IMG/VR virus record: IMGVR_UViG_3300049734_000429
Span: 1-20,245 of that record
Strand: one strand, 5' to 3'
Origin: a virus
Length of the DNA: 20,245 bases
Part shown: positions 1 to 20,245 of the stretch, one piece after another
Numbering within the stretch: the first letter of the stretch is position 1
Layout: each line of letters begins with the position of its first letter
Notes under the pieces: generated by a model
What the model saw: the letters and a program-made list of their open reading frames with translations, nothing else
What the model was told of the DNA's origin: nothing
Database searches by the model: none
Translations under genes and position numbers: made by a program

Positions 1-159
1 CTCGGCTAAGGTCCGCTGCGGCTTCGACCGCGGCCGCGGCGGCGGCGTGCCCTCGGCGAGCGGCCGGCCGAGCGAGCGGGCCACGTCGGCCACAAACGAC
101 GCCGACCAGCATTTCGGGCAGGTCTCGACCAGGCCGCACGTGAAGTCGAGGCACTTCAT
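1..159 (-). CDS. Small Cys-rich protein, 3' end outside window
   Basis: An open frame begins at ATG 159 and is still open at the window edge, so 53 residues are visible. The start overlaps the stop of the upstream tail gene as ATGA, the same 4-nt coupling seen elsewhere in this operon, which supports both the start and its being a real gene. The N-terminus is Cys-rich (MKCLDFTCGLVETCPKCW), with a C-x2-C pair and two further Cys that could bind a metal. A Pro/Arg-rich basic stretch follows. I do not recognise a family. Its position at the end of the tail module suggests a small virion or tail-associated protein, but function is unknown. Confidence 0.6.
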   Translation of the reverse strand, partial: MKCLDFTCGLVETCPKCWSASFVADVARSLGRPLAEGTPPPRPRSKPQRTLAE

Positions 160-1889
160 GTCGTCACCGTAATGTTCTCGGTTGCTCCGGTGCCGATCGG
201 CGGGAAGACAATGGTGCCGGTCTCGCAGTCGTAGCTGAGGGAATCGCGGCTGCCCCAGATACTGTGAAACAGCACGAAGGCCCCGGTTGACGGGATGAAG
301 GTCACTTGCATCAAGGGTGAGGTGGTGAATAACGCTTTGATGGTGACGGGCTGGCCACCGCCGGGATCGTGCGTCACCCAGGTCGCGTTGTAAACGCCGG
401 CGTCCGAGCCGTCGGGAATGACGAGCGTCGCGCCCTCGTCGAGCCAGTCGCACGGATCGCCGTCGTCGCTTCCTGAGCCGCCGGAGCCGCCCGATCCCGG
501 TTCGCTGCCCTCCGGACATAGCTCGGATGGAGCGGCGCCGGTAATCGTGATGTCGAAGCCTCTAGTGCCGGTCGTGCTGAGCGTGGCTTGGTAGGGGTCA
601 ATCTCACCGAGGAACGCCGTGCCGCCAAAGTTCGAAAAGTCGCCTTCGCCAAGGGAGCCAAAGGCTGCGCCATAGAGTCCCTGGCCGCCGCCCTCTCCGA
701 TGAAGACTCCAGCCCGGTCCGGAGGCTCGCCGACGCCGGTGTCGCAATCCAATCGCAAGCTGCAAAAAAACCAAGGCTCGGCCCCCGGTTCGTTCGGATC
801 GAACATCTCGTCGATCATCCGCTGCTGGCCAATGGCCGGGTCGGCGAACTCTCCCGTCTCGTCGATGTAGAAGTAGAGCGGCCCCCAGCGCCCCAGTGAG
901 TCCTGGCGGGCTCTGAGATAAACCGGGAACTTCGACGCCCAAGGCGGGTTGTACGTCGAAATGACGCCATCCCAGAGGGAGTTGAGTTCGATCTTGAGCC
1001 ACAGGAACTCGGGGACCTTGGCCGAGGTGCTCGGAATGGTGCACGTGCTGGGGCCACTGCTGTCGATCCAGTCGATGCGGACGTGGATCGTGTTCGCGGC
1101 CGGCCCACCGTCCTGGCGCTCGCCGTCTTCCAGGCCCGGCCCGCCGGCCGTGAACGTCGCCGAATTCTGCCCCCAGCCTTCGAGGGTCATCGGGTAGACG
1201 ATGTAGGTCCCGCAACCGTCCTGACGGAGCAGCGGCCCGAGAAGCTCGGCCGCGGGATCGCCGTCGGAGTCGCGGTAGAAGCGGAACCGGGCGGCTCCGG
1301 GAGCCCCAAGGTTGAAGTAAATTCCCCCGGTCGGTTCCCAGGAATCAAGGTGGACCGAGTAAGTGAGGTAGAGGAGCTGGTCGAGCGGGGCCGTCGAGTA
1401 ACCGTTGCCGTTCGAGATCAGCGTCGCGGTGAAGGCGTCTTCGGGAGCGGCCCCGGCGATCCAGCCGCGGCCCCCGATCGCCGTGGCCGGCGTCGACGTC
1501 GAGGAGCCGACGACCGGCCTGGTGCGGAACCGGCCGCGGCCAGTGTCGGGATCGTCGCCGGTGCGGGTGCAGAGGTAGCGCTCGCCGACTGCCAGGGGCG
1601 AGCCGTCGGAAGAGGTGACCAGCACCGGGGCGGCGAGGTCGCGGAAGCAACCGCGATCGTCGAGCGAGACAACGCCGGCGTACCAGTCGTTCGAGCAGCT
1701 TCCCGACGAGCCGGAGCTTCCTGAACCGCCCGACGAGCCGCTCGACTCCTCGGGCTCGGCCGTGACCTTCACCCACGTGACGCCGCGGCTCGCGGCCCCG
1801 GACCGCGGCGAGCGGCCGACTTCGCCGCCGTCGGCCATCTGCCGGCGGAGCCAGTCGGCGGATCGCGGCGTGAGTCCGTAGAGGGGCAT
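156..1889 (-). CDS. Phage tail fibre/adhesin-like protein with Gly-Ser linkers
   Basis: 577 residues. The open frame extends further upstream, but I start it at ATG 1889: a TANATA element ends 5 nt before that codon, as at other genes here, and the upstream part is antisense to the methyltransferase gene. The N-terminal ~45 residues contain a short helix-like stretch (SADWLRRQMADGGE). Two low-complexity Gly/Ser linkers (residues about 49-64 and 461-477) separate a large middle region from a C-terminal domain of about 100 residues. Each linker is followed by a Cys and an acidic/aromatic start (CSNDWY, CDWLDE). The middle is rich in aromatic, Asp and Gly residues, as in beta-rich virion proteins. 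No known receptor-binding domain is recognised. Its position distal to the tape measure and its linker architecture suggest a tail tip or fibre component; this is inference. Confidence 0.65.
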   Translation of the reverse strand: MPLYGLTPRSADWLRRQMADGGEVGRSPRSGAASRGVTWVKVTAEPEESSGSSGGSGSSGSSGSCSNDWYAGVVSLDDRGCFRDLAAPVLVTSSDGSPLAVGERYLCTRTGDDPDTGRGRFRTRPVVGSSTSTPATAIGGRGWIAGAAPEDAFTATLISNGNGYSTAPLDQLLYLTYSVHLDSWEPTGGIYFNLGAPGAARFRFYRDSDGDPAAELLGPLLRQDGCGTYIVYPMTLEGWGQNSATFTAGGPGLEDGERQDGGPAANTIHVRIDWIDSSGPSTCTIPSTSAKVPEFLWLKIELNSLWDGVISTYNPPWASKFPVYLRARQDSLGRWGPLYFYIDETGEFADPAIGQQRMIDEMFDPNEPGAEPWFFCSLRLDCDTGVGEPPDRAGVFIGEGGGQGLYGAAFGSLGEGDFSNFGGTAFLGEIDPYQATLSTTGTRGFDITITGAAPSELCPEGSEPGSGGSGGSGSDDGDPCDWLDEGATLVIPDGSDAGVYNATWVTHDPGGGQPVTIKALFTTSPLMQVTFIPSTGAFVLFHSIWGSRDSLSYDCETGTIVFPPIGTGATENITVTT

Positions 1890-1894
1890 CCGGC

Positions 1895-1900
1895 TATCTA
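1895..1900 (-). promoter_or_regulatory. TANATA box before tail fibre gene
   Basis: On the minus strand TAGATA is followed by GCCGG and then the ATG at 1889, a 5-nt spacing. It belongs to a set of ten TANATA elements at gene boundaries. The spacing fits a -10 element whose transcript starts at the start codon. The plus-strand methyltransferase frame opens only 7 nt beyond the other side of the box. Confidence 0.45.
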
Positions 1901-1907
1901 GGCGTCG

Positions 1908-2795
1908 TTGCTCGAGCAATGCGACGCGTCGCCCGACGTCCTCACCGACGCGTCGAAGCTTGACGCGGGCGACGGCTCGCGGTACCCTCTCGACGTGAAG
2001 AAGTCGCTCACAGCTGCCGGCGACGCGTCGTGTCGATCGACCGGCGACGCGTCGCCAGGATCCCGATTCGACTCGCCCCCGGCCGAAGACGACGCGTCGC
2101 GGCAGGTCCTCGCCGACGCGTCGCCGAGCGATCGTTGTTGCGCGTGGTGCCGGGGTTCGATACCTGAGCGTGCCCGGGTCGATTCGATCTTCTGCTCGCG
2201 GCGGTGCCGGCAAGCCGCCTTCCGGATCCGTCGGCGACACCAGGTCGAGGAGCGTGAAGCGAAGCCGCTTCGCATGGCCTACGCCGATCCGCCCTACCCC
2301 GGCCTGGCGTGGATGTACCGCGATCAGCCGAGCTACGCCGGCGAAGTCGATCATGCGGCTCTGATCGCGTCGCTGGAGGCCTCCTACGACGGCTTCGCAC
2401 TGAGCACGTCTTCGAGGGCCCTGGCGACGCTTCTGCCGCTCTTAACCCAGCCCTACCACTTGTGCCCGTGGGTGAAGCCGATCGGGGCCGCGGGCACGAC
2501 GTTTGGCGTGCACAACACTTGGGAACCCTTGATCGTGGTGCCGGGCCGCGAGCTTCAACCGGGTAAGCGCGACTGGCTCCTGGCCCAGCCGGCGAGAGGG
2601 GGCGGAAGCGACTTGATCGGCCGCAAGCCCGAGGCGTTCGCGGTGTGGCTCTTCGAGCTGCTCGGCCTTCTTCCCGGTGACCAATTCGACGATCTCTATC
2701 CCGGCTCGGGGATCATCGGCCGGGCGTGGGCCGAGGTCTGCCGTCAGCGGAGCCGCTCGGCCAGGTCGTCAATCGCGGCCTCGGGCGTGGCGTGA
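1908..2795 (+). CDS. DPPY-type DNA methyltransferase with N-terminal repeat and Cys cluster
   Basis: 295 residues from TTG 1908, just after an in-frame TAG; GTG 1995 is an alternative start. Residues about 6-76 are an octapeptide repeat starting mostly with DAS. Residues 77-112 form a likely zinc-binding knuckle (C78-x2-C81, C96-x3-C100) ending in a basic helix, CRQAAFRIRRRH. The catalytic domain follows: DPPY at 127-130 (motif IV), then KPEAF, WLFELLG and DLYPGSG at 262-268 (motif I, SAM binding). Motif IV before motif I is the order of beta-class N6-adenine/N4-cytosine methyltransferases; similar enzymes occur in actinobacteria and phages. The gene opposes the structural operon, and its 3' end overlaps the 64-residue minus-strand gene antisense by 52 nt. 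It likely protects phage DNA from restriction or marks it. The target is unknown, and no cognate endonuclease is seen. Confidence 0.8.
   Translation: MLEQCDASPDVLTDASKLDAGDGSRYPLDVKKSLTAAGDASCRSTGDASPGSRFDSPPAEDDASRQVLADASPSDRCCAWCRGSIPERARVDSIFCSRRCRQAAFRIRRRHQVEEREAKPLRMAYADPPYPGLAWMYRDQPSYAGEVDHAALIASLEASYDGFALSTSSRALATLLPLLTQPYHLCPWVKPIGAAGTTFGVHNTWEPLIVVPGRELQPGKRDWLLAQPARGGGSDLIGRKPEAFAVWLFELLGLLPGDQFDDLYPGSGIIGRAWAEVCRQRSRSARSSIAASGVA
1923..2138 (+). repeat. 24-bp-period GACGCGTCG array inside methyltransferase gene
   Basis: GACGCGTCG occurs at 1923, 1947, 2022, 2046, 2091 and 2115: three pairs, each exactly 24 bp apart. A degenerate unit (GACGGCTCG) lies at 1971. The whole stretch reads as nine octapeptide units, with one unit a codon longer (1995) and one a codon shorter (2070). 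The core uses the same codons (gac gcg tcg) every time, while the 15 bp between cores varies. GACGCGTC is an 8-bp palindrome. The same core with 24-bp period recurs at 19151-19207. Confidence 0.85.
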
Positions 2796-2938
2796 GTGTG
2801 GGCGCTCCGCGGATCGCGTACGCGGCCGTCGGAGCCCATGCAAATGGCGACGAAGTTGCCACCGCCCTGGTCGATGACGCACACGCCCATGCATCCCTTG
2901 GAGCGGGCCGCGGCGATCACGTCTTTCAGGTCGTTCAT
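2744..2938 (-). CDS. Small hypothetical phage protein
   Basis: 64 residues from ATG 2938, 10 nt after the upstream tail gene ends. The sequence looks like a compact alpha/beta protein: an N-terminal helix (MNDLKDVIAAARSKG), hydrophobic strands (GVCVIDQGGGNFVAICMG), then a C-terminal helix (TPEAAIDDLAERLR). Three Cys lie in the central part. Its end overlaps the 3' end of the plus-strand methyltransferase by 52 nt. I do not recognise a family. The close spacing puts it in the tail operon. Confidence 0.55.
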   Translation of the reverse strand: MNDLKDVIAAARSKGCMGVCVIDQGGGNFVAICMGSDGRVRDPRSAHTHATPEAAIDDLAERLR

Positions 2939-2948
2939 GGGTGCACTC

Positions 2949-3881
2949 TCACGCGAGCAGGGTGGACCAGTTACGGGGCACGTAACCGTTCGGCTCGACG
3001 TAGTGGTAATCGGTGGACAGGTCCGAAAGGCGGTAGCCGTCGGCGTCGAGCGGGACCGGGTCGCTCACCGGCTGGCCGTTGCCGTCGGTGATCGTGACGA
3101 TTCGTTTGGGATTGTCGGGGTCGGCTTCCGAGCCCTCGAAGGCCCGCCGGCCGCGGTTCAAGATCGAGGGCTGCCAGCCCTCGGGGTCGTGTTCGGCCTG
3201 GACCGTGAAGGCGACGTAGAGGGCGAGCCCCGAGCCGGTGGACTCCCACTCGAAGTCATAGCCGTACTCGGTGCAGCGAAGGGTTTCGGCGGCATAGGTC
3301 TTGCCGGCCACGGTGAAGTTGGCGTTGTTGAGCGAGTCCATGAACAGCGACCGCGTCGCCCAGTTGAGCGCCGCCGGCAGCCGCCAGAACTTCCACGTTA
3401 GGACCTCATGCGATCGGAAGACATCAATGGGCGGGTCGAACGCATCGCCCACCGTGTTCACGACCGGGTCACCGGTGACCGCGTCCTTTTCGAGTACCTT
3501 GGTCACTTCCTTTCGGCTCACCGTCAGCTTCGGCGGCCGCGACTGGGCGGCGGTGTTTTGCGAGCCGTCGCCGGGTGATGGCGAGCCCGATCCGTCGCCG
3601 ACGCCGGCGAACGGCGCCGACGAGTACTCGGCGGTCACGATCTTCTGGAACTGCGAAGCGCCGGGCTGAACCGGGATTTTGCGGCACAGTGCCGGCGGCC
3701 AGTCGGGGTGCGGCTGAAAGAGTGCGGCGGTCGCGTCGAAGGCGACAACGGCATCGACCGCGGCGGGGACGCTGAGCCGCTCATCCGACTCGACGAGCCA
3801 CTCGCGTTTGAGGGTGCGGACACCCTTCTCGTCGGTGTCGCCGCTCTCGCCCTGCCAGCGGGGAATGACTCGTGTCGCCAT
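2949..3881 (-). CDS. Phage tail-associated protein of unknown family
   Basis: 310 residues. The start is ATG 3881, 5 nt after a TANATA box whose TAA is the stop codon of the tape measure gene. The protein has an N-terminal basic/acidic region (WQGESGDTDEKGVRTLKREW), a Gly/Ser/Pro-rich linker around residues 95-115 and a beta-rich remainder with many aromatic residues (RSHEVLTWKFWRLP). It follows the tape measure directly, where siphoviruses encode distal tail or baseplate hub proteins, so a role in the tail tip is the best guess. I see no motif that identifies it as a Dit or Tal homologue. Confidence 0.7.
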   Translation of the reverse strand: MATRVIPRWQGESGDTDEKGVRTLKREWLVESDERLSVPAAVDAVVAFDATAALFQPHPDWPPALCRKIPVQPGASQFQKIVTAEYSSAPFAGVGDGSGSPSPGDGSQNTAAQSRPPKLTVSRKEVTKVLEKDAVTGDPVVNTVGDAFDPPIDVFRSHEVLTWKFWRLPAALNWATRSLFMDSLNNANFTVAGKTYAAETLRCTEYGYDFEWESTGSGLALYVAFTVQAEHDPEGWQPSILNRGRRAFEGSEADPDNPKRIVTITDGNGQPVSDPVPLDADGYRLSDLSTDYHYVEPNGYVPRNWSTLLA

Positions 3882-3886
3882 GGCGG

Positions 3887-3892
3887 TATTTA
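3887..3892 (-). promoter_or_regulatory. TANATA box between tape measure and tail protein
   Basis: On the minus strand TAAATA, then CCGCC, then ATG 3881. The TAA is the stop codon of the tape measure frame, so stop, box and next start are fused within 14 nt. Confidence 0.45.
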
Positions 3893-5392
3893 GAGCGGCA
3901 GGAGTTGCTCGACCTTCTTCTCGATGAGCCGCTCGACGTTGCGGTTGAGCTTGCCGAGTTCGGCGTTGCCCTTCTTCTGCTCGTTGAGCATCTGATCCTG
4001 GACCTTGCCGCCGAACTCGTGACGGAGCCGGGCGCTGACTTCGGCCGAGGAGCCCCTCAGGAGCGCGGCGTTGTCACTCTTGAGTTCGGCCGTTGCCCGC
4101 TCCTGCTGTTCAGCCACGTCACGAGCGGCCTTGACCGCGTTCTCGCGCTGCTTGTTCTGGAGCCGGTCGAGCCAGTCGTTGAACTGGCGGGCCGAGTTGC
4201 CCCAGCCGGCGATCGCGTCGCGGCCCCACTCCTGAGCCCGAGCCCCCCAGCCCTTGACCTGGTCGTCAGCCGCGGCGACCGCCGAGGCGAAGGCGTCGAA
4301 GCCCTCGGGCCGGAACTTCTCGGGCAGGGACTTAGCAAGGTCGGTGACCTGGCGGAAGAGCGAGAGCATCGTCCCGCCCTGCTCGATCACGAAGCCGAAC
4401 GCCACGGCGACGGCCCCGGCCCCGGCCTTTAGCGTGTCCCACATGAAAGCCCCGGCGGTGCCGATGCCGCGGAAGACGGCGAAGAACACGTCGCGGATCG
4501 ACGGTAGCTCGGCAGTGAGGCCGAAGGTCGCCTCAATCCAGTTGCCGACCTCGTCGACGATCGCCAGGACCAGGTCGCGGACCTCGGTGAAGACAGCCGA
4601 GCCGATCTCCCAGAAGGCTTCGATCGCCCGGCCGAGCCAGGAGACGAGCGGTTGAACCCCGGTGAAGAGTGACGCCAGGCGATCGGCCCAGAACTGCAGC
4701 GCCGGGGCGTAGGCGATCAGCAGCCGCTGGGCGATGCCCTGAACGGCGAGCTTGGCCCGGGTGATCGCGTCGTTCGCGGCCTCGATCTTCGTCGCGTCGG
4801 CGTCCTGCAGTGCTGCCCCGTACTTGGTCATCTCGCCGACCATGCCGCGGAGCGATTCGCCGCCCCCCTCGAACATGGCGGAAAGTTCGACGCCCGAGCG
4901 GCCGAAATTCTCGGCAAGTAGTTGCGCCCGCTCCATCGGCGAATCGAGCGACGCGTAACGGTCGGCCAAGTTGAAGAGCGCTTCGTCGAGTGGCCCCTCG
5001 ACGTTCTGGCGGAAGCGGATCATCCCGGCCCGGAGCTTCTCGGTCGAAACGCCCGACAGGTCGGCGGCGTGGGCGATCCCCTGCCAGGTTTCGGTCGAGG
5101 TGCCGAACCGGCGGGCGGCTTTGGCGGCGTCGTCGAGCTTGGTCCGGAGGTCGCCGAAGACGGAGAGCGCCCGCTGCACGCCGCGGACGATCGTCGAGCC
5201 GATCACGGCACCGGCCCCGAACGCTCCGCCAAGGAGTCCGGCCCGGCCGAACGAGAATCGGCTCTGCACTTGCTTGGCGGTGTCGCCGGCCCAGCGGGTG
5301 AGGTCGCCGCGGAGTTGGCCGAGCCCGGCCTTCGCCTTGGTGGAGTCGGTGGAAAGCACCAGGGCCGCGCGGCCGATCGCTGTCTGAGCCAT
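3890..5392 (-). CDS. Tape measure protein
   Basis: 500 residues. Tape measure proteins set tail length and are ejected with the DNA. Evidence: a long helical sequence downstream of a frameshifting chaperone; Gly/Ala-rich hydrophobic segments (LLGGAFGAGAVIGSTIV near residue 53, GTAGAFMWDTLKAGAGAVAVAFGF near 330); and a C-terminal region of charged helices predicted to coil (NKQRENAVKAARDVAEQQER, ELGKLNRNVERLIEKKVEQL). The start is ATG 5392, 5 nt after a TANATA box. At 500 residues it is short for the family. The known rule of roughly 1.5 angstrom of tail per residue would give a tail near 75 nm (my inference). No peptidase or muralytic domain is recognised. Confidence 0.85.
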   Translation of the reverse strand: MAQTAIGRAALVLSTDSTKAKAGLGQLRGDLTRWAGDTAKQVQSRFSFGRAGLLGGAFGAGAVIGSTIVRGVQRALSVFGDLRTKLDDAAKAARRFGTSTETWQGIAHAADLSGVSTEKLRAGMIRFRQNVEGPLDEALFNLADRYASLDSPMERAQLLAENFGRSGVELSAMFEGGGESLRGMVGEMTKYGAALQDADATKIEAANDAITRAKLAVQGIAQRLLIAYAPALQFWADRLASLFTGVQPLVSWLGRAIEAFWEIGSAVFTEVRDLVLAIVDEVGNWIEATFGLTAELPSIRDVFFAVFRGIGTAGAFMWDTLKAGAGAVAVAFGFVIEQGGTMLSLFRQVTDLAKSLPEKFRPEGFDAFASAVAAADDQVKGWGARAQEWGRDAIAGWGNSARQFNDWLDRLQNKQRENAVKAARDVAEQQERATAELKSDNAALLRGSSAEVSARLRHEFGGKVQDQMLNEQKKGNAELGKLNRNVERLIEKKVEQLLPL

Positions 5393-5397
5393 GCCGG

Positions 5398-5403
5398 TAT
5401 CTA
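5398..5403 (-). promoter_or_regulatory. TANATA box before tape measure gene
   Basis: On the minus strand TAGATA, then CCGGC, then ATG 5392. The TAG is the stop of the frameshifted chaperone frame. Confidence 0.45.
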
Positions 5404-6062
5404 CTGGCTTCGCTTTTCAACGCGGAGCTTGTACCGGGCCGCGAAGATCACCAGGCCGTCGGCCGGCGGGAGGAAGTTGCCCTCGGGCTCAGCGGCCGAG
5501 CCGATCGACCAGGTGATCGCGAAATCGTCCGGGGCGTGATCGGCGCCGCCGGTGGCCGCAATGAGCGAGCATAGCCGGCGGGCGTAGGCGGCTTCGCGCT
5601 CCCCCCACCACGGCCCGTCAATCTCGACCAGGGCCTGGTACTCGGCCAGGTCGCCGGTCGTGAGCACGTCAGCGAGAGCACGGCGGGGAAGGCCGAAGAG
5701 GAGCGACAGGCGGAGCAGCCAGAGCCGGCGGCTGTCCGCCTCGATCAGTTTTTTGCGGCGTCCTTCTTGACGACCGCGGCCTCGGCGATCGCCTTGAGTT
5801 GCGACGGCGTGATCGTGTCGGCGACCGCGGCGACGTCGGCCTCGGAGAGGTCCGGGAACAGCGCGGTGCCGTCGGGGTTCGCCAGGGCGTAGGTCGCGAT
5901 GAGCGACGAGAGCCGGGTGTTGCGGGCGTCGCCTTCGGGCGCCTCTTCGGCCCGCTTATCGATGCGATCCAGTTCGCCGATCGAAAGCTCGCGGACGTGG
6001 ACGGTACCGCCGCCGGGGAGTGTGACGCCGAGGCAGGGCCTCGGCAGGTTGAGTTTGCTCAT
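5401..6062 (-). CDS. Tail assembly chaperone, -1 frameshift fusion (gpGT-like)
   Basis: Long product of about 220 residues, made if ribosomes slip back one base at 5748-5754. The first 105 residues are the short chaperone. The last 115 are read in the -1 frame from CTG 5748 to the TAG at 5401-5403, beginning LIEADSRRLWLLRLSLLFGL. The -1 frame has no stop between the slip site and 5401, and its sequence is protein-like (EYQALVEIDGPWWGEREAAY). A short chaperone plus a frameshifted extension just upstream of the tape measure is the conserved siphovirus arrangement (lambda G and GT). The extension is normally thought to recruit tail tube protein onto the tape measure. Translating 5401-5667 alone from an internal GTG would miss the link. 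Confidence 0.82.
5745..6062 (-). CDS. Tail assembly chaperone, short product (gpG-like)
   Basis: 105 residues from ATG 6062, whose start overlaps the major tail protein stop as ATGA. It begins MSKLNLPRPCLGVTLPGGGT with a beta-like N-terminus, then acidic helices (GELDRIDKRAEEAPEGDARN), and ends VVKKDAAKN. Size, acidity and location between the major tail and tape measure genes match gpG-type chaperones that bind the tape measure during tail assembly. It ends at TGA 5745, directly after the slippery site that lets a fraction of ribosomes make the longer fusion. Confidence 0.82.
   Translation of the reverse strand: MSKLNLPRPCLGVTLPGGGTVHVRELSIGELDRIDKRAEEAPEGDARNTRLSSLIATYALANPDGTALFPDLSEADVAAVADTITPSQLKAIAEAAVVKKDAAKN
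5748..5754 (-). other. A AAA AAC slippery heptamer for -1 frameshift
   Basis: On the minus strand the zero frame reads GCA AAA AAC TGA, so the heptamer A AAA AAC is in the exact X XXY YYZ phase needed for tandem -1 slippage, one codon before the stop. After the slip, reading continues CTG ATC GAG GCG. Downstream GC-rich sequence (GCGGACAGCCGCCGGC) can form a stimulatory hairpin, for example GCGG with CCGC. Confidence 0.85.
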
Positions 6063-6550
6063 GGGGTCGGGTCTTCGTAGCTGGGCGATTCCTGCACCAC
6101 GATCTCGACGGGAATCATCACCGGGTTGGTCTTCTCGAACTTGACTTCATCGAGCTTGGCGATGAAGCCCATGAAGGTCGTGTAGAGCAGCGTGGCGCCG
6201 CTCGACGTCAGGTCGTCAGGGCTGGTCGCGATGAAGGTGAAGCCGCGGCGGGCGAGCAGCGCCTGGAGCCGCGTGTAGTTCGCCTTGGTGTACTTGAACT
6301 CGGCCTTCACCCGGCCCGGCTTGATCATGCCCGTCGGCAGCTCGCGCTCGTACGGGTCCGGAGCCGGGGTCGGGTCGCCGCCGTCGTCCTGGTCGAGCTC
6401 GGTAGCGTCGAAGGTCGAGGCTTCGAGGGCGGGCAGGTTGAAGGTCACCAGGCCGGCGAACTTTTCGGAGGTGTCGCCCGGGTTGCCGCCGTCGCCGCCA
6501 TCGTCTACTTCGAGGGTCGCCTGAAAGCCGGTGATGCCGGTTGCGCTCAT
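6059..6550 (-). CDS. Major tail (tube) protein
   Basis: 163 residues from ATG 6550. This is the subunit stacked as hexameric rings to form the tail tube. Evidence: a beta-rich sequence of typical size (GLVTFNLPALEASTFDATEL, GRVKAEFKYTKANYTRLQAL, NPVMIPVEIVVQES) lying directly before the tail assembly chaperone. An acidic Asp/Pro-rich insertion (DQDDGGDPTPAPDPYE) sits near residues 53-68, probably a surface loop. A TANATA box lies 28 nt upstream, so the mRNA would have a short leader. Its end overlaps the chaperone start by 4 nt. Confidence 0.8.
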   Translation of the reverse strand: MSATGITGFQATLEVDDGGDGGNPGDTSEKFAGLVTFNLPALEASTFDATELDQDDGGDPTPAPDPYERELPTGMIKPGRVKAEFKYTKANYTRLQALLARRGFTFIATSPDDLTSSGATLLYTTFMGFIAKLDEVKFEKTNPVMIPVEIVVQESPSYEDPTP

Positions 6551-6578
6551 AGCTGCCGTCCCGAGGGGGGTGTGCAGC

Positions 6579-6584
6579 TATGTA
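6579..6584 (-). promoter_or_regulatory. TANATA box upstream of major tail gene
   Basis: TACATA on the minus strand lies in the 41-nt gap after the gp10-like gene, 28 nt before ATG 6550. Here no start codon follows at 5 nt, so a transcript would carry a leader of about 22 nt containing GGGACGG, a weak Shine-Dalgarno-like stretch. Confidence 0.4.
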
Positions 6585-6591
6585 CCCGGCG

Positions 6592-7047
6592 TCAGTTGCG
6601 GGCGAGTTCGAGGGCGATCTCGCGGCCGACCTCGCGGCCGGCGTCGGCCAGGAAGCGGTGTACGCTCGCGTCGTACGCCGGGCGGAGCCAGGGCCGCGGC
6701 CGCGATCGCGACGTGCCGCGTTCGAGGAGGGCCGCGTAGCGGGCGGGAACGACCACCCGCTTCCCGCCCTTGTTGGGGCCGCGAGTGATCTTGCCGCGCT
6801 TGCTCCGCTTGTAAGCGGTCGAGGGGCCGATCACGGCAACCCAGCGATCCGACGGGTAGCCCTTCAGCTTGATCCGAATGCTCTTAGCCAGCGCCCCCGT
6901 TTCGCGGACCTGCTCGGCGTGCGAGACAACGGCACCCTTGACCGGGCGGAGCGCCCTCGACAGGCCGATCCGCGTGGCCTTGCGGAGCCCGGACCGGCGG
7001 AGGGCGTCCGCCGGCCGTAGGTCGATCTTGAACTCGCTCCGGATCAC
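6592..7047 (-). CDS. HK97 gp10-like head-tail/minor tail protein
   Basis: 151 residues from GTG 7047, which overlaps the upstream stop (GTGA). The pattern is that of HK97-gp10-type proteins: an N-terminal helix with basic residues, then GALAKSIRIKLKGY, a variable loop, YAALLERGTSRSRPRPWLRPAY (the conserved E-x-G-T and P-x-P-F/W-L-R-P-A motif), and a C-terminal helix. These proteins act at the neck or tail and often sit beside the tail terminator gene. The next gene here is the major tail protein, only 41 nt away, so the usual tail terminator gene is missing from this position. Confidence 0.82.
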   Translation of the reverse strand: MIRSEFKIDLRPADALRRSGLRKATRIGLSRALRPVKGAVVSHAEQVRETGALAKSIRIKLKGYPSDRWVAVIGPSTAYKRSKRGKITRGPNKGGKRVVVPARYAALLERGTSRSRPRPWLRPAYDASVHRFLADAGREVGREIALELARN

Positions 7048-7256
7048 TGGCCCCTCAAATACTCGAGTATCGGCCCCAGGTCATCGCGGAGCCCGTCGCG
7101 GAGCCGGCGGGTGTGCCGCGGGTCGTCTTCGAGCCAGACGGCCAGCCACAGCGGCCACAGGCCGACGGTGAGCGCCCAACGGACGGCCAGGTCGCACGGC
7201 CGGCAGCCGGCGAACCGGGAACGGAGAGCGAGCACGCGCTCGACCAGGGCGTTCAT
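7044..7256 (-). CDS. Small hydrophobic phage protein
   Basis: 70 residues from ATG 7256. Both ends overlap neighbours by 4 nt (ATGA at the start, GTGA at the end), which fixes the start and argues that it is a real gene. The middle holds a Trp-rich hydrophobic stretch (LAVRWALTVGLWPLWLAVWL, residues about 23-42), long enough for one membrane helix, preceded by C-R-P-C. The C-terminus is charged. I do not recognise a family. It lies inside the head-tail connector block, an unusual place for a membrane protein. Confidence 0.6.
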   Translation of the reverse strand: MNALVERVLALRSRFAGCRPCDLAVRWALTVGLWPLWLAVWLEDDPRHTRRLRDGLRDDLGPILEYLRGQ

Positions 7257-7567
7257 TCCAGCTCGACCTCGCACAGGACCTCGACGTCGCCGCGGACGGC
7301 CGAGAGGATCCGCCAGACGCGGCCGAGGCCGTCGGTGAGCCGGTCGCCGGCGGCGACCGCGGGGTAGTTGCGGAGCCGGATCGTCGCCGTCGTTTGTTGC
7401 TTCTCGCTTTCCATCTCGGTCACTCGCAGCCCGGCGACCTCCTCGACGACGCCCCACAGGAAGCCCTGAGTCGGGAAGGTGTAGACGGCCTGGCCGAACG
7501 AGTCAGGCGTACCCTTCGTTCGCTGGCCCCAGTCCAGGCGATCGACGTACTCACCGGCGGCGGGCAT
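7253..7567 (-). CDS. Head-tail joining (head closure) protein
   Basis: 104 residues from ATG 7567, ending in an ATGA overlap with the next gene. The sequence fits the phage head-tail joining family (SPP1 gp16 / HK97 gp7 type): an early D-R-L-D-W, then beta strands with WGVVEEVAGLRVTEMESEKQ, ATIRLRNYPAVAAGDRL and GRVWRILSAV. These small beta-barrel proteins close the portal channel after packaging and give the tail a docking surface. Its order between the connector and the gp10-like gene is the usual one. Confidence 0.8.
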   Translation of the reverse strand: MPAAGEYVDRLDWGQRTKGTPDSFGQAVYTFPTQGFLWGVVEEVAGLRVTEMESEKQQTTATIRLRNYPAVAAGDRLTDGLGRVWRILSAVRGDVEVLCEVELE

Positions 7568-7570
7568 GGC

Positions 7571-8170
7571 TTAGCCCCCCCGGGTGAGGCCGGTGTCATA
7601 CAGGTTGACCACGGCCTGGAAGCCTTGCGGAAGGTCGCGGAGCGGCGCCTCGGTGTAGCTCTCGCGGAAGCGGTAGTAGTGGGCGGCGAGCAGCTTGATC
7701 GCCGTCACGACGACCTCGGGGACCTCGTTGCCGCCGCTGCTCGCTTCCCAGCCGGCGGTGAAGTCGATCCAGGCCGGGCGCAACGTGTCGGCGTGCAACA
7801 CCGGGTAGGCGCCGTCGGGCACGTAGACGACGGCGGGGATGCCCGTCAGGTCGGCGGCGTACTCGCCCTCTTCGCCGTCGAGGGCCTGCTCGTCGCCGTC
7901 GGCGTCGAGGTAGCCGACGGCGTCGATCGCGGTGACCGGGCCGCGGAGAAGATCGACCGGGGCGCAGAATCGGGGAAGCCACTGGCGGAACTGAGTCGGC
8001 AGCACGGCCCGGCCGGTGGAGCGTTCGAATAGCTCCCGGGCCGACCGGATGAACGCGTCGAGCGCTTCATACTCGGCCGTCCCGGTGTTGAGACGGAGGT
8101 GTGCGGCCAACTCCGCCGCCTCGACCGGTTCAGCGTCGGGCGGCGTGAGGACCTCGATCGACGGGTGCAT
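7571..8170 (-). CDS. Head-tail connector (gp6-like adaptor)
   Basis: 199 residues from ATG 8170. It begins with VLTPPDAEPVEAAELAAHLR, followed by helices (EALDAFIRSARELFERSTGRA), the typical opening of gp6-like/phiE125 gp8-like adaptors that form a ring under the portal. A beta insertion occupies roughly residues 75-130 and a C-terminal helix follows (EVVVTAIKLLAAHYYRFRES). It begins 15 nt after the capsid gene and ends 3 nt before the head-tail joining gene, matching HK97-type order. Confidence 0.82.
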   Translation of the reverse strand: MHPSIEVLTPPDAEPVEAAELAAHLRLNTGTAEYEALDAFIRSARELFERSTGRAVLPTQFRQWLPRFCAPVDLLRGPVTAIDAVGYLDADGDEQALDGEEGEYAADLTGIPAVVYVPDGAYPVLHADTLRPAWIDFTAGWEASSGGNEVPEVVVTAIKLLAAHYYRFRESYTEAPLRDLPQGFQAVVNLYDTGLTRGG

Positions 8171-8185
8171 GAGTTGCCGCGGGGT

Positions 8186-9712
8186 TTACGATCCGCTCGA
8201 AGACTCCACGTCGGCATCGCAGACGATCGCCTGAATCGCCTCGGCCGGCCCGAGCCAGCCGCCGCCGAAGGCCATGCCGCCGGCGTAGGCGATGTGCGGG
8301 TGGAACAGCTCGCGGAGTACGTCGAGCGTCTGGTCGGTGACGAGCCGGAGCATGTAGAACATCGGGTTGAAGAACAGGACGGGGGTCTCGTCGTCGTCGA
8401 AGGCCGGCATCCACGACGAGGTGTAGACCGGGGCCCCGAGGAGCGTCAGGATTCGGGCGCCGTCCTCCATCGTCCAGTCGAAGAGCGAGTGTCCGTCGGT
8501 GCCCTTTAGACGCTTCCGGGCCTGAGCCATGGAGCTGTCCGACATCAGCCAGATGCACCCGTCGCGGTACTGCTGGGGCACGGCGAAGTAGACGGCCTCG
8601 AACAGGTCGGCGTCGAAGTCGTCGACGGGTGAACCGAATGGGGTGGCCACTTCGATCAGCCCCTCGATGGCCGTCTCGCCGTCGCCGGTGCCGAGGATCA
8701 TGTCCTTCTCGATCAGCCGGGCGTGCGAGTTGCCGATTGCCTTGGTGACCTTGTCCACCAGCGTGATCGCCGAGTCGCGGAGAACCTGTCGGGTGAGCTT
8801 GTGGTAACCCGAGGTGATGTCGAACACGTCGAGCGTCTTGGCGCCGCTGGCGACGTTCTTCTCGGGGATTGTCGGGGCGACTTCGGTGCCACCCGAGGCA
8901 GTGATGTACGTGCTGATCAGCGCCGTGTCGTCAACGATGAAGTAGTCCCGCTTGTTGCCGTCCGCGGTAACCTCGGAATCGACCAGGCCGACCAGCGGCG
9001 AGAAGTAGGTGAGGTACTCGGTCACCTTCTGGGAGTAGGTGTGCGGGATGTAATCGGCGCCGCTGCCCGCCCCGCCCGTGCTGAACACGGTCCGCTTCTG
9101 CATCGCCCGCTTCTTGCGGTTGAGCGTGCCGCCGAAGTCGCAAGGGATTCGAACCGAGGTCGCCCCGGTGCGGAAGCCGTGCTGGGCGGCCCGGTAGCTG
9201 GCGTCGGGCCGCGGATCGGGCTCGTCGGAGAGCGACCGGAACCAGGTCCGCATCGCGTCGGCGAACGAGTCGTCGCCGTTCGCGGCCGGCCGGGCGGCCC
9301 GCTGGCTCGGCGTGAACTGTGGGGCCGGGCGGGCGGGCGTCGCGCTCGCCGCACGCTCCTGGGCGAGCCGCTCTTCCCGCTGGCTGATCGGCAGCTCGCG
9401 GTTGCACGCTTCGATCCGGTCCAGGAGCTGGTCGAGGTGGGCCTCGTCGTCGGGGTTGAGTTGCTCGCCGGAGCGCGATCGCGCTTGCAGGCCCTCGGCC
9501 TCGGCGAGCAGCCGGCCGCGTTCGTCGGTCACCTCGCGGACGCTCCGCGGCGGGCCGGGCGGCGTCGCGTTCGGCGTGGCCGGCGTCGCCGGGTTGTTGC
9601 GGACGCGGACGGGGTCGGCGTTCGCCGCCGGCGTGGGCGACGGATTCGCGTTCGGCTCGGGGGTCGCCGTCGGCGTCGGGGATGCGCTGCGGAGGTGGAG
9701 CTTGCTCGCCAT
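8186..9712 (-). CDS. Major capsid protein, HK97 fold
   Basis: 508 residues from ATG 9712. Residues about 8-56 are a Pro/Thr/Asn/Ala-rich low-complexity stretch. Residues 57-125 form a charged coiled helix typical of the delta (scaffolding) domain removed by the prohead protease. The HK97-fold shell domain starts around residue 200 and contains a segment near GADYIPHTYSQKVTEYL, E-loop-like sequence, then DKVTKAIGNSHARLIEKDMI, GLIEVATPFGS and the C-terminal LGAPVYTSSWMP with FFNPMFYMLRLVTDQ. The neighbours (protease, portal, connector) confirm the call. The low-complexity tip before the delta domain is unusual. A TANATA box lies 43 nt upstream. Confidence 0.9.
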   Translation of the reverse strand: MASKLHLRSASPTPTATPEPNANPSPTPAANADPVRVRNNPATPATPNATPPGPPRSVREVTDERGRLLAEAEGLQARSRSGEQLNPDDEAHLDQLLDRIEACNRELPISQREERLAQERAASATPARPAPQFTPSQRAARPAANGDDSFADAMRTWFRSLSDEPDPRPDASYRAAQHGFRTGATSVRIPCDFGGTLNRKKRAMQKRTVFSTGGAGSGADYIPHTYSQKVTEYLTYFSPLVGLVDSEVTADGNKRDYFIVDDTALISTYITASGGTEVAPTIPEKNVASGAKTLDVFDITSGYHKLTRQVLRDSAITLVDKVTKAIGNSHARLIEKDMILGTGDGETAIEGLIEVATPFGSPVDDFDADLFEAVYFAVPQQYRDGCIWLMSDSSMAQARKRLKGTDGHSLFDWTMEDGARILTLLGAPVYTSSWMPAFDDDETPVLFFNPMFYMLRLVTDQTLDVLRELFHPHIAYAGGMAFGGGWLGPAEAIQAIVCDADVESSSGS

Positions 9713-9755
9713 TGCGTCGGGTCCGGAATCGAGGGGGATGGACGGTGTCTGACGC

Positions 9756-9761
9756 TATGTA
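9756..9761 (-). promoter_or_regulatory. TANATA box upstream of capsid gene
   Basis: TACATA on the minus strand, 43 nt before ATG 9712, in the 138-nt gap between protease and capsid. A small hairpin on the minus strand (GGGC-CGAAA-GCCC) lies just upstream. The leader has no clear Shine-Dalgarno site. A separate promoter would allow high capsid expression. Confidence 0.4.
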
Positions 9762-9793
9762 GCGGGCTTTCGGCCCCTGCCCGGGAAAACGAC

Positions 9794-9812
9794 CGCCCAG
9801 GATCGCCCAGGA
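9794..9812 (+). repeat. Tandem CGCCCAGGA repeat before the capsid promoter
   Basis: CGCCCAGGA occurs at 9794-9802 and 9804-9812, a 10-bp step, so both copies face the same side of the helix. It lies about 35-50 bp upstream of the TACATA element with respect to the capsid gene, a possible activator site. The copies are few and short. Confidence 0.4.
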
Positions 9813-9850
9813 GCGGCGATCTCGGGCAAAGGCGGGCCGTGGGAGGGGGG

Positions 9851-10441
9851 TCAGCGGAGCTTTTCGAGGCGGAGCCGTCGCTCGCGGATCCGTGCGGCCT
9901 CGGCCCGCAAGCTGAGCACAGTGTCGGGGTAGGCCGGCGTCCCGGTAATAGTCACTTCGACCAGGTCCACCTCGAGCTGCTCGACCAGCGGGAACTTGTC
10001 GCCCGCGGCCGGTGAGTTCCAGCGATCGCGGCGGGTGCGGAAGCCGAACGAGCCGCCGCGAAACTTGCCGGCCCGCACGTCGGCCAGGAGCGCGTCGGCC
10101 TCGGGGGTCTGGGGCAGGTAGACCGAGGCGAAGAGGCCGCGGGCGTCTTCCTGCAAGAGCAGCCCGTTCGACCGCGTCGCGATCGTCCGGCCGGCGTCGT
10201 GTTCGACCCGGGCGTGTACGTCGAGGCCCTCGGCCAGCGTCCGCGTGAAGGCGCCCGGCCGGATGACTTCGACGAAGGTCTTCCCGTCTTCGTTGATCGG
10301 CAAACTCGGTCGATCGAAGACGGCCGGGTACCAGACGAGCCGGCGATCGCCGCGGACGCTCGGCGGGTCGCCCATGGCCCGGCAGACGATCGGCGGCTCA
10401 CTCGGCGGCGGCGTCGCCGTCCTCTTCCTCAGCGTCGTCAT
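9851..10441 (-). CDS. HK97-type prohead protease
   Basis: 196 residues from ATG 10441, overlapping the portal gene by 44 nt; ATG 10374, just after the portal stop, is an alternative. Family signatures: DRRLVWYPAVFD, KTFVEVIRPGAF, the catalytic His in ARVEHDAGRT, the catalytic Ser in RGGSFGFRT, and VEVTITGTPAYPDT at the end of the core. This serine protease (assemblin-like fold) assembles inside the prohead and removes the capsid delta domain before DNA packaging. It lies between portal and capsid, as in HK97. Confidence 0.9.
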   Translation of the reverse strand: MTTLRKRTATPPPSEPPIVCRAMGDPPSVRGDRRLVWYPAVFDRPSLPINEDGKTFVEVIRPGAFTRTLAEGLDVHARVEHDAGRTIATRSNGLLLQEDARGLFASVYLPQTPEADALLADVRAGKFRGGSFGFRTRRDRWNSPAAGDKFPLVEQLEVDLVEVTITGTPAYPDTVLSLRAEAARIRERRLRLEKLR

Positions 10442-11642
10442 CGGGCGGTTCCTTCGGTGGCGTTGCGGGGGCGGTGTTGAGTTGCACTCGCGGCTGGTCG
10501 AGGCCCGGCAGCTTCGGCAGGTTAAGCCAGCCGCGTTGCTCGTTCGGCGTAATGCTGCCGTTCTGAATGCCGATGTTCGCGACCGTGGCTTGTTGCATCG
10601 GGTCGCCGCGGAGCATAGCCTCGACTTCGAACTCGGCGTACTCGGCCGCGTCGACGCCGAAGACCTTGTGATTGATCTCCAGCTCGATCTTTTCCAGGAT
10701 CGGCCGCATCGATCGCGTATAGAGGGCCTGGTTGTCGGCGCCGAGGTTGCTGTAAGTGCCGCGCTGCAGATTGAAGAGTTGCAACGGCGAGAGGTTGAGC
10801 CAGCGCCCGCAATCGTCCACGCTCGCGGATAGCGCTTCGATGATCGCGGCATCCTCGGCGGTGATCTCGTTGAAGCGGACAAAGTCGCCGCCGTTGGACA
10901 GGATCGGCAGCCGGGCGGTGTTGTCGGCCCCGGCATACTCCTCCTTCCACCACTTCTTGATCACCTCGGCCCCGTCCTTTTCGAGAGCGCCCGGGTACTT
11001 GAGGTAGCCGCTCGGCCGCACGACGTTCTCGTAATAGGCCGTGCCCGATTCGAGCACGCGGCGGTGCAGGCCGAGCGACTCGCCGGCCAGGTCGAGCAGA
11101 CGCGTTCCGCGGATGCCGTCCCGCGAGTACAGGAAGAGGTGAACGACCTCGTTGTCGGGGTAGAACTGGACCGAGTTGTCGGCCTCGCGAATGAGGAAGC
11201 CCTTGTTCCACTCCTCGTCGATCACGACGTCCACCAGGGCCGCACACGGCACCGGGTAGAGGCCGAGCAGCCGCCCGCCCATCGACCAGCGAAGGACGGC
11301 TACGAAGTCCGATTCGAGGAAGAGCGCCCGGGCGAGCAGCTCGAAGAACACCGCCCGCGTCATCGCCGGGTTGGGCCGCTCGTGGAGCAGCGAGTAGGCC
11401 GGGTGCCGGCGGGCCCGTTCGCGGGAGTCGTTGTCGAGCCGCCGGTAGGTGACCAGCGGCAACGAGCCGATTACGGTCTGGTACAGCCGCACGCCGCACC
11501 AGAACGGCGAGAGCGAGAGCGCTTCCTCCTCGGTGTGCACGGCACCCGGCCGCGACGGGCCGAAGAAGCCCTCGGGCACACGGCTGAGCGGGAACCAGCG
11601 GATGAAGCGGCGGCGGAGCCAGCGGCGAAGACGGCCGAACAT
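10398..11642 (-). CDS. Portal protein, HK97 family
   Basis: 414 residues from ATG 11642. The portal forms the dodecameric ring at one capsid vertex through which DNA is packaged and ejected. Family features: a basic N-terminus (MFGRLRRWLRRRF), LSPFWCGVRLYQTVIGSLPL, HPAYSLLHERPNPAMTRAVF, a wing domain, a stem-like stretch with VDDCGRWLNLSPLQLFNLQ, and a tail beginning around LNTAPATPP followed by an acidic end (DDDAEEEDGD). The start is set by a TANATA box 5 nt upstream. The large terminase and portal genes are normally adjacent, but here a plus-strand methyltransferase cassette of about 0.9 kb separates them. Confidence 0.9.
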   Translation of the reverse strand: MFGRLRRWLRRRFIRWFPLSRVPEGFFGPSRPGAVHTEEEALSLSPFWCGVRLYQTVIGSLPLVTYRRLDNDSRERARRHPAYSLLHERPNPAMTRAVFFELLARALFLESDFVAVLRWSMGGRLLGLYPVPCAALVDVVIDEEWNKGFLIREADNSVQFYPDNEVVHLFLYSRDGIRGTRLLDLAGESLGLHRRVLESGTAYYENVVRPSGYLKYPGALEKDGAEVIKKWWKEEYAGADNTARLPILSNGGDFVRFNEITAEDAAIIEALSASVDDCGRWLNLSPLQLFNLQRGTYSNLGADNQALYTRSMRPILEKIELEINHKVFGVDAAEYAEFEVEAMLRGDPMQQATVANIGIQNGSITPNEQRGWLNLPKLPGLDQPRVQLNTAPATPPKEPPDDDAEEEDGDAAAE

Positions 11643-11647
11643 GCCGT

Positions 11648-11653
11648 TATGTA
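11648..11653 (-). promoter_or_regulatory. TANATA box before portal gene
   Basis: On the minus strand TACATA, then ACGGC, then ATG 11642. This box gives the portal gene its own promoter candidate downstream of the inserted methyltransferase. Confidence 0.45.
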
Positions 11654-11667
11654 GGAACCGAATTCTC

Positions 11668-11696
11668 TTGACGAGTCACCGCAGCGGTGTCACAAC
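11668..11696 (+). promoter_or_regulatory. Possible C5 methyltransferase promoter with palindrome in spacer
   Basis: TTGACG (11668-11673) resembles a -35 box; 17 nt later is CACAAC, a poor -10. The spacer holds the perfect odd palindrome CACCGCAGCGGTG (11677-11689), the same type as the units of the array at 19622-19816. C5 methyltransferase genes are often autoregulated, so this could be an operator. The promoter itself is weakly supported. Confidence 0.35.
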
Positions 11697-11816
11697 AGGA
11701 AGACGAAGGCCAGCGGCGATCGAGCAGTCACGGTTGCCGCTGCGGGGTCACGGCCTGGCCGAGTCACACATCGATGAGTCACACTCTCCAGGACCTGTCA
11801 CAGTGCGGTCAGTCAC
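11675..11816 (+). repeat. 5' cluster of eight GTCAC motifs
   Basis: GTCAC starts at 11675, 11689, 11727, 11747, 11763, 11778, 11797 and 11812, all on the plus strand; the reverse orientation GTGAC is absent. Spacing is irregular (14-38 bp). The copies fall in all three codon phases, so the repetition is at the DNA level. Confidence 0.8.
11767..11784 (+). repeat. 18-bp direct repeat, left copy
   Basis: CACATCGATGAGTCACAC, identical to 12592-12609. The ATG inside this copy is the proposed start of the C5 methyltransferase. Confidence 0.85.
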
Positions 11817-12700
11817 CCGAGCTAGTTCTGTCCCTTTTCCCGGGTGTTGACCTCCTTGGCCGAGCCTTTTCTGCCGTCGGGTATTCTGTTGTCGCCGGCC
11901 CCGACCTCCTCCTCGATCAGCTAATCGAGGAGTTCCACACTCCTGCGGGTAGGTTCGACGGGATAATCGGCGGACCGCCTTGCCAGCACTACTCCGACGC
12001 GAACCGCCAGCGGGTCACTGCTGAAGGAGATCGGCTGGTGTGCGAGTTTCTCCGCGTGGTTGATGAGGCCCGTCCGGTGTGGTGGCTGATGGAGAACGTC
12101 CGCAACGTGCCGCACGTGCGGTTACAGGGCTATAGCGTCCAGCGCCTCGACTGCACAGACTGGGAATTCGGTGGGCCTTCCGGGCGGCTCCGACATATCC
12201 AGTTCGGACACCGCGACGGCTGGATTATTCGCCCCCTGCGCACGAGAACCGAGCGGCCAGTCACACCGGTTCCGACCCTCACAACCGTCCCGGCCGGGGC
12301 CGATCGTTACAGTCGGCGATGTTCCAGGATGGGCCTTGCGCTGCCCCTGGTTCTAAGCTCGTTCACGACCGCGGCACGACGTCGGGTCATTGCAAACGGA
12401 GTCCCGTGGGGGATGGGCTTAGCGCTAGCCAGGTCGGTCACCAGCGCAGGACCTGTCACACCAAACGACTGCGTTTGCGGGTGCGGCCGTCGAGTCACAC
12501 CCCCGAGGTCGCACGCCAGCGACGCTTGCCGGCAACGAGCCTCGCGCTGCCGGCGGGGTCACAATCGAGTGTTGGAGTTCCCCCAGGGGGTCACATCGAT
12601 GAGTCACACCAGGAAGATCGCCGGCGTTGCCGGCGGGGCGGACGCGGCCGCGTCGGCCAGGGCGAAGGGCATGAGCAGCGCGATCGCGCCGTCGATGTGA
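11774..12700 (+). CDS. C5-cytosine DNA methyltransferase with C-terminal Cys cluster
   Basis: 308 residues from ATG 11774; the frame is open from GTG 11687, but the catalytic domain starts soon after the ATG. Motifs (numbered from the ATG): LSLFPGVDLLGRAF (motif I, about 19-32), IIGGPPCQ with catalytic Cys70 (IV), MENVRN 106-111 (VI), GRLRHIQFG (VIII) and RRVIANGVPWGMGLALARSV (X). The gap between VIII and X is about 60 residues, so the target recognition domain is very small. A Cys-rich module follows (CVCGCGRR, ASDACRQRASRCRR; about 233-261), a likely zinc knuckle. The last 33 residues are antisense to the 3' end of the large terminase gene, suggesting that insertion added a foreign tail. 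It probably modifies phage DNA against restriction. No partner nuclease is seen. Confidence 0.82.
   Translation: MSHTLQDLSQCGQSPELVLSLFPGVDLLGRAFSAVGYSVVAGPDLLLDQLIEEFHTPAGRFDGIIGGPPCQHYSDANRQRVTAEGDRLVCEFLRVVDEARPVWWLMENVRNVPHVRLQGYSVQRLDCTDWEFGGPSGRLRHIQFGHRDGWIIRPLRTRTERPVTPVPTLTTVPAGADRYSRRCSRMGLALPLVLSSFTTAARRRVIANGVPWGMGLALARSVTSAGPVTPNDCVCGCGRRVTPPRSHASDACRQRASRCRRGHNRVLEFPQGVTSMSHTRKIAGVAGGADAAASARAKGMSSAIAPSM
12437..12607 (+). repeat. 3' cluster of six GTCAC motifs
   Basis: GTCAC starts at 12437, 12455, 12494, 12558, 12590 and 12603; two isolated copies lie in the gene body (12014, 12260). Together with the 5' cluster this makes 16 same-strand copies in 933 bp, where chance would give about one. 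The cluster stops abruptly at the terminase stop codon. Confidence 0.8.
12592..12609 (+). repeat. 18-bp direct repeat, right copy
   Basis: CACATCGATGAGTCACAC, identical to 11767-11784. On the minus strand this copy contains the TGA stop of the large terminase. The two copies bracket the methyltransferase cassette. Confidence 0.85.
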
Positions 12701-14229
12701 TCGACGCTCTTCGCCTTCACCAGCCGCACGTTCTTGTGCGGGTCGGTGTCGAGCCGGGCCGAGTGGATGCACCAGCGCGCCCACGCCGAGCCGTCGTGAG
12801 TCACCCGCCGCTCGATCACGGCCGTTTCCAGTTCCCGGACCGGCCCGTTGAACCATCGGTGAGTCTGGGGCTGACGGAAGATTCGCTCGCCGCCCAGGTC
12901 GCCGTCGAGGTCCTGGCCGACAACCCATGCACCGTTGGGGTCCATCACGAGCGCCTTGACGTTGCCGAGGCCGACCATGTAGCGGAGCTGGCCGAGCACG
13001 GCCGATTTGTCGATCACGTCGCCGGCGGTGACGATCATCGAGCCCTCGGCGACGAACTGCTGATAGCGCGGCAGGTTGGTCTTCTCCCGCTCCCGCACGC
13101 CCGCCTCGGCAACCCAGGCCCACGATCGCACGAAGAACCGCCGCCCCGGCCGCGGCCACACCGCCGAGATCGACGTCGGGTCGATCCGCTGCGATGCGTC
13201 GAGGCCGAGGAAGCAATCGAGCGAGCGCAGCTCCTCGGGCGACGGCACCTCACCGCGGCAGGCATCCCACCGAACGAGATCAATCCAGGTCGTCTCTTCC
13301 GGCCGGCGGAAGATGTTGAAGCGGTACCGCTCGAAGCTGAGCCGGTCGCCGGTCCGTTGCTTCTTCGCTTCCCAGAGCAGCCCGAAGCTCTCGGCGGTGA
13401 AGCCCTCGTACTGGTCCATCGACGGGTTGACCCGCCGCCAGACTTCCGGGTCGTCGAGGTCGTCTTTATCGGGGTCGGCTTCGTAGACCTCGGCGTAAAA
13501 GGTGGGGTCGAGGTCGTCGCCGGCGACGTGCCTCCGGCCGCGTTCGACCAGGCCGTAATACCAGTGGGTGAGGTCGTCGCCGGCCGTCGAGATCACGACC
13601 ATGAAGCCGTCGGGCCGGCCGATCATGGCGTATTCGAGCGTGCGGTAGAGCCGCGGCGATCGGTGGGCGTGGGCCTCATCCACAATCACAGCGCTGCAGT
13701 TGAGCCCCTCGGCGTTCGAAGCATCGGCCGAGAGCGCCCGGTACTCGCCGTCCCGATCGGGAACGCGAATGAGCTTGCGGAACTCGGTCGGCCTGCACAC
13801 CGCCGCAAGCTTGGGGCTCCGCCGGATGCAGGCGAGAAGCTGCTCGTAAACCTGTTTCGCGTTCTCCTTCGTAGTCGAGGCCGAGACGACGAGCGGCGCC
13901 ACGACGCCCGCCCCGAGCAGCTCGAACAGGGCGATGATGCTCACCAGGAGCGTCTTGCCGTTCTTTTTCGGGACGTGAAGCAACACCAGCTTGAACCGCC
14001 GGCTGCCGTCGGCACGGCGCCAGCCGTAGAGCGACATGAGAAAGCGCCGCTGCCACTGGAAGAGCTTGAACTGCCCCGCTTCCTCGGCCGAGTACTTCAC
14101 CGCGACGTACGCTTCCGCGAAGCGGACGATCTTCTCGGCCGCGGCCTGGTCCCAGTAGTAGCCGTCGTCGAGGGCCCTCCGGTCTGCCTTCGTCCGGATC
14201 GCCCAGGCGGGAGGTGTCGAGCGTGCCAT
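12604..14229 (-). CDS. terL: Terminase large subunit
   Basis: 541 residues from ATG 14229. The DNA-packaging motor has an N-terminal ATPase and a C-terminal nuclease. Visible motifs: a Walker A variant HVPKKNGKT (about 85-93), Walker B AVIVDEAH (about 180-187), a coupling-type STAGDD (about 214-219), and nuclease-domain acidic motifs FLGLDAS and SVDHIDGAIAL. This is the HK97/phage terminase_1-like type that works with P27-type small subunits. The start lies 6 nt after a TANATA box. Its 3' end carries the right copy of the 18-bp direct repeat and is overlapped antisense by the methyltransferase frame for 97 nt. Confidence 0.92.
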   Translation of the reverse strand: MARSTPPAWAIRTKADRRALDDGYYWDQAAAEKIVRFAEAYVAVKYSAEEAGQFKLFQWQRRFLMSLYGWRRADGSRRFKLVLLHVPKKNGKTLLVSIIALFELLGAGVVAPLVVSASTTKENAKQVYEQLLACIRRSPKLAAVCRPTEFRKLIRVPDRDGEYRALSADASNAEGLNCSAVIVDEAHAHRSPRLYRTLEYAMIGRPDGFMVVISTAGDDLTHWYYGLVERGRRHVAGDDLDPTFYAEVYEADPDKDDLDDPEVWRRVNPSMDQYEGFTAESFGLLWEAKKQRTGDRLSFERYRFNIFRRPEETTWIDLVRWDACRGEVPSPEELRSLDCFLGLDASQRIDPTSISAVWPRPGRRFFVRSWAWVAEAGVREREKTNLPRYQQFVAEGSMIVTAGDVIDKSAVLGQLRYMVGLGNVKALVMDPNGAWVVGQDLDGDLGGERIFRQPQTHRWFNGPVRELETAVIERRVTHDGSAWARWCIHSARLDTDPHKNVRLVKAKSVDHIDGAIALLMPFALADAAASAPPATPAIFLV

Positions 14230-14235
14230 CGGCCG

Positions 14236-14241
14236 TATCTA
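14236..14241 (-). promoter_or_regulatory. TANATA box before large terminase gene
   Basis: On the minus strand TAGATA, then CGGCCG, then ATG 14229. The TAG is the stop of the HNH gene. Confidence 0.45.
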
Positions 14242-14499
14242 CGGCCCGGCGTGCTCGGCCTGGTGACACTCGACGCACAACACCTCGACGTTGTCCGGCG
14301 AGCGGTTGAAGGGGTTCCGATCCTTGTGGTGCAGGTGGTAGCTCCACGCGTTCCCGCACCGCTGGCACAGTGGGAAGCGGCGGAGCAGGTCTTCCCGCTG
14401 CCGTTCGTGCTCGGTGCCGTACCCGCGCTCCGTCGTCGTTTTCCCTTTGGGCTTTGAGCACGTCGGCTTGATCGGTGGAAGTGAGGGGCCGGTCGGCAT
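14239..14499 (-). CDS. HNH endonuclease beside terminase
   Basis: 86 residues from ATG 14497-14499, sharing one base with the small terminase stop (TGATG). The HNH fold is clear: C45-x2-C48 and C75-x2-C78 form the structural zinc site, HLHHKDRNPFN (55-65) holds the catalytic His, and N70/VEVLCVECH completes the beta-beta-alpha-metal motif. HNH proteins encoded next to the terminase are common in HK97-type cos phages, where they work with the terminase in specific DNA end cleavage. That context makes a packaging role more likely than homing. Confidence 0.9.
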   Translation of the reverse strand: MPTGPSLPPIKPTCSKPKGKTTTERGYGTEHERQREDLLRRFPLCQRCGNAWSYHLHHKDRNPFNRSPDNVEVLCVECHQAEHAGP

Positions 14500-14813
14500 C
14501 AGAGTCCGAACTCGTCTTTCTTCGCCGGGGCCTCGGCGTCGAGCTTCGACTTGCGACGGCTCGCCGGCAGGAGCCCGAACTCGCGGGCGTACTGCTGATA
14601 CTGTTTCAGGAGCTGGTTGAGTTGCACCATTTCCCGGAAGTTGTCCGCACCGGGCTCACTCGCCGCGATCGTGTTGAGCTTCGACCAGGTCACACAAAGC
14701 AAAGAGAACGAGTCCACGTCGCCGGGGGTCAGCAGTCCCGCCGCTTGAAGGCGATCGGCGTGGCGATCCCAGAAGGCTTGAGCGGCTCGGTCGAGCGGGA
14801 GCGTCGGCTTCAC
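14499..14813 (-). CDS. terS: Terminase small subunit, P27 family
   Basis: 104 residues from GTG 14813, 5 nt after a TANATA box. The sequence matches the P27-type small terminase pattern: AAQAFWDRHADRLQAAGLLTPGDVDSF near the N-terminus, a helical middle, then LLKQYQQYAREFGLLPASRRK with the conserved A-x-E-F-G-L-x-P-x-S-R. It recognises phage DNA and brings it to the large subunit. Its recognition site is often just upstream, where this window has a palindrome-containing gap of about 115 nt. Confidence 0.88.
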   Translation of the reverse strand: MKPTLPLDRAAQAFWDRHADRLQAAGLLTPGDVDSFSLLCVTWSKLNTIAASEPGADNFREMVQLNQLLKQYQQYAREFGLLPASRRKSKLDAEAPAKKDEFGL

Positions 14814-14818
14814 GCGGT

Positions 14819-14824
14819 TATCTA
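14819..14824 (-). promoter_or_regulatory. TANATA box before small terminase gene
   Basis: On the minus strand TAGATA, then ACCGC, then GTG 14813. An AT-rich patch (AAAACAATAAAACTTT on the plus strand, about 14835-14850) lies just upstream, notable in this GC-rich DNA. Confidence 0.5.
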
Positions 14825-14863
14825 GGCCGCTCGGAAAACAATAAAACTTTCGGCGCTATCACG

Positions 14864-14885
14864 CGCGACGGTACGTACCGTCGCG
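14864..14885. other. Perfect 22-bp palindrome upstream of terS, candidate cos/pac element
   Basis: The 11-bp arms meet without a loop at GGTAC|GTACC (14874/14875), flanked by CGCGAC and GTCGCG. It lies in the 115-nt gap between the LamG-terminator gene and terS, next to an AT-rich patch. Cos cleavage sites have dyad symmetry and often lie just before terS, and an HNH protein is present. It could instead be an operator or the terminator of the upstream gene, though no T-run follows in either direction. Confidence 0.5.
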
Positions 14886-14928
14886 TGGGTGTCCCAGGGA
14901 AAGTTCATTGATCCCCTACCCCCACCGC

Positions 14929-16800
14929 TCACCCGTTGCTCATCCACCAGACGCGGAACCGGGCGAGATGGTGGTAACCCTCTTCGGTGACCTCTTCGGC
15001 AGTCCCTGACCACAGAGCGCGGCGAACGACCTGCCCGCGGTATGCGTTGAGCACGTCGGTGAGTCGATCGGCGATCGTCTTCGCTTGCGCGTAGGTCTCG
15101 GCCAGGGCGTGGAACTCCACGTCACTCACAACCAGGTGGGGACCGGGGTCGAGTTGATCGATCGGCTCGCTGTCCGGGACCGAGTAGTAAACCCACGGTG
15201 TGGGGGCGTCGTCGTCTGGGACTTCCCCCGGGTAGATGCTCTCACCGACCAGGTCGGTGAGCGTGGAGTCGGTGCCGAGGGCTGCTCGAATGTCTTCCTG
15301 GATCGAGGTCACACCCTCGGGGCCGACGATGAGGACCTCGGGGAACGGCCGGCTCCACCAGACCGCGAACCGCACGACGTGGTGATAGCCCTCTTCTGTG
15401 AACTCCTCACTGCTCGCCGACCAGAGAGCCCGGCGGACGATGTCGCCGTGGAAGCCCTCAACGATCGTGTAGACGCGATCGAGGATCGACTTGGCTTGCC
15501 CGTAGGTCCCGGCCAGGGCGTGGAACTCGACCTCACTCCGGACGTCAAGGTCGCCGCCGTCGAGCTGGTCGAGAGGCGTGCTCTCGGTCACGGAGTAGTA
15601 GAGCCAGGGTTTCGGGGCGTCGTCGTCGGGCACTTCGCCGGGGTAGATGCGATCGCTCACGTCGCCGGCGAGCGTTGCGTCGGCCCCCAGTTCGGCACGT
15701 AGCTCTTCCTGGATCGACTCGAAGATCGAGGGGGTTTCACCGACAGCGTCGAGGTCGGCGATCGCGGAGAGGTCGGCACTCCCTGCACTGGTCCGGGCGC
15801 CGGAAGCTTCCAGCGTGGCAACCGCCGAGAGGTCGGCCGAGCCCTCGGCCGCGTCGGGATCGGGCGGGGCGTCGCCGGCAGCTTCCAGCGACGCTTCAGC
15901 GGTGAGGTCGGCGGCCCCTTCGCTCGCACGCTCGCCGGCAGCTTCAAGCGACGCCTCGGCGACCAGCTCCGCGGCCCCTTCGCTCGCACGCCCACCGGCA
16001 GCTTCGAGCGACGCCTCGGCGACCAGGTCAGCGGCCCCCTCACTCGGCCGACTGCCGACGGCTTCGAGCAAGGCCTCGGCGACCAGGTCAGCGAAGCCCT
16101 CAGCTTCCTCGCTTCCCGCGTCCCACTCGTCGAAGTCCAGCCCGTCACCCGCGTTGTAGATCGTGTTGAGGTCGGTCTCACTCTTGACGACGTTCCAAAA
16201 CGAGACTTCGTCGAGCAGTCCGTCGAGAGGTGTGCTGTTGGCTACCTCGAAAAGCCCCAACGCCACCGTTCCGACGGAGTTTGTCAGGCCATGGGCAAAC
16301 GATTCAGTATCGACCGTTCCGTTGACGTAGATCCTCAACTCGTTCGCATCGGGGTCATGCGAAGCTGCGACATAGTACCAGGTGTCAATCTCGATCTCGA
16401 CCGACGACAGGACCTGATCGAAATCCGACCCGTTCCAGTGCCCGGAAACGAATCTCAAATTGCCGCCGCTGTCGAGCTGTAGGAACGCGTCAACCGCTGC
16501 GCCGGTGCGTTTCGAGATGAGTTCTTGGGCCGCGCCTAGTGAGTTGAACCGAACCCAGCAAGCCCACGTTAGTGGAACGTCGCCGGTGTCGAATTCCGCG
16601 GAAGTGGATAGCAGGCCCGGATTCGCACCCGCGAATCCGCTCCCGGGAACGTAATTCGCCGCGTTGCCTATCTTTCCCGTGGCCGAGTCGGGGGGTGAGA
16701 ATGCTGCCTGTGTGAAGTCGTTGCTGCCGTGAGAGTCAGCCCGTGTGCCGGTAGACTCCTCAACCTTCAGGTGGGTAATGAGTCCGTCTTTGAGTGCCAC
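14929..16800 (-). CDS. LamG-like / repeat / tandem tail-terminator fusion protein
   Basis: 623 residues from GTG 16800, with GGGAGG 7 nt upstream, one of the few good Shine-Dalgarno sites here. Residues about 1-215 look like a LamG/concanavalin-type beta sandwich (TWACWVRFNSLG, WYYVAASHDPDANELRIYVN, LDGLLDEVSFWN). Residues about 234-355 are six copies of a 20-residue repeat of the type EGAADLVAEASLEAAGGRAS, some degenerate. Residues about 362-481 and 499-619 are two related copies of a DUF3168-type tail-completion domain, both with RIYPGEVPDDDAP or SIYPGEVPDDDAP, W-x-YYSV, VEFHALA-x-TY-x-QAK and VRRALWS. A tail terminator caps the tail tube and joins it to the head; its gene is missing from the usual place beside the major tail gene. 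The fusion suggests a neck ring carrying a LamG appendage, which is inference. Confidence 0.8.
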   Translation of the reverse strand: MALKDGLITHLKVEESTGTRADSHGSNDFTQAAFSPPDSATGKIGNAANYVPGSGFAGANPGLLSTSAEFDTGDVPLTWACWVRFNSLGAAQELISKRTGAAVDAFLQLDSGGNLRFVSGHWNGSDFDQVLSSVEIEIDTWYYVAASHDPDANELRIYVNGTVDTESFAHGLTNSVGTVALGLFEVANSTPLDGLLDEVSFWNVVKSETDLNTIYNAGDGLDFDEWDAGSEEAEGFADLVAEALLEAVGSRPSEGAADLVAEASLEAAGGRASEGAAELVAEASLEAAGERASEGAADLTAEASLEAAGDAPPDPDAAEGSADLSAVATLEASGARTSAGSADLSAIADLDAVGETPSIFESIQEELRAELGADATLAGDVSDRIYPGEVPDDDAPKPWLYYSVTESTPLDQLDGGDLDVRSEVEFHALAGTYGQAKSILDRVYTIVEGFHGDIVRRALWSASSEEFTEEGYHHVVRFAVWWSRPFPEVLIVGPEGVTSIQEDIRAALGTDSTLTDLVGESIYPGEVPDDDAPTPWVYYSVPDSEPIDQLDPGPHLVVSDVEFHALAETYAQAKTIADRLTDVLNAYRGQVVRRALWSGTAEEVTEEGYHHLARFRVWWMSNG

Positions 16801-16817
16801 GGGTCAGCCTCCCGTGG

Positions 16818-17138
16818 TCAAATCCCGTGGAGCGCCGGGCATTGGAGTATGGCCTCGCCGACGGCTTCCGTCTGCTGGCCGGACATGGTGTTGATCTTGC
16901 CGAGGAGAGAACTCGATTCCGCGTAGGAGAGACGAGCGTCGGTCGTAGTCGGGTAGAGCCCTTCATCGACGGCCCGTTGCCAGTGGGAATCCTGCGAGCC
17001 GTCACCGTCTTTGAACGATTCGAGGGCTCTAACTGCGTTTCGGAGTTGGTCGCGGCCCTCGCGAAGGCGGGTGAATGCCTGCAAGAGGCTCCGCACCGGG
17101 GCCTTTGTGGAGTCCGCTTCAATGAATAGTGCTGCCAT
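16818..17138 (-). CDS. Hypothetical protein in virion gene cluster
   Basis: 106 residues from ATG 17138, 14 nt after the upstream gene and 17 nt before the LamG-terminator gene, so probably cotranscribed with both. The sequence is largely helical and charged (PVRSLLQAFTRLREGRDQLR, ARLSYAESSSLLGKINTMSG) with no Cys until near the end. I do not recognise a family. The position between two virion-type genes suggests a structural or assembly protein. Confidence 0.6.
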   Translation of the reverse strand: MAALFIEADSTKAPVRSLLQAFTRLREGRDQLRNAVRALESFKDGDGSQDSHWQRAVDEGLYPTTTDARLSYAESSSLLGKINTMSGQQTEAVGEAILQCPALHGI

Positions 17139-17152
17139 TGATCACCAGGGCG

Positions 17153-17512
17153 TTACGCCGGGTCGGCGAGTCGGAGTCGGGTCGGGCCGCCAGCCACGAC
17201 GGTGTAATTGCCGGCGGCGTTGAAGGCCTGGTCGCCGCTCACCGCCGCCGAGCCGATGAAGACGTCGGGCGACCCGTCTTCCCAGAATCCGATGAAGAGC
17301 ACGTCCTCGTCGGCGGGTCCGGTGAAGGGCACGTCGGCGTTGAGTGCCCGGGCGCCGCCCGAAGCCGCGTTGAAGGTCGCGGCCTGGCGGGCGTAGCCGC
17401 CGCCGGTGACCTCGTTGTTCGCCCCCGCCGCTCCCGGGTCGCCCGTGTGGAGCGACAGCAGGTTGACGGTGAGGGCGTCGAGCATCTCGTTCTTGGCGGC
17501 GGTCGTGAACAC
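17153..17512 (-). CDS. Virion/tail-associated small protein
   Basis: 119 residues from GTG 17512 with GGGAG 5 nt upstream as a Shine-Dalgarno site. The sequence follows a pattern common in phage virion proteins: FTTAAKNEMLDALTVNLLSLHTGDPG, a Gly/Asn-rich turn, GGYARQAATFNAASGG, then a beta-rich end (VLFIGFWEDGSPDVFIGSAA). Related proteins occur in tailed phages near tail genes, usually without assigned function. It begins 18 nt after the integrase stop. Confidence 0.7.
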   Translation of the reverse strand: MFTTAAKNEMLDALTVNLLSLHTGDPGAAGANNEVTGGGYARQAATFNAASGGARALNADVPFTGPADEDVLFIGFWEDGSPDVFIGSAAVSGDQAFNAAGNYTVVAGGPTRLRLADPA

Positions 17513-17530
17513 GGCGGCTCCCGGTTGTGC

Positions 17531-18427
17531 TTACCGGGTATGTAGCTCACGCGATCGTTGAAGCCGGTCGATCGCTTCGACCAGGTCGGCGCCGTTGAGG
17601 TGGAGGTAACGTTCCGTCGTCGAGGTCCTGGCGTGGCCCATGATCTCGGCAATCACTTTGAGGTTGAGGTGGGGAACGGCCCGCGTCGCCGCGGTGTGGC
17701 GGAGGTGATAGCAGACGACCGGCTCGTCGCCGTCGTCGAGGCCGGCCTTCACGCGAGCGCGGCGAATCGCACAGCGGACGGCGTTGTACGTCCACGGCCG
17801 GCCGTGCCGCGTCGAACGGAACACGGATCCCTCGGCCGAGGAGTCCGGGCTTTTGCGGTGCAGGTTCAAGAGCATCCGCACGACGACCAGGTCGAGGGGG
17901 ATCAGTCGAGCCCGGAGTTTGTCCCTGCGCCGCTTCTTGCCCTTGAAGCTGAGCAGAACGATCGCCCGCTTCTCGACGTCAATCTGTCCCCACGTGAGCG
18001 TGCGGACCTCACCGGGCCGGGCGAAGGTGCGAAGCTGGACGAAGAGCAGCCGGCGGAGCGGCCGCGGCGACGCGAGATAGAGCTTCGCGAGATCGGTTCG
18101 AGTCAGGACGCGCTGCCGTTCGCCGCACGGCGGAATCGACAGCTTGCGGAAGGGGTCGCGGGGAACGAGTTCCTCTTCGGCACCCCAGCGGTAGAGCCGC
18201 TTGATCGCCCGGGTGACTCCGGTGGTGAGCGGGACGGTTGAGAGGTGGTGAGTGCGGAGCGCGTCGGCGGGGAAGTCGGCGAGCGGATCGAGGTGTTTGA
18301 GTTGGTCGCGGTACCAGCGGTGCGTTCCTTCCTCGTTTACGCCCGCCTGGACCAGTAGCCCGACGTGTCGCAAGAAACTCTCGCGAAGGTGCCCGACTGT
18401 AAACACTTCTTCATGGGAATCGACCAC
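17531..18427 (-). CDS. int: Tyrosine recombinase, phage integrase
   Basis: 298 residues from GTG 18427. It cuts and joins phage and host attachment sites. The N-terminal ~100 residues form a SAM-like core-binding domain. The catalytic domain shows Arg137 in FARPGEVRTL, a Lys around 162-165 (FKGKKRRRDK), YHLRHTAATR with Arg243, His265 in IMGHARTSTT and the nucleophile Tyr274 (TERYLHLN). The first His of the usual H-x-x-R box is Tyr240 here, a variant seen in other active integrases. No N-terminal arm-binding domain is obvious. It lies next to a tRNA-Pro 3' fragment, its likely attachment site. Its end contains a TANATA element in frame. Confidence 0.92.
   Translation of the reverse strand: MVDSHEEVFTVGHLRESFLRHVGLLVQAGVNEEGTHRWYRDQLKHLDPLADFPADALRTHHLSTVPLTTGVTRAIKRLYRWGAEEELVPRDPFRKLSIPPCGERQRVLTRTDLAKLYLASPRPLRRLLFVQLRTFARPGEVRTLTWGQIDVEKRAIVLLSFKGKKRRRDKLRARLIPLDLVVVRMLLNLHRKSPDSSAEGSVFRSTRHGRPWTYNAVRCAIRRARVKAGLDDGDEPVVCYHLRHTAATRAVPHLNLKVIAEIMGHARTSTTERYLHLNGADLVEAIDRLQRSRELHTR
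17539..17544 (-). promoter_or_regulatory. TANATA element at integrase 3' end
   Basis: TACATA on the minus strand lies within the last integrase codons, 26 nt before GTG 17512. It may start a transcript of the virion genes with a short leader carrying GGGAG. Confidence 0.4.
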
Positions 18428-18521
18428 ACCTACGTTGTTCCAGCGCGAGTTTTCGGGTAGCTTTTCGTTGCGGCCGGATCGTTTCGGGTCGCAAGGATTT
18501 TGCCGGTCGTGAGTATGTAGA
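18428..18521. promoter_or_regulatory. Divergent int/small-gene regulatory region
   Basis: This 94-bp gap separates the minus-strand integrase from the plus-strand 60-residue gene. It contains TTTCGGGT twice in direct orientation (18451-18458, 18482-18489), an imperfect inverted pair TTGCG...CGCAA (18468-18494), and the palindromic-type element TATGTA at 18514-18519. These could be promoter or recombinase/excisionase sites; none is strong alone. Confidence 0.3.
18514..18519. promoter_or_regulatory. TATGTA/TACATA element before the int-divergent gene
   Basis: On the plus strand TATGTA lies 2 nt before ATG 18522; on the minus strand it reads TACATA, 86 nt before the integrase start. It is the outermost phage member of the set of boundary elements. 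Confidence 0.35.
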
Positions 18522-18704
18522 ATGAGCGCAGCAACGAACCGCCAGGCCGCACGGATGCTCGATCAGTACGTGACGAGCGAGGGCCTGACGAACATGGTCG
18601 AGAACGCAGTCGCCAGGGAATTGGAGGAGGCGGCTGCTCGCATGGAGGCTTTGGAGCCGGACGGCTTGGAGGTGAGCGAACAACCGACCGTTCTTGCGCG
18701 GTGA
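18522..18704 (+). CDS. Small helical protein next to attachment site
   Basis: 60 residues from ATG 18522, divergent from the integrase and ending one base before the tRNA fragment. The sequence is mostly helical and acidic (NRQAARMLDQYVTSEGLTNM, ENAVARELEEAAARMEALEP). Size and location next to int and att would fit an excisionase or small regulator, but I see no winged-helix or helix-turn-helix pattern and it is not basic. Function unknown. Its last codons may reflect where the attachment core joined the phage sequence. Confidence 0.5.
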   Translation: MSAATNRQAARMLDQYVTSEGLTNMVENAVARELEEAAARMEALEPDGLEVSEQPTVLAR

Positions 18705-18705
18705 C

Positions 18706-18747
18706 TTGGGGTGCAAGAGGTCGTGGGTTCAAATCCCGCCGGCCCGA
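18706..18747 (+). pseudogene. 3' part of tRNA-Pro(GGG), likely prophage attR
   Basis: The 42 nt read as the 3' part of a tRNA: anticodon loop TTGGGGT (anticodon GGG, G37), the 3' strand of the anticodon stem GCAAG, variable loop AGGTC, T arm GTGGG-TTCAAAT-CCCGC (5 bp), acceptor strand CGGCCCG and discriminator A. The D arm, the 5' acceptor strand CGGGCCG and the 5' anticodon strand CTTGC are absent, so it is not an intact gene. C1-G72 and GGGG in the loop are proline-tRNA features. Tyrosine integrases often use the 3' half of tRNA genes, leaving such a fragment at one end of the prophage. The orientation puts the phage on the left and host on the right. Confidence 0.8.
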
Positions 18748-18748
18748 C

Positions 18749-18776
18749 TGCACAGGGCCGTGCACAGCCTTGTGCA
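18749..18776. repeat. TGCACA inverted/direct repeats after tRNA fragment
   Basis: TGCACAG occurs twice (18749, 18761) and TGTGCA once (18771-18776), giving a 6-bp inverted pair around a 16-nt centre. It may be the old tRNA terminator or a recombinase site; no T-run follows. Confidence 0.35.
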
Positions 18777-18824
18777 ACACCGACTAACCCTTGCGGCGTG
18801 GTAACCGTGAGGGAGAGTCAACGG

Positions 18825-18877
18825 CCCTCGATCTTCCCGGAGTCCTAGCCGGGAGGTCGAGGGTCACTTCTTTTCCC
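18825..18877 (+). terminator. Strong hairpin with weak T tract
   Basis: CCCTCGA (18825-18831) and CTTCCCGG (18833-18840) pair with CCGGGAGG (18849-18856) and TCGAGGG (18857-18863) around an 8-nt loop, with one unpaired T. TCACTTCTTTT follows, so this fits a Rho-independent terminator for plus-strand transcription from the tRNA side. Confidence 0.55.
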
Positions 18878-18899
18878 GCGGACCCCGGCGGCGGGGGCG

Positions 18900-19031
18900 A
18901 TGATCTTCTTCGGCAGCCTGGTGATGACGCTCTTTCTGATCGGCATCGTCGGCTTCGCCTTCCTCGCGCTCTGGGTACTCGTCGAGATCATCACCGTGAA
19001 CCGCGACGGCGACGGACGCTACATGCGTTGA
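18900..19031 (+). CDS. 43-residue single-pass membrane peptide
   Basis: From ATG 18900 to TGA 19031. The sequence opens MIFFGSLVMTLFLIGIVGFA and stays hydrophobic to about residue 28 (FLALWVLV), enough for one membrane helix. It then turns polar (EIITVNRDGDGRYMR), so the C-terminus probably faces the cytoplasm. The upstream G-rich GGCGGGGG is only a loose ribosome site. Terminator-type hairpins lie on both sides (18825-18877 and 19072-19110), consistent with a separate small transcription unit. Family unknown. Confidence 0.55.
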   Translation: MIFFGSLVMTLFLIGIVGFAFLALWVLVEIITVNRDGDGRYMR

Positions 19032-19051
19032 GTTACATAGCCGCGAGAGTG

Positions 19052-19070
19052 GTCACCGTGAGCCGGTGAC
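19052..19070. repeat. GTCACC...GGTGAC inverted repeat
   Basis: GTCACC (19052-19057) and GGTGAC (19065-19070) pair around a 7-nt centre, immediately before the terminator hairpin. Confidence 0.45.
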
Positions 19071-19071
19071 G

Positions 19072-19110
19072 CCGAGGCCCGGGTTGTGACGACCGGGCCT
19101 CGGTCGTTTA
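19072..19110 (+). terminator. Rho-independent terminator-like hairpin
   Basis: A perfect 11-bp stem, CCGAGGCCCGG (19072-19082) with CCGGGCCTCGG (19093-19103), closes a 10-nt loop and is followed by TCGTTTA. It lies 40 nt after the membrane peptide stop. The T tract is short. Confidence 0.6.
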
Positions 19111-19150
19111 CCCCCCTGCCCTTCCCCGACCGGCACGCGGATCCGCGGCC

Positions 19151-19207
19151 GACGCGTCGCCGTCAGCTGCAGGTTACGCGTCGCCGGCTCCCGGGCACTA
19201 TGCGTCG
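19151..19207 (+). repeat. Three 24-bp-period GACGCGTCG-type repeats
   Basis: GACGCGTCG (19151), TACGCGTCG (19175) and TATGCGTCG (19199) are exactly 24 bp apart, with unrelated 15-bp spacers. Core and period match the array in the DPPY methyltransferase gene 17 kb away. The third unit overlaps the stop codon of the 97-residue minus-strand gene. Confidence 0.75.
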
Positions 19208-19491
19208 GTGGAGCAGTCCCAGAAGTGGCGGAGGACGATCGGCCCGTCGTCGATTGCGACCGCGACGACCACGTCCATGGGCACGTCGCCGAAGTGAGTG
19301 ATCACCGTTCCCGGCCACCAGCCGCCCTGCCAGAGCACCCGAACGCGAAGCCCCAAAAGCGGAGAGGGAACGTCCACGCGTTGCGCCAGCGGCCGATCTT
19401 GGTCCCTTCCGAGACTTCCATCGGCCTTTGAACCCGGCCCGCCCTGCGCAAAGCTGGGGCCTTTTCCGGCCCGGTGTCTAGTTTTGGGCAT
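19198..19491 (-). CDS. Hypothetical protein with SH3/Tudor-like segment
   Basis: 97 residues from ATG 19491. The first ~45 residues are polar and basic. The C-terminal half looks folded: GLRVRVLWQGGWWPGTVITHFGD, then VVVAVAIDDGPIVLRHFWDC. The V-x-V-x-W-x-G-x-W-x-P-G-x-V pattern resembles the first strands of SH3/Tudor-like barrels; this is a resemblance, not a family assignment. It is probably a host gene, since it lies outside the inferred attachment site. The strong patterning of the C-terminal half makes a chance frame unlikely. Confidence 0.55.
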   Translation of the reverse strand: MPKTRHRAGKGPSFAQGGPGSKADGSLGRDQDRPLAQRVDVPSPLLGLRVRVLWQGGWWPGTVITHFGDVPMDVVVAVAIDDGPIVLRHFWDCSTDA

Positions 19492-19529
19492 TTACCCGGC
19501 ACGACCGTGCGCGTTTCCGGGTAGCGGCC

Positions 19530-19555
19530 CGGTGCCGGGCCGGCGACCGGCACCG
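19530..19555. repeat. 9-bp inverted repeat
   Basis: CGGTGCCGG (19530-19538) and CCGGCACCG (19547-19555) pair around 8 nt. It lies upstream of the 97-residue gene start, between it and the larger inverted repeat at 19558-19606. Confidence 0.5.
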
Positions 19556-19557
19556 CT

Positions 19558-19606
19558 GCCTTGCCTGGCCTTGTTTCAAGTATCTAAAAGCTAGGCTAGG
19601 CAAGGC
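19558..19606. repeat. Long imperfect inverted repeat
   Basis: GCCTTGCCTGGCCTTG (19558-19573) pairs with CTAGGCTAGGCAAGGC (19591-19606) at 14 of 16 positions around an AT-rich 17-nt loop that contains TATCTA (19581-19586). It could be a transcription terminator or a protein-binding site flanking the palindrome array. Confidence 0.55.
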
Positions 19607-19621
19607 TTGCGGAGCGAAAAG

Positions 19622-19816
19622 CACCGCTAGCCGTACGCAAACCCACCGCAAGCGGTGAGAACCCCACGGCAGCGGAGCCAGGTCCACGGCAGCGGTGGGA
19701 ATTCACCGCTAGCGGAGCCCGGTCCACGGCAGCGGTGGGAATTCACCGCTAGCGGAGACGACCCCACCGCTAGCGGAGAAATCCCACCGCTAGCGGTGAG
19801 GGGTCCACAGCGGTGG
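19622..19816. repeat. Ten-unit array of ~20-bp-spaced palindromes
   Basis: Imperfect copies of CACCGCTAGCGGTG start near 19622, 19644, 19665, 19685, 19704, 19725, 19744, 19765, 19785 and 19806, with steps of 19-22 bp (about two helical turns). Variants are CACGGCAGCGGTG and CACCGCTAGCGGAG. A 37-bp block containing two units is repeated exactly at 19681-19717 and 19721-19757. The units are DNA palindromes separated by only 6-9 variable bases. Such arrays resemble iterons, partition sites or clustered operators. One more copy (CACCGCAGCGGTG) sits before the C5 methyltransferase at 11677. Confidence 0.85.
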
Positions 19817-19849
19817 CCGGTTTTCAGCTCCCGGCCGGCCGCCGCCGCG

Positions 19850-19865
19850 TTCTCACTTTTGAGAA
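19850..19865. repeat. TTCTCA-CTTT-TGAGAA inverted repeat
   Basis: A 6-bp perfect inverted repeat with 4-nt centre, AT-rich against its GC-rich surroundings, 34 bp after the palindrome array. It is a candidate operator or weak terminator. Confidence 0.4.
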
Positions 19866-19892
19866 AATGGGGTCAGAAGGTCCGACGCTCGG

Positions 19893-19922
19893 TTGACGAT
19901 GGGGGATCGGCGCGGGTACTCT
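19893..19922 (+). promoter_or_regulatory. Possible sigma70-type promoter
   Basis: TTGACG (19893-19898) and TACTCT (19917-19922) with an 18-bp spacer. It could serve the plus-strand gene starting at 20050, with a leader of about 120 nt. The stretch 19923-20049 shows no other feature I can support. Confidence 0.3.
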
Positions 19923-20049
19923 CTCCCTGCCGCGCGGTCCGTCTAGGACACCGTTCGCGTTCTTACCACCCGGTCCCACCAGGCCGGAACCGGCGCCGTG
20001 CCGGAAGCGAACGATGGGCTGATCTCGCGGGCGACTGGAAACCCATTCA

Positions 20050-20245
20050 ATGGAGTGTCTGGCATCCCCACGCCCCCAGGCGGGCGTCGGTGACGTTGCA
20101 CTGTCACCGAAAGACGCGAAGCGTTTCTGGGAGTTCTTCCCACCCGGAACGCACCGCGAAGTGCTCTTGCTCGGCGACCTGGTCGAGCAGGCGGTCCACT
20201 ACGTGCGGTCGAAGGGGCACACGGTCCTGTGTGCGTCCCGGGCCT
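20050..20245 (+). CDS. Hypothetical protein, cut by window end
   Basis: Open from ATG 20050 to the edge, 65 residues visible. After a Pro-rich start the sequence is protein-like: SPKDAKRFWEFFPPGTHREV, then LLLGDLVEQAVHYVRSKGHT, an amphipathic helix pattern. An in-frame stop lies upstream at 20020, so this is the only ATG. No family is recognised from this part. It is presumably a host gene. Confidence 0.45.
   Translation, partial: MECLASPRPQAGVGDVALSPKDAKRFWEFFPPGTHREVLLLGDLVEQAVHYVRSKGHTVLCASRA

Follow-up and report, generated by a model that had tools for sequence, protein, structure and literature searches.

Why does the gene for a phage DNA methyltransferase (MTase) open with a regularly spaced array of identical palindromes, and is it the DNA or the encoded peptide that is kept? 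The window analyzed here, 20,245 bases long, makes up an entire virus record; its genes include integrase, terminase, capsid, portal, and tail genes, a set that points to a phage of the temperate type, whole or fragmentary. Six copies of CGACGCGTCG lie at 1922, 1946, 2021, 2045, 2090, and 2114 (their cores, GACGCGTCG, begin at 1923, 1947, 2022, 2046, 2091, and 2115), forming three pairs, each pair exactly 24 bp apart, and all six are in the GAC-GCG-TCG frame of the open reading frame (ORF) at 1908-2795 (+); the array lies in the 5′ part of this zinc-finger and DPPY MTase gene (Table 1). Dinucleotide shuffles of the window gave an expectation of 0.45 copies of CGACGCGTCG (maximum 2), and synonymous-codon shuffles of the ORF gave a mean of 0.92, with six copies reached in 0 of 5000. 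Between the pairs lie degenerate units: a DGS unit, CGACGTG near 1993, and TTCGACTCG near 2069. The original prediction had described six identical cores in three pairs 24 bp apart, which the positions and the shuffles bear out; its count of nine 24-nt units is fair if one slip of +3 nt and one of −3 nt are allowed.

Table 1 Positions of the features of the window discussed in the text
Feature	Position	Strand	Basis or remark
Zinc-finger DPPY MTase ORF	1908..2795	+	TTG at 1908 is the first possible start, not necessarily the true start
Array: six CGACGCGTCG palindromes and degenerate 24-nt units between them	1922..2123	.	Shuffles, codon test
Degenerate unit CGACGGCTCG (DGS)	1970..1979	+	Sequence
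Zinc-finger-like segment C-x2-C-x14-C-x3-C-R-Q	2139..2225	+	(Nearly) invariant in alignment A2; HNH-family profile matches of some members
Beta-type amino-methyltransferase domain (DPPY 2286-2297, PGSG 2700-2711)	2262..2741	+	AlphaFold2 model, CcrM match
16 GTCAC, + strand only, before and within the C5 gene	11675..12607	+	GTSAC density in relatives
C5 cytosine methyltransferase ORF	11687..12700	+	PF00145 (E = 4.5e-12); phrog_116
C-terminal zinc-finger-like segment of the C5 enzyme, CVCGCGRRV...DACRQR	12470..12538	+	Sequence
Stray CGACGCGTCG (seventh copy, 19150) with a 2-mismatch partner 24 bp away	19150..19183	.	Outside any MTase

The window protein runs from the array through the zinc-finger-like segment (C-x2-C, C-x3-CRQ) to the MTase domain. 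Its AlphaFold2 model (pLDDT 91.8) aligned in VIA-align with CcrM (6pbd: Z = 13.7, rmsd 3.1, 155 residues), M.BceJIV (8urk: Z = 13.5), and MboIIA (1g60: Z = 12.9), in a search that barely covered the finger part (residues 1-45) and leaves unlisted families possible. The modeled fold is Rossmann-like and identifies the protein as a methyltransferase but leaves its target base undecided, since N4-cytosine enzymes reach Z scores of 10.7-12.5 as well. DPPY ahead of the SAM-binding F/PxGxG (here PGSG) is the order of the beta class. The window enzyme has this order and the fold in common with CcrM, M.BceJIV, and M.MboIIA, which are beta-class N6-adenine MTases, but differs from them in its N-terminal zinc-finger-like segment and its embedded array. 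DPPY at residues 54-57 and P192, G193, and G195 of PGSG are invariant over 54 alignment rows. The window protein itself received no Pfam or NCBIfam name; Pfam D12 (PF02086, Dam-like N6-adenine MTase) matched eight of 54 members (best E = 3.3e-6), the window member not among them, and a PHROG DNA methyltransferase family matched 15 of 54, with two HNH families matching 7/54 and 2/54. A Pfam scan of the 16 distinct window proteins found no restriction enzyme, the only HNH gene being an HNH endonuclease gene that adjoins the terminase genes (14239-14499).

Relatives were collected independently of the array, by protein alignment searches and by peptide patterns around AYADPPY and GWALSTS. The set consists of 55 loci from GTDB genomes, the best 80 of at least 567 from IMG/VR, locus L013, and the window (137 sequences, 116 clusters at 85% identity, 809 kb of loci in total); the family shares descent, and the genes in the counts are not independent trials. 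Phages of different kinds, plasmids, and chromosomal contigs carry the MTase gene, and the same motif is found in Planctomycetota, Actinomycetota, Chloroflexota, and phage records. There are 110 copies of CGACGCGTCG in the 809 kb, 98 of them within the MTase ORF (taken from stop to stop, 12.6% of bases), where 87 are in the DAS frame and 11 in others; away from the MTase ORFs, zinc-finger loci have nine copies, near the 6.6 expected. In Curtobacterium phage Elener, the gene of gp27 (annotated as a hypothetical protein) contains four CGACGCGTCG, not all in the same frame, and the annotation of gp27 probably misses the zinc finger, because similarity begins upstream of the annotated start (L154, 6001-6801). 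Two plasmid copies are counter-cases: that of Pimelobacter, beside a relaxase gene, has neither CGACGCGTCG nor GACNNGTC inside the gene, and that of Miniimonas is frame-broken with none of the 10-mers. In L013 (3880-3935), an upstream neighbor of the MTase gene encodes GDASGG at its end, with the near-motif GCGACGCGTCT, just before the MTase.

The array goes with the zinc finger of the MTase. Two or more GACNNGTC occur in 52 of the 71 genes with a finger versus one of the 45 without, and GC content as a confounder of this link is ruled out, since at a GC of 60% or more the counts are still 51/67 versus 1/35. Placement could be scored in 58 of the 71 zinc-finger genes (13 were left out, their landmarks not being found). 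The sites avoid the catalytic core and fill linkers: 47 are N-terminal of the finger, one in the finger, eight in the linker, 40 in the loop before GxKP, 50 in the C-tail, and four in the 3′ flank, against none in 21 kb of catalytic core. By gene, 14 of the 58 have no site, seven have sites in the C-tail only, six N-terminally only, and six in the loop only. Up to nine sites are spread through the coding linkers of a gene, and the 83 spacings between neighbors peak at 24 bp (27/83), then at 30 bp (11), with 24/83 not being multiples of three. The array had been thought to be tied to the opening of the gene, which does not hold among the relatives, where sites also lie in the loop or C-tail and their positions vary.

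Codon usage speaks to whether the DNA itself is kept. Among the relatives, 101 of 119 DAS tripeptides are encoded by GAC-GCG-TCG, where codon use in the same ORFs predicts 12.6 (SD 3.3), and serine of DAS is never AGC or AGT (0/119) versus a background of about 27%; in 174 neighboring ORFs, GAC-GCG-TCG encodes only two of 23 DAS. Other D-x-S tripeptides have the same dyad (DTS as GAC-ACG-TCG in 23/33, DVS as GAC-GTG-TCG in 17/22); with P in the middle, CCG is used in 13/24, and the G form keeps the dyad in just 4/18. Because these other D-x-S forms retain the dyad, the motif is CGACNNGTCG and not just the originally predicted GACGCGTC. Further, the conserved peptide RRVD, in another frame, has CGA as its first codon in 20/23 (background 19%) and the full dyad in 11/23. 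Judged by such codon statistics, the repeated sites within one gene are kept at the DNA level, as the original prediction had proposed; DAS with mixed codons in homologs, the result by which that prediction would have fallen, was looked for and not found.

In the 71 zinc-finger genes, CGACNNGTCG occurs 172 times versus 25.4 (SD 3.9) in synonymous shuffles, whereas in the 45 genes without a finger it occurs twice versus 1.6. It ranks first among all 4-mer dyads with spacers of 0-8 in the 52 genes that have it. The other 19 of the 71 zinc-finger genes are without CGACNNGTCG, which counts against the explanation proposed below; their top dyad is CGACGTCG (15 versus 3.5). Across 13 pairs of relatives, identity was 85% in site columns (583/684), 64% in 14-nt flanks (904/1403), and 74% in the rest (8660/11656), site columns being counted if one member has the motif, which favors the sites somewhat. 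Outside the gene, GACNNGTC is below expectation at zinc-finger loci (134 versus 183.8) and at no-finger loci (51 versus 93.1); the deficit being alike with and without a finger, site avoidance gives no support, and avoidance or enrichment elsewhere is uninformative as a sign of methylation.

We also searched in the reverse direction, from the pattern to the gene. The exact 24-bp pair was found at six loci in IMG/VR, five in such MTase genes and the sixth in a record whose MTase, 15 kb distant, is decayed. Fifteen carrier genomes (about 112 Mb) contain 11 pairs, in five of the 15, and all 11 are inside MTase ORFs, with no sign in these genomes of a repeat dispersed genome-wide. Of 396 Actinomycetota genomes, the pair is present in the carrier G002 and absent from the 395 others; a control pattern matched once, in a genome other than G002; these genomes and the dinucleotide and synonymous shuffles rule out a chance origin of the array. 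With looser spacing (N11-24), 18 loci were found: seven in or at the tail of MTase genes, two in MTase-bearing records with the array elsewhere, and nine where profile A2 finds no MTase. L238 (4580-4690) and L241 (3160-3320) have seemingly true intergenic arrays in records, possibly incomplete, in which profile A2 found no MTase; L230 has an intergenic array as well. The L241 array adjoins a small-terminase-like gene, and in L236 (about 250-310) two CGACGCGTCG lie in the linker of a helix-turn-helix regulator gene, both gene types being judged by eye. The rest of the nine have two or three copies each and resemble chance occurrences. Given the intergenic arrays of L238 and L241 and the pair in L236, arrays are not confined to the MTase gene. 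The record G001 (L017/L018) has a decayed MTase copy and two further arrays (10090-10667, 25330-25505, and 35550-35690); the third array ends in sequence like the MTase start, and for this reason the MTase gene seems once to have been at several places in this record, its 35.5-kb array reading as a remnant of the gene itself.

A second MTase in the same prophage was also said to carry a private array, and this stands: the stretch 11600-12700, which holds the C5 gene, has 16 GTCAC and no GTGAC, whereas the window as a whole has 40 and 25. This motif was established on the window first; relatives, which a single query did not find and a two-row alignment did, were tested afterward. In 29 finger-bearing C5 loci (the window and GXT1010 included), the density of GTSAC is 10.05 per kb in and around the gene versus 1.85 elsewhere; in 22 C5 loci without a finger (matches over 550 bp, with 12 short ones left out), it is 2.51 versus 1.74 per kb. 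GTGAC-N27-GTCAC occurs 76 times in the gene regions of the 29 zinc-finger loci (L158-L187), and in Pseudoalteromonas phage GXT1010 GTCAC stands five times before the C5 start codon, at intervals of exactly 23 bp. G stands five bases before GTCAC in 83% of cases in the C5 gene regions, as in a larger composite site. Since a second, unrelated MTase family has its own array, the pairing of a modification gene with a cluster of sites, suggested from the window alone, does recur.

We propose that the array matters as DNA: its clustered palindromic CGACNNGTCG sites would be recognized by the zinc-finger MTase of the same gene, the finger, or finger and MTase domain together, binding several sites 22-30 bp apart. 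That the MTase itself reads the sites seems likely to us, because what carriers of different phyla have in common is the zinc-finger MTase. The enzyme would then probably methylate the adenine of GAC in the sites, a step for which the balance tips only slightly in favor. Sites could be placed in any linker of the gene that tolerates D-x-S peptides, and in-gene placement would let the sites accompany the enzyme from one phage, plasmid, or host to another. Negative feedback would be the likeliest output, in which enzyme that is bound to its own gene, or has methylated it, limits further expression; we hold feedback to be a serious possibility, short of probable. Taken whole, self-recognized sites with probable feedback on their own gene have in our judgment an even chance of being right. 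The repetition of the pattern in the unrelated C5 family supports this explanation; the intergenic arrays away from the gene, including those of L238 and L241, speak against it, and arrays only in the C-tail (seven genes) or only in the loop (six genes) fit a promoter operator poorly.

Feedback on the own gene would have the simplest known precedent. MTases that act on their own genes are described (PMC3978073): M.SsoII, which has an extra DNA-binding domain tethered by a flexible linker, binds its promoter, and a CfrBI site is in the −35 element. These restriction-modification systems resemble the one predicted here in that the MTase binds the DNA of its own gene or acts on it, but there the site is in the promoter, whereas the window family has up to nine sites in coding linkers and a zinc-finger-like domain.

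Another reading makes the array a mark like a pac, ori, or transfer site, whose methylated or enzyme-bound sites label the gene-carrying molecule for packaging, replication, or mobilization. Two systems are precedents for embedded sites with such other outputs: P1 pac, within pacA, with seven Dam hexamers (PMC10028697), and lambda ori, within O, with four iterons of 19 bp each and short spacers (PMC4488673). P1 pac is, like the array with its candidate sites, a cluster of methylatable sites inside the coding sequence of the handling protein, but it is cut by pacase and its sites are Dam GATC, whereas here the host gene is an MTase. Lambda ori has repeated binding sites embedded in the gene of the binding protein, as the array putatively does, but O is a replication initiator with its sites in one fixed place, whereas array positions vary between relatives. 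The free position of the array inside the gene would suit such a mark, as would the terminase-like neighbor of the L241 array and the plasmid copy next to a relaxase gene, although that copy is itself without GACNNGTC. We nevertheless consider a pac- or ori-like mark unlikely, given that the gene is on varied phages, plasmids, and chromosomal contigs and that pac and ori functions belong to the element rather than to this gene. Slightly less likely still is a short palindromic repeat that exists in its own right between phage genes and that the MTase gene has captured or carries along, MTase-less arrays being its free form or remnants. The intergenic arrays of L230, L238, and L241 are consistent with such a repeat, and so is G001, with its decayed MTase and two arrays elsewhere, one ending like an MTase start; however, the pairs in the carrier genomes do not spread beyond MTase ORFs, and in G001 the array at 35.5 kb looks like a relic of the MTase gene.

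That some other DNA-binding protein, of host or phage, binds the sites instead of the MTase appears improbable: the same motif is present in several phyla, in phages as well as chromosomal contigs, with the zinc-finger MTase as the common factor, and relatives without the finger lack the sites even at high GC (51/67 versus 1/35, above). By far the least probable is that the protein needs an octapeptide D-A-S linker and that the invariant codons reflect recent tandem duplication. Most in-ORF sites are indeed in the DAS frame (87/98), and two blocks of the window share 85% identity over 34 nt, but some sites lie in other frames or past stop codons, spacers have diverged more than sites, and some arrays are noncoding. 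A repeat at the peptide level is ruled out by the unmixed codons of DAS (101/119 with one triple, against 2/23 in neighboring ORFs).

If the enzyme reads the sites, the gene sequence would directly reveal its recognition motif, for two MTase families and for many uncultured phages; the arrays would also be ready-made test objects for self-control or self-marking of a mobile modification gene. The gene is, besides, an example of a coding region in which codon statistics can measure, across phyla, a second message at the DNA level. We tentatively suggest a class of "self-addressed" MTases, in which the beta-type amino and C5 families would each have acquired a short zinc finger of the CRQ/CRKR type and would each carry, within or next to the own gene, a private array of the DNA motif belonging to that finger, the enzyme working preferentially in cis on the encoding molecule (self-marking or self-limiting); on the sequence comparisons this is a possibility with the odds somewhat against it. 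A literature search outside subscription journals and preprints found no description of such arrays. GACNNGTC appears in one paper, which to judge from its title and the opening of its abstract concerns a Pseudomonas LysR-type regulator, and for CGACGCGTCG the titles among the matches listed were on other subjects.

Two further repeats of the window are of other kinds. A 60-bp tandem repeat (3.7 copies, 15872-16093) lies in the gene of a Laminin-G-like/tail completion protein, and 40- and 20-bp tandem repeats (19671-19798), whose consensus has the palindromic CCGCTAGCGG, lie between the integrase side and the end of the record.

Follow-up and report, generated by a model that had tools for sequence, protein, structure and literature searches.

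The stretch of DNA analysed here, referred to as the window, is the 20,245-nt virus record IMGVR_UViG_3300049734_000429, and all coordinates are 1-based on the given strand. An open reading frame for a predicted C5-cytosine DNA methyltransferase is located on the plus strand at 11774-12700 (PF00145, 4.5e-12), between a phage portal gene on its left (10398-11642, minus strand, PF04860, 1.5e-70) and the gene of the terminase large subunit on its right (12604-14229, minus strand, PF03354/PF20441). The ATG sits within ATCGATGAGTCACAC and the frame is free of stop codons up to 12700, overlapping the 3' end of the terminase gene in antisense; homologues terminate about 10-30 residues past the Cys module described below. 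The catalytic motifs PCQ, ENV, RxR and NGVP were found to be invariant or almost so in 42-44 homologues. The product is assigned to the C5-cytosine DNA methyltransferases by its motifs IV (PC), VI (ENV), VIII (RxR) and X (N-x-V-P) and its class I fold, and it is predicted to methylate DNA at a defined site. An AlphaFold model (pLDDT 89) has the C5-methyltransferase fold with M.HaeIII (3ubt) as the top PDB match. No cognate restriction nuclease lies beside the gene, its neighbours in the window being portal and terminase, and no common partner was observed among the homologous loci; the locus thus lacks the adjoining nuclease of a restriction-modification system.

Towards its C-terminus the enzyme carries a module of the zinc-binding type, CVCGCG-x14-CRQRASR, encoded at 12470-12547 on the plus strand and containing four invariant cysteines. 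C233, C235, C237 and C252, together with R253, are invariant in the 44 homologues. The segment between motifs VIII and IX is short and of low confidence in the window enzyme, so the Zn module may be what determines specificity.

The GTCAC cluster

The first-pass annotation described sixteen copies of GTCAC and none of GTGAC on one strand within 933 bp around this gene, and our recount agrees (11675-12607, plus strand). When the window was simulated 300 times with a first-order Markov model, no more than 7 copies fell on one strand within any 933 bp (mean 4.5), whereas the 49 copies in the remaining 19.3 kb are found on both strands and are near chance. The division into clusters of eight before and six after the catalytic core was also recovered. 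The 5' array consists of eight GTCAC half-sites on the plus strand (11675, 11689, 11727, 11747, 11763, 11778, 11797 and 11812; 11675-11816), all with G at position -5, and the 3' array of six on the same strand (12437, 12455, 12494, 12558, 12590 and 12603; 12437-12607), where G is present at -5 in five of the six and missing at 12590. Two further copies are located in the core: the one at 12260-12264 (plus strand) matches the extended consensus given below, while the one at 12014 is off consensus and may be due to chance. The cluster occupies the gap between the two late genes, both of which are read from the opposite strand, and it stops at their boundaries as had been claimed: the portal start codon is at 11640-11642 and the last GTCAC (12603-12607) includes the terminase stop codon (12604-12606).

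The repetition was said not to be a protein repeat because all three codon phases are used, and we arrive at the same conclusion, since with the ATG at 11774 as reference the in-frame copies fall into phases 0, 1 and 2 as 6, 3 and 2. Sites are also present in the non-coding flanks, and in the phage Elener (see below) the array is an extra insert within the protein. An accident of composition is rejected by the simulations and by the conservation of the motif in distant homologues and in the non-coding flanks. The chance that either of these trivial explanations holds is considered negligible. In many homologues, the array itself codes for the C-terminal tail of the protein (SVTDLV, GVTQLV and similar).

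Half-site consensus and geometry

The conserved element is longer than GTCAC. We observed an extended motif, G-NNNN-GTCAC (GTGAC-NNNN-C on the other strand), which fits 14 of the 16 cluster copies, all except 12014 and 12590, compared with 5 of the 24 plus-strand copies elsewhere in the window. Among the homologues, G at position -5 of GTCAC occurs in 326 of 404 copies near the gene (81%) but in only 68 of 301 far from it (23%). The spacing of the sites is also constrained: a distance of 32 bp between the starts of GTGAC and GTCAC was found in 122 cases against 3 in the background, and the preferred same-strand steps are 14, 23, 17 and 38 bp. Alignment of the 122 pairs gave the half-site (Y)GTGAC-NNNN-C, with the final C present at 89%, and the family consensus derived from the homologue set is GNNNNGTCAC. 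The window has no 32-bp pair and therefore gave nothing to this consensus, so that its fit is independent. Its one-strand layout is one among several layouts in the family. The closest relative (L071, protein 64% identical) has arrays that are nearly one-strand, with one GTGAC among the sites, and several of its sites are shared with the window though the surrounding DNA has diverged.

Association of the array with the Cys module

With the window protein alone as query, no close relative was found among viral contigs; direct search gave remote relatives only, at 45% a gene on a Methylomonas plasmid and at 37% one of the corticovirus GXT1010. In GXT1010, five GTCAC copies in steps of exactly 23 bp are located immediately before the methyltransferase gene. 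An alignment-based query yielded 80 viral and 30 genomic homologous loci, with hosts in Proteobacteria, Chloroflexi and Planctomycetes. Proteins with CxCxC...CR[KQM][RK] were taken as module-bearing, and at least three GTGAC-N4-C near the gene as an array. Arrays were observed at 35 of the 44 module-bearing C5 loci and at none of the 46 homologues without the module; this contrast may go back to the split of one clade and few evolutionary events, so that the counts are not independent cases. The second methyltransferase family and the blind searches described below stand independent of that split. The density of GTGAC-N4-C at module-bearing loci is 8.1 per kb near the gene and 0.39 per kb far from it, and a reversed control motif occurs near the gene at 0.22 per kb.

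Homologues in which the protein is the same and the motif is not enriched, or an equal density throughout the genome, had been named beforehand as evidence against the claim. The numbers above leave the claim unrefuted overall, but the count of sites stays below three at nine of the 44 module-bearing loci, and k-mer enrichment gave no alternative motif in module-bearing loci without arrays. The placement of the array is variable, with sites on both sides of the gene at 21 of the 44 loci, downstream only at 12, upstream only at 4 and on neither side at 7.

Besides the methyltransferase, no gene was found to be common to the neighbourhoods of the homologous loci. The neighbours include Zot, terminase, corticovirus genes, HerA, a D12 methylase and plasmid genes, where names not annotated in the records were assigned by reading the sequences. 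The enzyme itself is therefore the simplest reader of the array. At four loci (L015, L023, L035 and L039) the C5 cassette adjoins an apparent D12-class DNA adenine methylase gene. Many phage C5 methyltransferases (L037-L087, L099 and L007), about 40% identical, form a sister group that has neither module nor array, and in L007 at least the stretch between motifs VIII and IX is longer. This suggests that the Cys module took over target recognition.

Locus specificity and blind searches

Whole array-bearing genomes of 4-9 Mb (relatives of Collimonas, Chromobacterium and Chloroploca) were scanned for a 37-bp pattern, and most or all of the matches were located at the methyltransferase locus. A few stray single matches occur elsewhere in G002, G005, G006 and G009, where that in G002 belongs to another array, which adjoins an inovirus Zot gene at the edge of a contig. 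A 51-bp interleaved unit was also searched blind. Among 399 + 369 genomes it matched three, and in all three the methyltransferase lies between arrays; of 2.9 million viral contigs 14 were matched, nine of which hold the methyltransferase. The other five are three units that lie between phage genes and have no methyltransferase gene (L124, L130 and L137, with that of L130 at a contig end) and two unrelated 7-bp tandems. The latter (L131, 4005-4080, and L132, 6800-6875) were rejected as arrays because their GTCAC repeats match the 51-bp unit only through the 7-bp spacing; these repeats are located just before a phage gene. Reading the 51-bp units as RNA hairpins is disfavoured and DNA sites are preferred because the inner arms are often not complementary while GTGAC/GTCAC is kept.

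Insertion of the cassette and solo arrays

Terminase and portal are 53% identical in the phage L004, which has the two genes without the cassette: its terminase stop codon is at 3651-3653 and the portal alignment begins at 3668, so that the gap is 14 bp compared with 961 bp, array to array, in the window. Similarly, PM2 shows the site of GXT1010 empty; the insertion in GXT1010 is located at a terminator between convergent genes. In inoviruses, including related ones, the cassette is found at differing positions. A Collimonas pair, L088 and G048, was rejected as a further empty site since the missing stretch of about 2.1 kb exceeds the cassette, and therefore the cassette ends are not defined by that pair.

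Arrays were also found where the gene is missing or damaged. L161 has the flanks of the related L009 and an array (about 312-395) but no methyltransferase, at the position where L009 has a full cassette, and it looks like the scar of an L009-type cassette as would be left by recombination between its two arrays. L160 has an array with a truncated methyltransferase gene. Solo arrays between phage genes are located in L120 (1598-1738), L124 (1423-1473), L130 (6983-7033) and L137 (4431-4602), and one of the second motif family in L167 (670-822).

The array GTGAC-NNNN-C and the small C5 methyltransferase thus travel together in a single cassette (about 0.95 kb). In the window this has been inserted, like a moron, exactly at the junction of the terminase and portal genes and on the strand opposite to theirs. 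A moron is expected to separate genes that lie side by side in relatives, and this is seen in the window compared with L004 and in GXT1010 compared with PM2. As to a promoter and terminator of its own, promoter-like sites were seen and GXT1010 has a duplicated terminator; no terminator was identified in the window. The hallmarks of a transposon or insertion sequence were not observed, as the cassette has no second gene, its repeats are internal and variable and no target duplication was found.

A second methyltransferase with its own array

The window encodes another methyltransferase, of the DPPY type, on the plus strand at 1908-2795, which belongs by motif to the adenine/N4-cytosine class and has homologues in L138, L139 and L163-L168; the open reading frame gave no Pfam match at E<0.01. 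Its Cys module, CAWC-x14-FCSRRCRQ, is N-terminal and encoded at about 2139-2234 (plus strand). Six CGACGCGTCG palindromes are located on the plus strand at 1922, 1946, 2021, 2045, 2090 and 2114 (1922-2123), forming three pairs exactly 24 bp apart, and a single further copy was found in the window, at 19150. The gene starts inside its own array. In the homologue L138, CGACGCGTCG occurs before, within and after the gene. In Curtobacterium phage Elener (L139), where the DPPY gene is 45% identical, the array is an extra coding segment (4430-4590), in frame and of about 50 residues, which is absent from homologues; the array of L166 is likewise within coding sequence. DPPY homologues without the module (Xanthomonas PBR31 and L144) or with other modules (L141 and L142) have no CGACGCGTCG array.

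A blind query for palindrome pairs with the 24-bp spacing gave six viral contigs, five of which have the DPPY methyltransferase at the array. The sixth holds an orphan seven-site array with steps of 24-25 bp, and the same phage has a truncated DPPY homologue. In L142, whose DPPY homologue has a different Cys module, ACGCCGGCG occurs eight times near the gene (2500-3850) and once elsewhere in 6.6 kb; this is possibly a third motif, but it is weak and not convincing.

Judging from the sequences, two unrelated methyltransferase families each pair their own Cys module with their own motif. The Cys module had been proposed as the reader of self-recognition sites. What stands firmly of this proposal is the link between module and array, which repeats as a rule in the second, unrelated family; actual reading of the sites by the module is what this link points to.

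Promoter register

A promoter-like element with a 17-bp spacer, TTGACG-aGTCACcgcagcggtgt-CACAAC, is located on the plus strand at 11668-11696, where the first GTCAC begins one base past the -35 and the second lies over the -10. The same register was observed in ten homologous loci. The arrangement T[T/G]GAC-N-R-GTCAC occurs 13 times upstream (11 toward the gene), three times downstream and not at all in the core, and the conserved G at -5 is in this register the G of the -35 element. L016, L017, L022 and L028 have near-consensus sigma70 promoters (TTGACA-aGTCAC, 17-bp spacer) 9-24 bp before the start. When all loci are considered, sites overlap the best-scoring promoter in 22 of 31 against 17.6 expected, which is not much above expectation; what stands out is the fixed register alone.

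Interpretation of the arrays

The explanation we put forward, to which we give about an even chance, is that the GTCAC cluster is a cis-linked array for the enzyme's own Zn module, with autogenous control as its most likely role. The C-terminal Cys4 module would be the reader that binds GTGAC, and the base methylated would most obviously be the near-invariant cytosine 5 bp beyond GTGAC. The many phased sites would allow several enzyme molecules to be bound side by side. Because the putative promoter of the methyltransferase has sites lying over its -35 and -10, bound enzyme would stop its own synthesis, which would be shut off once the array is filled. The fixed promoter register in 11 loci favours this control, and to that extent the early suggestion of autoregulation holds. 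The 12 loci with downstream-only arrays, together with the arrays of Elener and L166 in coding sequence, places where no operator is needed, argue against autogenous control alone.

Such indifference to position is better explained if the array acts as a cis-loading platform or a sponge, which would capture newly made enzyme near its gene. The captured enzyme would then act in cis on the phage's own DNA or, as a sponge, the array would keep free enzyme low and spare the host genome. Linkage to the gene would be required and position relative to the promoter irrelevant, which agrees with arrays that are upstream, downstream or inside the gene but always linked to it, with one array locus per genome, and with a specificity that may lie in the Zn module given the short VIII-IX segment. 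The promoter register is not predicted by a platform or sponge, and we regard this explanation as possible but doubtful. The precise insertion between genes, the solo arrays including that of L161 and the differing insertion places in related inoviruses could alternatively indicate that the arrays are recombination ends for gene transfer and loss, with the methyltransferase as passenger or helper. Recombination marks that mobilise the gene had been suggested at the outset, and it is true that array and gene move as a unit and that arrays can lose the gene. However, no recombinase or transposase is common to the loci, neither target duplication nor a defined terminal sequence was found, the half-site arrangement differs between cassettes and plain homologous recombination between flanking arrays accounts for gene loss, which makes recombination ends unlikely. 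We consider it very unlikely that some other protein, such as a host or phage regulator or a nucleoid protein, reads arrays that the methyltransferase only modifies, since the hosts span three phyla without a shared neighbour gene and the motif tracks the Cys module, a different module going with a different motif.

Returning to arrays read by the enzyme's own module, methyltransferases with small Cys4 modules are probably a general class of mobile genes that address themselves, in which every family has a phased cis array that its own module would read. GTGAC-N4-C in the C5 family and CGACGCGTCG every 24 bp in the DPPY family would be examples. The array would then be a part of the cassette instead of an ordinary promoter operator, and module and array would co-evolve and be mutually predictable.

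Relation to known systems and implications

In the LlaJI restriction-modification system of the Lactococcus plasmid pNP40, the promoter region of the C5 methyltransferases contains two sites that these enzymes themselves recognise, and a transcriptional control has been described (PMC1459862). The window locus may be similar, its C5 methyltransferase gene having sites over a promoter-like element that are predicted to be recognised by the enzyme. LlaJI differs in having two sites instead of a phased array and a four-gene operon with nuclease subunits (PMC1459862). It also has no flanking array and is not a mobile single-gene cassette. Among our loci, 11 have sites in the fixed -35 register and may resemble LlaJI in this; 12 have no upstream array. 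M.SsoII and M.EcoRII are autoregulatory C5 methyltransferases of restriction-modification systems that repress their own gene through an added DNA-binding domain; this is an N-terminal helix-turn-helix acting on a single operator, whereas here the Cys4 module is C-terminal and the half-sites are many. Phage morons are alike in being a single gene between genes adjacent in relatives, on its own strand and possibly with its own promoter, but they are not known to us to be bracketed by arrays of binding sites. REP/RAYT elements and solo-LTR-like scars comprise palindromic intergenic units tied to one gene, with gene-less copies elsewhere, and in this they resemble the cassette. However, the cassette has no HUH transposase and its units are not dispersed through the genome, as the pattern is essentially at the methyltransferase locus. 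Mycobacteriophage stoperators are short asymmetric sites in a preferred orientation that are distributed genome-wide and read by the immunity repressor; the sites described here are likewise short, asymmetric and oriented but confined to one locus.

The literature, which was covered incompletely, gave nothing relevant on GTGAC with a C5 methyltransferase in phage, on an inovirus methyltransferase with palindromic repeats or on a corticovirus methyltransferase. We know of no described family in which a gene lies within a phased array that its Zn module would read, as mobile cassettes and in two unrelated methyltransferase families. The architecture thus appears to be new, and the mechanism could turn out to be autorepression, which is known.

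The search rule that follows from it, a phased motif array beside a Cys4 methyltransferase, worked blind for two families and could serve to find more of them. If the Zn module does read the array, this would be a compact and modular natural way of aiming a DNA methyltransferase, with a module of 30 residues and a motif that is legible from the flanking DNA, and it would raise the question of why a modification enzyme needs sites beside its own gene. For an orphan methyltransferase of a phage, sequence alone would then be enough to predict the target motif, which is normally impossible.

Follow-up and report, generated by a model that had tools for sequence, protein, structure and literature searches.

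A single gene in the 20,245-base IMG/VR record analysed here (the window), which reads as a temperate siphophage, joins a LamG domain, a repeat stalk and two tail terminator domains in one frame. We think it probable that this fusion gene is the functional tail terminator of the phage and that it displays LamG appendages at the neck. The tail terminator is a hexameric ring that caps the tail tube and is needed for tail completion. In the model that we favor, the C-terminal half would supply two fused copies of the ring subunit, capping the tail tube and docking the tail to the head, and the N-terminal half would be a lectin-like LamG domain carried by a stalk of repeats. Three chains would build one pseudo-hexameric ring, placing three LamG appendages at the neck, and through these arms the virion may bind weakly and reversibly to polysaccharide, either on a surface or extracellular. 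With the subunit duplicated, a ring of six positions would carry half as many bulky adhesins.

The fusion gene and its domains are as follows:

14929..16800, minus strand: LamG, repeat stalk and tandem tail terminator gene, 623 aa (open reading frame; Pfam and PHROG matches; start site)
16171..16605, minus strand: Laminin_G_3 (concanavalin A-like) domain, residues 66-210 (Pfam PF13385, E 8.8e-19)
15730..16104, minus strand: six 20-residue Ala/Gly-rich repeats, residues ~233-357 (period-20 autocorrelation 0.53)
15346..15717, minus strand: terminator domain 1 (D1), residues 362-485 (PF11367; AF2; VIA Z)
14938..15306, minus strand: terminator domain 2 (D2), residues 499-621 (PF11367; AF2; Foldseek)

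The frame is intact over its 623 codons and opens with a GTG, with a GGGAGG Shine-Dalgarno sequence 7 nt upstream. At 68.6 bits, the PF13385 match lies above the curated cut-off of 27.6, and the LamG domain resembles cyanophage virion structural or fibre proteins. Identity within the repeat region is 53% at lag 20, against no more than 21% at any other lag tested, and the six units are interrupted by a 5-residue insert after unit 4. PF11367 (Tail_completion_gp17, DUF3168) matches the frame in two places (E 5.9e-17; 62.4 bits, cut-off 24.5), and PHROGs returns tail-terminator families 347, 78, 176 and 123. A first-pass annotation had read a LamG-like domain, six 20-residue repeats and two DUF3168-type domains in this frame, with the terminator region at residues 362-619; Pfam, PHROGs and the period-20 identity bear out that architecture, and the limits of D1 and D2 match the region. 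A search of IMG/VR and 50,697 phage records for close relatives found none for the terminator half and no near-identical fusion. The whole protein matched phage records through its LamG part only, mostly cyanophage structural proteins.

As modeled, D1 and D2 both have the tail-terminator fold. The AF2 model of D2, built with its sister copy and eight relatives, has a pLDDT of 82.7, and its best PDB matches by Foldseek are RcGTA, SPP1 gp17, the pyocin R2 collar, lambda gpU, R4C, T5 p142 and further entries for neck or terminator proteins. In the full-length AF2 model, the two domains fold separately with an identical order of elements, D1 at a pLDDT of mostly 75-87, and both match terminators with VIA Z of 13-15 (maxima 15.0 and 14.2); for D1, Z is 15.0 to the RcGTA terminator and 13.8 to lambda gpU. 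Outside D1 and D2 the full-length model is poor, with LamG and the repeats below pLDDT 60 (LamG was run without homologues). The C-terminal domains had been called terminator-like from the sequence, and the AlphaFold models agree, matching RcGTA, lambda gpU, SPP1 gp17 and T5 p142 best. These four share their domain family (PF11367/DUF3168 and structural relatives) and fold with D1 and D2. They are, however, single-domain proteins without an adhesin, whereas the window protein has two copies plus LamG and repeats and is encoded between integrase and TerS.

D1 and D2 are 59% identical to each other, and each is 57-60% identical to the single-domain protein of the Gemmatales genome G417. A tree built from 108 terminator domains pairs the two copies as sisters, with modest support (0.68), inside a clade with G417 supported at 0.97. 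The dS between D1 and D2 is 0.95, compared with ~1.4 to G417, and from these comparisons the duplication appears as lineage-specific and recent on the dS scale. The dN is 0.31 between the copies and 0.36 from each copy to G417. Since the two copies are equally distant from G417 in dN, and dS exceeds dN, the substitution rates indicate that both are kept by purifying selection at similar rates. The fusion comes from one metagenomic record, with no near-identical counterpart in IMG/VR or the 50,697 phage records, as might be expected of an accidental or decaying fusion without function. Such a reading is highly improbable given the intact frame, the good start site, two terminator copies both under purifying selection and the recurrence of related fusions described below.

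The genes of the window run on the minus strand in the order tyrosine integrase, Gp80-like gene, 106-aa ORF, LamG fusion, TerS, HNH, TerL, portal, protease, HK97-type capsid, gp6-like adaptor, head completion, gp10-like, major tail protein, tail assembly chaperone, tape measure and distal tail genes. Three of these labels (HNH, protease and distal) derive from sequence motifs and position, and the major tail label from position and homology. Because the TerL is 67% identical to that of G417 and 53% identical to that of Limnoglobus roseus, the host is likely a Gemmatales planctomycete. Three positions frame the fusion gene and the usual terminator slot:

17153..17512, minus strand: Gp80/phrog_240-like fibre or decoration gene (Pfam PF23140, E 5.3e-12; phrog_240, E 2.4e-24)
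16818..17138, minus strand: 106-aa ORF, 17 nt upstream of the fusion gene
6551..6591, no strand: empty gap of 41 nt between the gp10-like and major tail protein genes, the usual terminator place

The Gp80/phrog_240-like gene is the upstream neighbor of the fusion region on the same strand; the 106-aa ORF has no significant family in Pfam or PHROGs. Elsewhere in the window, a C-5 cytosine DNA methylase match (11687-12700, plus strand; PF00145, E 4.5e-12) lies opposite the packaging genes in the TerL-portal gap and looks like an inserted cargo gene of the packaging operon. Opposite the tail genes, an ORF with an ADPPYPG motif (2274-2795, plus strand) is reminiscent of MT-A70-type adenine methylases and has no Pfam match. 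The closest relatives have an additional gene (165-167 aa; L079:5976-6473 and L080:15308-15811) between the head completion and gp10 genes, which the window lacks, having a 70-aa ORF (7044-7256) in that place.

An order of gp10, terminator and major tail is typical of the terminator family, although it is not obligatory. In the window this slot is empty, exactly as the first-pass annotation had it, and a six-frame search for a second DUF3168 domain outside the fusion gene found none in the record, itself a fragment that may be incomplete; a further terminator could lie beyond its ends. The same annotation described the terminator as moved, duplicated and fused. Duplication and LamG fusion are real, but this phage is not alone in the move. 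In L005 (Limnoglobus), L079, L080, L081, L082, L083, L084, L085, L086, L112, L115/L225 and L226, a DUF3168 gene is found upstream of the terminase genes, adjoining TerS wherever TerS is recognized. Gemmatales relatives have 6-51 nt between the gp10 and major tail genes wherever this region was read, so the usual slot is empty, and within the fetched prophage regions the relocated DUF3168 gene is the sole one. The terminator of this relocated-slot clade is mostly plain and single-domain, at 121-132 aa. L090 has the usual order of gp10, terminator and major tail. As the relatives keep the DUF3168 gene near TerS and the usual slot empty, relocation between integrase and TerS is, on these sequence comparisons, a trait of a Gemmatales prophage clade and not peculiar to the window phage. 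The novelty of the window is the duplication and the LamG-repeat fusion, rather than the relocation. A separate arrangement is seen in G488 (L089 around 14636), whose terminator is encoded downstream of the distal tail gene, not upstream of TerS, in a prophage that looks rearranged.

The first-pass annotation knew of no described protein with this architecture, which other prophages show not to be unique. N-terminal adhesin and/or repeat fusions to a terminator occur in at least five other planctomycete prophages (L218, L111, L219, L220 and L284). G692 (L218) encodes a 796-aa protein with many 20-residue repeats followed by two DUF3168 domains (E 5.7e-17 and 1.1e-13), and directly upstream lies a gene of the Gp80/phrog_240 family (E 5.9e-31), which is weakly matched at the same place in L220. 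In G536 (L219), a frame of 1128 aa holds 25-residue repeats, a pair of LamG_3 domains (E 5.6e-23) and, at the C-terminus, a DUF3168; a second, bare DUF3168 gene follows it, and the two DUF3168 domains are sisters (support 0.95). The 811-aa protein of G219 (L111) combines a CBM96-like head, weakly matched at E 0.003 and short of the curated cut-off, with repeats and one DUF3168, and those of G519 (L220, 406 aa) and G515 (L284, 435 aa) have N-terminal domains and repeats ahead of one DUF3168. The major tail protein (phrog_158) is the next gene in all five, in G536 after the bare copy, which places these fused terminators in the canonical slot that they share with terminators of the lambda gpU, SPP1 gp17 and T5 p142 type. 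They differ from the window gene in this slot and in their heads and repeat lengths. A protein encoded at L289:5001-6218 (IMG/VR record 3300024988_000030) is 100% identical to the fused terminator of G519, and in a G515 prophage a 929-aa protein that combines a GDSL esterase domain with PKD/fn3 repeats (L223:6986-9775) lies directly upstream of the terminator gene, an enzyme at the slot of the N-terminal modules but as a separate gene.

In a further type, the addition follows the terminator domain: 75-115 residues in L080, L081, L115 and L226, and in L082 a terminator that runs on into a collagen-like fibre (551 aa). Like the N-terminal fusions and the window gene, these hold adhesin, repeat or fibre modules in-frame with a DUF3168 terminator; unlike the window gene, they are single-copy with the modules after the terminator. 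After the terminator domain, L080:3369-3962, L081:3984-4583, L082:10303-11958, L115:3395-4111 and L226:13505-14209 have a beta-rich module in common (TTG.N...L.A..H.LTLD..GL.LDG). It often stands immediately ahead of fibre genes, some of which have Mtd_N domains, and may be a fibre-docking module. Long open frames (339-392 aa) around many PF11367 matches were rejected as fusions, being wrong-frame noise in GC-rich DNA around called genes of ~130-140 aa.

The relatives bear on whether the fusion gene is a terminator at all. It could instead encode a neck-fibre adaptor derived from a terminator, with the true terminator unrecognized or outside a record that may be incomplete; its unusual slot among integrase and packaging genes would suit such a role, as would the C-terminal fibre fusions and fibre genes that relatives show in that slot. 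However, relatives have only the relocated DUF3168 gene in their fetched prophage regions, with the usual slot empty, and in L111, L218, L219, L220 and L284 it is the fused gene that occupies the canonical slot beside the major tail gene. We therefore regard an adaptor as very unlikely and a functional terminator as the better reading.

Duplication tends to accompany fusion. Two copies are present in the window, L218, L219 and, weakly, L111, giving three firm cases and one weak among six fused terminators; the second domain in L111, possibly degenerate, is counted as possible only (hhalign probability 3%; 14.4 bits in a one-sequence search). In L220 and L284 the terminator is fused yet single-copy. 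No duplicated copy was found among the plain terminators examined, ~90 unique plain domains when rounded down, and a Fisher test of 3/6 fused against 0/~90 plain genes gives p ~1e-4, a descriptive value that ignores phylogeny and sampling.

Precedents exist for rings built from such double subunits. The two-domain tail-tube protein pb6 of T5 forms trimeric rings with pseudo-sixfold symmetry (PMC11784142), and that of P74-26 forms trimeric pseudo-hexameric rings (PMC10034513). As in the window protein, the ring subunit is duplicated and fused, with two homologous domains per chain; those are tube proteins, whereas ours is a terminator, for which we infer a three-chain ring. Because of this precedent and the repeated co-occurrence of duplication with fusion, three chains likely form one pseudo-hexameric ring. 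Three chains per ring cannot be assumed, since contractile systems have a two-domain terminator, PVC16 (PMC11784142). With its second terminator-like domain, PVC16 lends some weight to six chains per virion, in which D1 and D2 would form two stacked rings, or one of them would serve another contact, and six LamG domains would be displayed. The phiCD508 neck chain 9gb5_H also aligns across D1 and D2, but with an rmsd of 18.5 over the pair. We consider six chains unlikely: the two-domain precedents come from sheath-bearing tails and no sheath gene was recognized in the window, D1 and D2 share 59% identity and stand at the same distance from a single-domain relative, and the duplicate in G536 is a separate neighboring gene, which fits alternation in one ring.

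That bare second terminator beside a fused one also recalls a mixed ring, in which a free single-domain D2 would be made beside the full-length protein and translation would set the number of adhesins. The window has a candidate internal start:

15310..15312, minus strand: in-frame GTG, with GAGG only 2 nt upstream

This GTG sits at the exact start position of the single-domain relatives (D2 VTSIQEDIRAAL; G417 MASIQEELRAAL). The spacing to GAGG is nevertheless poor, and L218, L219 and L111 showed no good internal start, making a mixed ring distinctly unlikely. Display at the neck, as the first-pass annotation proposed, is supported by the position of a terminator and by the homologous fusions in the canonical slot.

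Carbohydrate-binding modules surround the siphophage neck in the neck passage structure of lactococcal 936/P335 phages, and one such module bound host cells weakly (PMC6669499). These modules belong to a separate collar protein, a BppU-like coiled coil for which six trimers are proposed, and are not fused to the terminator, unlike in the window. Anabaena phage A-1(L) has neck fibres ending in a carbohydrate-binding module, which did not bind the tested host (PMC10966104). Again unlike the window fusion, these fibres are separate trimeric proteins hooked to the pentadecameric neck ring of a myophage. Carbohydrate binding by the fusion LamG is offered here as a hypothesis, because the siphophage neck modules are separate collar proteins and the A-1(L) module did not bind. 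In the open-access literature searched we found terminators with extra domains and none fused to a lectin, an absence that is no proof that such fusions are undescribed.

Tail terminators tend to be regarded as small structural caps, and neck appendages elsewhere are separate collar or whisker proteins. If our reading is true, the terminator doubles as the base for neck appendages. In a broader context, there is about an even chance that planctomycete siphophages have repeatedly made the terminator a neck-mounted adhesin carrier, with N-terminal modules (LamG, CBM96-like or other) borne on repeat stalks, the subunit often duplicated and the sixfold ring showing three arms. The duplicates would be fused in the window and G692, neighboring genes in G536 and possibly fused in G219. 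Repeated fusion and duplication suggest a stoichiometry rule of three arms on a six-position ring. For annotation there is also a warning, as a terminator that seems to be missing can be a long lectin-repeat protein encoded beside the major tail gene or TerS.
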